Positions 1 to 64,000 of a stretch of DNA of 64,000 bases are shown piece after piece. The translations under genes and the position numbers were made by a program. Below the pieces are notes generated by a model, which ran no database searches, was not told the DNA's origin, and saw only the letters and a list, made by a program, of their open reading frames with translations. Origin of the DNA: Agapetus fuscipes (Eukaryota > Arthropoda > Insecta > Trichoptera > Glossosomatidae); NCBI GenBank assembly GCA_951799405.1, contig OX637351.1, positions 9,022,251-9,086,250 of the forward strand, given 5' to 3'. Every line of letters starts with the position of its first letter. Positions within the stretch are counted from its first letter, which is position 1.

Positions 1-141
1 GCAAATCGTTTGAAATGCCACAAATTACAGCACAGCAGCCTCAAGCCGTATGCATGCAGTCTGTGTGAGTATAGAGCAACACAAACCTCTAATCTGAAAA
101 GACACATAAGATGCCATCATCAGACTGTTGCTACCTCATGA
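1..141 (+). CDS. C2H2 zinc-finger protein, C-terminal fragment (gene runs off the left edge)
   Basis: Frame 1 is open from the first base to a TGA at 139-141 and gives 46 residues. They are the end of one C2H2 finger, a linker with LKPYAC, and a last finger with C-x2-C and H-x3-H-type spacing, ending HHQTVATS. The same C-terminus closes ZNF-A (24414), and the 3' flank is alignable too, so this is a close paralogue in the same orientation. C2H2 fingers of this kind normally bind DNA in the nucleus. Only the last exon end is visible, so finger number and N-terminus are unknown. Confidence 0.85.
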   Translation, partial: ANRLKCHKLQHSSLKPYACSLCEYRATQTSNLKRHIRCHHQTVATS

Positions 142-236
142 CACTGACAAATTATTGTACAGGATATGATTTGAAATGCTCCTTGTTGTTAATTGAGCAT
201 AAAAATTAACAATATTGTTAAGAAATTAAACACCTT
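142..236 (+). promoter_or_regulatory. 3' UTR with ATTAAA polyadenylation signal
   Basis: The sequence after the stop codon matches the ZNF-A 3' flank (24415-24500) apart from short indels. An ATTAAA signal lies at 225-230 and its ZNF-A counterpart at 24478-24483. Shared UTR sequence shows that the duplication that made the two genes included the 3' end. Confidence 0.6.
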
Positions 237-713
237 TGGCCAAGGCACCCGCCTTATGGACCGGAGCCTGGTGCAGAGGAGCCTCCACCTTGGGGCTTTA
301 CGTGTTGAGGCATCCGCCTCATGGACTGCGGCTCTCGGGGGGCGAAGCCCCGAGCCGTGAAAATCTAAGCTTAATGTAAGCTCGCCTAGGACGCCAGCCT
401 ACAGATCAGTGCTTCGTGAAAGTGAGCCGCGAGAACTGTGATTGTGTTTGAGTGTTAATACAGGTCTGGCTATTTCCTTCTCCACTATTCCTCTTTCCCT
501 TTTTATGGATTTAACTTTTATATTTGACTTTAACTGATTAAATCTCTTTTGTTAACATTAGCTCTTGTGTTATCAATATACAACCCTTCCCAAAATACAA
601 AGTGAGCAACACAAAGAAAGAACCCCACGCCCTGAGAGTGATGCCGATGATAGCTAGCCGGAGTGAGTATCCTTGTAGGTACATCGGAAGGTACCTTTCG
701 ATCATAACATTAC
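237..713. other. Unclassified GC-rich then AT-rich insert, possibly a solo LTR or SINE
   Basis: The homology to the ZNF paralogues stops near 237 and a piece of ZNF coding sequence resumes near 714, so this block looks inserted. It starts GC-rich, with an obvious hairpin around 333-358 (CTCGGGG/CCCCGAG), continues AT-rich with a pyrimidine tract, and ends ...CATAACATTACA. No ORF of note. An LTR-like TG...CA structure is possible but no TSD or PBS was established. Confidence 0.3.
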
Positions 714-740
714 ACTGAACATAAGCACTTTTGTTGTGAT
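714..740 (+). pseudogene. Left fragment of ZNF pseudogene
   Basis: This stretch matches ZNF-A around 23398-23424 (the codons for EHKHFCCD). It is cut at 740 by an RTE insertion and resumes at 4617. The last ten bases, TTGTTGTGAT at 731-740, recur at 4617-4626 and are the target-site duplication of that insertion. Confidence 0.7.
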
Positions 741-1188
741 CTAATCTAATCTAAGTTGCAAAGATGTGTTACATTGGAAATTCACATTACATGCATTCTC
801 ACAACCAGACATGTACAAGTTTGCGCGTGCACATGCCTTATGTTAGCCTACAACATTAAAGCCAAATCTCAAATGGACATACACCCTGCAACTCTTGCCG
901 TCCTTCCCTGCAACAGGGGTGACATTGGCAAAGTGAACCAATTTATACAGCATGGGTGGTCAGCCCCATACCAATTTGTGAAATAGCTGAGCATCCACGG
1001 TCTCACCGAGTCAGGTCTCTAATTTTGAAAATCTAAGACCCAAACTCAGGCCCGCCGCACGGAGTCAGGATGAGATGGGAGTCACAGGACTTACGACCTG
1101 TCTTTGGTTGGTTAAGGATCCTTTTGTCATGACAACGTTCCCAATTCCTCCCAACTCATCCTTCCTTCCAATATGTAAGTCCGATTAA

Positions 1189-1710
1189 CTACGTTGCATG
1201 TCCAGAGGTGTCTGGGCTCTCAGATCTTCGCAGCCAAATGTGGTATGATCCCGAGATGGCCGCTTTTGTTAGTCTTTCCAGAAATCCATTTATTTGGGAT
1301 CTATTCAGTCCCAGATCCTTAAGGAAAGTATATACCGATTTGGCTGGCAGTCCTCTCGCTCCCACCTCCACTGCATACAATCTTGTGGTATATCCATTAT
1401 TTGTGATTTCATCCACTAGTCCTTTATACCTATTTAGTTTGTAGGCATGGTCCTTAGGGATGTTCATCTCCCACGGCACCGTCAATTCAACCAAGAGTAC
1501 TTGCTTTAGTTCATTTGAGTATAGAACTATGTCGGGTCTCAAAGCCGTAGTGCATAGTTCTCCTGGGAAAATGTATCGTCCTGTGGTGGAATCCATCACA
1601 AGCCTCCAGTCCTTTGCCTTTTTTATAATGGAAGTCTGGGTCCTGGCCCTTCGCTCTCCCTTTTCTCCAGGCTTAACAAATTTTATTTTTTCAATGGACT
1701 CTCTTGTCAA
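1189..1710 (-). pseudogene. Restriction-like endonuclease domain of R2-group LINE, frame-shifted from the RT
   Basis: This 173-codon reading frame has the motif RPDIVL at about residues 58-63, followed after roughly a dozen residues by LLVELTVPWE (about 72-81). Together these form the PD...E core of the restriction-like endonuclease that R2-group LINEs use to nick target DNA before target-primed reverse transcription. It lies immediately downstream of the RT but in another frame. The RT frame ends at a TAA (1734-1736), so a small indel near 1711-1740 appears to have split one original polyprotein. The frame's first residues TRESIEKIKF suit a linker rather than a true N-terminus. The element is probably dead. 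Confidence 0.75.
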
Positions 1711-1733
1711 ACCTTTGTTTGCTCTGGAAATTG

Positions 1734-3989
1734 TTAGCTTATACTCTCCCTTAGTATTTCCAGTACCCTGTCGTGTCTGTAGGTATATCTGCCATTTTCA
1801 AGGGCCACTTTGCACCCTGTTAGAATATGTCTTGCTGTGCATTTGTCAATGGCACAGAGATCACAGGAAGCAGTTGTATTTTTACCCCATCGTTTTAGGT
1901 TTCCAGGGTCAGGGAGCGTGTTTTGAAATGCATTTAAGTAAAATCGTAGCATTTCAGGAGACCAATTGTATATTAGTATCTTCCAGTGTAGTGCAGGTGG
2001 AAGACACATTTCACCAACAGTGATCCAGTCATGCTGCATCTCAAGGTTTAACGCATGAAGCCTGTATTTAGAGTCAGAGTCATGCTTTACTAGAGCCTTC
2101 ATATGGGCTTTCTCCGATTCCACCTTTTGCCATCCCAGACCTCTTCTGTTAGTGCTTACACCGGTTAGGTATTTGTTGTGAAATTCTGCTCTATTTTTGA
2201 GCTCTAACATTTGGGGATCTTTGGACCAACATTCTATGACACTTGGGTCTTTGGAGTTTTCAAGAATATGGTGCTTTGTAATGCGGTGTTGTGCATGTAC
2301 GAAAGATGGTCTTTTCCATCCCAAACCAAAGTTTTCTCTCGATCTGTAGAATGTGGCGGGGTCTGCAGGCTTTGCGAGTCGCGTCCATTGTTTCAGGTAT
2401 CTAGTAGTTACGCTGTCCAGGATACCTAAACTGTCTTTGTTAAAACTATAAATCAGGAACGGCCACGTTAGTTGGTTAATGATATAGTTATCGTAAATCC
2501 ACGCTTTTCTTATCCCTGAGATATGAATTTTATCTATTCTGTCCATGGTAACTTTGAAACGCTCTATTATTTCGTTTACCGCATGTTCTCTGCCTCTGTA
2601 ATCAATATATTTTCCCAGAAATTTGAAGGGCTTGTCTCTCTCTATTGTACCTATTTTCATATTGTTTACATGTAGCTCTGGATCAATGGGTCCAAATTTA
2701 GTTCCTCTTCTTGCCAGAGATATACAGCAGCATTTTGAGGGCTTAAGTTGCATACCTTGTGTCCATTCACAAAACTGTTCAACTCTTTTGAGTAAAAGTT
2801 TGCAGTGGTTTGTTTTTTTGGTCAAAATTGTTAGGTCATCTGCAAATGCTAAGCAAGAAGATGTGTACCCATCATTTCTTTTGAAGCGATATCCCCAATT
2901 TTTCCCTATTTTTGTTAGGTCTACTATTAAGATATTGAAAACAATGTTGAATATGGTAGGAGATAGACAACAACCTTGGAACAGTCCCACTTCATATATG
3001 ATGGTATTTGTAAACTTCCCCTTTAGTCTCACTTGAAATGTGAGTTTTGCATAATATGATGCGATTATTTTGCACATCAGGTCAGGAAAATTGTACCATT
3101 TCAGCGCAAACAGGAGCAGCTCATGGTTAATTGAGCCAAAAGCATTAGCCAAATCCAGCCAACATGCTGTTATTTGTCTCTCATGCTTTCTGGCATCTTT
3201 TAAGGCTTCCGACAGCACCATATTATGCTCTACACATCCCGACACACCAGGGAGGAATCCCTTTTGCTGACTCTCAGTAATGTATTTGTTTCTCAGCATG
3301 TATGTTACCATTCTGCTCTGCACTATACTGAAAAACAGTTTTGATATAGTGTTGGTGAGTGCAATGGGGCGAGTGTCTACTGGGTTTGTGCAGGGGTTAC
3401 TTTTCGGGATGAGGATAAAAACAGCTTGCCCAAAGCAGTCAGGAGTCTGTCGAGAAGCCCAAATCCCTTTGAGGATTTTCAAGATAGTTTCCCTCAATAG
3501 TGGGCATTTCTTGTAAATTATGTAAGGAATACCATCTGGTCCTGGGGCAGATTTATTTCTCTTTCTTTTGAGGACTTTCTGAAGTTCCAACATGGTCGGT
3601 GGGCTTTCATCAAAAATCCAATCTGGTTTATTGGGTTTATTTTCTTCTTTGGAATAAGTCTTTGTTTCTTTATCTTTATTAGTATAAAGGGTTTCGAAGT
3701 ATTCCTGAATCTCTGATAATCCAATGTCCACAGTACCTGTTTTTGGATTTACGATGCTCCTTGCAAAGCTATAAGGATCTGAGTCAAACTTGCTTTCATT
3801 TAAGGTCTGTAGGTATTCTGTTTTCTTTTCATTTATCTGATTTGAGACCTGCTGTATGAGTTTTAATATGGATCTGTAGGCTCTTGCAAGTTTGTGACAT
3901 AGGTCATTATCACGAGATTTCTTTGCCTCTCTCAGTTTTTTCTGAAGTGTTCTCTTTTGTCGTCGGAGTTTTTCTTTGAATGTATTTTT
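1734..3989 (-). CDS. Reverse transcriptase of R2-group LINE (5' truncated, about 752 codons open)
   Basis: The frame is open from 3989 to a TAA at 1734-1736 with no internal stop. Visible RT motifs are RNKSAPGPDGIPY, a fingers motif ending DTRPIALTNTISKLF, WLDLANAFGSINH, GCCLSPTIFN and the catalytic FADD in LAFADDLTIL. A zinc knuckle CDLC...RHILTGC lies near the C-terminus, as in R2-like proteins. The upstream part is rich in K and R and is cut by the 5' truncation, so the N-terminal DNA-binding fingers are missing. No ATG initiates it here. Similar CCHC and RLE parts in known families place it with R2/NeSL/HERO-like LINEs, but the exact clade needs a tree. Confidence 0.8.
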   Translation of the reverse strand, partial: KNTFKEKLRRQKRTLQKKLREAKKSRDNDLCHKLARAYRSILKLIQQVSNQINEKKTEYLQTLNESKFDSDPYSFARSIVNPKTGTVDIGLSEIQEYFETLYTNKDKETKTYSKEENKPNKPDWIFDESPPTMLELQKVLKRKRNKSAPGPDGIPYIIYKKCPLLRETILKILKGIWASRQTPDCFGQAVFILIPKSNPCTNPVDTRPIALTNTISKLFFSIVQSRMVTYMLRNKYITESQQKGFLPGVSGCVEHNMVLSEALKDARKHERQITACWLDLANAFGSINHELLLFALKWYNFPDLMCKIIASYYAKLTFQVRLKGKFTNTIIYEVGLFQGCCLSPTIFNIVFNILIVDLTKIGKNWGYRFKRNDGYTSSCLAFADDLTILTKKTNHCKLLLKRVEQFCEWTQGMQLKPSKCCCISLARRGTKFGPIDPELHVNNMKIGTIERDKPFKFLGKYIDYRGREHAVNEIIERFKVTMDRIDKIHISGIRKAWIYDNYIINQLTWPFLIYSFNKDSLGILDSVTTRYLKQWTRLAKPADPATFYRSRENFGLGWKRPSFVHAQHRITKHHILENSKDPSVIECWSKDPQMLELKNRAEFHNKYLTGVSTNRRGLGWQKVESEKAHMKALVKHDSDSKYRLHALNLEMQHDWITVGEMCLPPALHWKILIYNWSPEMLRFYLNAFQNTLPDPGNLKRWGKNTTASCDLCAIDKCTARHILTGCKVALENGRYTYRHDRVLEILRESIS

Positions 3990-3990
3990 T

Positions 3991-4048
3991 TATAAGTCAA
4001 GGAACATACACGACAAATTTATAAGTCAAGGAACATACACGACAAATT
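3991..4048. repeat. Tandem duplication of a 29-bp unit
   Basis: Two perfect copies of a 29-bp unit beginning TATAAGTCAAGGAACATACA lie at 3991-4019 and 4020-4048. The unit belongs to the RTE 3' UTR and is single-copy in related elements. It abuts the 5' truncation point of the R2-like LINE. Confidence 0.85.
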
Positions 4049-4248
4049 ACATTTTATACTTCACTAAATAATAATATATATGGACATTAAAAAACATAAA
4101 ACAAATTTCACTTATATAAACCCTAACCGCCAACATTACAGATCAACCGCCATTTCTTTCTGTCCTTACATACTTCTTTCATTTCCTCCAGAGTCATAAC
4201 TTTCTTCATACAGGCTCTTCTTTTATTATGACTCTGGATATTCCATTC

Positions 4249-4435
4249 TAATCTAATCTAAGCTGCAAAGAAATATATCATTTAAGATTTATGTTAAATG
4301 CATTCCCACAAGCAGACATGTATAATTTCGCGCTAACACATGCCGCATGTGGACCTGCAATATAAAAACCCAATCTCAAATGAACATAAGCCCTGCAACT
4401 CTTGCCGTCCTTCCCTGAAACAGGGGTGACAGGGG
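4249..4435 (-). mobile_element. RTE 3'-tail unit inserted into RTE coding sequence
   Basis: The 187-bp unit interrupts the RTE C-terminal coding sequence. The flanks read ATTC (4245-4248) and ATTCATTC (4436 on), so at least ATTC is duplicated. Removing it gives the uninterrupted sequence seen at 53216-53240. It begins with (TAATC)n on the plus strand, which is the element's 3' end, and is 5' truncated at the other side. Confidence 0.7.
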
Positions 4436-4729
4436 ATTCATTCGCAATTTCGGATATTTGGTCCATCCATACCTTTCTCGGTCTTCCTCTTCCCCGACAT
4501 CCATCTATTCTACCAACATATACTTTCTCCGTCAGTGTTTTCTCATTCATTCTCTCCATATGCCCAAACCATCTTAACAAACTTCTTTTAATCTTCACTT
4601 TCACACTTTCTCTTGCTTGTTGTGATGATTGTGATTTTAAGACATTGACCTTGTCTTCCTTTAGGAGTCATAGATTGACTCACCCTGCAGATGTAAAGCC
4701 ACTTGTGGAGAATAATCTATCCTCTAAGC

Positions 4730-5096
4730 CAGTGGTTCCCAAACTTTTAGTTTTGCGTACCACTAAAGTATAACAGTAAAAAAAAACGTTCAAAATGGTA
4801 AAGTAATAAAAACTGCAACAACTGTTTATGACAGCATTATGTTTATTTATTAATTATAGAAAAAAATACAATACTCTTAGGACTTGGTGTGAAAAATGGT
4901 GCTGCATGTTCGAGACAAGAGAGGAAATATTTAGCTCAGTTGTACCTACTTAATTTTAAGCGCGAAATTGAAAAACGTTTTATCTAATTATTTCCCATGT
5001 ATTTCCTATGTATCGATGGTCATGAATGCTTGCGTACCACCTTAAGAAGCATCGCGTACCACTGGTGGTACGCGTACCATAGTTTGGGAATCACTG
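4730..5096. mobile_element. hAT-type MITE with 8-bp TSD
   Basis: The 367-bp insert starts CAGTGGTTCCCAAACT and ends AGTTTGGGAATCACTG, a terminal inverted repeat typical of hAT elements. It is flanked by CTCTAAGC (4722-4729) and CTTTAAGC (5097-5104), an 8-bp duplication with one change. ZNF-A has the empty site CTTTAAGC. No transposase is encoded. Confidence 0.9.
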
Positions 5097-5543
5097 CTTT
5101 AAGCTGTTTAATGTACCAGAACCTTTATTTCCGAAAATGCCGTTCTGTTGCGATCAGTGTGATTATAAAACAACAACATCGGCATCTTTGCAGCGTCACC
5201 TACACTCAAACACCCCAAACCAAGATTTACATGTGATCACAGAGTAAGGCATGTGATCAGTGTGATTTTAAAACAAAAACTTCTTCTTTGCAAAGACACA
5301 AATAAGACATACACAGGACCATACCGCTTTGTGTGTGATCGTTGTGACTTTAAATCACAATCATCAGCAAGTTGCGAGCACATAAACTTAGGCATTTAGG
5401 ACAGAAGCCATTTGATTGTGATCAGTGTGATTATAAAACAAGAACTTCTTCTTTGAAAATACACAAATAAAGACATACAGAGCCATACCTCTTTGTGTGT
5501 GATCATTGTGACTTTTAATCAAAATCATCAGGTTTGCGATCAC

Positions 5544-5584
5544 CGTCGATCTAAATAAAATATCATTTTATTTAAATATCGATG
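5544..5584. mobile_element. 41-bp palindromic insertion with 8-bp TSD
   Basis: The insert is nearly self-complementary (CGTCGAT...ATCGATG around AAATAAAAT/ATTTTATTT). It is flanked by perfect GCGATCAC copies at 5536-5543 and 5585-5592. ZNF-A shows the uninterrupted sequence. It is probably the remnant of an excised or deleted hAT element. Confidence 0.6.
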
Positions 5585-5671
5585 GCGATCACATATACTT
5601 AGGCATTTAGGACGTGTTGCTGTAGTGAAGTTCACAGAGGTGTTTCGAGAGAGAATAAGGAAGTAGGAAAC

Positions 5672-5768
5672 ACGACTGTCTCCCGCCAGTAAAAATCTTG
5701 GTTGGGGCGGTAAATTTAAATTGGCTACAAGGCGGTAAGTTTAAATTTGGATACGGTTTGAAAATATT
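5672..5768 (-). repeat. Left copy of a 97-bp inverted repeat (partner 21193-21289)
   Basis: This segment is the reverse complement of 21193-21289 with about five mismatches. It contains two internal near-repeats of TTTAAATT with ACCGCC blocks. The partner starts exactly at the end of the gypsy 3' LTR and lies in the 5' flank of ZNF-A. The pair flanks about 15 kb. Confidence 0.8.
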
Positions 5769-5895
5769 AATGAGTAATCTTTGTATGAAAATCTTGTGAT
5801 TTTACGTATAGCCTTTGTTTTAATTGCAGCAAATTTAAATCGGCTATAGTTTGGTAATCGAATCGTAACATTATACATCTATTATCTAAGCACAC

Positions 5896-6484
5896 AATAG
5901 GGTATTTGCAATAGTGAGGAATATGATAAAAAGTACATTATTTTGATAGATTTCGAAAAATCAAATAATAATATGTTGATTTGAAGCCGAAAATATATTT
6001 TTACGATTTTATATTCGAATAAGAAAATATAGAAATTTGGACAAGTTGTTAAACGGATATGAGATCTGCTTCTTCTATTTCCGGTGCTGTGACGTCATAT
6101 GTTGACGTCACTTTCTTTTATTGACATTCCATACTCTGTTGACATGACGTGTTGTTGACAACAGAAACAAATGAAATGTTCTTAAAGAAACACACAAACT
6201 TCTTGAAAAAACACAGCCGCAACGGTTTTAACATGAACAAGCAATGATTGAATGACATAAATGTGAGGGCTGTCAGTTGATACGGTGATGTTTACAAGAC
6301 CGTGACGTCACGCGAGAAAATTTCATCTAAAGTGGCGTTTTGGCGCGAAAATTCAAAAATCGATTTTAAAATGCTTACAGCTTTGCTAAAAATAGAACTA
6401 AAATTAAAATTCAAGAAGTTTTTAGCTAATAAAGCAAAAACGAATTTAAATCACAAAAAAAAGAAAATGTGAAAATACCCTATT
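5896..6484. mobile_element. MITE with AATAGGGTATTT termini
   Basis: Left AATAGGGTATTT (5896 on) and right AAATACCCTATT (ending 6484) are inverted. The interior contains TGACGTCA palindromes near 6090, 6103 and 6303 and no credible ORF. A diverged relative in inverse orientation is at about 38893-39330. TSD is unclear, so the superfamily is not assigned. Confidence 0.6.
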
Positions 6485-6881
6485 AAGAGCATAACAATTT
6501 GGGAAAGTGACATAAATAATTGACAAATTTATCCTAACCTCACTTTACACAAAAACATGACATGATCGGGGAGGTGGCGCTTTGTAGCTGCCTGGTGTGT
6601 TTGTTGCTTGCTGCACTTGTAAAATTAATTAAAATTACGAGTCTTTGGCAAATTTGTCTTTGTTGTGTCATAGTTTGCTGTTTTTGTGTTGCTTGAGCTT
6701 TTTGTGACTTTTGCAGTGCATTTCTTGTGTTATTATAACTGATTTGCGAACTTTAATTGTTTACTTTTAAAATGACTTATTATTGTTGCAAACTGTTATT
6801 TATGAGCGCAAACTTCTTCTTCTATGTGTTAAATCTTGCTAAAGAGCAGGAGCGCCAGCGTCAAGTGCAAATTACCTACCA

Positions 6882-9800
6882 ATGATCAGCTACAGCATTG
6901 AACAATTGTTAAGTTGGCGTGATTGGAACTCCACTGTTGATGTTGATGTTTTGACAGCAAATGGCCTGCATCAATCTGTCAAACTCTCGACTTTTAAACC
7001 AAGATTTCGGGGCAAGCGCTCCGGAAGAAAGGTCAAACTTTGTCAGTTAAATAGAGGTCGTCACTCAACGCAGAGTCACCGTAACTTGAAGATTGCAACA
7101 TGGAACTGCCGATCACTAACAAGGAGAGTTGATATTGTTGATGATGTGATCAGCGAGCACTGCATAGACATCCTGGCTCTTACTGAGACCTGGCACGAGG
7201 GTAGTGAAGACCTCAGCATTAAGCGCCTACGCAGCATGGGATACTCTGTCATAGAAAAGGCTCGAAAAATGCCACCCACTGAATCTGCACACATAACTAA
7301 CCATGGCGGAGTGGTCATAGTGGTAAAAAATGGTTTTAGGGTCTCTCAGATACAGAGTGTTCCTGAATTTTCTTCTTTTGAGTGCATTGCTGGCGTGTTT
7401 ACGTCTCGTGGATCATCAGTGTTGATTGTGAATGTCTACAGGCCTGGATCCAAGCCTCCCTGTACGTTATTCTTCGATGAATTCAAGAAGCTTTTGACAC
7501 GCCTGACAACCTATTCCATGCTAGTGTTTATTGTGGGAGATATGAACATCCGACTTGATAGAGCGGAGGATGGCCACAGCACCAAGTTTTTATGTATGTT
7601 GCATGATTTCAATTTTCATCAGCGGGTGAACCAGGTGACGCATGATGCAGGTGGTATCCTGGATGTTGTGATTTGTAATGCAGGTGATCCTCTGCTACAG
7701 TGTCAAGTCCTTGACATTGGCCACACGGATCATCGCCTAGTAACCGCAGTTACGGTATTCAACCCTCCAAAACCAATTTTTAAACGTATCACAAACAGAC
7801 CTTGGCGGAATTTTAATGTTGAGCAGTTTCAATGTGAGTTGTCTGGAAGCGACATCTGCAACAAAAACTTTATTGCCTCGGCAGACACGAACAAACTTAT
7901 CAAATCTTACAATAGCACCATGCTCTCGCTGATCAACAAATACGCTCCTCTCAAAACAACCATCAGGAGACAGAGAAGATCTGAGTGCTGGTTTGATGAG
8001 GAATGCAGATGTGGCAAAGCAGAGATGAGACGCCTTGAGAGGAGGTATCGACGGTGTCGCACAGAAACTGCACGTGCAACCTGGATGAATGCCCAGACCA
8101 TCTATTGGACTTTGATAAGGAGGAAAAGGTCGTCCTACTGGACCAGAAAAATGGAGACCGAAGCCAAGAACCCCAGGGCGCTGTGGAAGTCGATGAGCTT
8201 TGTCCTGGGAAAAAGTTCTACTCAGCATCCGGAGCTTCCTGCAAGTGAATTCTCTCGTCACTTTTCAGAGAAGTTACGAAGAATAAGAGAATCCAGTGCA
8301 GCGACCATTTTTAATCCCCCAGAGTCAAACAATTGTTGCAATGTTATTTTTTCATTTAAGCCTGTCTTGTTGAATGATGTTGTTAAGCTTGTACTCACAT
8401 GTCCAAACAAGCAATGTAAACTAGATCCAATTCCAACATGGCTGGTCAAAAGATGCTTAAGTGAGGTGGCACCTATTCTGTCAGCATTGGTCAACAAGTC
8501 TCTCACTACAGAGTGTATTTTTCCCACGGAACTTAAAAAATCAATTGTTACACCAATTCTCAAAAAATCAAGCCTTCCAGCTGATTCTGTGGAAAATTAT
8601 AGACCTGTGTCGTCCGTTCCTTTTATATCGAAAATTATTGAGAAGGCCGTTGTTTGGCAACTCACTCAGCACATGGAGCGAGGCGGATATCTGTCTAAGT
8701 TTCAGTCAGCATATAGAAAAGCTCATTCCACTGAGACTGCCTTACTTCGCATTGTGAATGATGTGATAGCTGCGGTTGGGGACGGTGCTCTTGCCATGGT
8801 GGCAGTACTTGACATGAGCGCTGCCTTCGACACTGTTGATCACAGTATACTCATCACTAAGCTTGATAGGTTGTACGGAGTCCGAGGAGGAGTATCTAAA
8901 TTGCTATCTTCATATCTGAAAGGCAGATGTCAGACTGTGGATGTTGATGGTGAGTCATCAGGTATGCCCATGGACTGTGGTGTGCCTCAGGGATCTGTGC
9001 TCGGGCCTTTACTTTTTACCCTGTACACAAATGATCTTGAGAGCACTGTACTGATGAACGGCACCAGCTACTATTCTTATGCTGATGATATTCTACTTTG
9101 TCGTTTCTGTCAGCCATCTATGACAGATGCCTGTAGTCTTGAGATGGTCCGGTGCATTGAAGTGGTGGCTGAGTGGATGGCAAGGTGTCGCCTTAGAATG
9201 AATCCAGACAAGACAGAATTCATCTGGATGTCGTCTCCTGGTAGGAAACACTTGCTTGGCTCTTCACCAATTAAAGTAATGGGCCTGGATGTATATCCAT
9301 CTAGCTCAATTAAGTTTCTTGGGGTCCATCTTGACAACACTCTCTCCATGAGTACGCAAATAAGCTCGACTGTGAGCTCCTGTTTTTTTCACCTGAGGCA
9401 GTTGAGATGGGTCAGAAACTGTTTGACATCCGAAGCTGCTAAGATTCTCATTGCGTCCTTTGTTGTGTCGAGACTGGATTATTGCAATGGTCTGTTCTGG
9501 GGTCTTCCAAGGTTTCAGCAGTCTAGACTGCAGTCCGTCTTTAATGCTGCAGCCAAATTACTTTTAGGAGGACGAAAAACTGACCATGTCTCTCCTCTGT
9601 TGCGGCGCCTTCATTGGCTGCGAGTCCCAGAGAGGATTGAGTACAAAATATGTGTTTCTGTTTTTAATGCCCTCAGAGGAGTTGCCCCATCGTACTTGTG
9701 TGAATTGTGCAGAGTCGACCAGATAGGTGGAAAACGATGCACTCTTCGTTCTGCACAGAGTGACGCCGTAAACAGGCTTCAACTGCCTCTTCGACGGAAC

Positions 9801-9947
9801 AGAACTGGTTTCGGAGACAGGGCTTTTAGTTCGGCTGGTCCATCCTGCTGGAATAGTCTACCTCTGGAGTTGAGAACAGAGACCAGTGTTGGCAGTTTCA
9901 GGAAGTTGCTTAAGACACATTTGTTTAACAGAAGCTTCAACACATAA
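6882..9947 (+). CDS. L2/CR1-type LINE ORF2: APE endonuclease and reverse transcriptase
   Basis: The 1021-codon ORF runs from ATG to TAA with no interruption. Residues 70-290 are an apurinic-like endonuclease: WNCRSL (N75 region), LTETW (E102), GDMNIRLD (D220, N222) and HTDHRLV (D283, H284). The RT follows, with LKKSIVTPILKK, ENYRPVSSVPFISKIIEK, VAVLDMSAAFDTVDH, CGVPQGSVLGPLLFTLY and the catalytic YADD at about 733-736. The C-terminal domain with RLDYCNGL, LHWLRVPERIEYK and SFRKLLKTHLF is the usual one of CR1/L2-type elements. The first 60 residues are basic. The protein would nick chromosomal DNA and prime cDNA synthesis there. All catalytic residues I can check are present, so it could be active if transcribed. 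Confidence 0.9.
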   Translation: MISYSIEQLLSWRDWNSTVDVDVLTANGLHQSVKLSTFKPRFRGKRSGRKVKLCQLNRGRHSTQSHRNLKIATWNCRSLTRRVDIVDDVISEHCIDILALTETWHEGSEDLSIKRLRSMGYSVIEKARKMPPTESAHITNHGGVVIVVKNGFRVSQIQSVPEFSSFECIAGVFTSRGSSVLIVNVYRPGSKPPCTLFFDEFKKLLTRLTTYSMLVFIVGDMNIRLDRAEDGHSTKFLCMLHDFNFHQRVNQVTHDAGGILDVVICNAGDPLLQCQVLDIGHTDHRLVTAVTVFNPPKPIFKRITNRPWRNFNVEQFQCELSGSDICNKNFIASADTNKLIKSYNSTMLSLINKYAPLKTTIRRQRRSECWFDEECRCGKAEMRRLERRYRRCRTETARATWMNAQTIYWTLIRRKRSSYWTRKMETEAKNPRALWKSMSFVLGKSSTQHPELPASEFSRHFSEKLRRIRESSAATIFNPPESNNCCNVIFSFKPVLLNDVVKLVLTCPNKQCKLDPIPTWLVKRCLSEVAPILSALVNKSLTTECIFPTELKKSIVTPILKKSSLPADSVENYRPVSSVPFISKIIEKAVVWQLTQHMERGGYLSKFQSAYRKAHSTETALLRIVNDVIAAVGDGALAMVAVLDMSAAFDTVDHSILITKLDRLYGVRGGVSKLLSSYLKGRCQTVDVDGESSGMPMDCGVPQGSVLGPLLFTLYTNDLESTVLMNGTSYYSYADDILLCRFCQPSMTDACSLEMVRCIEVVAEWMARCRLRMNPDKTEFIWMSSPGRKHLLGSSPIKVMGLDVYPSSSIKFLGVHLDNTLSMSTQISSTVSSCFFHLRQLRWVRNCLTSEAAKILIASFVVSRLDYCNGLFWGLPRFQQSRLQSVFNAAAKLLLGGRKTDHVSPLLRRLHWLRVPERIEYKICVSVFNALRGVAPSYLCELCRVDQIGGKRCTLRSAQSDAVNRLQLPLRRNRTGFGDRAFSSAGPSCWNSLPLELRTETSVGSFRKLLKTHLFNRSFNT

Positions 9948-10018
9948 AAGCGCCCTTGGGGTGGCTAGTGCCACTAAACGGCGCTGTATACAAATTGTCC
10001 AATTATTATTATTATTTA
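9948..10018 (+). repeat. LINE 3' terminal stem-loop and (TTA)n tail
   Basis: AAGCGCCC...CGGCGCT can pair into a stem, followed by a TTATTATTATTA tract. Related 3' ends in the window (28703, 41038, 46200, 57010, 62660) keep the same GCGCC/GGCGC pairing, which suggests a recognition hairpin for the RT. Confidence 0.6.
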
Positions 10019-10600
10019 TGAGTGTAATATTTGCGTATTGAATTATTTACTTCAATTGGTGATTTGTTGCAAAACATTTGCGAAGAGTGTAATGCTAAAT
10101 TTCAAATTATGTTATTGGTTGCTAAGGATGGCGGTGATACCCATACAAGCATGGATTTGTAAGGAACATACAAACATACAAACATGGATTTTTTAATAGA
10201 ACTCCATGCATACAAGACTGTTATTATTTTATTCGCCGAGAAAAAAGTTTCAAATTCAAAAACGTTCGAACCTTATTGTTCAAGGCTCATGTTTCGACCA
10301 GATTATATAAGTACTTTGCCATGAAACAAAAATAAAAATAATAAGGTCAGCACGTTAATTGACATTGACAATATTGTGTAATCACCCAGCCGGGTTGCTA
10401 GAAAAAAGGCATACAAATACCTTGTATTGCTTGCTAAGGCTGTCATTCCAATACAATACTGACGTTTGCTCGCCGAGAAAAAAGTTCCAAATTTAAATAT
10501 GTTTGGACTTCATTGGCTGATAGAATGTGTGAGGGATTAAAAAAGACTTCGCACATTTCAACTAGGGGGGGGAATCTATAATAATCTATAATCTAAGTTG
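10019..10600. other. Non-coding stretch with a short direct repeat
   Basis: No ORF or RNA gene is evident. A ~25-bp direct repeat (TCGCCGAGAAAAAAGTT...) occurs near 10234 and 10471. A fragment of the RTE tail (AATCTATAATCTAAGTTGC) sits at 10573-10600 directly against the gypsy gag. Confidence 0.5.
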
Positions 10601-10601
10601 C

Positions 10602-11694
10602 CAAGACAACGCCAAGACCCTGCAGGAGAACTTGACCGGGCTGGAGGAGAAGATGGTCAACGCCAAAACTCTGAGGGAAGACCTGAAGGCGGAGATGACC
10701 AGCAACATGACGGACCTGAAGGTGTAGATGTCTGAAAACGCTAAGACCCTAGAGGAGAAGGTGTCCCGAAACCTCACAACCCTGAAGGGAGAAATGGAGG
10801 AAAAGATGTCAACTCTGAATGAGGAAATGGAGACTCGCATGTCAAATCTAGAGGAACGTTTACGTGCAGAGCTGGCTGACAAGTGCCAGATGGAGTCCAC
10901 CAGAATATCCCCTAAAGACAAAGACAACCTTCACGTAGAGATCGACCAGGGATGCTCAAATCCAACCAGGGTCACAAGAGGGGATGATGACCTGTGGCTG
11001 GCAAAGCACAACCTCCCAACCTTCGACGGGAAGACGTCGTGGGAGGAATACCTGACCCTCTTCGAGACGGCTGCCATGATGGGAGACTGGAGCCAATAGA
11101 AGAAGGCTTCGGTTCTCAGCCTGTCGCTCCGAGGAGACGCTCTCAGGCTACTGCAGTCCATACCCCTGGACAACCGAGGCGACTATGGGCAGCTGAAGCA
11201 GCGCTTGGATATGCGCTATGGCCACAAGTGCCTGGAGCAGCTGTACAAGTTGCAGCTGAATACAAGGGTGCAGAAGCCCAACGAGAGCCTCCAGGAATTT
11301 GAGATGGACATCGGCCGCGTGGTAAGAGACGCTCACCCGACAGCCTCCGACGACATATGTGAGAGCTTGGCAGTGAACAAGTTCTTGAATGGATTGCGGG
11401 AATGGGAGACGCAGCAAGCCGTGAAACTAGCCCATCCCAAGGCGTTGAACGAGGCGCTAAGCCATGCGCTCGAGTTTGAGGCTATCAAACAGTCCGTCAG
11501 GGGCCACGCCAGGGTTCGTGCAGTCGAGGCAAAGGAGGTCAAACTACCTACAACCGAGGAGTTAATTGAAAAGGTCTTAGAACGTCTGAGACCTCGAAGA
11601 CGAGACCCACGCTGCTGGAACTGCGGACAGCTGGGCCATCTTAGCACCAAGTGTCTAAAGCCTCAGAAACCCAGGAAGCAAGCTGCGGAAAACT
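10602..11694 (+). pseudogene. Ty3/gypsy Gag with coiled coil and zinc knuckle
   Basis: A single frame is readable from 10602 to TAA 11694 apart from TAG stops at 10725-10727 and 11097-11099. The N-terminal third is a repeated heptad-rich coiled coil (LEEKVSRNL, LNEEMETRM, LEERLRAEL). The middle has the retrotransposon gag core (LPTFDGKTSWEEYLTLFE, FLNGLREWE). The C-terminus has one CCHC knuckle, CWNCGQLGHLSTKC. Such proteins assemble the particle and bind the RNA. The two in-frame stops make a functional Gag from this copy unlikely. Confidence 0.85.
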
Positions 11695-11850
11695 AAAAAG
11701 GGTAAATGGGAAGGGGCAACCGTTGACCCGCGCTGGAGAGGCCCTGAAATCTGCTGCTACTGTCGCAACCGTAAGAGGAAAAGCCAGCAGCATTTTTATC
11801 AACTTCCATTGTGCAACAGATGACAAACATGCCATGCGAAGGAAGATAAT
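11695..11850 (+). other. Gypsy gag-pol junction, protease region not recognisable
   Basis: Between the Gag stop and the RT start only about 155 bp remain. No DTG/DSG protease motif is visible in any frame, so the protease has probably been deleted. The element could not process a polyprotein. Confidence 0.5.
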
Positions 11851-12936
11851 TTGTCGACACAACTGGAAACTCTGGTCCACGACGCTTCCCATGGTCTAAC
11901 CGAGGAAAACAAACGTCGAGTGAGGAGTTTGATCTGCCGCTACCAGAACATTTTCGAGGACTCTAATGGCCGTCTGGGAAGAACCAAGGTAGTGCGACAT
12001 AGCATAGACACCGGAGAAGCAAGACCAATAAAACAGGCCCCAAGAAGACTACCCTTTGCAAAGCGAGAAGAAGCTGACAAGATCATCAAAGACATGAGCA
12101 AGGATGACATCATAGAACCATCAAGTAGCCCTTGGACATCCCCGGTGGTACTGGTGAAAAAGAAGGATGGTACCACGAGATTTTGTGTGGACTACAGACT
12201 GCTAAACGATGTTACGAAAAAGGATAGTTACCCTCTGCCAAGGATTGACGACACCTTAGACACATTGGCAGGATGCACCATTTTTTCTACATTGGACCTG
12301 AAAAGTGGCTACTGGCAAGTTGAATTAGATGCCAAAGATAAGGCGAAAACTGCATTCTCGACTGGATCTGGACTTTGGCAATTCACCGTGATGCCATTTG
12401 GCTTATGCAACGCCCCCGCCACGTTTGAAAGGCTGATGGAGAATGTGCTGCGAGGACTGTCATGGGAAACCTGCCTGGTATACTTGGATGACATAATCAT
12501 CTTAGGAAAGGACTTCAACCATCAACTAAGAAATCTGGAGCAAGTTTTCGGGCGACTACAGGATGCTGGACTGAAGCTCAACCCGAAGAAGTGCAACCTA
12601 TTCAAGAGACAAGTAAATTACCTGGGACACATAGTTTCTCAACGTGAAGTTAAGGTTGATCCTCCCAAAATCAAGGCAGTAAGAGATTGGCCCGTGTTAA
12701 AGGACAAACATGAAACTAGGAGTTTCCTGGGGCTGTGCACTTATTACAAGAGGTTCGTGCCAAGATTTGCGGACATTGCAAAACCGCCCACTAAGCTTAC
12801 GGAAGAAAACACTCGCTTCCACTGGAGTGATTCCTGCGCACAAGCATTTGAAGAGCGTAAGGGAAGATTAACAAGTGTCCTAATCTTGAGCTACCCACGA
12901 AAGGATGGAAAGTTTACATTACACATAAGACACGGA
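11851..12936 (+). pseudogene. Ty3/gypsy reverse transcriptase, truncated by a transposon insertion
   Basis: The frame is open through the whole RT. It shows IEPSSSPWTSPVVLVKKKDG, FCVDYRLLND, FSTLDLKSGYWQVEL, the substrate motif MPFGLCNAPATFERLM, catalytic YLDD and the thumb region with YLGHIVS and FLGLCTYYKRFV. RNase H has just begun (SYPRKDGKFTL) when a DNA transposon interrupts the frame at about 12937. The rest of RNase H resumes at about 18428 with a gap of some tens of codons. Downstream residues in this frame are transposon sequence. Confidence 0.85.
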
Positions 12937-13487
12937 TGTACACTAAGGTGGATCGAAATCGTTTTTTTGGGAATTTCGATTTTGCGTTTGGCCAAAAGCT
13001 GCTCTATATCAATACAAACAATAAATTGTACCACCATAAGGTCGAAATATTTGATCTTATACTGCCCCAAAGCCTCGAAAAGTTAATAAAAATCATAAAA
13101 ACTGCTATATACTTAACATTTTTTTTTGTTTATTAAGAAATAAATAATTGTAATAAAATGAAGCTCAAATTTAAGCACAAAGCATGATTTTCTATAACTG
13201 ATAGAAAAAAGACCCTTTTATGGCAAAAAAAATGAAAAAATGGCAATCAACAGAAGTCTAGAAAATAGTGATTTTAAGAGAATTGGTAATCTTTCTTTAA
13301 ATTGAAAAAAGGCATTATTTGTCGCGATTTCAGGTTTATTTTAATGAATTCATCTCTTCTGATAAGACCGCAAACAGCAGCTGAAGTTTTTGTTACAATT
13401 TTTACTAATCTTTCAGTGGCTAACGTGTAGAAAGGAAAATGGAAATGGCTTGAGATTAGTTCGTCAACAAGCGGTGGATTTTCTTAA

Positions 13488-14821
13488 CCTCTAAGGTAGT
13501 ATGGCCGTACCCGTACGGCGGTAAATGTCATTGCAAATCGAAGTATGGCCGTACCGGTACGGCTGTGGTCATACAGGCTTTATTGATAAGTAAACGTCAG
13601 AAATGGATTAACCAACGGCATCTAGCGGCTTTCCCCCATAATATTTTAAAAACTAAACGAAGTTAGCGGTATTATCGACTTTACAAAAGCGATTTCAAAG
13701 TATGTGTGACGTCACAGTCATCTTTCGTGGTGTTCGAAACAAGTTTGAACACGTGCGCGCTTGTCATCGCGTATACGGATATTTCTCCCGCGAAAATTGC
13801 ATTTTTTTACAGTTTTTCTTACGTAAATTGTTTGGTGATAACTTTTTGAAAGTTTTTGAACACGGTTTTATTTAAAAAAAACGTATTTTGTTTGGTGTTT
13901 TTGTGTTTTATTGACAATATTTTTATTCTTTGCATACCTTTATTTACGTACTATTTGATAGCGAGAGCCCGTTCGTAACTTTGTGTTGTGGAATTTTTGT
14001 GTTGTAATTTTTCTTTTATAAATTATCTGTCCCTCAATTTACGATCATGTCGCATAGGGTTAGTGAAAAGGACATCTTCGATGCTTTAGTTGAAAGCGAA
14101 GATGAAGAGTTATACGAAAATATTGACGATTTACCTATTGAGTCTGATAGCTCTTCTGAAGAATCTTTATCGTCAGAGGTAGAAGATGACCCTGAGCCGT
14201 CTACATCTAAACGTAGAAGACAAGAAGCGCGTAAACCGAATGCATCAGGAGGACGAAGGGTTGAGGATGTGCCACTACGACTAACGGAAAGGCACTTCCC
14301 CTTCCCTGTTCCCCAAACACAGGCACAAGGAAGCAGGACCCAAAGAAAGTGTCACGTGTGCAGTCATACAACTGTACGACCAAAGTGTCGAAAAGACACA
14401 AAATTCATGTGTGAAGTGTGCAACGTCGCTTTGTGTGTACATCCATGTTTCAAAGCCTACCACACTAAAAAACATTATTAGTCATCTTTTGTGTTTCATC
14501 TATGTATTTATATGTATTTTTAATTATTTTGTAAGTGTAAGTTTTTAATTACTTTTAGTGAAGTGAAGATTATTTTACTACTGTACTAATATTTTGACAC
14601 CGCAACCAATAGTTGACGACACCTGAAATAAACATACGATTTTTCAATAAAAACTTTGAAAAATGGTAAGTTTTAATTTTTTTTTCTTTGAAAAATGGTA
14701 AGTTTTATTATTTATTATTGTGTTGAAGTCGTTAAACATAATACTTTTTATTTTAACCCTTTATATAAAAACTCACTCCGTATAGGTATTTACATCATAC
14801 CAAAACTCACTACCTTAGAGG
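13488..14821 (+). mobile_element. Internally deleted piggyBac transposon with TTAA duplication
   Basis: Termini CCTCTAAGGTAGT (13488) and ACTACCTTAGAGG (14821) are inverted and flanked by TTAA at 13484-13487 and 14822-14825, as required for piggyBac. Inside the left end the block TATGGCCGTACC-GTACGGC occurs twice, a likely transposase-binding repeat. The total length of 1334 bp is about half of an autonomous element, and it carries one ORF (14047-14481). Confidence 0.9.
14047..14481 (+). CDS. piggyBac-derived protein: acidic N-terminus fused to C-terminal cysteine-rich domain
   Basis: The 144-codon ORF has an ATG start and an intact stop. Residues 1-55 are acidic (DIFDALVESEDEEL, SDSSSEESLSSE) and then give way to a basic KRRRQEARK stretch, as at the N-terminus of piggyBac transposases. 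Residues about 100-144 contain C-x2-C, C, C-x2-C and HPCF..YHTKKHY, the C-terminal cysteine-rich domain. The whole DDD catalytic core is missing, so it cannot transpose. The cysteine-rich domain of this family binds the terminal repeats, so a dominant-negative role is possible but is inference only. The open frame despite the deletion is notable. Confidence 0.8.
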   Translation: MSHRVSEKDIFDALVESEDEELYENIDDLPIESDSSSEESLSSEVEDDPEPSTSKRRRQEARKPNASGGRRVEDVPLRLTERHFPFPVPQTQAQGSRTQRKCHVCSHTTVRPKCRKDTKFMCEVCNVALCVHPCFKAYHTKKHY

Positions 14822-15230
14822 TTAACAACGTGATGTTTATTCACCGTTCATAAATTTTGTAACAGGCGGCTTGGCCACATTGTTTTCGTGCCAGTTTATA
14901 AGGTTTTTTTAATAATTGTTTGCATCAAAATCAAGTTTTGGCCGATCGTAGTTCGAATTCCCAAAATTATTTCCTGTCGCGTTTCAATATTCTTCACAAG
15001 GCTAGAACTCATAAAAAGGCAAAGCAAGTAAGATATTTTTATATGATTGAAATATCCATTTCTCTGTTTAACAGGATGTAGTATCTGCTTTAAATTATCT
15101 GTCAAATATCGCGACATTTAGATTGTCTTGTGTAAGTGTCTAGTACCATTAATGCAATGTGGTTAGTTTTGATGTAAGACCACATAAGAGCATCCACTTT
15201 CATTATATAATGGATAATATTAACAGCTTG

Positions 15231-16158
15231 TCAGATGGTTAAAAAAAAAAACATAAAGCCGTAGTATTCTGTGAGCCATCTTAAATGCACTAGTTTTCCA
15301 GTGTTTCTTTTTAATAAGCTTTGAGAACAATATCCAGACTTTATAGTTATTCTCCATTCAATATGTAGATCACATTGGATAGTTAGAATCGAGACTATTG
15401 GAAGCTCTTCACAACTTTTTAATACCTTTTCTATGGGTCCAGAGTAACTTCTTAGTCCAATTGTACAACCATCAATATATTCAAATAATTGGCGCGGCAG
15501 TTCGTTGGCATGGAGTTGACAAATACACCACTGCAGCAGTTTGACTAGATATTTTAAGTTTTTTGAAATGAATTTACCAATTCCATCTGTATTAACAATA
15601 GTTCTATCACGTCCGATTACAGCAAAAAGGATGACATTGGTATCTTTACTGATTAAAATATCCATAATTTTTCTTTTTATTATTGCTGCTTTTCCAGTGC
15701 TTAAAGAAATATGACCAATGTACTGTGACCTTGCGTCCTTAAGTAAACTAATACGCTCCTCTATAATTATATTTCTCTTATGATCCACTATATTACAGGT
15801 TTTATTTTTACGTCCATCAAAGTATAAACCCAAATCTTAGTAATCAGAATCAATGGTCACACCGCTGAACTTAGTTATTTGCTTTTCACGGGCTCTTTTA
15901 ATTTTATTTTGATCGAAAACTTTGGATGAATATTTGTCTGAAATAATACCAACGCTTTTTTGCCAAAACAAGAGCAGCTTCAGCCTTATAGGAAATGCCA
16001 AATTTATCCACAGGTTTTTCCAGTATGCCAAGGTCAATATTTTTTAATGAAAATGAATACGAAATTTGAGGTAGCGGTCTCTGAAGTGCTAGTTTTACTA
16101 TTACTGTTGAGACTGGTTCTTGAGAGACATCAGTTGATAGGTCAGACAGATTTGGCAA
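15231..16158 (-). pseudogene. Degenerate transposase-like protein of the 3.9-kb DNA transposon
   Basis: Three overlapping minus-strand pieces can be read: 15904-16158, 15837-16037 and 15231-15833. The longest contains LYFDGRKNKT, QYIGHISLSTGKA, the block LFAVIGRDRTIVNTDGIGKF and LQWCICQLHANELPRQLFEY. I recognise this pattern (DGT.VNTG...LQW..C.LHANELP) from repetitive predicted proteins in arthropods and cnidarians that are probably transposases, but I cannot name the superfamily. The G/CDGT-like aspartate has become RDRT. Frameshifts and missing ends make it non-functional. Confidence 0.6.
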
Positions 16159-16821
16159 TTAACTTGTAGCTTTTTCTTTGCATGGTTAATATTTCTGTTT
16201 CCGGTTCAGCTTTTTTTTAATTTCCCGCAGCAGTTTTCAAATCAACACTCCTTATGATAATTTATCTTTTGGTTCTTTGATCAACCGGAATATATTTCAG
16301 TTATCGGTACTTTAAGATGTTTGGCATAGTTAAATGAAGCCAATCTGTTGCATTAACACGCTGATATATTAAAAATACACTTCTTAGGATCTCTCGTAAA
16401 TTTGTATGTGCAAAAAATATGAGTAGCGTACAACTATAGTTACATCTCTGAGAGCACCGAATTGGTGACGCGCGTCTGCGCGGAGTAACAAAGTTAGGGG
16501 GTGCCTCCACCCATCCCTCTCAAATTACAAGATACCAAACACGTAATGATAACTATTTCATTCATTTTTAAGAAACAAAATTATATTTCGTTTGATTTTA
16601 TCTAATACTTGATTCTTAAACACAGGGGTAAAAATGAGTAGTTTTCTGTATTTTTGTAATTTTTCTGATGACTTGGGGCAGTATAATAAATTAATATTTT
16701 GATAAGATTTTTTTTATATCAGATACTCACCCCATAGAGCAACTGTTCTGCATAACGCAACTACGAAAAAATGATTTTTAATTTTTTCCATACATACAGC
16801 GATCCACCTTAATGTACACAG

Positions 16822-18311
16822 TTAACTACATATACCTAGAGATGACACCTCTAGATAAACGGAAAATGACTTAAAAGTTTCATGGAAGATATCTATTGAT
16901 ATTCCATTCAACATCCTCATTGCACAGTGGATTCCATCATGCAGCATCACATTTGTTTTTGTAGATGGGAGGTAAAAGAGAGGATGGCTGCGCGCTCGGG
17001 AGTAGTGGTTGGGAGTATAGAAATTTATTTTGCTTAAAAGCGTGGGATTATGGATGTGATCATGTAGGAGTAGGAAAAAATGTTTGAGGAGATGGATGGA
17101 CCGACGGGAAGATAAAGACTGAAAGGAGGTTGCACCCAGGAGATACGCTGTAGGGAAGTACATGTAATTATCAGCATCATATGGATTGTATTTTACAGAA
17201 TACAGTGATCTTAAGAATATTTTATGTACCCTTCTATCTGATTTATGTACGCCTGCTCATATGGACTCCAGATAATATCTACATATTCTAGTACTGACAA
17301 GACAAATGCTGTGTACAATGTACGTATAATATTACCATCATTAAAAGGTTTTGATGTACGCAAGATAAATCCAAGGAGTGTTAGAGCTCTTAAGGACAGA
17401 TTCTTGATATGGGAGTGAAATGTAAATCTAGAATCATAGATTACGCCCAAATCCTTAATCTCGTTCACTCTATCAAGGGATAAGTTTGATAGAGTATAAG
17501 GGAGAAAGGATAACGGCGTAGTAGAGCGGGTGAAGGAGATTACGTGGCATTTTGGTAAACTAAATTGGAGTTTGTTAGTTCCTGCCCAATCTGTAATCGC
17601 ATCAAGATCAACTTGCAGCAAGTGACTACAATCTGCTGTTTGAATTTGACGGAAAATTTTGAGGTCATCAGCAAACAGTAGGCAGTTGGAATGTTTTATG
17701 ACTTTTGTAATATCATCAAAGAAAATTGAGAAAAGAGTCGGTCCAAGGTTTGAACCTTGTGGTACTCCTGAATAAGTAGGAAATATGCGAGATTCGTTAC
17801 CTTAATAATCAACAAACTGGTTTCTAGCATGAAGATATGAGGCAAAGAAACATAGGACATTGTGAGAAGCTCCAAAGTTACTAAGTTTATGAATAAGTAA
17901 ATCATGATCCACTCTGTCGAAAGCTTTGGTAAGGTCTGTGTAAACAGCATCGTCTTGAATCCGATTATCCATTGAATGTGAAATATAATTATTATAAACT
18001 AGTAAATTTGTGATAGTAGATCTTTTCTCTCGAAAACCGTGTTGAGAGTCAGATAAATTTATTTGTGAGGTAATTGAGCGTTGTAGAATACATTCAAGGA
18101 GCTTAGCCGGTGCAGCTAAGATTGCAATTGGTCTATAATTTGAAATTTCCGATGACGATCGTTTTTTGTGAATTGGTACGATTCTTGTGACACCCCAAAG
18201 CTTTGGAAATGTAGAGCATAGAACGCTGAGATTAAATATAAACTTCAGTGGATTGCTTAAAAGAGTGGAGCATCCCTTAAGAATATAGGGAGGAAATCCG
18301 TCTGGTCCCAC
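16822..18311 (-). pseudogene. Jockey-type reverse transcriptase remnant
   Basis: Reading pieces at 17802-18311 (RT fingers and palm), 17211-17621 (thumb) and 16822-17163 (C-terminal conserved domain) lie in three frames. Each junction therefore contains an indel or stop, for instance the TAA near 17803 that ends the first piece at NQFVDY. The C-terminal piece resembles the one at 22536-22904 in the ZNF-A intron, so both come from the same LINE group. Not functional. Confidence 0.75.
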
Positions 18312-18427
18312 GCTGGTTTTTGGTAGCAGTTTGGAAAATGCAAAAGATATATCTTTGTCGTCAACATTTGTAAGTAATGTGGGGATAGGAGGTGTCTTTT
18401 TCCAAATACAAGATGGGCGTGAGACTG
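16822..18427 (-). mobile_element. Jockey-type LINE fragment
   Basis: The minus strand carries RT motifs MGPDGFPPYILKGC, NYRPIAILAAPAKLLE, HGFREKRSTITNL, VYTDLTKAFDRVDHDLL, then the connection and C-terminal regions (ITDWAGTNKLQFSLPKC, LSRRSIHLL). It is 5' truncated in the fingers region and its 3' end abuts the 3.9-kb transposon. The RT core with the YADD/FADD box is represented only by a frame-shifted piece near 17650-17760. Confidence 0.75.
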
Positions 18428-18929
18428 TTCTGGCTACTTCAGTAAAGTGTTTTCCAAGCCAGAACGAAATTATTGCGTGACCAGACGAGAGTTTCTAGCC
18501 GTGATAAAATCAGTGGAACACTTCCGCAAATACTTGTACGGGAGAAAATTCACACTACGGACTGATCATGCTGCACTGGCTTGGCTTCTGAAATTTAAAA
18601 ACCCAGAAGGGCAAGTGGCTAGATGGATTGAAAGGCTCGAGGAGTATGATTATGACTCCGAGCATAGACCCGGCACGCTTCATCGAAATGCGGACGCATT
18701 ATCAAGACGACCATGCGCAAGTGACTGCAAACATTGCAGCAGGATGGAGGACAAGGTAGCAATTGTCCAAAGAACGACCATTGAAGACGAGGACTGGCAA
18801 GATGAGAAATTGGCGCAAGACCAACTGAATGATCCGGACTTGAAGTTTGCGATGGAATGGGTGCGAGAAGGAGAAAGGCCAACCTGGGAAAAACTCGCCC
18901 CCTTATCACCAGCTGTCAAGACTTATTGA
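18428..18929 (+). pseudogene. Ty3/gypsy RNase H C-terminal part and start of integrase
   Basis: The gypsy frame resumes with GYFSK...FSKPERNYCVTRREFLA, then YGRKFTLRTDHAALAWLL (RNase H catalytic D in TDH) and HRPGTLHRNADALSRRP, the usual end of the RNase H. A spacer with CASDCKHCSRM follows. TGA at 18927-18929 interrupts the frame, which continues after it. Confidence 0.8.
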
Positions 18930-19882
18930 GCTCAATGGGGATCCACAGTGATTGAAGGAGGGCTACTGAAACTAAAGATCGAGAAGGAAGATGGCACACT
19001 TAGAAGAAAGCAAACCCTCGTTCCGAGGAGCCGGGTCCCGGAAATCCTTGGACTGCTTCATGGAGGAACTTCTGGAGGACATCTAGGCGTTAAGAAGACG
19101 CTGGAAAAAGGTCAAAGAGCGATTTTACTGGATTAACTGCGGCGAAGACGTCAAAGATTGGTGTCGAAAATGTGTAACCTGTGCATCGGCCAATGGACCA
19201 CAAAGGAAAAGGCGAGCACCGATGCGTCAGTACAGTGTTGGCAGCCCCTTTGAAAGAATTGTCATCGACATAACTGGCCCATTCCCTATAACTGAGAAGG
19301 GTAACAAGTACATCATGGTGGTGATGGATTACTTCAGCAAGTGGGTGGAAGCTTACGCAATCCCTAACCAAGAAGCCGTAACCGTGACTGAAATTCTAGT
19401 TACCGAATTTATCAGAAGGTACCCCTGGAATTACATTCTGATCAGGGAAGAAACTTTGAAGCTGCTATCTTCCAGCAAATATGCGAGCGGCTAGGGATCT
19501 ACAAGACTAGGACCACTGCGCTTCATCCGCAGTCTGATGGAATGGTGGAAAGGATGAACCATACCGTGGGGAGATACTTAGGCAAAGTAATGTCTAGCCA
19601 TCAGCAGGACTGGGACCAACATCTTCCTTTGTTCTTATTGGCTTACCGATCGGCTGTTCAGGAAGCGACGAAGAATACTCTCAGCAGCATACTGTTTGGG
19701 CGAGAAATGCGACTTCTCTGCGATCTCAAATTTGGCATCAAACCAGGCGAAGACCTAGCTGGAGAAGACTATGTGACAGACCTTCGCAGGAGGCTGGATG
19801 ACATCCATGATCAGGTCCGCATGAACATCGGGGAAGTCAGCGATCAAATGAAGGAGCGCTATGACACCAGAGCTGACAGCAT
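18930..19882 (+). pseudogene. Ty3/gypsy integrase (zinc-binding and catalytic domains), frame-shifted
   Basis: The HHCC domain is visible as LLHGG...GGHLGVKKTL, then after a frameshift near 19115 WCRKCVTC. The catalytic core shows the first Asp in IDITGPFP, the second in a shifted frame within SDQGRNF (around 19438-19458), and the Glu in SDGMVERMNHT. At least two frameshifts (near 19115 and 19420) and a stop (19491-19493) separate these pieces. The integrase is dead in this copy. Downstream, the frame joins the GPY/F region. Confidence 0.8.
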
Positions 19883-20701
19883 ATGGGGTACAAAGCTGGG
19901 GTACAAAGCTGGGTCTGCCTTGTTGACCTCAAGAGGCGCAAAGGATACTGTCCTAAACTTCAGCGTTCCTGGGACGGGCCGTACGAGATCTTGAAGCGCA
20001 TCAACGATGTGGTCTACCGCATAAAGAAGAGCCCAAACGGAAAACCAAGGATCGTGCACTATAATCGCCTCTCATCATACCTAGGCGATAATGATGACCA
20101 ACCAGCCCAAAAAGTACGACAGCGCGTCGCATCCGAAAGATCACCAGCCTTTGAGACGTTTTGGGAGAACGCGAAGGCGGGACAGAAGTTTCGCAATGGA
20201 GTGACCACGGAAGTCCAGAAGGATTTATTTGAGGTCACTCGGGATCACACTCTGGCATGCAGTGTACCGGAAGATCTGGATATGTCTAGAGGGATTGCAC
20301 GGGTCTTCCGATACGAGTTCGGAGAACCGCAACCCTCGAGCAGCCAGCAAGGAAGAGCTCTGAGGCTACCGAAGGGGCGTCAACAAACATACTGCCTGGT
20401 TGTCCTGGATTCCAGCAACCTGGAAGATGACTACAAGGCTTTGTGGGACGGTCTTGTTGAGCTGCGCGACTACATGCTGGAGGATCAGCAGGCGCGTCTG
20501 GCGATACCGAAGATGGGTGGCGGCCGTGCTAATCGAGACTGGAGGATAATCCGAAGTATGATTGAGGCAGTGTTCTCGGGAACCAGCATCAGTGTCGTGG
20601 TGTGCTGCGAGCAAGCGCAGCCGAGAGCCAGGGGGGAGAAATCCATGAACTGCCACTTCTTCCTGACCACAGGTTGTCAACGTGGATCAGCCTGCCCCTA
20701 A
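19883..20701 (+). CDS. Gypsy integrase C-terminus (GPY/F) fused to a macro-like domain and a broken CCCH finger
   Basis: The 272-codon frame starts inside the integrase. Residues 14-66 are the chromodomain-less GPY/F module (LKRRKGYCPKLQRSWDGPYE, HYNRLSSYLG). Residues about 104-242 read as a macro domain of the OARD1/Poa1p type: KDLF (113-116), DLDMSRGIARVFRYEFG (131-147), LPKGRQQTYCLVVLD (162-176), RLAIPKMGGG (205-214) and a closing helix-strand DWRIIRSMIEAVFSGTSISVVV (split over 219-240). Macro domains bind or hydrolyse ADP-ribose conjugates. After it, C257, C265 and C271 match C-x7-C-x5-C of a CCCH RNA-binding finger, but TAA at 20699-20701 falls between the third Cys and the expected His (CAC, 20705-20707). 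The fusion is uncommon for gypsy pol as far as I know. Domain naming is by eye. Confidence 0.7.
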   Translation: MGYKAGVQSWVCLVDLKRRKGYCPKLQRSWDGPYEILKRINDVVYRIKKSPNGKPRIVHYNRLSSYLGDNDDQPAQKVRQRVASERSPAFETFWENAKAGQKFRNGVTTEVQKDLFEVTRDHTLACSVPEDLDMSRGIARVFRYEFGEPQPSSSQQGRALRLPKGRQQTYCLVVLDSSNLEDDYKALWDGLVELRDYMLEDQQARLAIPKMGGGRANRDWRIIRSMIEAVFSGTSISVVVCCEQAQPRARGEKSMNCHFFLTTGCQRGSACP

Positions 20702-20757
20702 CTTCACAGAGTCAAGACTGTTCCGGGACGAAACAGGCTAGGTGGAGGGGAGGGTAA

Positions 20758-21193
20758 TGTAAATAGTAGATTAATATAGGTGTACATCGTAGGTAGTAAT
20801 AGTTATTATAGCATTATGACAAAAGTAGATTAATATAGGTGTACACCGTAGGTAGCAGTAATTATAGACCTAAGAAATCTAGAAATTAAATGATCCTTTT
20901 GTACTCTTGAACTTGGTAGAATATTCGAGAATGTACTGGCAAAATTAGTCACTGGAGAGTTCTGTCTGTGAAGTATATAAGGCGTAGAATTGAGTGCGCT
21001 AAGCCAGTGAGATAGTTGCCTTTGATTTGAAGAATGTAAGCGATAGTGAACTGTGAAAATAAATTTGTGTTACCAAAAGTGTTAAAAAGTAAATGTAGGT
21101 AAATTTGTAAAATTAATTAAGTGCAAATAAAGATCCTGAAAGAAGACCAGTATGTTTTAATTTAGAGACATTTTCGAACCCAAAAACACTACA
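20758..21193 (+). repeat. 3' LTR of the gypsy element
   Basis: The 436-bp LTR starts TGTAAATAG just after the purine tract GGTGGAGGGGAGGGTAA and ends ACACTACA. A TATATAA box lies at 20974-20980 and an AATAAA signal at 21058-21063, consistent with U3-R-U5. A ~33-bp motif (TAGATTAATATAGGTGTAC) occurs twice near 20766 and 20827. No 5' partner is present in the window. Confidence 0.75.
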
Positions 21194-21289
21194 ATATTTT
21201 CAAACCGTATCCAAAGTTAAATTTACCGCCTTGCAGCCAATTTAAATTTACCGCCCCAGCCAAGATTTTTACTGGCGGGAGACAGTCGT
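21193..21289 (+). repeat. Right copy of the 97-bp inverted repeat
   Basis: See 5672-5768, its reverse complement. This copy begins at the last base of the LTR and lies about 180 bp upstream of the ZNF-A start codon, so it may be part of the ZNF-A promoter region. Confidence 0.8.
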
Positions 21290-21469
21290 CTCAGGTATTA
21301 TTCCCACCCATCCCCCCCCCCCAGTCGAAATCCCCACAAGTGTAGGTAGGTACTTGATACTGGCGCCCCGGCTCTTCGAGGGAATTGCCATACAGAAGAA
21401 AAAGAACAACCAGACAAATCTGTCAGCTTTGAATTTTATTTTCATTATATTTTTATTTTCACTCACAAC

Positions 21470-21602
21470 ATGGAAATGAAGCAAGAATTGTTTGATGTTG
21501 ATGAGAAGTGCTGGCAGATGCGAGCAGGCGATGCTGCAGAACCAGAAACTGACATGAAGGAGTCGCTAGACGGAATCAAACCTGAACCTTCATGCTGTCC
21601 AG
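21470..21602 (+). CDS. ZNF-A exon 1: acidic N-terminus
   Basis: ATG at 21470 opens 44 codons plus one base, up to a GTAAGG donor at 21603. The peptide is acidic with MKQELFDVDE and ends GIKPEPSCCP. Both MKQE and IKPE fit the SUMO consensus (hydrophobic-K-x-E). The phase-1 end joins exactly to exon 2 at 23171. The ends of this exon (PEPSC-PG, DVDE) recur in ZNF-E exon 1, which supports the model. Confidence 0.75.
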
Positions 21603-21701
21603 GTAAGGCTCCTCTCCTCTCACCAACACTAGTAGCTCCGTGGCACGACAAATCGGTCAAATATTACTCGTCCATGGACAAATCAGTCACACGACCTTTC
21701 A

Positions 21702-21779
21702 GTCTAATCTTATCTAATCTAAGTTGCAAAGATATGTAACATTAAGGTTTCACATTACATGAATTATCACAAGCAGACG
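21702..21779 (-). mobile_element. RTE 3'-tail fragment (first half)
   Basis: TCTAATCTTATCTAATCTAAGTTGC and what follows match the 3' end of the RTE family. The matching second half is at 22158-22207, so some 380 bp were inserted between. Confidence 0.6.
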
Positions 21780-22157
21780 CGACACTGATGCTCGAACCCT
21801 CCTCGTACCCGTCCTGTATGTATGTGTCAGAAGGACCCACAGCACATGGACGCTCATATAAAGCTATATATTTTTTCAAGTGGCGAAAGGCCTTCGCGTG
21901 AAGTAAAAGCAACGGCACGACAAAACAAGAGCCTCTAGGTCAGAGGCGTGCCCATGACTCTAAAAGTAAATGGTTCGATGTTACTGAAGCTAATAGGATA
22001 CCTCAGTGGCACTCCTTGTGGGAGTGTTGCTAGATCACGAGTAGCGTAAATAATGATACACATAATACGAAATAATAATAATTTAAATCTAAGGACAGGC
22101 TGTGAATCCGCTGCGGATGCAGCTTGGCAAAATGAAGCGCAAAATTGCTCAAAAGCG
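21780..22157. mobile_element. Probable LINE 3' end, unclassified
   Basis: It interrupts an RTE tail. The block around 21893-21925 (AAGGCCTTCGCGTGAAG) resembles 56400-56420 (AAGGCCCTCCCGTGAAG), so it is a repeated non-coding family. No coding sequence is seen. Confidence 0.35.
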
Positions 22158-22207
22158 GACCCAATCTCAAATGAACATACATCCTGTAACTCTTGCCGAC
22201 TTTACCT

Positions 22208-22480
22208 TTTTTGGTTTGACAATGAGTGCCGTGTACTGAAGCGCAGTATGCGCAAACACGAAAGAAATTTCAAGAATAGCAAACCAGGTTGCACCAGAGA
22301 CATGTGGATCAGTGCTCAGAGGGAGTACAGTTGTACAGATCTACTTTTCTCCAGAAAAAATCCATCTATTTTTATAATATTTTTTTTGGGGCTAAAAATC
22401 CTCAACAACTGATAATTTCTGGAGAACCTGTCTCGCGGAGCTCACGCCATGGAATGCAAGCACCCAACTGAACTATCAAC
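22208..22480 (+). mobile_element. L2/CR1-type LINE fragment
   Basis: One frame reads WFDNECRVLKRSMRKHERNF and TRDMWISAQREY, matching the linker between endonuclease and RT in the intact L2 ORF (WFDEECR...RATWMNAQTIYW). The rest is out of frame. Confidence 0.6.
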
Positions 22481-22535
22481 CAAACAATACTTATAACATT
22501 GCAGACATATGAGAACAATACACAGATTCATTATT

Positions 22536-22920
22536 TTAAGCATCCACATGTCGTTCTAGTATACAAACAGACTCCGATAGTAAGCAATCCACACCAGTTG
22601 TAAATATATCCAGGTGTGGGGCTGAGGAGGCCAGAGTATTAAGCAGTAACAGCGCACGCACTACCCAAGACTGACGGAGAATGTTGGTGAAGCAGGCGGG
22701 AATCGTGAAAAGATCATGACTTCTTGCTCTGTTATAATTGCTGGGGGCGTAAAGCTGTAGAATCCGTCCCAGCAGTGGCGAGCAATCAATTTTTTGACGA
22801 AGTAAGTTAATTATAAATTTGAGAAGGGCCATATCTCGTCTTAACTCTAATGAATAGAATCTGAAGTGAAGAAACTTTGTGGGGTATAGAAAGGGGTAAT
22901 ACACAAAGTTGCTTTTATAA
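22536..22920 (-). mobile_element. Jockey-type LINE C-terminal fragment
   Basis: A 122-codon minus frame (RFYSLELRRDMALLKFIINL, then PSNYNRARSHDLF) resembles the C-terminal domain at 16822-17163. It lies antisense within the ZNF-A intron. Confidence 0.6.
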
Positions 22921-23051
22921 AGGTGCCTTAGAAATGTTTATGCACCGGTTCTATAATCAGGATTTAATAGGACTCATGAGGACAATCAATGTTGACTGAT
23001 TGTGGCTGCTTTGAAACTTTCTTGATTTTAAAATAAGGCACTTTAATATGT

Positions 23052-23170
23052 TGTATTTCCAGATGAGAGCTGTGGGTGTGTTACTTTATTCTACCATGTG
23101 GTGTATTTACAGATGAGAGCTGTGAGTGTGTTGGTGTGTTACTTTATTCTACCATGTGTTGTATTTCCAG
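23052..23170 (+). repeat. Tandem splice-acceptor units of ZNF-A
   Basis: A ~55-bp unit (TTGTATTTCCAG followed by ATGAGAGCTGTG) occurs three times, giving acceptors before 23063, 23113 and 23171. From 23063 the reading stays open into exon 2 and adds 36 codons. From 23113 it meets TGA within about 20 codons. ZNF-E has the same arrangement. Confidence 0.8.
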
Positions 23171-24414
23171 ATGAGAGCTGTGAGTGTGTTGGTGTGTTGG
23201 GGACAAGCAAGAGCCACCATCACAGACACACAACCTCGGAGAGCGGGCCAGCCACCTCAACAGAGCTACAGGGAGGCAACACACACAATGCATTGTCTGA
23301 TAGGGAAACACAGAAGGAAGAGAAGCTGTTTGCTTGTGATCAGTGTGATTATAAAGGAACTAAATCGCTGTATTTGAAAATACACAAATTAACAAACCCT
23401 GAACATAAGCACTTTTGTTGTGATGATTGTAATTTTAAGACATTGACATTGTCTTCCTTTAGGAGTCATAGACTGACTCACCCTGCAGATGTAAAGCCAC
23501 TTGTTGTGGAGAATAATCTATCCTTTAAGCTGTTTAATGTGCCAGAACCTTCATTTCCGAAAATGCCCTTCTGTTGCAATCAGTGTTATTATAAAACAAC
23601 AACATTGGGATCTTTGAAGCTTCACCTACACTCCATACACTCCAAACCATATGCCTGCAGTCTGTGTGAATATACAGCATTTTCAAATAAGTCTTTAATA
23701 TCTCATATTAAGTCACATCCAAAAATTAGACAATTAACATGTGATCAGTGTGATTTTAAAACAAAAACTTCTTCTTCTTTGCAAAGACACAAATTAAAAC
23801 ATACAGAACCATACCACTTTGTGTGTGATCATTGTGACTTTAAATCAAAATCATCATCAGGTTTGCGAGTACATAAATTTAGGCATTTAGGACATAAGCC
23901 ATATGCTTGTGATCAGTGTGATTATAAAACAACAACTTCTTCTTCTTTGAAAAATCACAAAGTAAGACATGCAGAACAATACCTCTTTGTGTGTGATCAT
24001 TGTGAATTTAAATCAAAATCATCATCAGGTTTGCGATCACATAAATTTAGGCATTTAGAACAGAAGCCATTTGCTTGTGATCAGTGTGACTATAAAACAA
24101 CAACTTCTTCGTCTTTGAAAATACACACAATTTCACACTCGGGTCACAAACCATTTGCTTGTGATCAGTGTAATTATAAATCAATTAGAATATCTTATAT
24201 GAAAAGGCACCAACTATTTCACTCAGGCCTGAAACTGTATGCGTGTGATCAATGCGATTATAAAGCAAATGAATCAAATTCTTTGAAACGCCACAATTTA
24301 CAGCACACCGGCCTCAAGCCGTCTGCATGCAGTCTGTGTGAATATAAAGCAACACAAAACTCTAATCTGAAAAGACACATAAGATGCCATCACCAGACTG
24401 TTGCTACCTCATGA
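23171..24414 (+). CDS. ZNF-A exon 2: twelve C2H2 zinc fingers
   Basis: The exon follows TTTCCAG and is in phase with exon 1 (G|AT completes Asp). After a hydrophilic start (DESCECVGVLG, HHHRHTTSESGPA) come about twelve C2H2 fingers, mostly CDQCDYKT-x-H-x3-H. The first has an atypical H-x6-H end (HKLTNPEH). Fingers 5-9 alternate two near-identical modules (TKTSSSL/SKSSSGL), a sign of internal duplication. The linkers are HS/T-G-x-KP-like. Such proteins bind DNA in the nucleus, but no target can be predicted. It ends HHQTVATS, and a TGA is followed by a UTR with ATTAAA at 24478-24483. Confidence 0.9.
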
Positions 24415-24477
24415 CACTGACAAATTATTGTACAGGACATGTTAATTGAGCATAAAAATTAACAATATTGTAAAGAA

Positions 24478-24483
24478 ATTAAA
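24478..24483 (+). promoter_or_regulatory. ATTAAA polyadenylation signal of ZNF-A
   Basis: It lies 64 bp after the stop codon at the position conserved with the paralogue at 225-230. Confidence 0.5.
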
Positions 24484-24641
24484 CACCTTTGGCCTTTTAA
24501 AACTGCATTGATATAATCATAAGGTCTTTATTGTTTTTATCAATATGTACAAAATATTACATTAAAAAAATCAAATTACAATAAATACTCCCCAAAGTAA
24601 GCATAGCTTGTGTTTTTGGGAGGATTCCAACTTATCACTTA

Positions 24642-24922
24642 GGGGCCGTCCATAAATTATGTCATCGATTTTGTCCGATTTTCAACCTCCCCCCCCCCCC
24701 TTACAATCATCCTAGTCATTATCTAATGACCCTCCCCCCCTCTTGCTGTAATAATGGATGAGCTTTATAATTAATAATGTTATATTACTTACATAATATT
24801 TTGTAGAAATTGGTATTTACAAGAACGAAGTCACTTTTGGTACCCGTACATCATTTACCATCATCCGCAGACCAGACTCCCCCCCCCCCTTAATGCGAAT
24901 GACGTAATATATGGACAGCCCC
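24642..24922. mobile_element. MITE with GGGGCCGTCCATAAATTA termini
   Basis: GGGGCCGTCCATAAATTATG at the left is the inverse of the right end (TGACGTAATATATGGACAGCCCC, with mismatches). Both sides carry TTA (24639-24641 and 24923-24925), as in Harbinger-type insertions. C-runs flank the interior. This terminal sequence is common in insect MITEs. Confidence 0.8.
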
Positions 24923-24997
24923 TTAATAGATAAACATCGTAAAAAATTCAATATATACTTACGTGGCGGCTAATCTGCAATGTAGATTTCTAATGTT

Positions 24998-25289
24998 GGT
25001 TCCTTGACTTATAGGTTGGTATGAGGGTTGGTATAGGTTGGTATGAGGGTTCCTTGATATAGGTTGGTATGAGGCTGACCACCCATACTGTAAAAAATGG
25101 TTCACTTTGCCAGTGTCACCCCTGTTTCAGGGAAGGTCGGCAAAAGTTGTGGAGCTTATGTTCATTTGAGGTTTGAATTTTATTTGTAAGTACACAATCA
25201 GCATTTGTAAGCGCGAACTACACGTGTTTGTTTGTGGGCATACATCTGAGAGCTTTGAATGAATATATCCTTGCAACTTAGATTATAGA
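24998..25289 (-). mobile_element. RTE 3'-tail unit, full length
   Basis: In the direction of the plus strand it begins TTCCTTGACTTATAGG and ends CTTAGATTATAGAT. The start contains extra copies of GGTTGGTATGAGG. As printed, the plus strand is the sense of the RTE 3' end, i.e. opposite to the copy at 52741. Strand is given relative to the majority units (TCTAA end first). Confidence 0.7.
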
Positions 25290-25506
25290 TACTTGTTTGC
25301 GGGGTCAGAGGGTAATGGTAAACATTTATCATTGATTATACTATAATTTAATTTTTCTATGTAAGAATCTTTGTTTATGGTCATAATTTATAATTAAAAT
25401 CAATGGATATATGTGAAATGAAAGTGTTTAATTAGAATTTTGTTTTGATAAAAACATAAATAATCAATAATTATTTAGTTTAAGGATTTAAATCAAACAC
25501 TGTTTT

Positions 25507-25647
25507 ATATTTTCACTTTTACAATTATTTATTCTTTAGTTTTACTAACCTTTTCGATCTTAGATCATCTTAGATCACCTGACGATGATCTAAGATCGAA
25601 AACGTTAGTAAAATTAAAGAATAAATAATTGTAAAAGTGAAAATATA
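25507..25647. repeat. Foldback element with hammerhead-like core
   Basis: Arms 25507-25574 and about 25583-25647 are almost perfectly inverted. On the plus strand CTGACGA (25579-25585), a GATC-TAA-GATC stem and GAAA (25598-25601) are in hammerhead order, followed by ACGTTAGTA. Confidence 0.65.
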
Positions 25648-25799
25648 AAATATGAATTTTCAGTGTTAATACAAAACATGAATAAGGACACATTGAAAAT
25701 ATGAATTAATAAAAAATATTCTGTACATGACAAAAAATCTAAAAAAGTAAGATGAAATAGTGGAGATAGACACATAAAAAAGTTATAACAAACATAGTT

Positions 25800-25900
25800 C
25801 TATATTCTACTTATTTTTTATTTTATTTGTTAAAAAACAGACAAATAATGAGTGACCAGTTTCGGCCTCTTAGCCATCTTTGGAGATTAAGTAAAGTCCC
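25800..25900 (-). ncRNA. Degenerate hammerhead-like motif
   Basis: The minus strand reads CCAAAGA-TGGCTAAGAGGCC-GAAA-CTGGTCA. The stem II pairing (GGC/GCC) and GAAA are kept, but two positions of CUGANGA are changed, so cleavage is not expected. Confidence 0.35.
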
Positions 25901-26062
25901 AAAAATAATGTGAGGCTATACAAAGCAAATAATATTATTGACGAAAGTAGTATTAGGGGGAAAATGAAGTTATGCCCACAAGCAGACACTTTTAATGTTG
26001 ACAATTTTCAGCTCTTTTTCGAAAAATACAAAGTTTTCAGCCAAAATGAATCTTACAACAGT

Positions 26063-26330
26063 TCGGTGTTATGGCCGAGAAGGCCAAGTGGGCTGATCTT
26101 TCTAGCGTGTTTGCAATAGAACAACGTTGGTTCGTTCCCCGCCTCGGTCATTTGACCATAACTTTTACCCTGGTTCAACAGATGTTATTGGGTAATTATT
26201 TATTAATAATTCATTAAAATAAACAATAATGAATTATTAATTGATGATATTTATTCCTGTTTAAAACCAGGCAGAATAGGTTGGTGAATTGCATTCCTCT
26301 TCACAAATCTATTTAAAAAAAAAAAACGTC
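26063..26330 (+). mobile_element. tRNA-derived SINE (family 2)
   Basis: The head GGCCGAGAAGGCCAAGTGG resembles a tRNA A-box region and TTGGTTCG-TCCCCGCC a B box. The body ends CAGGCAGAATAGGTTGGTG...CTCTTCACA followed by an A-run. Other copies are at 51066 and 52527, with separate tails at 51655, 55817 and 58785. Confidence 0.7.
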
Positions 26331-26402
26331 TTTGTTGTTAACATCAATCCATTTTCAAATAAATGAGAGAATAACTTTATTTTTTTTAAACATTCTTCAT
26401 TG

Positions 26403-26735
26403 GCACTAAGGTACAAAATAATGTGATGAGATGGTTTGGGCATGTGGAAAAAAGGATTAATGATGATAGACTGACAAAGTATACATACAAAGGAAGTGTG
26501 AAAGGAAAAAGAGGGAAGGGACAACCGAGAAAAGTATGGAGTGATCAGATTGAGGAGATTGTGAAAGAATTGGATTTGCGAAGTGAGCGTAAAAGAAGAA
26601 AATGCATGAAATAGGTGATGGATATGAATGAATTGAAAGAGGTATGTCAGGATAGGAAAAAATGTAGGCAGCTCTACAGAGGCTCTGGCCACTCGTAGTG
26701 GAATGGCGACAGAGTTACAGTTACTACATGAAGAT
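26403..26735 (+). pseudogene. RTE-type LINE C-terminal fragment
   Basis: The frame reads VMRWFGHVEK, LTKYTYKGSVKGKRGKGQPR, KVWSDQIEEIVKE and ends at an in-frame TAG (26612). It is the C-terminal motif (RWFGHVERM...RGRPRK.W.D.I) of RTE elements, 5' truncated. Confidence 0.7.
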
Positions 26736-26824
26736 GAATAAGTATACTCACAAGCCAGTAAAAACATGAGTGCTGCAATTCTTCGACTGAATACATGAGT
26801 GCAATCAGGAGCATTTTAAGCTAT

Positions 26825-27510
26825 TTTGGGTAGGGTCCAACGCTGCTCATGGGGCCCCCCCCCCCTCCCCCCAAATAAGTAGGTAATGTCATTTTTTTAA
26901 GCACAATTTAATTGCAATTTTTAGAAAAGTAGGTAGGTACATTATTATAGGTAGGTACCTACATTAGGTAGCTAGGCACAACGTAAAGGTTCAAAACATT
27001 TTTTTTCGTAATTTCGCAGTCACGAGTTTTTCTAGTATAGTCGAAAAATCTAAATTATATAAGGTGTCGTAATTTATGTTCATCACTGACAAAGCTGACA
27101 GGTGATTCAGTTTGTGCTAGGAAATTGTAGTCCTGACTCCTGAGGTCATTTTTTGTCAATTTTAATTTTGAAAACGCCCTTTCTCCTGTTGCGTTACTGA
27201 CCATTATTGTCAGGTAAATTTTTAAAGCCGCAGCAGTACCTACTCGGAAAAAAACTTCTAGGTCGTTTTTTAACATGAATTTGTGTGTCTTTGCCGCCCC
27301 CATTGGTTCCCCGATGTCTTGAACAACCTATGTACCTACCTAATTTTTTTTATGGTGAAGAATTATTTCTCATGTTTTTTTATTTTTTTTTCAAGAGGAG
27401 CTAAGTACTGTAAAAAAATTAACCCAAAAGGGTGCGCCGCGGGGCCCCTCGGGCCTTGGGGCCCTGTCCGCTGCGGGCACTGCGGACCCCCCTTAAACTG
27501 GCACTGAGTG
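26825..27510 (-). mobile_element. hAT transposon remnant
   Basis: Bounded roughly by GGGGCCCCC-rich ends. It encodes on the minus strand a hAT C-terminal dimerisation segment at 27055-27303. Confidence 0.5.
27055..27303 (-). pseudogene. hAT transposase C-terminal dimerisation fragment
   Basis: The frame includes AAALKIYLTIMVSNATGERA followed by FSKLKLTKNDLRS, the conserved hATC pattern (S.ER.FS.L...K..LR). The catalytic core is absent. Fragment only. Confidence 0.7.
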
Positions 27511-27761
27511 CAATACTTGACCTTCATTTTGGGTACACGGTCTGGAACAACATAGTTAGTTTTAGGAGAACTCAAGCTTTTGTTGAGCTTACATCTATGA
27601 AATAAAGATTTTTGTTAACAGGTTATTTTGTCTTATGAGGTCTTATTTTTTTGTCATTTATCTTGAAATAAAGACGCCTCCATTATTTGCCATCTCTCTA
27701 ATAATCACCTTTGGTGTCATTCATCAATGGTTTTATTGCACTCCATTCAGAGTACTGTACC

Positions 27762-27994
27762 CTGAGTATGAGTTGCAAAACTTGAGAAAAGTAAAGTTTA
27801 CGGAAAATATTAAAGAGTGATTTCTCCCAAAATCTGCCATTTTTGTTTCTTACACTTTAAGGTCTTAGCAAAAGAGTTACAGTGATGAAGAAAATCAAGT
27901 TCAAACAAACAAAAACGGCAGATTTTGGGGGAAATCACTCTTTAATAATTGCCGTAAACTTTACATTACTCAAGTTTTGCAACTTGTACTAAGG
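27762..27994. repeat. Long imperfect inverted repeat (foldback)
   Basis: A left arm (27762-27848) and right arm (27903-27994) of about 85 bp pair with few mismatches around a ~55-bp loop. Shared blocks include AAAGAGTGATTTC / GAAATCACTCTTT and AAATCTGCC / GGCAGATTT. No coding content. Confidence 0.75.
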
Positions 27995-28019
27995 ATACTG
28001 ATCACATATCGTCGAAACT

Positions 28020-28190
28020 ATCCGCAAACCTAAAACAAACATGAAAATATTTAAATAAAATTTCTTTTTTAAAGTTCACAGTGAGTTTTATTTATTAAAA
28101 ATGACCGGTTTCGGGACCGCAGAACATCCCATCTTCAAGTGCAAAATATAACTCTTTAACAAAGAAATTTTATTTAAATCTGTTAAAATG
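28020..28190 (-). repeat. Inverted-repeat element with hammerhead-like core
   Basis: AAATAAAATTTCTTT (28053) and AAAGAAATTTTATTT (28161) flank a minus-strand motif: TTGAAGA (28132-28138), GGGA/TCCC stem II, GAAA (28109-28112), then CCGGTCA. The first core base is T instead of C. Confidence 0.5.
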
Positions 28191-28379
28191 GACTTTTACA
28201 AAGTTATTGCCAAAAATCTACATAATATAAAATGAAAATATTTTATTCACATTGTCAAAAATCAAAGAAATATTCTATATATTTAGTAATCTTAGTGCAC
28301 ACACCTGTCTTCTGTGGGGATTTGATGTTCTCCTTAATCAATAGTATAAGATCTGGTGTTTTACACTCCCCTGTGTTAA

Positions 28380-28765
28380 ATGCATATCCCACTGGCTGTT
28401 TGCATGTCCGGGATATACCCGTTACCATGAAAACTAGAACATGACGAGCACTCCACGGAACATAAAGCGCTGCATGGAGTAGCGCCAGAGTACTTGCAGG
28501 AGTTGATAATCCCAAGGAGTCTGAGTCTGTTGACAGTGCTCTTACCTCTGTCAGCACACAATGCAGAAAAAGAAGCACAGTGTTCGTAGATCACGCTTTC
28601 ACAATTGGGGGACCGTCCACTTGGAACCAGCTGCCCCCAGAAGTGCGCGCCAAGGAAGGGATCGAGAGCTCCAAGAAGGGAATGAAGACCCATTTCTTCA
28701 CCGCTGTGTCAAGCCTAAAAGCGCCTTTGCAGGGACAGTAGTCATGAAACGGCGCTCTACAAATC
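28380..28765 (+). mobile_element. L2/CR1-type LINE 3' end
   Basis: Out-of-frame pieces match the L2 C-terminus (PEYLQEL; WNQLPPEV-like TWNQLPPEVRAKEGIESSKK region). The 3' hairpin AAGCGCCTTT...AACGGCGCT and an ATC/ATG repeat tail close it. Confidence 0.6.
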
Positions 28766-28894
28766 ATCATCATGATCAGCGAATTTCTGTTTTCTTTTGT
28801 AACCATAGTCTCCAAAGCATTAGGTCTTTTTCTCATTATAATGAAGAAGTGAGGCTCATCTCATCAAACAATAGGTTACAATATCTTTCTGAAA

Positions 28895-28935
28895 TTGTCC
28901 TAGTTTTCACGGCCTTAGTCAGATGCTCCAATATT
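28895..28935 (-). ncRNA. Hammerhead-like motif, degenerate
   Basis: The minus strand reads CTGACTA (28916-28922), a short GGCC stem and GAAA (28905-28908). The sixth core base is T instead of G. Confidence 0.3.
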
Positions 28936-29084
28936 ATATGATTAAGAACTGGACCGACAGTTCATTGCAGAGAAGTCTTGCCAACGTCTTTACTGCTGTT
29001 AACACAAACATTTTGTAAAGCATTATATGTTTTTGGGCTATGCTGACATAAAGATAAAGCCAATATTTTTTGGTCCAGGGTAAA

Positions 29085-29520
29085 TCATCGCCCTCTAGGT
29101 TTTTTGTTAGTTTGGCTGAACTGCATGGCAGTGAACAATCTTGCAGCGCCAGTCATGTTAGCTGTTAGCTCATCGAGCTTGGAGTCACAAGTAATTGTTG
29201 TTGCCGGAGCCAATCTTATTTGGCTTTCGTTGAACAATTTTTCAGCCGAGGTCACAGGGTTCCGTAACGGTGTCATCATGAAGGTTTTAACGGCATAGCG
29301 GCAAGGTATTTGTTCCCAAATTCACCATTATGGAACCGAATGCCAATGTTGCTTTGGTTGAAAATTGTGCTGTTATGGCAAGAACCAGGCCACCTTGCCA
29401 CAACATTCATGAACTCGATCTTTGCATTCACAACTGCCTGCACGTTGAATGAAAACGTGTGTTTTTGGTTTTGATAGCACTCCCCGTTATCACCACCTAC
29501 AAGAAACCGTTGATTAAATG
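29085..29520 (-). pseudogene. Harbinger (HARBI1-like) transposase fragment
   Basis: The minus strand reads FSFNVQAVVNAKIEFMNVVA, RWPGSCHNSTIFNQS and GEFGNKYL, the DDE_4 nuclease core around its second acidic residue. A second frame follows with MMTPLRNPVTSAEKLFNESQ, the segment that normally follows that core. The frame changes between the two, so it is broken. Confidence 0.75.
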
Positions 29521-29539
29521 CTTGATCTGGTAATAAAAA

Positions 29540-30203
29540 ATGACATATGTAAAATGCACTTGGGAAAGTATGTTTGAAAAGAATGGAAAGATGACAAGAG
29601 AATTTGAGAATAGGGTGTGTAAGGGAAAGCAAGTGGTCGGTGCAATAGGAAGAATAGCAAATAACAAGCGATTGACGATAGATCTGAGAATGGCGGTACA
29701 CAATAGCATATTGTTACCGACTTTGATGTATGGAAGTGAAGCATGGACAGTGAATGATAGCGAAATGAGTAAAGTATGTACGGTGGAAATGAAGCATTTC
29801 GAAAATTTAGAAAAACTCTGAGGGATAGAGTTAGGAATGAATGGGTTAAAAAATAATGTAATTTGAAAGAGGATGTGAAAGTTAAGGTACAAAAGAATGT
29901 GATGAGATGGTTTGGGCATGTGGAAAGAATGAATGATGATAGACTGACAAAGTATGTATACAAAGAAAGTGTGAAAGGAAAAAGAGGGAAGGGACGACCG
30001 AGAAAAGTATGGAGTGATCAGATTGAGGAGATTGTGAAAGAATGGGATATACAAAGTGAGCGTAAAAGAAGAAAATGCATGAAAAAGGTGATGGATATGA
30101 ATGAATTGAAAGAGGTATGTAAGGATAGGAAAAAATGGAGGCAGCTCTGCAGAGGCTCTCGCCACTCCTAGCGGAATGGCGACAGAGTTACAGTTACAGA
30201 CAT
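29540..30203 (+). pseudogene. RTE-type LINE C-terminal half, decayed
   Basis: Piece 29540-29821 has LPTLMYGSEAWTVNDSEMSK. Piece 29863-30171 has VMRWFGHVERM, KGRPRKVWSDQ and EVCKDRKKWRQL. A stop and a deletion separate them. It belongs to the same subfamily as 26403-26735 and differs from 52741-55816. It ends with GGCGACAGAGTTACAGTTAC. Confidence 0.75.
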
Positions 30204-31030
30204 TTTCTTTTTGAAGATTATTAATAATATCTTTATTTTTACTACTTAAAAAATACATAGTTGTGATCCTTGAAACATAGGTACTCTACAAAACCATGGT
30301 ATTTTAAACCGTTTCCCCACCACTGCAATTACCCTATTATCACAATTACCTGTTTGTTACTTTCTTGCTATAGCCGATGGCTATAAAGAAAGTTATGATT
30401 TGGTGTGAAAAAAAAATTTCGATATTTTTCAGGGTTCGGTTAATATAAAATTCGGTATTAATATAAAAAATTTCGAGGTTTTCACGGAAATGAGTTGTCA
30501 TGGTGCAGGACATGCCAAAAAACACTATGTTCGCGCCAAAGCGACATCTGTTGGTCATTCCTTAAATCAATACCTATCCTTGTTCACAACTTTACCACAA
30601 TGCCCAAAAATCTGTATTACCTACCTATATTGCCACTTGTTCTAAATCCTTCGACTGGGAAGGTTGTCGTGTGGCACTGGTCTAAGATTCTTCGTGTAGG
30701 AAGATCGTCGTGTCGAACGTGGTAACCTGCGTGTAGGAAGGTTATAACATTATTCCCGAGTGCAAGGTCGTGCGTGCAACGAGATCGCTGCGTTGAGAGA
30801 AGCAGCCGGAAATCGGGGCCAAGACTGCAGTCGAACGAGGCCTGGACCACGGGAGCATCAAGGTTAGTGGCAATTCCTTCGGTTCTTTCCTTGTTGCCCC
30901 GACCAACAGAATCCAGGCTCTCGGGGCAGATATTGCGCCCCAATTGTCGACGAGGCACCTCGATCATTATCGGATTGAGGAGCTCTCGAAGCATATACAC
31001 CGAATGAAGAGAAACGCGAGAGAATTCGCT
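30204..31030. other. Non-coding stretch with a GC-rich block
   Basis: No gene recognised. 30640-31020 is distinctly GC-rich against AT-rich neighbours and could be part of an unidentified mobile element (LTR or 5' UTR). No termini or duplications were found. Confidence 0.35.
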
Positions 31031-32140
31031 TTGCGCGTAATCAACTATCTTTCAAAAACGTCCGTCTGTATGTGTGTATGTGTGTCACTTTCCAAAGTAT
31101 AAGACCTAGAGATACCAAATTTTGGCTACATCAACTTTTTTGGACAAATATTAAGTATGAATAACATGGCATTACACCAACTTGAAAATTCAAGATGGCT
31201 GCCATACAAAAAAACATAAAATTGCACTTTTCTCAAAAACGGCTCCAAAAATTTTTCTTAAATTTTCAGAATTGCCACTAATTAATTTTTAACTTAATAA
31301 ATTTGTTATGGCAACACTCTTACTAATCTGTGTCTATGGGTTGCCATATGAAAAAAACAAAGGATTGTGATTTTCTCGAAATATAAGGGATCAACAAAAA
31401 TATAATGTTCTACAATATTATGCACAACATAAATTTCTACAAATTTACAAAAAAAAAATTTGAAAAAATAAATATAAAGCACCGTTTACACGACCTGAAA
31501 TTATAAATCGAAAATATTACAAAAACCTATTAAAATGCAAGATATTTAAATTTATTTTAGATTTGATAGAAAGAACAAGCTTATCACTTTAATTCGTAAT
31601 CATTTTTTTATTACTTTTTTGAAAATTCAAGATGGCTTCCCGCTTCCGAAGAGCTGAAAATTTAAAATGCGATTTTCTCAAAAACGGCTCTGACGATTTT
31701 TCTTAATTTTTTTGAGAATCCATTTATAAAATAGTGCTATCTAATAATTATAATCATTTCTTCATCATAATCTCGGTGTAGGGAGTTGCCATATAAAAGA
31801 AAAAAATAATGGAAAAATTCTCGGCAGTTAGAGGGTTAATAAAAAAATAATGTAGGTCAAATGTAAAACAATAATAATAACCCATATATTGCCATCATTA
31901 TTATTTCCAAAAAGTGAATCAAAAGTATAGCCGCCATACAAAGTGAAAATTTTCCATACAAAATGTATTAGCAATTTTCTTGGTAGTCAAAGGGTTAAAA
32001 ATAGATAAAAAGAAAGAAGAATAGATAAAATTTTATAAATACCAATTATAATCAGTCGTTACTTTTTCAAAATATAACTAAAAAGTTTACCCACCATACA
32101 AAGTCCTAGTTTGCATACAGAAGGGTTCAATGACCATCTA
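31031..32140. repeat. Diverged tandem duplication, unit about 440 bp
   Basis: TTGAAAATTCAAGATGGCT occurs near 31181 and 31619, and GTTGCCATAT near 31339 and 31781. The segments between align in order (TCTCAAAAACGGCTC in both). No coding sequence. Confidence 0.5.
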
Positions 32141-32141
32141 T

Positions 32142-32358
32142 AATAATCTAGAATATAAGTTGCAATGAAATATAAACATTCAAAACTAATATGAAATGCA
32201 TGCCCACAAACAGGTACGTGTAAGTTTGCGCTTACGAATGCTGAATTTGTACTTACAAATTAAAACCAAATCTCAAATGAACATAAAAACTGCAACTCTT
32301 GCCGACCTTCCTTGAAACAGGGGTGACATTGACAAAGTGAATTATTTTTTACAGTTTG
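32142..32358 (+). mobile_element. RTE 3'-tail unit
   Basis: Starts TATAATAATCTAGAATATAAGTTGC and contains the family core (GCAACTCTTGCCGACCTTCC, AGGGGTGACATTG). It is followed directly by an RTE coding fragment. Confidence 0.6.
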
Positions 32359-33022
32359 GGAGGACTGAGAAATGCAAGAAAATTGAGATAAGACTGAATG
32401 AAAAAAGAGTGGAGGTCGTGAAAGAATTTGATTATCTGGGAAGCAAGTTTGAGTCGAATGCGAAATTGACGAAATAATTGGAAAAGCGCGCTAGTAGAGG
32501 AAGAAGTGTAATGGAAACGATTGGAAGAATAGCAAGAAATAGGAAACTTACGAAGAATATGAGATCGGCGGTCCACAATGGCATATTGGTTGGTGGAAGT
32601 GAGGCTTAATGAATGTGAGCTGAGTAAAGTATGTAAGTACGGTTGAAATGGCTTACCTGAGAGCAATGGCTGGAAAGACACTGAGTGATAGAGTACGTAA
32701 TGCTTGAGTGATGAACGAGTGTGGTATAAAAGAGAATATGAGAATGAAAGTACAAAAAAGTACGATGAGATGGTTCAGACATCTTGAAAGAAAGGATGAT
32801 GAACAACTAACGAAGAAAGTGTACAAAGGAAATGTCAGAGGAAAGCGCGGAAGGGGAAGGCTGAGGAAAGAATGGTTAGACCAAATTGGTGAGATTGCGA
32901 AAGAATGGATTCTGCAGAGTGAGAATAAGAGAAGAGTATGTATGAAAAAGGTGATGACAGCAAGTGGAGGCGCATCTGCGGAGGTACCGGCCACCCCAAA
33001 TGAAACGGTGGCAGGATACAGT
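32359..33022 (+). pseudogene. RTE-type LINE fragment, third subfamily
   Basis: Readable pieces include FDYLGSKFESNAKLT, MRWFRHLERKDDEQL, GKRGRGRLRKEWLDQIGEIA and WRRICGGTGHPK-like end. Several stops are present (for example TAA in AKLTK*LEKR, TGA after AHNA). A minus-strand piece of the same subfamily is at 45785-45990. Confidence 0.65.
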
Positions 33023-33213
33023 ACCGTACAGAAGTCAGCTTCATACCAACCTATGAGTCGAGGATCTTTCTTGTGTAATTGGTGCTTTTTCAAATAAATC
33101 AACAAAATATTTATATTTATTTAAGTATTTATATGCCTATATCCATATTGTACGAGTATGCAGGTACACACCGCGGTGGAATAAAATTGATTTATTATTG
33201 ATATATTATATTT

Positions 33214-33492
33214 TTATTGAAACGGCATAAGCTGGTTGATGATTCTAGCTTTACATACGTCATACAGTGGGTTATTTTTTGCAAGAAAGTCGAGTACAGA
33301 TTCTGTGCAATTTATTTTTGTTTTGATGTCGTGCTCTATCGACTCTACAAGCCACAGAGCGGTGTCTTTAGACATGCGGACTCGCGCCCAAATTCTTCCG
33401 CGTCCCAACGCTCCATATCGAGAGCTCCATGCGCATGCACACAAACTCCATGATTTGTTTGTCATCTGAACTTTCGCTTTCCATTGCAACAT
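33214..33492 (-). pseudogene. Possible transposase N-terminal fragment (Harbinger-like?)
   Basis: The open frame has LGRGRIWARVRMSKDTALWLVESI, which vaguely resembles the FRMSKETF.L..I pattern at the start of Harbinger transposases. The similarity is weak and no terminal repeats were found. Confidence 0.25.
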
Positions 33493-33499
33493 TCATTTT

Positions 33500-35031
33500 A
33501 CTGACAAAAACTTCACTCAACTGAACACAGCTGTCAAAAACAAATACTCCATATTGGAATTTAGCTATAACGCTTAAAACGTATGCTTACCAAAATTGGC
33601 TGGCAAGAATATTGTTGCTATTAGAATGTTTTCTTGCTAACGCATATTCCAAAATACCGTTTTTAAGATTGTAAGCTATAGTAAGTAATTTTTATGCTAT
33701 TAGGCGCATATGCTAACGATGAAACTATTGGGCCTTATAATTTTTTTGAAGTCCTTTTGATTTTTTCAGTCTCTTTGTAAAGTAACTTGGCTTTGGGAGT
33801 CAATGAGGCTGAGGTGGTGATGCCAACCCGGGATAAAAATCTTTCTGTACCTAAAATTTACATATTTTTAACACCAATAATCAATTCATACTGAAGATAA
33901 CAGTTTTTTTGTAGGTACCTACTATTTCAAAAATTTATATTCCGTCTGGGAATAATTATGGGAAAAAATTGCTATGAGAAAAAATTCAATTGCTTTTATG
34001 GGTTTTTTTGCTTTGAGTGAAATTACTAATTTATAACCATTTTTTATGTACTCGTATCTCAAACGGTTAAGATTTTGTAGCATTAATCGCTAATGCTTGA
34101 AACGGACAAATTCTCTCAAATTCAAAACTTCAGTCAGCCATAATTTGAGAAGTTGGTCCTAATTTTTTTCTGAAGTGTGTTCTGAGCTCAGAATGTAAGT
34201 TGCAATCCACATGATTTAAAAAAAAATACAAATCGTGATGCAAAAACTCTTGGAATTTGGGTGATTTGAAATGGAATTACCCTTGTGGGAATGCATTTAA
34301 TATGAATCTCAAATGTAAGCATAACCTAAAGGCATTTCTCACCACGTGTTCTGCCGCGGAGCCTCACTCCCGCCTCATGGTCGAGTTAATCCTCCAACTC
34401 CTCATCTTCACAAAATGAAGACTCTTCCCCGATTCCGTCTTGGGCGTCCGCGTCACTTTCAAGAAAGTGTTTCGTATTCCGCTTGTATTCCTGCTGCGTC
34501 ATCTATAGATGCTTCAGTGTTCTACATCAGCGTCACGCGCTTCTTGTGGCATTTCTACATTATTACAAGCCATGCTTTATAATGGTGGATATTAGCAAAC
34601 AATTCCAGACGAGATCTTCAAACCACACTTCAAACCCAAATGACAGAATAACGAAACAGCTGACTGCCTGTGCTGTGAACGTACATTCTCGGGAAAAAAA
34701 TGCTATATGGAGGAATAATCGTTGTTTCCCCAGATTATGAAAAAAAAGTGGGTTACAAAATATAATGAATCGGAAGTATAAAATTTTCTAAAACAGGTTG
34801 ACGTCACAGACCTATATGACCAGGATCCTCAAAATAATATAATATGTACATTTATAAAAAATAAAAAAAACATGTAATTTCCTTGCAAGAAGTGGAGTTT
34901 GTATGTTCACAGCACAGTTCACAGTAATGAAGAAGAAATGTCTTCAACACCGGTCAACATAACACTGACAGCTCGTCGGGAGCCCTGTGAAAACTAAAAG
35001 GTTTCATGTCATTGTAACTAAATAGATAAGC
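33500..35031. other. Intergenic region upstream of ZNF-B
   Basis: No gene or clear repeat recognised apart from A/T-rich tracts. The last few hundred bases presumably contain the ZNF-B promoter and 5' UTR, but no core promoter element stands out. Confidence 0.4.
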
Positions 35032-35245
35032 ATGATGAGTTTCAGTGATTTGAAACTAATGGTCCGTGGTACAGGGCCCGCTCGCACTGAGCCTGCGACA
35101 TGTACAATAACAGAGAAAATACGGTGTGACGAGTTCATTTCGGACTACGGCGAGATGCCCATTGAACTCGGAGACTTCCCATTAAAGGAAGATTTCGAGG
35201 ACCCATTAAGTGGGACGCAGACATACGCTACAACATCTATACAAG
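35032..35245 (+). CDS. ZNF-B exon 1: acidic N-terminus
   Basis: ATGATG at 35032 opens 71 codons plus one base, to a donor CAAG|GTGATA at 35246. Its C-terminal half (DYGEMPIELGDFPLKEDFED then DPLSGTQTY) aligns with ZNF-C exon 1 (DFGELPIDVGEILGK, DPLGATHT), including the same phase-1 end after Q. This is a second type of first exon, different from ZNF-A, D and E. Confidence 0.75.
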
Positions 35246-35384
35246 GTGATAAACCATTAACAGACGACTTGAACCTATTTATTTTTACAGTTCAGGGAGC
35301 CGGCCTTGCTTTACAGATCGACCGCTATTCTGTCTGTCCTCACATACTTCCTTCATTTCCTCCAGAGTCATAACGCCTCTTCAC

Positions 35385-36358
35385 ATGGCCGTCGGAAGAA
35401 CACTATCTAGGGGGGGGGGGGGGCAAAACACTCACAATTTTTGTACACGTACCTATTTATCAAAAATCTAACTTAGGTACCTGATCTAAGTCGAAAAGGC
35501 GAATTCCAGTATTCTTGGTGTTTGACCGAAGATTTCCATCACTTTATCCGTAAATTTTGGGCAGCCCGTCACCTTTTCCCTGTGCACACTCATCATGCAT
35601 AGTCCATTGAGTCTGTTTTCTTCCATTGTCGATCTCAGCCATGTCTTCACCCACCTCAGTGTACTAAAAGATCTTTCCACAGTGCAGGTCGTAGATGGTA
35701 ACGTCATGAACATTATTATTCCTTTGGCAATAGCAGGTAACATTGAGAATCCTTTAGTAGATCAGACAGCGGCAGTTGATCCGATGCACTTCTATTTTTC
35801 CACAATTCCACCCCAAGTTTCGATTTCACCACATCAATTATCAATTTTATGAGATCCTGAGTTAACTGTAATTGTTCATATAAAGTTTCACGGTCGATAA
35901 CCAAGCAAGTTTTGGGAAGCAAAAGGCTCAATGAAAATGCAGGGGTATGATTCTCTGAGAATCTCACAGAGAGTGATGAGATTATTGAATCTAAATATGG
36001 GGCATACAATGCCTTTCGAAAGTATTCTTCGAAAGAATTGGCTTGATGATTTGGTCTATGCTTTTGTCTTTGTAATAGACGTGGCATTTCAATCACAGTG
36101 CCTACTTTATCCGCCAACTGAGATGCTTTTATAAATATCTCCTTGAAGTATTCTTCTGTCGGGGTCCTATGTTTTTTCAGTACGCTCTGGACAGTGTTTG
36201 CTGAAACAATGCTTTGACAGCTAACCTTAACTAACCGGCCGGTATCTGCCATTAATCGATGGGTCAGCTGTCGGTTAGATCCTTCGAGATTTCCAGGGGG
36301 GGGCTGTGGCCCCCCCCTTCCGACGGCCATGCTTCGGCCATCGGCCACCATGACGGCC
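35385..36358 (-). mobile_element. hAT transposon remnant within an RTE fragment
   Basis: Left ATGGCCGTCGGAAG and right (about 36330) CTTCCGACGGCCAT are inverted. A second ACGGCCAT occurs at 36353. Interrupted RTE sequence and imperfect 8-bp flanks (CTCTTCAC/ATCTTCAT) mark the insertion. The minus strand encodes a hAT transposase remnant. Confidence 0.6.
35486..36300 (-). pseudogene. hAT transposase C-terminal half
   Basis: The first piece (about 35740-36300) has MPRLLQRQKHRPN, SFEEYFRKALYAPYLDSIIS and LSVRFSENH. The second (35486-35743) has MFMTLPSTTCTVERSFSTLR and WVKTWLRSTM, the hATC dimerisation motif. They are in different frames. The pattern is that of the hAT proteins often annotated as zinc-finger MYM or P52/rIPK-like in arthropods. 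Confidence 0.7.
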
Positions 36359-36360
36359 AT

Positions 36361-36565
36361 CTTCATACAAGCTCTCCTTTTATTATGACTCTGGAATGAA
36401 TGGAATATCCAGAGTCTCTGGATTCCATTCATTCGCTATTTCAAAAATTTGGTCCATCCATACCTTTCTCAGTCTTCCTCTACCATGACATCCATCTATT
36501 CTTGCAACATATACATGGGTGTTCGCCGCAGCTGCATACCAACCTATAAGTCAAGGAACACTACT
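36361..36565 (-). mobile_element. RTE fragment (C-terminus and tail start)
   Basis: CTTCATACAAGCTCTCC...TTGGTCCATCCATACC corresponds to the minus-strand RTE C-terminus. It jumps to the tail sequence (CATACCAACCTATAAGTCAAGG) at about 36535. Confidence 0.6.
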
Positions 36566-36600
36566 TAATAAATACTTAAAAGTTGATATTTTATTTCCAG

Positions 36601-37835
36601 ATAATGGCAGAGAGAAAGATTCAGTTGGAGAAGAACAAGACAGCAGCGATAATCTGAGTTTATTCTCTCTGAAGAAGAAAGTATCTGCGTGTGGATCTGT
36701 CCCAGAGACAAGTGTCGAGAACTATGGCAAACACAAGAAATATGCTTGTAATAAGTGCGACTATAAATGTATAAAGAAAAGATTCCTAAAAAAGCACAAA
36801 TTGGTACACTCCAAGGAGAAAGCATTTGCTTGCAAACTATGTGAATTTAAAACCACTTCAAAAACACTTCTAAAATCTCATAAAGTAACTCATACCGGTG
36901 AAAAGAAGTATAGTTGTAATGATTGCAAATATGCAACACCCTACTTGTCTAATATAAGATCTCATGAATTGACTCACACTGGAAATAAGCCGTTTGCTTG
37001 CGATCAGTGTGATTACAAAGCGCAACGGCGTGAACATTTGAAAACTCACAAAATTACGCACACTGATTATAAACCGTTTGTTTGTGATGCGTGTGGTTTC
37101 AAAACTGCTTATGCCTTATCGTTAAAATTTCACAAATCAACTCACACGGGGGATAAACCATTCGCTTGTGATCAATGCAAATATAAATGCATACGATCAG
37201 ATTCCCTAAAAGCACACAAATTAACACATAACGGACATAAAGCATTCGCTTGTGATCAGTGTGTTTATAAATCAACGAGGGTGGACTCTTTAAAAACACA
37301 CCAATTGAAACATAACGGGAATAGAGAATTTCCTTGCGATCTGTGTAATTATAATGCCAGAACAATATCACAATTAAAAAGTCATCAATTGACACATTCT
37401 GAAGATAAATCATTTGTTTGTGATAAGTGCGATTATAAAACTTTCTCATTGTTGCAACTTAATTCGCACAAATTAATCCACACCGGTCTCAAATTTTTTA
37501 CTTGTGATCAATGTGATTACAATGCTAAAACAATGTCGCAATTAAAGAGACACAAATTGGCCCACTCTGCTGAAGGCAAGCCATTTGATTGTCACAAGTG
37601 TGATTACAGAACTGATTCGTTAAGCCAGCTAAATAAACACAAATTAAAACACATTGATTTTAAACCGTTTGAATGCGACCAGTGTGATTTTAAAACATCT
37701 TGGTCGTCAAGCTTAAAATCTCACAAATTGACCCATACGGGAAATAAAATGTTTGCTTGTGATCAGTGTGATTATAAATCTATACAATCTATTACTTTAA
37801 AAAGGCATAAATTGAAACACACGAAACAAAAATAA
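36601..37835 (+). CDS. ZNF-B exon 2: thirteen C2H2 zinc fingers
   Basis: The acceptor TTTCCAG ends at 36600. The frame joins exon 1 in phase 1 and starts DNGREKDSVGEEQD, then an acidic/serine spacer, then thirteen regularly spaced fingers (CNKCDYKC to CDQCDYKS), each with H-x3-H. Linkers are of the HTG-x-KPF type, typical of DNA-binding arrays. The stop TAA at 37833-37835 follows KRHKLKHTKQK. ATTAAA at 37906-37911 is a likely polyadenylation signal. No frameshift or stop, so it appears functional. Confidence 0.9.
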
Positions 37836-38107
37836 TTGCACAAATTAATTTATACAAGGAAAAAAAATTCATAAGTGATTTTATTTGTTCAAATTTCTTG
37901 TATGAATTAAAGACTCCTGTCAAACTCAGTCATAAAGCTTCTGCAGATTAAGAAATTTGGATACAATACATAATTCTTTTAAAATTACAAATAATAAATC
38001 AAGATTATTATTTTATTTTTTGTATTAATTTCAATTAATAATTAGTTTACAGCTTTAACTTTCTTGGTCGGCATTGAATGACAATTTATTTGTAAATTTA
38101 TTCTTCT

Positions 38108-38362
38108 ATTAACAGGTTTATAATCTGATTGCAAAGATCTAGATTGACAATTCATGTTAAATGTATGCCCATAAACAGACACATCTAAGTTCGCGCTTAC
38201 AGATGCTGCATGTGTAAGTACTATCAAATTAAAACCCAAACCTCAAATCAACATAAACCCTGCATCTTTTGCCAACCTTTGCTGAAACAGAGGTGACTTG
38301 GTAAAGCGAACTATTTTTACAGTATGAGTGTCAGCCTCATACCAACCTATAAGTCAAGGAAT
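38108..38362 (+). mobile_element. RTE 3'-tail unit
   Basis: Contains the family core (ATGCCCATAAACAGACACAT, CGCGCTTACA, GAAACAGAGGTGAC) and ends CCAACCTATAAGTCAAGGAA. Confidence 0.65.
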
Positions 38363-38568
38363 ATTATGTACTCTCTTATTAAATTCATGATTATATTTAA
38401 TTATTTTTATTGTACAAATAAAAAACCTGAAATTGTAAAAATGTTTTAAGTATTTCGTATCTACAGGCGTCCAACTCCTTCAATCTAAAAAACGGTCCCA
38501 TATATTTATGGGGTAGCTTTAAACATGCAGACTTCATTTTAAAAAATGGACATATTATCTCAAAATGT

Positions 38569-38850
38569 ATGTCTAATCTAATCAAATCTAAACTGCAAAG
38601 ATAGATATCATTTAAGATTTATATTAAATGCACTCCCACAAGCAGACATGTATAATTTCACGCAAACACATGCCGCATGTGGGCCTACAATATAAAAACC
38701 CAATCTCAAATGAACATAAGCCCTGCAACTCTTGCCGTCCTTACCTGAAACAGGGGTGACATTGGCAAAGTGAACCATTTTTTTTTTTTACAGTATGGGT
38801 GGTCAGCCGCATACCAACCTATAAGTCAAGGAACATACCTACATGACAAA
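38569..38850 (+). mobile_element. RTE 3'-tail unit
   Basis: Starts TCTAATCTAATCAAATCTAA and contains the complete core, ending TATAAGTCAAGGAACATACC plus part of the RTE 3' UTR (ACATGACAAATTACATTTTT). Confidence 0.7.
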
Positions 38851-38892
38851 TTACATTTTTTTTATGTCAAGGTAATTAAAAGTAAAACTGGA

Positions 38893-39330
38893 TTAGGGAA
38901 ATTTCACAAAAAAAAATTCTTGTGGATTTAAATTCCTTTATTTGCTTATCATAAAACTTCTTGAATTTTATTTTTACTTGCTTTTTTTACAAAGTTATTC
39001 ATGTTCAAAAAATGAAGTTTGAATTTGCGCGCCAAAACGCTCCTTGGATTGAATTTTCGGCTGTGACGTAATTTTCTTTGACTTTTTATAGCCATCGCAA
39101 TACCAGCAGCGTTGTCGATACAAGAAAATGACGTCACGGGGGCCACAAATTTCGTTGACAGATCGCACATCCGTTTCAAAACCGGTCAAAATTTTCAAAA
39201 GATCTTTTTCACATTTAAAATTATATAAATTTATTTTGGACTTGAAATTAGGCCCTTGTTTATATGCTTATCGTAATCTAACAAAATTATACACTTTTTA
39301 CCAAATTCCTCACTATTTCAAATTCAAATC
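38893..39330. mobile_element. MITE related to 5896-6484 (inverse orientation)
   Basis: Shared blocks include GGATTTAAATTC, AAAACTTCTTGAATTTTA, GCGCCAAAACGC and, at the other end, ATTCCTCACTATT. TGACGTCA palindromes occur in both copies. The ends are degraded. Confidence 0.5.
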
Positions 39331-39401
39331 AGTTATTATTAATTTTCGTGATGTCGACGCCATCATGTAGCCCACAAAATACTGAATCAAAATGTTGTAA
39401 A

Positions 39402-40362
39402 GGCTCAGTCTAGACACACGAATTTTTTTTGAAAAAGTTTCGATAGTGACGTCAAGCAAGATGGCCGCTCCGCAGTGACAGATGCTGGCAATTTTGATAT
39501 TATGATGATTTTTAAAAAATGCCGCATGACCCGCTTATTTCGTAATGTTGGTCAGTCTGAGTTGTCAGACATTTCCACTTCGGAGAATAATACTATGGAC
39601 TCGACATGGACTCGACAATTTTGGTAGGTATTTTAAATTTTTTTGTTAATTTAAAACTCGAAAACCTTTATTTTCTGTGAAAATTTAAAACAATTTGGAA
39701 AATATAAAATAATTGTTAACCCCTTGAAAAGAAAAAGGAAGTAGGTAATAATTAAATTGAGTTTGTTCTTACTTTTGGATTAAAAACAATTTTATTTCAC
39801 GATGGTGTTTTTTTCCATTGCAACGTGAAACTTTTCATGGAAGAAACATGTTAATCCACTTTTTTTATAAGTCGTAAATAATTTCAGTCGTAAGAGAAGT
39901 TCTAAATTTAATGTTGGTCTCCGCAAATAAGCGCCAAAATCAATGACACAATATAATGTGTGAACACAATATAAAATTGCAATATTGCATTATGTTTCAT
40001 AAAAATATTTTTGAGGTTAAGAACCCGTAATATATTTTCACAACTAACATTGGAATATTCAGCCAGTTTGTACAACACCACGATGAATTTTAAATTATCT
40101 GTATGATTTTTTTTTTTACCGACGCATAGTTAAACTTAACACGTATAAAAATAATTTAATTCCTACATTATTTTAATCCCATTCGATGTTTGAATAAACC
40201 GCAACAGCTAAATGCCATTAGAAGAAAAAGATTCTGTTTTGTTCAAAAAATATTTTGTTCAAATGTGTGTGAAGACGGAAAACCGTAGTTGCCGCTAAAA
40301 ATCGCTGTCTGACGTCACTATCGAAACTTTTTCAAAAAAAATTCGTGTGTCTAAACTGAGCC
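39402..40362. mobile_element. 961-bp MITE with ~52-bp terminal inverted repeats
   Basis: GGCTCAGTCTAGACACACGA at the left and its inverse at the right (one mismatch) extend through GTTTCGATAGTGACGTCA on both sides. The interior has no ORF. The duplication flanking it is unclear (AAA at both sides), so the superfamily is open. Confidence 0.8.
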
Positions 40363-40674
40363 AAACGAAAATACTTGTCAGTGTTTTTGATGATAGATCA
40401 GTAGGTACAAATAAACATTTTACAATAAAAAAAAAGGTAATCATAATGGTACTTAATCATCGTAAAAAAAAAGCTTTTTCTTGCTTAGGTATTTAATTAG
40501 TAAGAAAAAAAGAATTAAAAAAAAAATCGGGATTTTTCTTCTTAGCTTACAGCATTCAACTACCACGACTGTGACGTTTACGTCGCCATTGTTGTGAAGC
40601 GAAAAGAAAAGTGTTCCATCTAAGAAACGACTTGATTATTATTTAAGAAAATATGCACATTTAAAGAAAATTGC

Positions 40675-40849
40675 ATGAAAATGAATAGCTGTAATATACA
40701 AACAACTGTGAAGCCCCGCTCTTCCATGAGTGATACATTTAACGAGGATTTCGGGGAGCTGCCCATTGATGTGGGAGAGATCCTTGGTAAGACAGAAGAG
40801 ACCAGTGAGGACCCTTTAGGTGCGACACACACTGTAACATCTACACAAG
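40675..40849 (+). CDS. ZNF-C exon 1: acidic N-terminus
   Basis: ATG at 40675 (second ATG at 40681) opens 58 codons plus one base, to donor CAAG|GTGACA at 40850. It reads NEDFGELPIDVGEILGK, SEDPLGATHT and is homologous to ZNF-B exon 1. Phase 1 matches exon 2 at 42045. Confidence 0.75.
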
Positions 40850-40854
40850 GTGAC

Positions 40855-41085
40855 AGTGGACAGTCTTATTGTTATTCTTACACAACAAAGCCATGGCTTA
40901 TCCGCAGGGCTTCAGAAGAAGCCTCGAGACGCACCTGTTTCCAGGATCACACCATGCGCCTCTGTGGTGATGGAGTGGAGCCTCCGACTGAGGGAGGTGA
41001 GTGTCAGGAGAAAGCCCCAACTGTGTGAAGTTACACTCAAAGCGCCTTTGAGATGATTATAGTCACGAAAAGGCGCTATAGATAA
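40855..41085 (+). mobile_element. L2/CR1-type LINE 3' end in the ZNF-C intron
   Basis: It contains remnants of SFRRSLETHLF-like coding sequence in a shifted frame (GFRRSLETHLFP) and the hairpin AAGCGCCTTT...AAAGGCGCTATA. It begins directly after the ZNF-C donor. Confidence 0.6.
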
Positions 41086-41135
41086 ATTTAGCATTTCATT
41101 TCAGTCTGAATTGAATTTTCCATACATTAAAACAA

Positions 41136-41375
41136 TTCCTCAACTTATAGGTTGGTATGAGGCTGACCACCCATACTGTAAAAATGGTTCACTTTGCCAA
41201 TGAGACCCCTGTGCCAGGGAAGGTCGGCAAAAGTTGTGGGGCTTATGTTAATTTGCGGTTTGGATTTTATTTGTAAGTACACATTCAGCATTTGTAAGCG
41301 CGAACTACACGTGTTTGTTTGTGGGTATACATCTGAGAGCTTTAAATGAATGTATCCTTGCAACTTAGATTATAG
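41136..41375 (-). mobile_element. RTE 3'-tail unit
   Basis: Reads CAACTTATAGGTTGGTATGA at its start and ends CTTGCAACTTAGATTATAG. Confidence 0.65.
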
Positions 41376-41566
41376 AAAACATCATTAAATCAGCCATGCA
41401 TCAAATGCCTTGTCAATAACATTAATTGAATTCTGGTTATTTCATCTGATTCATTTCGTATAACAGCCTTAACACACTAGACGCTTTCTGCCCGGAGTAC
41501 CTATGGTTTTTTCTACTCGGCGCCAGATCTGAAGTTATTTGTGTATGAATATGTTTGAGCTTTCAC

Positions 41567-41758
41567 ACAGCAACTAAGCTACACATATAGTCTAACTTGC
41601 TAACGCGTTATGCTCAAAGGGTTTCACATGACGTGGCGAGTGGAACCTATTTATTTTTACAGGTAAGGGGCCGGCCTTACGCCAAGCACTTCATTTGAAG
41701 TGCGGGTTTCCCAGCCCTCGAGGGGGCTGGTACTCATTTCTTGTGAAGGCTGAAAGCC
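41567..41758 (-). mobile_element. SINE-1 (tRNA-derived), head missing
   Basis: Homologous to 47521-47720 (GCAACTAAGCTACAC, CCTATTTATTTTTACAGGTA, GGGGGCTGGTACTCATTTCT). The tRNA-like head is absent. Confidence 0.7.
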
Positions 41759-42044
41759 ATATCACGTACGTTCATGCAACAAAATGCCTATACCTGAAAA
41801 CCCTCCAACAGATTGTTATACATTCATATAGTACATCAAGTTTGTTCCTGCGTTATGTGTTTAGTATTTCAAGGTCAGCCGAAGCTAACAAACATTTGGG
41901 GGATTTTTCGTCTGTCCCATACATTTCAAGCTGCGAATCCGTGATTCTGCAAAATCTATTGAAAAAAAACCCAATGTTTTTTTTACATACTTTTAAATAA
42001 TAACTCAAAGGTAAAATATTTACATCAAAATATGTTATTTTCAG

Positions 42045-42928
42045 GTATTGGCAGTGAGAAAGCTCCAGTGAAGATGGAGCAAGACAATAACCGTGATCAA
42101 ACTAACCTCTCCAGGGTGGAGAATACATCTGAGTGCGGATCCTCGACTGAGACAAGCGACAAAGCCCCAACCTCAGAGAGCTCGCCAACCACTTCATCTG
42201 TGATAAATATCAAACCACACAAAGCAACTCTCCCTACAGATAAACTACTTGCCTGTAATCAATGTGATTACAAAGCTGAACGACGTAAGCTTTTAAAAAT
42301 ACACAAAGCCACACACACTGATCCCAAGCCATTTACTTGCGACGTGTGTGATTTCAAAACTGCTTGTGTAAAATCATTGAAAAATCACCAACTAATTCAT
42401 TCTGGACCAAATGACTTTGCTTGCGATGAGTGTGATTATAAAACATCAACACCAAGCCGATTAAAAAGACATAAAGTAAGACACACAGATGAAAGTATGC
42501 AACATTTTTGTGATCAGTGTGATTATACATCGACAGCAGCGAGCTTTATAAAGAGACACAGTGCATTGAAACACGGGCCTTTTGCATGCGATCAGTGCGA
42601 TTATAAAACTACTATCAAGATGCAATTTAAATCTCACAAATTGGTGCACAACGGAGTCAAGTTGTTTACTTGTGATGACTGCGATTATACTGGAAAAACT
42701 ATTAACTATTTGAAAAGGCACAAGTTGGAACACTCTGCAAAGAAGTCGTTTGCTTGTCACAAGTGCGACTTTAAAACTGTTGCATTGAGCCGACTCCAAG
42801 CGCACATCTTTAAGCACATTGAGTACAAGCCGTTTGCATGTGATCAGTGTGATTATAAAACATCCTGGCCATCGAGCTTAACTAAACACAAGCTGAAACA
42901 TACGGAAAAGGAAACAAAAGTATTGTAA
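42045..42928 (+). CDS. ZNF-C exon 2: eight C2H2 zinc fingers
   Basis: The acceptor TTATTTTCAG ends at 42044, and exon 1 phase 1 completes GGT (Gly). The start GIGSEKAPVKMEQDNNRD aligns with ZNF-B and contains VKME, a SUMO-consensus site. About eight fingers follow. One (HFCDQCDYTS...KRHSALKH) has an H-x4-H end, the rest are canonical. Stop TAA at 42926-42928, with an AATAAA at 43151-43156. The open frame and conserved Cys/His suggest a functional DNA-binding protein. Confidence 0.9.
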
Positions 42929-43150
42929 TTGCAAAAAGTGTGGTTAGAAAGCTACACTACCAGAAACGTTGAAAGTGCACAGATTGACGCAGTTAAAAAA
43001 GACTTAGTTGCACAAATATACATGATGCTCAGCAGCCAGCCAGTTGCCAAAAGCAAACGGAGGATAAAGGTGCCCCGTCGCTTTGAGCCTTGAAAATGTT
43101 CACCGCTCGAGGGAATGAAACAACAAGTTTATATGACATTGTTATTTTAA

Positions 43151-43156
43151 AATAAA
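43151..43156 (+). promoter_or_regulatory. AATAAA polyadenylation signal of ZNF-C
   Basis: It lies 223 bp after the stop codon, in otherwise unannotated sequence. Confidence 0.45.
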
Positions 43157-43258
43157 ACTTCTTTTAAATCTTGTAAATGTTTATTTTAAATCCCCTATTG
43201 TGAATTATCACTGTGGAATACAGCCCTTACTTGTAATAGCATTTGTAACATGATCATT

Positions 43259-43640
43259 GTCAACGACGATACCATGTTGAAAGCACCGGTTCTCTTCAGA
43301 TCACTGAAGCTAAGCAACATTGGGCGCGGATGCTACCTGGATGGGTGACCGCTCAGGTACACCGCCTGTTGTTGGCATTTCTCGGACCGGTTCGTAGTCC
43401 AGTGGCAACACTTCGAACTCGTAAATGAAATGTTGTGGATTGAAATCCCGGCGGAGCACAAAAATATGCCATTTAAATTTCCAAATGTGCTCTTCGCAGG
43501 ATTGAAAAATTCATAAACCTTTACCAAAGACCGGCCACTAAAAGGTCCATCCAACCTTACAACAACTGAGTCTTGCTTGAGAATTGGCGCTTTCTACAGC
43601 GATGACCAAGCTCGCAGAGGGCTCTTGAGGTGTGATACAC
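43259..43640 (+). mobile_element. 5S rRNA-derived SINE
   Basis: Positions 43260-43377 resemble a whole 5S rRNA (CAACGACGATACCATG, GGGCGCGGATGCTACCTGG, ATGGGTGACCGC, TGTTGTTGGCA), including its internal pol III promoter. A non-5S body follows that is shared with 51320-51560. Mutations rule out a functional rRNA. Confidence 0.85.
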
Positions 43641-43679
43641 ACAAATACAGCGCTCCCCAAATAAATCATCCTAATTTTT

Positions 43680-43810
43680 ATTTTGTTTATTATCCCATCG
43701 CAGACATGGAAGGAACATCCAGAAGCTCCAGCTCCTACGGACCCTGGCAACATATCCTAGAAAGCAACTCTCCAGCATCATCAGTCGGCCGTGTAAACCT
43801 GTTGGCATGA
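43680..43810 (+). repeat. Decayed hammerhead-family 3' segment
   Basis: Homologous to 48951-49060: TCCAGAAGCTCCAGCTCC and CCAGCATCATCAGTCGGCCG. The core corresponding to GAAA has become GGAA. Confidence 0.45.
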
Positions 43811-44035
43811 ATTGTTTTGCTTTATTCAACCTTTTTGCTTCTGAATATTTTGGCTGTATGAATACCCCCAGTATGGAATACTTTTTCAAGAACATTTTTT
43901 ATTGATTTCCTGCGTTAATTGATTGGTAAACGATGTGAACAGTCACATGTATTATATTAGTTGTTCAAGAACAAAAATCACAAGGGTTTAGCACATATTT
44001 TCACTTCCAGTCTTTTGAATTCTTGAACCCTGTTC

Positions 44036-44225
44036 CTTGACTTATAGGTTGGTATGCAGCTGACCACCCTGCTGTGGAAAATAATCCACTTTGCCAATGT
44101 CACCCTTGTTTCACGGAAGGTCGGCAAGACTTGCAGGGTGAATGTCCGTTTGAGATTTGGGTTTTTACGTTGTAGGTTCACATGTGGCATGTTTAAGCGC
44201 GAACTAGCGTCTATTCCAAATACGC
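44036..44225 (-). mobile_element. RTE 3'-tail unit, 3' truncated
   Basis: Begins TTCCTTGACTTATAGGTTGG and covers the core up to CATGTGGCATGTTTAAGCGCG. The (TTAGA)n end is lost. Confidence 0.6.
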
Positions 44226-44590
44226 TTGAAAGATCAGCCACTTGAACACGTATGCTTCATGCATACTTTTTTAAGAAAGCCAAGCCTCAGATGAACTTAA
44301 TCTCTCCAATTTTTGCTGCCTTTCCCTGGAACAGAAGCAGCAATGGCAAAAAACAATTTATAGGAAAAAAACACATTTCATAAATAAAGCATTAATTTAA
44401 TGTTTTATTGGAATACAAAAACACGCAAACAATAAATTAAGACATACTGTCATGGCGATCCTAGAAGCAATAGGTGCAGAGAAATGTGACAGCAAGTCAA
44501 GTATTTCATAAATTTATGACAAAAAAATACACCTACAGAAAATTTCATTATGTCCTCCCATAGCTTGTTCGGCTTATCCACCATTTGATT

Positions 44591-44916
44591 CCGGTCGACA
44601 GTAGCTCAGTTAGTAGAGTGTTTGCATTCAATGCCGTGAGCTCGGGTTTGAATCCCACCGAGGGTGCCAGAAATGATTTCCCGTTTGGGTGTTTATTTCA
44701 AACCCCAAAATAAAATACCGGCAAGGTTCACTCAGCCTTCACAAGAAATGAGTACCAGCTCCCTCAGGAGCTGGGAAAACACCATTTCAACTGAAGTGGT
44801 TGGTGTAAGGCGCTCCCTTACCTGTAAAAGTAATAGGTTCCACTCCCCACATGCGAAACCCTTCGAGGATAGTGCGGCAAGAAGTTACACCATATGTGTA
44901 GCTTAGTTGTGTTGCA
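44591..44916 (+). mobile_element. SINE-1: tRNA-derived SINE, full length
   Basis: The head has an A box TAGCTCAGTTAGTAGAG and a B box GGGTTTGAATCCC. The body includes TCACAAGAAATGAGTACCAG, CTGTAAAAGTAATAGGTTC and the end GTAGCTTAGTTGTGTTGC. It is a mobile copy, not a tRNA gene, since the body follows and the acceptor stem does not close well. Confidence 0.85.
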
Positions 44917-45191
44917 ATTCAAAGATGACCTTTCAAATAAATTGCCTTAAGAATAACATTCTACACACAATCTGAGCTAAGAAAAACACATAGAAGCGGA
45001 TAATGTGAGAGTTGTTTTAAATATTTTTTTAATCAAATTCCAGTTTTCATTAGACACATTGCTCCAGTACACATACAAACATTGCTCATGTGAAATTACC
45101 TCTGATGGACATAAGCCAAACAAGCACAAAGGGGACAATATGTATCTCATTGAAGAAAAATTGTAGATAGCCACCTTTGCCATCGAGTACT

Positions 45192-45294
45192 TGTAACTTA
45201 ACTAAGCTGCACATTTAGAGCAACTTCTTACTGCGATGCCCCCAAACAGTTTACATGTGGCATCAGGAACCTATTTATTTTTACAGGTAAGGGG
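45192..45294 (-). mobile_element. SINE-1 3' fragment
   Basis: CTTAACTAAGCTGCACAT...CCTATTTATTTTTACAGGTA matches the 3' half of SINE-1. Confidence 0.6.
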
Positions 45295-45419
45295 ACCATT
45301 GAGTACTCAATACCAATATATCGATACCTAAAGGTAAAACTGAATAAGTCACATAATAAGCCAACATGGGTTTCTAAGACATATGCACCTTTATTTCCAG
45401 TTTTCTGACAGATGTTGGA

Positions 45420-45672
45420 AGGAGCCTCTGCAAATTTAATCTAAAATGCAGAGATATGTTAACATTTAAAGCTCATATCAAATGCATGCCCACAAACAAA
45501 TGTGTAAGTTCGCGCTTAAAAATACTGAATGTATATTTACAAATAAAATCCAAGCCTCAAATGAACATAAGCCCTACAACTTTTGCCGACCTTCCCTGAC
45601 ACAGGGGTGGCATTAGCAAAGTGAAACATTTTTTACAGTATAGGTGGTCAGCCTCATACCAAGAGTAAACCT
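45420..45672 (+). mobile_element. RTE 3'-tail unit
   Basis: Core present (CATGCCCACAAACAAATG, CCGACCTTCCCTGACACAGG), ending CAGCCTCATACCAA. Confidence 0.65.
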
Positions 45673-45784
45673 AAAACAGGTACAAGTACAAGATAACAAA
45701 ATAATTCAAGTTGCATGTACAATTTACATTTAAGAGTTCAGTTATTTCATAATTGATTAAGTGAATAAATTAGTTATCAATAAA

Positions 45785-45990
45785 TCTGTGACTGTATCCT
45801 GCCGCCGTTCCACTAGGGGTGGCCGGTACCTTTGCAGATGCGTCTCCACTTTTTTCTGTCCTTGCATACCTCTTTCATCACTTTCTTCATACTAATCTTC
45901 TCTTATTCTCACTCTGCAGGTTCAACCTCACCTATTTGGTCTATCCATTCCTTCTTCGGTCTTCCCCTTCCACGCTTATAATATAGAAAT
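45785..45990 (-). pseudogene. RTE-type LINE C-terminal fragment
   Basis: The minus strand matches the subfamily at 32359-33022 (RGR-like AWKGKTEEGMDR, SENKRR, end TGGCCACCCC). About 200 bp only. Confidence 0.55.
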
Positions 45991-46102
45991 AGAACCATAA
46001 AGCTCTAGACCACTTGACAACAGCGACATTAAAATTCTATTTACACCTACATTATATCAATACCTTCAAGGTAAAACTGAATAAGTGATATAAAAGAAAA
46101 GT

Positions 46103-46278
46103 GGTGTTGCCGGGCCAGCGGCATGGAATGCTCTCCCAGAGGGGCTGAGAATCCAGGAAGATGAGACAGCCTTAAGGAAGATGCTCAAAGCATTCTTGTT
46201 TTCCCGCTAGAGGCCACATGCGCTTTTGTAGTGATGTGAATCACAAAAAGGCGCATATAAATCTAGTTTATTATTATT
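46103..46278 (+). mobile_element. L2/CR1-type LINE 3' end
   Basis: Reads AAWNALPEGLRIQEDETALR in one frame (the WN.LP motif), then the hairpin ATGCGCTTTT...AAAAGGCGCATA and a TTATTATTATTA tail. Confidence 0.65.
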
Positions 46279-46735
46279 AAGCTAACAGGGGTTTCTCAGA
46301 TAAATGCACATTTTTCCTGATTTCTAGAGAAAACACTACAAATGTGTGACAATCCTGTAGCGTACAAAAATTTCATGAGCACTCTGCTTTAATTAGTTCA
46401 CTTACTATGAGAAATAACTCCCAATGAAATGTTTTATCCACGATTTATCAAATCAATGAATCAGCACTTAATCAGTTGTACCTTTAAGGTGTCGATATGC
46501 AGTAATACTTTTTAGATACATTTTTTACAGACTCGGAACTCACAAGGCATGGATGTATAGTTGACTAGAAACTATGTCTTATGTTTTCTTGCTTTCTCCA
46601 TCTTACGTTAGGACACTCAATAATCAAAGAGACATCATGTCTTTTAATGTTTTTTGCTTCAAACTTACTAACCAAAACAGTGAACTCTAAGCATTCAAAA
46701 TATCTCGGTTATGAAACATCACACAGAGTAAATAA

Positions 46736-46790
46736 TGTAACTAAGCTACACATATAGTGTAACTTCTTGCCTCTCATCAAGCTTCTCTGT
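46736..46790 (-). mobile_element. SINE-1 terminal fragment
   Basis: TAACTAAGCTACACATATAG matches the 3' end of SINE-1. Confidence 0.45.
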
Positions 46791-47152
46791 TTAGAGCGAA
46801 GTCACACTGGGAGCATGTTTGTTCTCTTTTTCAATAAAGAAGATTTGGGTTAGTGTAAGTTGAAACGGATGTAGCATTTATTTACATGAATTAAACAATC
46901 TTTAGTCCACTCTACCATACGTCAATGCCTATACATCAGTAGGGAGATCACACCTCTACTCACAATCACTGGACATGATAACATCATTGCTTGCATTTAA
47001 AACAACCATTAAAGTCACACAAAAACATTGCCAAAGGCGGAAATCTGGGATTTAAAAAAAAAAGGTCATCATCAAATAGATACGGTAAGACCTAGGTATA
47101 TACGGTCATCGAAACTTCCACCCCAGGAAGCCCATAAATGCATTCGGACAAA

Positions 47153-47260
47153 CCAGGGGTCGGCAACCTGCAGCTTGCGAGTCACAAGCGGCTCTTTGGG
47201 TGTGAAGTTGCGGCTCTTTAGTTCCATAGCCAAAAAATTATATAGTATATCAAAAAAATA
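47153..47260. mobile_element. hAT MITE end fragment
   Basis: CAGGGGTCGGCAACCTGCAG is the terminal sequence of the hAT MITE type seen complete at 61894-62352. The other end is not found nearby. Confidence 0.5.
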
Positions 47261-47520
47261 AAATACTTCTGATCGAAAAACACAAAAATTGTTCTGAATC
47301 GATTAACGAGGATTAGGCACCGATTCTATGTCTCAGCCACTTTTCCCCCATACCGTCCACCCCCATTATGAGTTATGAATGCTATCCTATTTCAAATTTT
47401 CCGCTCTTTCTAATGCGCTAGCTCCCATAGCTCTATGATGATTTTTGTTGTTGTTTATACCCAAGCAAACAACTGCGTTTTCGAAGTATGGTTTTTGTGT
47501 AATCGACAAGATTTTTGCCA

Positions 47521-47840
47521 CAACGCAACTAAGCTACACTTATATTGTAACTTTTTGCCGCGTTATCTCCGAAGGGGTCGCATGTGGCGAGTTGAACCTA
47601 TTTATTTTTACAGGTAAGGGGGCCGGCCTTACGCCAACCACTTCAGTTGAAGTGGAGGTTTCCCAGCTCCCGAGGGGGCTGGTACTCATTTCTTGTGAAG
47701 GCTGAGTAAACCTTGCTGGTATTTTTTGGGGTTTGAAATAAACACCGAAACGGGTAATCATTTCTGACGCCCTCGGTGGGATTCGAACCCGAGCTCACGG
47801 CATAAAATGCAAGCACTCTACCAACTGAGCTATCGACCGG
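47521..47840 (-). mobile_element. SINE-1: tRNA-derived SINE, full length
   Basis: On the minus strand the head reads GATAGCTCAGTTGGTAGAGT and GGGTTCGAATCCCACCGAGG (A and B boxes intact). The body matches 44591-44916. It is the best-preserved promoter of the three copies. Confidence 0.85.
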
Positions 47841-48408
47841 ACATGTTTGTCCTAAAGGCGCTTGTGACATAAAAAATCATAAAACCACATTAATAGGAAT
47901 GTCAATAAATGTTTTTATTTTTTTAATTTAAGAGCTGTTTTGATTTGTACAATATGATAAAAAATATATAAAGTTATGCTATTTTTCTGCAATCTCAAAC
48001 TTCTAACTGCTTTCCTGAACAATTTAGTTTTTGTCGCTTATGCCCTATTACCTTTTAAACGTCGATATGGAAACACAGAAGTTACATTCCTTACGCTTCC
48101 ATATATTCATCTCATTTTGGATAAAATCCTAGATTGTGGCCTTAGACTCGTTTAAGTATTTATAATTGATGTTTCTGTCAGTGTTGTTTGTGAATAAAGC
48201 TGTCGTTGACTTAGAAATTTTCACTATCATTATAAATTAGATGCAAACCTTCTAAAATCTACGATATGCGGAGCTTGTTATATCCAGACACATTTCAAAG
48301 ACAATGTGCCTGAACTAACATGTCTCTATGCAATTGCAATTGCTCGCTACAGCCATACACTCTCAATTTTACAATGGTTTTAACAAAGTTTGATGGAACT
48401 ATATATTA
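47841..48408. other. Intergenic AT-rich stretch
   Basis: No ORF, RNA gene or repeat boundary recognised. Confidence 0.4.
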
Positions 48409-48410
48409 TT

Positions 48411-48553
48411 TGGCACAACAATCACTTTATTCGGGCTATGTAGCCGTGGTCTGGTTGATTCATTCCGGACAGTTTCGCCCATTGCTCCGATGGGCATTAT
48501 CAGCGGTTGGCTAGCATAGCTAACATAGCCCGAAAAAAGTGATTGTTGTGTCA
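48411..48553 (-). repeat. Inverted-repeat element with hammerhead-like core
   Basis: Arms GGCACAACAATCACTTTATT... (48412) and the inverse (ending 48553) flank a minus-strand motif: CTGATAA (48497-48503), stem II GCCCAT/ATGGGC, GAAA (48473-48476), CTGTC. One core base differs (A for the sixth G). Confidence 0.6.
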
Positions 48554-48730
48554 ACAAGTACCGGCCGTGAAAGCTTCAATGTACAATTATATATTATTTA
48601 TCAAGAAATGTTTGATTCCATTAAATACTCAAAAACTTAATCATTAATTTACACTATTCTACAATTGATTAAACAGTCTGGTCATCAGTTAAGTTAAAGT
48701 AAACAAAAATTAAATATGAAAAAAAAAACA

Positions 48731-49372
48731 CTGAATAATTCTACTTTTATTTTTTTATTGTTTGTTGATAAAACAAATAGTGAACATTTGGCTTTATATA
48801 ACCTCTCACTATTTTAAGATGTTAGTTTATCTAAATATGGTCACCCCTGTCTCAGGGGAGGACGGCAAGAGTTGCAGGGTGCATGTCCATTTGAGATTTC
48901 TTCACAGTTCTCATTAAGATCATCATCATCATCATACTTCACGGTGAAGAAGCCCATCGTAGAAATGGGCGAAACGTCCGGAAGCTCCAGCTCCCACAGA
49001 CCTCGGCAACAGATCTCAGAAAGCATCACTCCAGCATCATCAGCCGGCCGTGTAAGCCTATAACTCTTATTCATTTGAGATTTGGTGTTTATGTTGTAGG
49101 TTCACATGCGGCAAGTGCAACATAAAATTGTACGTGTCTGGTTGTGAAAATGCATGTAATGTGAATCTCCAATGTAACATGTCTTTGCAACTTTGCTGGT
49201 TTTTGAAATTTTATAACTATGTTGTTTATCCCATATATTGCATGTATAACTGTTTGTCTAATAAAAAAAAAACTTAGATTAGATTAGATGATCAAGAGGC
49301 CGAAACCCATCAAACTCACTGTTTTATCAACAAATAATAAATAAATAAAACAGTAGAATTCAACAGTGTTTT
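48731..49372 (+). mobile_element. Composite element bounded by ~50-bp inverted repeats, with hammerhead-like core
   Basis: 48731-48783 and 49313-49372 are inverted copies (CACTG..GAATTCTACT, TTGTTGATAAAAC). Between them lie an RTE-tail fragment (48838-48900 and 49066-49290) and a hammerhead-like segment with GTGAAGA (48944-48950), stem AGCCCAT/ATGGGC, GAAA (48971-48974) and CGTCC. The segment after it recurs at 43710-43800. Confidence 0.5.
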
Positions 49373-49407
49373 TTTTTTTCATATACATGTATCTTTTTAA
49401 TGGAGTT

Positions 49408-50492
49408 CTACAAAGTTTCCCCTGAAACATTTAATAGATTGTTCAGTTTATTTAATTGCTCAGCGTGAGCAGTTTTATGTTTTTTCAAATCCGATGACCA
49501 CGCAGTTCTGTACTCACACTGATCACATGCATACGGTTTACTCCCAGAGTGTGTTAGCCGGTGAGACTTTAAAGATCCTAGCTGAGTGGATTGGTAGTCA
49601 CACTGATCACAAATAAAAGGCTTTTCTCCTGTGTGAATAAACCTGTGAGATTTCAATGAAGACGAGTGCGCTGTCCTGAATTCACATAGATCGCAGCTGT
49701 ACGGCTTCACCCCGGTATGCACCATCTTATGTCTCTTCAAAGCTGCCAACTGCGTAGCTCTGTATTCACATTGATCACAAGCATAAGGTTTCAGCCCAGA
49801 GTGAGTCGCTCGATGCGTTGACAAATTTCCTAGATTCGCAGTTTTATAATCGCAAAGATTACAGCCGTACGGTTTCTGTCCTGTGTGATTCAATAAATGC
49901 GCCCTCAACGTCGCCATTTGTGTAGTTTTATACTCGCACAAATCACATCCAAACGGCTTATATCCGGAATGAGTCAATTTGTGAGTTTTTAAATTAATTA
50001 AATAAACAGTTTGGTAGTCGCACTCATCACAAGCAAACGGCTTTGTACCGGTGTGCGTTAATTTATGAGATTTCAAATATGTGAGCCGTGTGGTTTCATA
50101 GGAACAGCTATCGCACGCGTACTGCTTTTTTGCATTATGTGTTGACTTGTGTCTTTTCAAAGCTCCCATATGGGCAGTCCTGTATTCGCACAGATCGCAA
50201 GAAAAGGGTTTGTATCCGGCATGAATCAGGACGTGTCTCTTCAAGTCACTTTTGTTCTTTACTTGATAATCACATTCACTGCAAGAAGTTACTTCCATGA
50301 TCCCGTCTACGTAGATGTTTTCCTGTTTCTCCAGCTTTATGGTCACTTCTTTAGGTTGGTTTGGTTCACTGAGGTTGTGCCCGTATGTGGAGACGCACGG
50401 CTCACTCCCTGACGTTGTGTGATGCTCACTTGTTCCTCCGTTGTTAGATGTGAACTCTTCCAGCTCACAGAAGTCTGTTATCGGAAACATTC
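49408..50492 (-). CDS. ZNF-D exon 2: ten C2H2 zinc fingers
   Basis: On the minus strand the acceptor TTTACAG precedes GAATG at 50492, in phase 1 with exon 1 (51966). After an N-terminal stretch (MFPITDFCELEEF, then TIKLEKQEN with a SUMO-consensus IKLE) come ten fingers: one CSECDYQV, then the alternation of CDLCEYRT and CDQC/CDECDYQ types with HTG/HSG-x-KP linkers. The stop is at 49408-49410. Finger sequences are more canonical and more divergent from ZNF-A than those of ZNF-E. The open frame supports function as a DNA-binding nuclear protein. Confidence 0.9.
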
Positions 50493-51065
50493 CTGTAAAG
50501 TAAAAATATCATATTTCAACTAGTGTCTTTTTACATAGATAGATAATTAGTTACACACATTATTGTACATTACAGGTTAAACCTAACACATACAAGAATT
50601 TACAACATTCATATTACATTATATCACATAAAAAAATCAAAGATATAAATAAATAACCGAAAATATCTAGGATATAAAATATCTATAATGTTTTTAGCCA
50701 CCTCCGGCCCGCGAAAGCATTTCGATGGTTAAAAGGGAGTAAGTAAGTAAGAGTAGGGCATAAGCTATGTTTTGGTCAAAGATGGGTTATGAATGCTATC
50801 CTACTTATAATTTTCCGCTTTTGTTTATGGTGTAACCGACAGGATTTTCGCCATGAAATTGTGGAAAAACTCAATCAGAAACTGACTTCTTGATGAACAC
50901 ATCTTCGCGCTGCTGAAAGTTACTTCGTCACAGCTCAAACTTGCATTCGAAAATCACACGCCTACCATGGCAGGGCCTTCCAATAAATGTTATATTGTAA
51001 TTTTAACATTTGTGGAGTGTGTAATACTGTAATGTTTTTAAATGACATAAAGTTTTAGTCATTGT

Positions 51066-51185
51066 TATGGCCGAGAGGGTAGAGGCACATGTTTGACTAG
51101 CGTATTTGGAACAGAATAGCGTTGGTTCAAATCTCGTCTGGCCCACTCGACCATAACTTCGACCCTGGTTCCACAGATGCCATTG
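51066..51185 (+). mobile_element. SINE-2 (tRNA-derived) head fragment
   Basis: TTATGGCCGAGAGGGTAGAG...GCGTTGGTTCAAATC...CCATAACTTCGACCCTGGTT aligns with 26063 and 52527. Confidence 0.65.
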
Positions 51186-51199
51186 CATGCATACATTTT

Positions 51200-51646
51200 G
51201 TCAACGACGATACCATGTTGAAAGCACCGGTTCTCAGTTTCAGATTACGGATCAGATTACGGATGTTAAACAACATTAGGCGCGGATGCTACTTGGATGG
51301 GTGACCGCCCAAGTACACCGCGTGTCGTTGGCATCTTGGATCGGTCCTTAGTCCAGTGGCAACACTTCGGGGCTGTAAATGGAAGGTTGTGGGAGGAGCA
51401 CAAAAATGTACCATTTATATTTCCAAATATGCTCTTCGCTGGGTTGAAAAAAATTGTAAAACCTTTACCAAAGACTGGTCACTAAAGGTCCATCCAGCCT
51501 CACAGCAACTGGGTATTGCTTGAGTATTGACGCTTTAAAGCGACGACCAAGCTTGTACACCTCTGTGGCACTACAACAAGTGTCATAGACCCCTAGAGTC
51601 TATAGAATCTAGGGAGTCTCCCGCACAGGATTTCTTAAAAAAAACA
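51200..51646 (+). mobile_element. 5S rRNA-derived SINE with LINE-like 3' tail
   Basis: Positions 51200-51336 are 5S-like with an 18-bp internal duplication (CAGATTACGGAT twice). The body matches 43380-43600. The last ~60 bp (ACAAGTGTCATAGACCCCTA, GAATCTAGGG, GTCTCCCGCACA) are the same as the LINE 3' end at 61698-61776. Confidence 0.8.
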
Positions 51647-51654
51647 AGCTTTTG

Positions 51655-51720
51655 CTTTCCCATGAAGACAACTGGCCAGGCAAAATAGGTTGGTGAATTG
51701 TATTCCTCTTCATTAAAAAA
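51655..51720 (+). mobile_element. SINE-2 3' tail
   Basis: CTGGCCAGGCAAAATAGG and TTGGTGAATTG...CCTCTTCA, as after 26270. Confidence 0.5.
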
Positions 51721-51814
51721 AACAAACACACACACAACGCATTTTTCTCACAATTCCCTCGTCTGGAATCTTTTCAATTTTCTGGCTCCCCATTAAGAAA
51801 GTTTACCTTCTACT

Positions 51815-51945
51815 GGCCTAGACTGAGATGGAGGGATGAAGTGGGGAGGGATGCGAATTAGCTTCTGCAAGTTGTGAACTGGAAAGCAGCGTCAAAAGAG
51901 AGGCGGAGTCGAAGGAGACCATTAAAGAAGAAGTTATCCTAAGAG
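51815..51945 (+). pseudogene. RTE-type LINE C-terminal fragment
   Basis: One frame reads RPRLRWRDEVGRDAN...LLQVVNWKAASKERRS, the terminal GRP.LRW.D.V...NWK pattern of RTE proteins. Short and isolated. Confidence 0.5.
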
Positions 51946-51965
51946 TAATTTTTAATCTTTCTCAC

Positions 51966-52230
51966 CTTCTGTCCCGCAATTATCATTGTTTTCGTTATTG
52001 TGGGAGGTAGTCAGCCTCACCCCAACAACCGGGGAACCTTCACTAAACTGCACCTCCCCATCTAAACAACTCGAATCCTTTTCATGTAACATGTCTTGAC
52101 TCTCCGCTTGCATGTCACTCTCTTCAAAGTCTCCTCCATTTTCTGTGTTTTCTCCTTCACCGTCGTCCGCGGCGGCTTCTTCGTCCACCTCGCACACTTC
52201 CTGCTTTATAAATGCACTGATGCAATCCAT
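51966..52230 (-). CDS. ZNF-D exon 1: acidic N-terminus
   Basis: The minus-strand ATG is at 52228-52230, and 88 codons plus one base lead to a GTGAGA donor at 51965. It reads FIKQEVCEVDEEAAADDGEG and is very acidic. IKQE is a SUMO-consensus site, and EVCEVDEE aligns with EVCDADEE of ZNF-E and ELFDVDE of ZNF-A. Phase-1 joining to 50492 is exact. Confidence 0.8.
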
Positions 52231-52526
52231 TTTGATGCAATTATTCAACGAGATAGGAGCGAGTCAATTTAAAACAATTTGAAGTTGTCAGTGATCGATC
52301 CGCGAAAAGCCATTTCGCACTCTGCGGTGCTGTGAACGAGCAGAAATATTACAGAAAATCCCCGTCAAATAATTATCATACCTAACATTATCAAATATTC
52401 CTAGTTAGAAAAAAATTAAGAAAGCGCCAAGGAACTCGATACATTTCAATAGAGGGAAGAAATGTGATGTTATTCAGCTGAATTACTAGAGAATAGAGTA
52501 AAGGACCATAGTAACAATAATAATTG
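52231..52526 (-). promoter_or_regulatory. 5' flank of ZNF-D
   Basis: Non-repetitive sequence upstream of the minus-strand start codon. It presumably holds the promoter, but no TATA box or other element is clear. Confidence 0.3.
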
Positions 52527-52740
52527 TCGGTGTTTTGGCCGAGGGGCCAAGTGGGCTGATCAGCTTGCTAGCGTATTTGGAATAGAATATCCTTGGTTCG
52601 ATCCCCGCCTGGGTCATTTGACCATAACTTTGACCCTGGTTCAACAGATGTACTTAATTGAGTAATTATTAATTCATGAAAATAAACACTAATAAATTAT
52701 TGATTGATATTATACCTATCTGTTTCTGGCCAGGTAGAAT
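52527..52740 (+). mobile_element. SINE-2 left part, interrupted by RTE
   Basis: GTTTTGGCCGAGGGGCCAAG...TTGGTTCGATCCCCGCC with good A and B boxes. It ends ...GGCCAGGTAGAAT at the RTE insertion. The tail continues at 55817. Confidence 0.75.
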
Positions 52741-53107
52741 CTAATCTAATCTAATCTAATCTAAGCTGCAAAGATATATATCATTTAAGATTTATACTAA
52801 ATGCATTCCCACAAGCAGATATGTATAATTTCGCGCTAACACATGCCGCATGTGGACCTACAATATAAAAACCCAATCTCAAATGAACATAAGCCTTGCA
52901 ACTCTTGCCGTCCTTCCCTGAAACAGGGGTGACATTGGCAAAGTGAACCAATTTTTATATTATGGGTGGTCAGCCGCATAACAACCTATAAGTCAAGGAA
53001 CATACATGACAAATTACATTTTTTAAAATCAAAGAATAAAAATAACAATATACCTATACATGGACATAAAAAACTAAATCATAAAACCAAATTCACTTTA
53101 ACAAACC

Positions 53108-54838
53108 CTAGCCGCCAACATCACAGATCAACCGCCATTTCTTTCTATCCTTGCATACTTCTTTCATTTCCTCCAGAGTCATAACCTTCTTCATACAAGC
53201 TCTTCTTTTATTATGACTCTGGATATTCCATTCATTCGCAATTTCGGATATTTGGTCCATCCATACCTTTCTCGGTCTTCCTCTACCACGACATCCATCT
53301 ATTCTACCAACATATACTTTCTTCGTCAGTCTTTCCTCATTCATTCTCTCCATATGCCCAAACCATCTTAACAAACTTCTTTTAATCTTCACTTTCACAC
53401 TTTCTTTTGCACCACATTCTTTTCTTACAAAATCATTCCTCACCCTGTCACTCCGTTTTTTCCCAATCATACTTCTTAGAAAGTCCATTTCAACAGTATG
53501 GACTTTACTAATTTCACTTTCATTCACCGTCCAGGCCTCGCTTCCATACATCAAGGTGGGTAAAAGTATGCCACTGCGTACCGCCAATCGAGCATTTTTA
53601 GAAATGTTTTGATTTTTGGCGATACAAGCTGTGGCACCCAGTACACACCTGCCCTTCATTACTCTTCTTTCAAGTTCACCTGTCATTCTTCCATCTTTCT
53701 CAAACTTACTTCCCAAGTATACAAACTCATTTACCACATCAACATTCATTCCGTTTATTCTAAATTCGTAGTTCGTATTTTCTTCATTTCTTTCAAAAAT
53801 CAAAACTTTCGTCTTACTTGCATTCAATTTCAAATAATTACCTAGCAGAGCTTCGTTCAATCTAGAGAGCATCGTTTGCAATTCTACTGCTGAGTCCGAT
53901 ACAAGAACAGCATCATCCGCATACAGTAGAACACTCACTTTGCTCTCTCCTATCATTAATCCACAATCATCAAGTCTAGCATCTCGAACACACTTGTCCA
54001 TGACTATGTTAAATAGCCATGGGCTCATCACACATCCTTGCCTTACACCCTTAAAAACTTCAAACCATTCACTATACTCATCATCAATACGAACACATGC
54101 TGTACTATTTTCATAGTTTGCATGCACCGCACCAAGGAGAGCCCCATTCACTCCGTATGCTTTCAAAACATCCCATAACATACCTCTGTCTACTGAGTCA
54201 AAAGCCTTTTCCAGATCTACAAAGGCCGTGAACAGCTTCCGCCTCACCGACAATTGTTTTTCAACAAGTTGTCGTAGAGTAAAAATCTGATCAACACAGC
54301 CTCTACCGGCCATAAAGCCGGACTGTATATCGGAAATCCTTTCACTAGTAGTCAGAATCACATTTTTTATAATCACCTTACAGAAGACTTTTCCTGGTAT
54401 ACTGAGTAGACTGATTGGTCTGAAGTTCTGACAGTCTTTTTTGTCCCCTTTACCTTTGTAAATGGGAACAATGACTGCCTTCCTCCAATCCATCGGTACT
54501 ACTCCTGCATTCACACAAAGCTTACATAATTCGTACATCCAATCTATCACGCATTCACCTCCTGCTTTCAACATTTCACCATTTATTCCATCAAACCCAG
54601 CAGACTTTCCATTCTTCAAACATTCAATAGATACTTTTATTTCTTCTTTCAAAATCCTAAATTCATTCTCTTCTGTCATTTTTCTAAACAAAATTCTTTC
54701 ACCCCGACCAAAAATCCCTTCAAAATATTCTTTCCATCTCTTACATACTTCATCCTTCTCCCATACCATCTCACCAACAGCACTTTTGATTCCTGGGGTG
54801 GTCAATGCAGAATCTTTATTCCTATTGGCACCGACCAT
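53108..54838 (-). pseudogene. RTE reverse transcriptase part
   Basis: The 576-codon frame is open. It shows KSAGFDGINGEML, QNFRPISLLSIPGKVF, AFVDLEKAFDSVDR, GVRQGCVMSPWLFN and the catalytic YADD in LLYADDAVLV. The C-terminus has LLPTLMYGSEAWT, LLRWFGHMERMNEERL and RGRGRPRKVWMDQI, characteristic of the RTE clade. It overlaps the endonuclease frame (54802-55776) in another phase, so one frameshift near 54800-54840 separates EN from RT. The RT itself lacks stops, so decay is slight. Confidence 0.85.
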
Positions 54839-55815
54839 CTCCAGAATTCCTTCCTACTGTCGGTGAAACTCCTGTTCATTTTTTCATCAATCTTTCTCTG
54901 TTCATTCGCTTTGCTTTCATAAACTACATTCTTCGCCATTTGCTTGGCTATCTTATATTTATCTTCTAGCTTTCTATCATTCCTGTCGTTCAGCCACTTT
55001 TTGTAACATTCCTTCTTCACTTTCACAGCCTCTTTTACTTTAGCATTCCACCAGGCATCCCCTTTCAATCTTCCACCTTTCGTTTCTCCACATACTTTTC
55101 GAGCACATTCAATCATTCCTTCTTTCATAAACTTCCACATGCTTTCAATATCTTTTTCATTCACATTCTTTTCAAGTTCATTCACACTTAACTTTTTTTG
55201 TATTTCTGATTTATACTTCACTTTCACATTTTCATCACTCAGACTTTCTACTTTTATTCTTGGCTTTCTTACTTTCTTCTTACGTTTCTTCTTTCTTACT
55301 TCTCCAATCATTATTTTAGCGCACAAGAGATAGTGGTCACTGCCTATTTCAGGCCCACGATAGACACGGCTATCTCTTACGGCTCCTCTCAGTCTTTCAT
55401 CCACACAGATGTAGTCAATGATTGTGCGACTTCCCACAATCTGCCTTGTGTACAGATGCACATCCTTATGTCGAAACCATGTGTTTGATGCAAAAAGGCT
55501 GTGCTCTGCACACAAAGCTATCAGGTGTCGCCCATTATCATTGACTACACCTCGTCCACTAGGACCAACAATTTTCACACACTCATCTCTTTGCGTACCT
55601 ACCCATCCATTCATATCTCCCAAAATTATAATGTATTCATTCTTCTTGCTTTCGCGCACAACTGCATTCAACTCATTCCAGAATCTCATTTTCACGTCCA
55701 TACACTCTGAATCTACAGGTGCATAACAGGCCACCAAGAAAATTTTCATCCTGTTTGTTTTGAGTTTAACAGTCAAAACTCTTGGAGAGATTCTTTGGTA
55801 GCCCGTTATGCATCC
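54802..55815 (-). pseudogene. RTE endonuclease part, N-terminally truncated
   Basis: The frame is open from about 55813 (RISPRVLTVKLKTN) to 54802. It shows FLVACYAPVDSE, the endonuclease motif LGDMNGWVG, RTIIDYICVDERL and GSDHYLLCAK, then a K/R-rich linker. The first catalytic motif (WN) is lost by 5' truncation at 55816, so it cannot cleave DNA. Confidence 0.8.
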
Positions 55816-55816
55816 T

Positions 55817-55865
55817 TAGAATAGGTTGGTGAATTGCATTCCTCTTCAAAAATCTATTTAAAAAC
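55817..55865 (+). mobile_element. SINE-2 tail, continuation of 52527-52740
   Basis: TAGAATAGGTTGGTGAATTG then CATTCCTCTTC and an A-rich end. Confidence 0.7.
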
Positions 55866-55899
55866 AAATAGTACTAATCTTTTTATTTATTTATTAATC

Positions 55900-56000
55900 G
55901 GATATTAGACAAACTGTTATAAGAGAACTTACATTATCCTCGACGTTTTGTTAGAAACGTAGCTAACGTCTTCAGGAGACACCCTCTCTGCACGACGACT
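55900..56000 (-). ncRNA. Hammerhead-like motif
   Basis: The minus strand reads CTGAAGA (55969-55975), stem II GTTAG/CTAAC, AAAA in place of GAAA (55946-55949), then CGTC. The CUGANGA box is intact and the second box has one change. Confidence 0.45.
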
Positions 56001-56990
56001 GATGATGAACACAAAGTAAGCCTAATAACAACCATAGTCCCATTTAATACGTCATTTGCATAATGCGGAGTCTATTTTCAAACAAACCCAGTTGCTGTAA
56101 AGTAAAATTGACCTTTAGTGACGGTTTTGGCAAACGAAATGAGGTTGTCAACATTGCAAAGAGCGCACTGACTTATTTTTGAGGGTTATGAATAAAGGAA
56201 AATCCTTTTTCCTTTGAAAATATAATAATTAATTTTCGATGCAAATACAAAAACCATTAAATGAAAATTATTTGTAATTATTATGCTCAGCTGTACATTG
56301 ATCACTCCCCTCCACTGACCCACGCCCTGTATATGCATCCCCTCTGGGGATGTGTCACAGGACTCGCATGCAAAAGTTATGTGAGATGCGAGTGGCAGAA
56401 GGCCCTCCCGTGAAGCTGCACAAGCTACCATGATCAGATTGTAACAGATCCCGGAAAGCAACTCTTCAGGTAGTCGAAGAGCCCACCATATGAAACCTTA
56501 CCTCATCCACTACCAGGCAGAGACCAGTAAGAGGTGCTCCACATTATTTACCTGCTTTCTGCATAAAAAAATATATTCATAACATGGAGCATTTTGAATG
56601 CAGTCATTTTAGTGTCAAATACATAAAATGATCTTTTGAAGTAAGTTGTGTGAGCTATTAAAAAAATATGATACAACATACATTGTTAGTGATAAGAAGA
56701 TTAACATACTACAAATTTGTATTTCCAATCCTTCTCGTTCAGGAGGGAGACGGGTAAAATTGTATTTTTACAATATATTTTATAACTCAAAAATAACACA
56801 AAAAATACGATATTTTTGTACATCAAAATTAAGTGCATTAAATTTGAAACAATAATGATTTCTAGTATATTCTTTCTATCTGCTATAGTTTCAGAGAAAA
56901 TGATTTTTTCAGTCAAACATTTTCCAAAAAACTTTACGCCAGGTCCCGTTTTTAGGTTAAAATCCAGTTAGAACGCCTTGATGATGATGA
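56001..56990. other. Intergenic stretch, one weak repeat
   Basis: 56320-56430 resembles 21830-21930 (probable LINE 3' end). The rest is AT-rich with nothing recognised. Confidence 0.35.
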
Positions 56991-56994
56991 TGAG

Positions 56995-57060
56995 TTGATG
57001 ATTTCTTTATAGCGCCGTTTCGTGATGTAGTCACTCCAAGGGCGCTTAGCATTTTATTAT
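56995..57060 (-). mobile_element. L2/CR1-type LINE 3' hairpin
   Basis: TATAGCGCCGTTTCGTGATG...CCAAGGGCGCTTAG is the inverse of the L2 3' end. Only this terminal part is left. Confidence 0.55.
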
Positions 57061-57839
57061 AAAAATATACAAAAATACTTTCATCTAGATTCTAGAAGAT
57101 TTTTATTTCTTGTTAAACTGTATGGATATTTACTATTTTATCCCAAAAGAAAGCCTACACTTCCAAACAATCGCCATTACTTTATGTCTTGTTTCTCAAG
57201 TCTTATTTTTTTTTTCATTACATGCACATTATGTTCCCTGGCATATGCATTACTGTGGAAGAAATTGCCACACACCACCATACGAATATCTCTTAGATTG
57301 ATAAATGAATAAAATAAAATGTGTCAAAAATATTTTATTCAGAATCACAATATTTGTTTTTCTACTCCCATTTGGTAATTTACTAATTACAAAACGGCTA
57401 ACGCAATCACAATGACATACATTTCTACACCCGTTGCGTAATGTAACATTACGCAACCGGTAACCGTGTTGAAATGAAAATGTGCGCATGCGCATTGTCA
57501 GAATTGGAACCATTTTTTAATTTCAAATGTCAACCTTGTATGGGGGTATGAAGACCTGTCGATCTAAGATGGCCGCAAGCGATCAGCTGATTAGGCTTCA
57601 TACAATATTACTGATATTCGGTAGGTAGGAATTACCGTGGTGATGAGACTTCCAGCCCTGTTCAGATGAAAATAAATATATTTTATGTGAAGAGTCAAAT
57701 AAAAATTGTTAATAGTGCTAAAATTTATCAAGTTTATTTATCGAAATGCTCCAAATAAAGCTTTCCTTTTTTCAAAGGAAAATAAAAGGCTTGAAAGGAA
57801 AACAATACAAAAATTTTCACCGCAAAAAATAAACAAACT
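57061..57839. other. Intergenic stretch with a short perfect palindrome
   Basis: GTTGCGTAATGT (57433-57444) and its inverse (57446-57457) are separated by one base. No gene recognised. A 63-codon frame at 57110-57301 has no features that support it. Confidence 0.4.
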
Positions 57840-58070
57840 CAAAAAGTTACTTGGTTAATAGGTGGGTATGAGGTTGATCACCTATGCTGTACAAATTTGG
57901 TTCACCTGCCAATACAACTGCAGGGCAACGGTTTATTTGAGTTTTGGGTTTGAATGTTTAAGCTTATATGCAGGGTGTAAAAGCGCGACCTTATATGTGT
58001 CGGCTTGTGTGCATGAATTCAATATGAAACCTATATATTTTATCTTTACAACTTAGGTTAGATTAGCTAA
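57840..58070 (-). mobile_element. RTE 3'-tail unit, diverged
   Basis: TAATAGGTGGGTATGAGGTT at the start, CTTTACAACTTAGGTTAGAT at the end. Confidence 0.55.
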
Positions 58071-58131
58071 TCGAACGTTTTGACAAAGGTAAGGTTTTAA
58101 TTACTTCAAATGGACGAGTACATTATCTATA

Positions 58132-58372
58132 ATCTATAATCTAAGTTGCGAGGATATATTCATTCAAAGCTCTCAGATGTATGCCCACAAACAAACACGT
58201 GTAGTTCGCGCTTACAAATGCTGATTGTGTACTTACAAATAAAATCCAAACCTCAAATGAACATAAGCCCTGCAACTCTTGCTGACATTCCCTGAAACAG
58301 GGGTGACATTGGCAAAGTGAACCATTTTTTACAGTATGGGTGGTCAACCTCATACCAACCTATAAGTCAAGG
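58132..58372 (+). mobile_element. RTE 3'-tail unit
   Basis: Begins CTATAATCTAAGTTGC and ends CCAACCTATAAGTCAAGGAA. Same subtype as 25289-24998 (CAAACACGTGTAGTTCGCGC). Confidence 0.7.
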
Positions 58373-58513
58373 AATACGAGTGATAAATAACATTTAAGTA
58401 TAAGAAAACAACAAAACCTTAAAAATAAATCTATACAAAAAAAGTCAAAACTTTTTTGACATTATAATGACTATTATTCACTATTTTGTTAATTCTTTAA
58501 TGGTCGTAGAAAA

Positions 58514-58649
58514 AGTATTGTATGCCACTGCACGTAATTAGCCTTTGTAACACTCGTGCTTTCTATTGTGCCATTCGGCTGCGCCTCATGGCACAAACTA
58601 GCACTCGTGTTACAAAGACTATCATTACTAGGCAGTGGCATAAATAACT
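58514..58649. mobile_element. Nested palindromic MITE
   Basis: Three nested inverted pairs: GCCACTGC/GCAGTGGC, CTTTGTAACACTCGTGCT/AGCACTCGTGTTACAAAG and TTGTGCCAT/ATGGCACAA. Nearly the whole 136 bp folds on itself. Confidence 0.75.
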
Positions 58650-58660
58650 ATTATTTAACC

Positions 58661-58962
58661 CAGAGGTTCCCAAAGTGGGTGCCGCGGCACCCTGGGGTGC
58701 CGCGGAGAGAGATCAGGGGTGCCGCGAGGCGCCCCTGAAGTCTACTAAAAATCAAAATTTTTAATTTTTTTTTTTTTTTTTAATTGTGAAGAGGATTGCA
58801 ATTCACCAACCTATTTTGCCTGGCCAGATGTCTTCATGCGAAAGCAGAAGCTTGTGTGCATACATGAATACAAACATCGATCAATATTATATGACTAGGG
58901 TGCCGTGAGAAAACTCAAAATTTCAAAGGGTGCCGTGACTTGAAAAAGTTTGGGAGCCTCTG
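58661..58962. mobile_element. hAT MITE with 8-bp TSD
   Basis: CAGAGGTTCCCAAA and TTTGGGAGCCTCTG are inverted. ATTTAACC flanks both sides (58653-58660, 58963-58970). GGGTGCCG repeats occupy both subterminal regions. A SINE-2 tail is nested at 58785. Confidence 0.9.
58785..58870 (-). mobile_element. SINE-2 tail nested in hAT MITE
   Basis: CAATTCACCAACCTATTTTG and CCTGGCCAG are the inverse of 51670-51710. Confidence 0.55.
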
Positions 58963-58968
58963 ATTTAA

Positions 58969-59275
58969 CCCATTCGCAGACACACAAAATGTGAAGTAGG
59001 CTAGAAAAAACACACTTATTTCATCATCTCAAATTGTATTTTTATTATAAATTTTTTATCTATTTTTTTTTTTTTTTTGACATCCAGGGACGAAACGGCT
59101 ATTGCCGTGTTCTTTGGATTTCTGTAGGGACGCACGGATGCTACATGTATGCAAGTTCTATCAGAAATAGCCGTTTCGTCCCTAGTGATAATGTTTTATC
59201 ACGACGGCTATTACCGTTTCGTCCAGTCCTAGACAAGCTCATAGAGCGGCTATAACCGTTTCGTCCGCGAACGGG
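58969..59275. mobile_element. piggyBac-type MITE with TTAA duplication
   Basis: CCCATTCGCAGAC and GTCCGCGAACGGG are inverted and flanked by TTAA (58965-58968, 59276-59279). The block CGGCTATTACCGTTTCGTCC recurs four times in either orientation, probably a transposase-binding site. Confidence 0.85.
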
Positions 59276-59416
59276 TTAACAGAATGTCACATTTTCAACA
59301 ACAAACTTAATAAAACTAACAATAAAGAAAGTAAGAAAACCTAGCAAGACAACGGTCTCTCTATCCTGCCGCTAGGGGTGGCCAGTATGCAGTGCATGCG
59401 CAGCTACATCTTTACT

Positions 59417-60912
59417 TTAATCTTCTTTCAACAGCAAATGTTGCAACTTGTTTTTTTTTTTTAACTGATGTGTTTGCAGGGCAGCGGTAGATTTGTGATT
59501 ATGCCTTTTGTGCGAAGACAGATTTGTTGATTGCGTTGATCTATAATCGCACTGATCACACGCATACGGCTTCAGGCCTGAGTGTTGCAATTTGTGTCTC
59601 GTAAGATGAGATGATGAAATTGATTTATAATCACACTGATCACAAGCAAAAGGCTTGTATCCTGAGTGACCATAAGTGTGCATTTTTAATCTTGAAAATG
59701 TAAATGCTTTGAAATCACACTGATCACAAGCGAACGGCTTATGTCCCAAGTGACGAAATTTATGCATTTTCAAATATTGTACTGATCTTGTATGATAATC
59801 ACACTGATTGCATGCTAACGGCTTAATTGTTGAATGTTTATTATAAATATGAACTTGTAATATTTTTTTTGTAGATGTTTTATGGCCACAATCATTGCAT
59901 TCAAATGGTTTGTGTAGGGTATGATTTACTTTGTGAAGTCTCAAAGCACTGGATGTTTTTGTTTTAAAATCACACTGATCACAAGCCCATGGTATATGCT
60001 GAACATGCGTTTGAAAATGTTTGTTCAATGAACTTTTCAAATATGCCCTATAGTCACATAGATTGCATGCAAATGCTTTGTATCCCGTGTGTTTTACCAG
60101 GTGACCTTTCAAACCTGATGATGTTTTGCTTTTATAATCACATTGACGACATTTAAATGGTCGTTCCTCCGAGTGCTTTGATTTATGATATTTCAGAGTG
60201 CTCAAATGTGATGCTTTGTAATCACACTGATCACACTCCAATGGCTCACTTTTCACATGTGATTTCATATGCGATTTTATATTTGACTTCAAAGATGTCG
60301 TAAATTCACACAGATCGCAAGCCAATGTCACGGGCTCGGTATGTTTTGTTAACTTGTGTTGATTTAAACCTGTTGATGTTTTATATTTATTAGCACACAG
60401 ATCACACGTGAACATATGTGCGGAGTGCGATAATTGATGACATTTCAAATTGTGGAGTGCTTTACTTTTATGATCACACTGATCGCAACAGAACTCATTT
60501 TCATTTTCCATTACCTGAGATGAATGATGTGGCATATTAAACAACCTAAAGGGTAGATTATTCTCCACAACAAGTGGCTTTACATTTGCAGGGTGAGTCA
60601 GTCTATGACTCCTAAAGGAAGACAATGTAAATGTCTTAAAATCACAATCATCACAACAAAAGTGCTTGTGTTCAGGGTTTGTTAATTTGTGTATTTTCAA
60701 ATACAGCAATTTAGTTCCTTTATAATCACACTGATCACAAGCAAATAGCTTCTCTTCCTTCTGTGTTTGATTTGTTTCTCTATCGGACAATGCATTGTGT
60801 GTGCTGCCTCCCTGTAGTTCTGTTGAGGTGGCTGGCCCGCTCTCCGAGGTTGTGTGTCTGTGATGGTGGCTCTTGCTTGTCCCCAACACACCAACACACT
60901 CACAGCTCTCAT
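59417..60912 (-). CDS. ZNF-E exon 2: about fourteen C2H2 zinc fingers
   Basis: The acceptor TTTCCAG (60913-60919, minus) precedes an exon that begins as ZNF-A (DESCECVGVLG), with a NQT insertion before QKEEK. The first two fingers are nearly identical to ZNF-A, including the atypical HKLTNPEH. From PFRLFNMPHHSSQVMENENE on, the fingers differ completely from ZNF-A (CDQCDHKSKALHNL, CANKYKTST, CGHKTSTKK with H-x4-H). About fourteen in total, mostly intact. The C-terminus ends KLQHLLLKED. It should bind DNA in the nucleus. The frame is in phase 1 with exon 1 at 63636. Confidence 0.9.
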
Positions 60913-61035
60913 CTGGAAATACAACACATGGTAGAGTAAAGTAACACACCAACACACTCACAGCTCTCATCTGGAAATACAACACATGGTAGAATAAAAT
61001 AACACACCAACATACTCACAGCTCTGGAAACGATA
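60913..61035 (-). repeat. Tandem splice-acceptor units of ZNF-E
   Basis: The unit (minus: CATGTGTTGTATTTCCAG then ATGAGAGCTGTGAGTGTG) occurs with acceptors before 60912 and 60970, and a decayed third copy near 61020. The second acceptor is out of frame with exon 2. Same arrangement as in ZNF-A. Confidence 0.75.
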
Positions 61036-61144
61036 AAAAACCGAAACAGGAAATCATTTCTGACACCCTCGGTGGGACTCATACCAACCTATATTACATA
61101 TATAGGTAGAATATTAGAAATTATAAAATGCATTTAACTTCTGT

Positions 61145-61375
61145 TTAAGAGAATTGAAGACAAAAAAAAAACAAATGCCAAAGCAAGGATTTGGACATCC
61201 CGAAGATTAGTCTTGCAGCCACATTCAGAACAGACTGAAATCTGTTCAGTTGCTTCTTTGACTGGCCGATATAAAGTGTGGAACAATAATCAATTCGGAA
61301 CATCACAACAGCACTCACCAATGTTTTAACCACACCTGGAGGTAGACACCTCCTGATAGCCCTTAATATCCTCAC
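61145..61375 (-). pseudogene. CR1-like LINE fragment
   Basis: The frame reads CLPPGVVKTLVSAVVMFRID, YCSTLY and LNRFQSVLNVAARLIFG, the region after the RT palm in CR1/L2 elements. Confidence 0.6.
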
Positions 61376-61477
61376 TTATACCTCCTCCTCTCGTCACAAG
61401 GGCAACTCCTAGAACGAATCACATCCAATCATTTGCAGTCGATATCAAAACTATGAGAACTTGGTGTTTTCATGATT

Positions 61478-61776
61478 CATTCCTTTGCCAGACTGCCTGC
61501 CCGCTTATGGAATGAGTTACCGGTATTTGTGTTTCCACCACAATTTAACCTTACCCATTTCAAATCCAATATCAATCACCATTTCCTCTCAGTGTCTCAA
61601 AACAAAGCAACGCAACACACACCACAGCATTGCGCAGCTAGCAGCCCTGCAACCGGATAAGGACATCAACTGCCACATCTACAACACCTCTCCGGCACTA
61701 TAACAAGTGTCATAGACCCCTAGAGTCTTTTGAATCTAGGGTGTCTCCCGCACAAGCTTCCTTAAAAACAAAAACA
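61478..61776 (+). mobile_element. LINE 3' end sharing its tail with the 5S SINE
   Basis: A short frame FARLPARLWNELPVFVFPPQ (the R.WN.LP motif) is followed by a UTR ending GTCTCCCGCACAAGCTTCC and A-rich sequence. The last ~75 bp match the end of the SINE at 51200-51646. Confidence 0.6.
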
Positions 61777-61789
61777 AAAATGGTGAAAC

Positions 61790-62724
61790 CAAAAAATGAA
61801 GCAGCTATTGTTTTGTCAACCTGCTCCTCCATTGTGAGATTCCAATCCAGCATACCTTCTGTTCGAACTTCACTGGCTTCCGATTGTCCAGAGCAGGGGT
61901 CGGCAACCTTTTGTTGTAAAAGGGCCAAATATTTTACATGGGATTTAGTGCGGGCCGCGATCTAATGGTCAGCATTTCAGCAAATGCTGACTAGCACCCC
62001 CCCTCCCCCCCTCCCCTGCCGCAGCCCGTGGGACCCTCTTGTAAGTCATGCATCGTAAATATTAATCAATTGACGTGCGAACTACAAATGAAAATTACCC
62101 CCAAAGTCACTATTAATTCTACCCCCCAAAAAAAAATCATATTTTAGAATTCCCGCCAATTCAATTTGGGAATCCCACGATTCTTTCAGGTTCTCATTCA
62201 TTATTTTTATAATTTTAAATTCCTTGATAAACGCTTTTACTTTGTCATTTACCGAAAATCGATTTGTAGTTTTCCGACACGTACGTTGCGGGCCGCACCA
62301 AGACGCCTCAAGGGCCGCATGCGGCCCGCGGGCCGCAGGTTGCCAACCCATGGTCCAGAGGATACAGTACAAGCTGGTGTACTCACCTTCAGAATACTAA
62401 ATGGAGCAGCACCTCACTACCTGTCTGAACTGGTCACCAAAATGGAAATCACTACCCGCAGACAGACACTCAGATCCAGGGACTCCAATAAAAGTCAGCT
62501 CCAGCTGCCGCGCAAAGCCACGAGGACGGTGTTTGGTGACTGAGCCTTTAGCATTGCTGCTCCGACGGCTTGTAATTCTCTTCCTGCGACCCTCAGGGAG
62601 CTGAAGACTGAGGCAGCTTTTAGAAAAGGGCTCAAAACTCATTTTTTCAAAGACTATTACAAAGCGCCTTTGCAGTGACTCAGTCACGAAAAGGCGCTAT
62701 ACAAGTGTTGTTTATTATTATTAT
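61790..62724 (+). mobile_element. L2/CR1-type LINE 3' fragment, split by a hAT MITE
   Basis: Coding remnants are KLGVLTFRILNGAAPHYLSE and LVTKMEITTRRQTLRS, then FRKGLKTHFFKDYYK, the L2 C-terminus. The 3' hairpin AAGCGCCTTTG...AAAAGGCGCTAT and a (TTA)n tail follow. A TGA interrupts FGD*AFS. The MITE occupies 61894-62352. Confidence 0.7.
61894..62352. mobile_element. hAT MITE with 8-bp TSD
   Basis: CAGGGGTCGGCAACCT and AGGTTGCCAACCCATG are inverted, flanked by GTCCAGAG (61886-61893, 62353-62360). GGGCCGC repeats mark both subterminal regions. Confidence 0.9.
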
Positions 62725-62814
62725 TAAAAGTCTCACAGAGTTAGAAGGCTGGATCAAACTTCCCCAATGGAGAGAGGTATTCCATATAATGTGTATATCT
62801 CTGTCTAAAAATCT

Positions 62815-63062
62815 AAATCTAAATCTAAGCTGCAAGGATATGTATCATTTGAGATTAATATTAAATGCATTCCCACAAGCAGACATGCACAATTTCGCGC
62901 TTACACATGCCGCATGTGGACCTACAATATAAAAAACCCAATCTCAAATGAACATAAGCCCTGCAACTCTTGCCGACCTTCCCTGAAGCAGGGGTGACAT
63001 TGGCAAAGTGAACCATTTTTTACAGTATGGGTGGTCAGTCGCATACCAACCTATCAGTCAAG
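62815..63062 (+). mobile_element. RTE 3'-tail unit
   Basis: Begins (AAATCT)n and AAGCTGCAAGGATATG, with a complete core, ending CCTATCAGTCAAGGAA. RTE 3'-UTR remnants (AACCGCCAGCATTACAG) follow at 63185. Confidence 0.7.
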
Positions 63063-63214
63063 GAATACAAGTAATTAATACATTCAAATATATAACACAA
63101 ATAAACTCTAAACAATTAAACAGTAAAAAATAAAAACTAAAAAACATATTAAAAAAAAAAAAAAAATTAAAAGCCTCAGCTTTAACCGCCAGCATTACAG
63201 ATTAACCGCCATTT

Positions 63215-63425
63215 CTGTAAGTATCTCTAACATTTTCACAAGCAGACACGTACAAGTTCGCGCTTGCACATGCCGCATGTGAACATAGAACATGAAAACC
63301 AAAATCTCAAATGGACATACACCCTGCAATTCTTGCCGTCCTTCACATTGCCAAAGTGAACCATTTTCTACAGCAGTCTCAGTCAGCCGCATACAAGCCT
63401 ATAACTTATAAGTCAAGGAACACAC
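63215..63425 (+). mobile_element. RTE 3'-tail unit, partial
   Basis: TTCACAAGCAGACACGTACA...AACTTATAAGTCAAGGAACA. The TCTAA end is missing because it is joined to RTE 3' UTR. Confidence 0.6.
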
Positions 63426-63635
63426 ACAAATTACATTTCATAAATAAACAAATAATAATGTGTAAGTAATGGGGAAATATTGTGGTTACGATTTGTCGGC
63501 AGCATTGGCGCTGTAATCCATCAGGTGAACTTGAGCGCTGTAAACTAGGATGACTTACAATTCCTGAAATTAAGTCAATATCAACAAGCAGCAGCGGATG
63601 GAAGAGTAATGATAGTAAGAGCAGATTGTCTTTAC

Positions 63636-63819
63636 CTGGAGAACATGAAGGTTCAGGCTTGACTTGGATTCCAAACTGCGACTCTGTCTTGATGTCGTTC
63701 TCAACAATGTCTATTCCATAATACGCCTTTATTCCTAAAGCATCGTCAGCAGGAGCTTCACAGTATTCTTCATCGGCATCACACACCTCTTCCTTAAATT
63801 TTATGATATCGCATTCCAT
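63636..63819 (-). CDS. ZNF-E exon 1: acidic N-terminus
   Basis: The minus-strand ATG at 63817-63819 opens 61 codons plus one base, to a GTAAAG donor at 63635. It reads IIKFKEEVCDADEEYCEAPA and ends QVKPEPSCSPG. FKEE, IKTE and VKPE are SUMO-consensus tetrapeptides. An upstream in-frame extension exists but contains repeat-like sequence. Phase 1 fits exon 2 at 60912. Confidence 0.8.
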
Positions 63820-64000
63820 TTTCTGATAATAAAATAAACAAACTTGAACGTAACTTTGTCCGCGTTGACAATCAACACCGTATTTGCATGTGGTTTTGTC
63901 CATAGAGTATTATAGGTTTATAGAGATCCCACTTAAAAAAAAAAGTGGGAATGCCAGAATCTTAGCCACCTCTGGGGAGATTACGGAAGCTTTTGATAAT
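63820..64000 (-). promoter_or_regulatory. 5' flank of ZNF-E
   Basis: Upstream sequence of the minus-strand gene up to the window edge. No promoter element stands out. Confidence 0.25.

Follow-up and report, generated by a model that had tools for sequence, protein, structure and literature searches.

A predicted TARG1/OARD1-type macro domain and CCCH finger behind the integrase of Ty3/gypsy elements in Agapetus fuscipes and beetles

The window, i.e. the whole 64,000-nt stretch of contig OX637351.1 of the trichopteran Agapetus fuscipes that was analysed, contains the remains of a Ty3/gypsy element (Table 1). Gag, reverse transcriptase (RT), RNase H and integrase follow each other on one strand in Ty3/gypsy order. 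This series is disrupted by changes of frame and by a nested insertion. The gag remnant was recognized by tblastn with relatives from Aromia moschata (best E 6e-59, 39% identity over 10608-11624). Its region 11100-11696 matches PF03732 (1.1e-4, just below the cut-off of this model) and PF00098 (1.4e-4). No protease match was obtained in the 127 nt that separate the stop-to-stop ORFs of gag and RT. In the PDB, the RT is most similar to a reverse transcriptase/RNase H entry (8.7e-64) and to Ty3 (4e-63). The nested sequence comprises about 5.5 kb and carries minus-strand pieces of a LINE-type RT (PF00078 on 17211-17801 and 17802-18494) as well as an ORF at 14008-14481 with a transposase-type zinc finger (DDE_Tnp_1-like, PF13842). 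Integrase is distributed over two frames: 19087-19494 matches PF17921 (2.2e-7) and PF00665 (5.6e-8), and 19392-19994 matches PF00665 (0.002).

Table 1. Parts of the Ty3/gypsy copy and of its terminal open frame. Positions refer to the window.
Feature	Position	Strand	Evidence and remarks
Gag remnant with CCHC zinc knuckle, frame disrupted	10578-11696	+	tblastn, PF03732, PF00098
Ty3/gypsy-type reverse transcriptase, right limit approximate	11824-12930	+	PF00078 2.5e-37
Nested foreign sequence splitting pol, limits approximate, by eye	12931-18412		ORFs, PF00078, PF13842
RNase H part of pol	18423-18929	+	PF17917 1.3e-22
Integrase HHCC and catalytic core, two overlapping frames (frame-disrupted)	19087-19994	+	PF17921, PF00665
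274-aa open frame: integrase C-terminus, predicted macro domain, cut CCCH finger	19877-20701	+	stop at 20699-20701
Integrase C-terminal module (GPY/F region)	19955-20077	+	PF22938 E 3.6e-13, residues 34-65
Predicted TARG1/OARD1-type macro domain without catalytic Lys/Asp	20198-20605 (residues 108-243)	+	phmmer E 7.2e-12
CCCH zinc finger, three Cys, stop before His	20651-20698	+	frame translation; complete CCCH in relatives
Polypurine-rich tract before LTR, by eye	20739-20757	+	sequence reading
Putative 3' LTR, 436 bp, TG...CA, by eye	20758-21193	+	TATA-like 20974, AATAAA 21058 and 21126

An earlier note on this DNA had proposed to look for LTRs at both sides of the element. One LTR-like end lies within the window, and a second LTR copy or a 5' LTR was not found there by blastn. 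Only 56 nt separate the stop codon of the last frame from the LTR-like end and, therefore, there is no room for an envelope gene at this place. By its domains and their order, the element is identified as a broken Ty3/gypsy copy. It is dead, because integrase is interrupted by frame changes, pol by the nested insertion and the finger by a stop codon.

Some further features of the window were recorded. The 3' LTR-like end contains a 45-bp direct repeat (20762-20806 and 20821-20865, 89% identical). A 97-bp repeat is present in opposite orientation at 21193-21289 and 5672-5768 (96% identical), and one of its copies starts where the LTR-like end stops. A long and open LINE-type ORF of 1034 aa with endonuclease and RT is located at 6843-9947 (+), and a 455-aa open frame at 23047-24414 encodes about ten C2H2 zinc fingers.

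The 274-aa frame starts inside the integrase C-terminal region and proceeds via a variable linker into the macro domain, which is followed by three finger cysteines and the stop codon. Behind the integrase module, it contains KDLF, DMSRGIARVFRYEFG, LPKG and AIPKMGGG. The earlier note had assigned all these motifs to one frame and had read them as a Ty3/gypsy-type integrase end, fused in frame to an OARD1-type macro domain and to a CCCH finger that is cut off by a stop ahead of its His; all of this was confirmed. Human OARD1/TARG1 (PDB 2eee) is the best PDB match in phmmer and covers frame residues 110-242. Chance controls were performed with E values scaled to 177,635 sequences. Among 281 window ORFs of at least 60 aa, one, the 274-aa frame, matched the OARD1 segment at E<1. 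At E<10, OARD1 was matched neither by any of 500 shuffled versions of the frame nor by any of 175 reversed proteins. With all three controls clean, a chance motif match was rejected.

A family profile built from 19 sequences, the window copy among them, finds TARG1 at 1.4e-46, the runner-up macro protein (PDB 5m31) only at 2.5e-6 and the fingers of CPSF4 at about 0.05. The runner-up is listed as 'Appr-1-p processing domain protein' and is presumably a DarG-type macrodomain. The macro profile search that had been suggested as a check gave a divided answer: The family profile leads to TARG1, but the window copy was missed by the macro model of Pfam, even at E up to 10. Applied to the family alignment, this model matches 16 of 19 members (E up to 1), with 3.8e-5 as the best value. 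By whole-domain sequence, with a match above those of other macro families, the domain in the window frame is classified as a macrodomain of the TARG1/OARD1 type.

In the window copy, the finger reads C259-x7-C267-x5-C273, followed by one Pro and the stop, so that the pattern C-x7-C-x5-C-x3-H is not completed. On its own, this stretch is not significant in Pfam (E 2.9 and 6.4), and it was rejected as stand-alone evidence. It is believable because relatives have a complete CCCH at the same place. Behind the macro domain, 128 of 151 near-full copies among the matches listed carry the complete pattern. The 23 copies with an incomplete CCCH include the window copy, cut gene models and the proteins P0005 and P0006. 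These two contain the macro domain and reach the usual tail of the family without a CCCH. Therefore, the finger is not essential.

Relatives were collected in three protein searches that yielded 16, 62 and 214 matches, the best 120 of the 214 being listed; 174 distinct proteins are among the matches listed. Their number refers to database entries and gene models rather than to genomic loci. Of these proteins and the window frame (175 in total), the seed was matched by 168; residues were counted in the 151 that are near-full over the macro domain. OARD1 was matched by 166 of the 175 proteins. The remaining nine among the matches listed are P0069, P0070 and P0072, which are truncated or garbled models, and P0011-P0016, which contain integrase sequence and no macro match. 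P0012-P0014 stop no more than about 60-75 residues beyond the integrase module, and the Periplaneta protein P0015 matches over the integrase end only and does not match OARD1. The order GPY/F-macro-CCCH in one frame, whose occurrence elsewhere was to be checked, recurs in relatives. Since the macro domain is joined to integrase in these proteins, too, the alternative named in the earlier note, a chance fusion to a host exon, was rejected.

Among the matches listed, all named macro carriers are beetles. They belong to five species: the longhorn beetles Aromia moschata, Molorchus minor and Exocentrus adspersus, Harmonia axyridis (Coccinellidae), and Brassicogethes aeneus (Nitidulidae). The remaining entries originate from transcriptome or metagenome sources. 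Clustering at 90% identity resulted in 19 groups among the matches listed. The largest one comprises 122 of the 151 copies, all named A. moschata; among these, pairwise identities of the macro domain have a median of 0.978 and a 5th percentile of 0.912. These near-identical copies suggest a recent amplification in A. moschata, with the reservation that the query of the 214-match search was an Aromia protein, which raises the number and makes Aromia over-represented, and that gene models were counted. A pattern scan of viral contigs with the window frame yielded 5 pattern matches, and scans with A4 yielded 68 in viral contigs and 59 in genome contigs; none of them was confirmed. No part of A3 was sufficiently conserved for such a scan.

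In each of three Aromia gene models (P0084, P0094, P0113), the order is SAP-gag-protease-integrase-macro-CCCH; integrase is represented there by its C-terminus, and the macro and CCCH matches are below the Pfam cut-offs (E 0.001-0.007). A protease (PF13650/PF13975) was detected at E<1e-4 in three of four scanned Aromia proteins, and the fourth (P0152) matches PF13650 at 0.004. No RT match was found in the scanned Aromia gene models, and a complete Pol was seen in no single protein. The models are probably mis-spliced, because RT is absent from them. As a separate observation, a SAP domain (PF02037, E about 1e-8) is located N-terminally in the gag part of P0084, P0094, P0113 and P0152. Judged by title, no report on a SAP domain with a gypsy gag was found in the open-licence literature.

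In TARG1, Lys84 and Asp125 are responsible for binding and hydrolysis, as stated in an excerpt of PMC5087735. The available part of PMC7050489 describes the same residue pair but prints Glu125. The OARD1 chain has Asp at position 125, in agreement with the excerpt of PMC5087735. The equivalents were placed by alignment to this chain, i.e. to the PDB match of the window frame. Among the 151 near-full macro copies in the matches listed, 147 retain the Lys84 equivalent, 146 the Asp125 equivalent and 145 both. The pair is also kept in 17 of the 19 representatives of the 90% identity clusters (matches listed), the exceptions being the cluster formed by the window copy and P0001, and P0061. Because the pair is kept in 145 of these copies, removal of ADP-ribose is plausible in most relatives, and its conservation suggests that most lineages have an enzyme and not just a binding domain.

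The window copy has Leu177 at the position of Lys84 and Ala218 at that of Asp125. This means, the catalytic pair is absent. P0001 has Pro and Ala, and P0061 has Arg and Gly at these positions. P0150 contains Gly instead of the Asp125 equivalent, and in P0161 and P0055 one of these positions is a gap. In addition, the window copy (Cys128) and P0001 carry Cys in place of a His that is kept in the other 149 of the 151 copies among the matches listed. For the window copy, the removal of ADP-ribose that had been considered in the earlier note finds no support: Leu177, Ala218 and Cys128 replace the usual residues, the element is broken upstream, and the finger is cut by a stop. According to an excerpt of PMC5087735, SCO6735, a macrodomain that groups with ALC1/TARG1, has Gln and Ala at both positions and uses a different mechanism. 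Hence, to the extent that this excerpt covers SCO6735, loss of both residues alone does not prove inactivity.

Conservation differs along the frame. Across 12 representatives, the mean pairwise identity is 0.72 in the integrase end, 0.52 in the macro domain vs. 0.33 and 0.25 in the linkers, and 0.40 in the CCCH stretch, which two of the 12 do not have. The window macro domain has an identity of 0.40 to its relatives (all-pair mean 0.52), whereas the window integrase end is at 0.71 vs. 0.72. The window lineage seems to change faster in the macro domain, because its identity is low there and not in the integrase end. The CCCH stretch (0.29 vs. 0.40) and the linkers (0.28 vs. 0.33 and 0.18 vs. 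0.25) of the window copy are somewhat less alike, too. In the macro tree, the window copy is situated on a long branch with 2.33 changes per column. P0001, its 92% relative, agrees in 197 of 215 residues, and nine of the 18 differences are in the macro domain. P0001 is open over the shared 215 residues and has a complete CCCH. Judged from these data, the macro domain of the window lineage may serve as a reader or may be decaying.

The cluster representatives share 31-47% identity with human OARD1 and the window cluster shares 29%. The range of 31-47% points to an animal TARG1 gene as the source. A Mantel test showed no correlation between the distances of integrase and those of the macro domain (r 0.12, a value reached in 1388 of 5000 permutations; r -0.02 without the window copy). 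The macro tree is poorly resolved and places OARD1 inside at weak support (82/75). The distance correlation and the macro tree do not separate one capture from several.

The following explanation is preferred and is given an even chance: An ADP-ribosylhydrolase of the TARG1 type was captured and is produced within Pol, and would be active in most lineages and a binder or a relic in the window copy. A Ty3/gypsy lineage would have taken up the macro domain, in most cases together with a CCCH finger, and would express both at the C-terminus of Pol, immediately after integrase. Synthesized as the terminal part of Pol, the macro domain would arise together with integrase and might be carried in the particle. 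In most members, it is probably a working ADP-ribosylhydrolase that could strip ADP-ribose added by host PARP enzymes. Possible substrates would be the element's own proteins, its RNA or cDNA ends, or nearby chromatin. The CCCH finger might hold the hydrolase on RNA. In the window lineage, where the catalytic residues are gone, the domain could be at most an ADP-ribose binder, or it could use another mechanism. A more detailed scenario can be put forward only tentatively: In an insect Ty3/gypsy lineage with recent activity in one beetle or more, the captured TARG1 hydrolase, as part of an integrase-macro-CCCH protein, would shield the element from PARP-dependent ADP-ribosylation by the host, and in side lineages (window, P0061) it would have turned into a non-catalytic reader that steers integration.

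In chromoviruses, a chromodomain behind the same GPY/F module steers integration. By the same token, the macro domain might serve in targeting by binding to ADP-ribose marks, either on chromatin or at DNA breaks. Its placement behind a GPY/F-type integrase end fits such a role, as does the window lineage, where, to judge by P0001, the macro frame was retained open after catalytic loss. However, binding alone is not expected to need both Lys84 and Asp125, which nearly all near-full copies among the matches listed keep, and a targeting function for the family is considered unlikely.

Macro domain and finger could also act jointly on the RNA of the element, the finger in packaging or translation and the macro domain by de-ADP-ribosylating RNA ends. 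This is quite doubtful. The complete CCCH behind the macro domain in most near-full copies among the matches listed agrees with it, and, at E up to 1, 13 of the 19 members of the family alignment match zf-CCCH_3 and 12 match zf-CCCH. Furthermore, the accessible part of PMC7050489 names TARG1 among the enzymes that reverse ADP-ribosylation of 3' and 5' phosphate ends. Yet, P0005 and P0006 lack the finger, and the substrate overlaps with that of the preferred explanation. That the domain is host sequence which was caught and is merely carried along without function is very improbable: It would suit the broken window copy with its lost catalytic residues and long branch, but the catalytic pair is kept in all but two of the cluster representatives (matches listed), and the macro part is more conserved than the adjoining linkers.

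In animals, ADP-ribosylation is known to be contested between the host and RNA viruses with macro domains. If the preferred explanation, a captured hydrolase, applies, a retrotransposon whose integrase is followed by a macro domain of the enzyme type would be a hint that ADP-ribosylation by the host bears on retrotransposons, too. For tests, the family would offer a natural series of domains from beetles and other sources, some of which retain the catalytic residues and some of which do not. Judged by titles and the beginnings of abstracts, no report of a Ty3/gypsy element with the order integrase-macro-CCCH was found in the open-licence literature, which misses most subscription papers. Within this scope, the result agrees with the earlier note, which knew of no described gypsy lineage with this layout. 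This has to be qualified, as, according to an excerpt of PMC4977317, macro ORFs in endogenous retroviruses of fish have been published. On the strength of this excerpt, the capture of a macro domain by a reverse-transcribing element is no novelty in kind, since the fish elements precede.

Several known systems can be compared. The presumed DarG-type macrodomain (PDB 5m31) is the next macro protein by profile, but its match is far weaker than that of TARG1. TARG1/OARD1/C6orf130, one of the ALC1-like macrodomain hydrolases, is the best PDB match over the whole domain, and most relatives share its Lys84 and Asp125. In contrast to the solved TARG1 chains of about 150 aa, the domain here forms the tail of Pol and is followed by a CCCH, and the window copy is without the catalytic pair. 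Ty3 and gypsy-type LTR retrotransposons share the RT, which is near Ty3 in the PDB, and the order gag-RT-RNase H-integrase. They differ in that neither macro domain nor CCCH is present in integrase relatives like P0012-P0014, which terminate shortly behind integrase. In chromoviruses, too, the GPY/F end of integrase is immediately followed by an additional domain. There it is a chromodomain, whereas here it is a macro domain with a CCCH. Macro-domain or CNPase ORFs have been described in epsilon-like endogenous retroviruses of fish (Basta et al., 2009, cited in an excerpt of PMC4977317). These retroviruses are alike in being reverse-transcribing elements with a captured macro domain. As far as this excerpt describes them, they are vertebrate elements in which the macro domain belongs to additional ORFs, whereas the elements described here are Ty3/gypsy elements of insects in which it is in frame with integrase and a CCCH finger.
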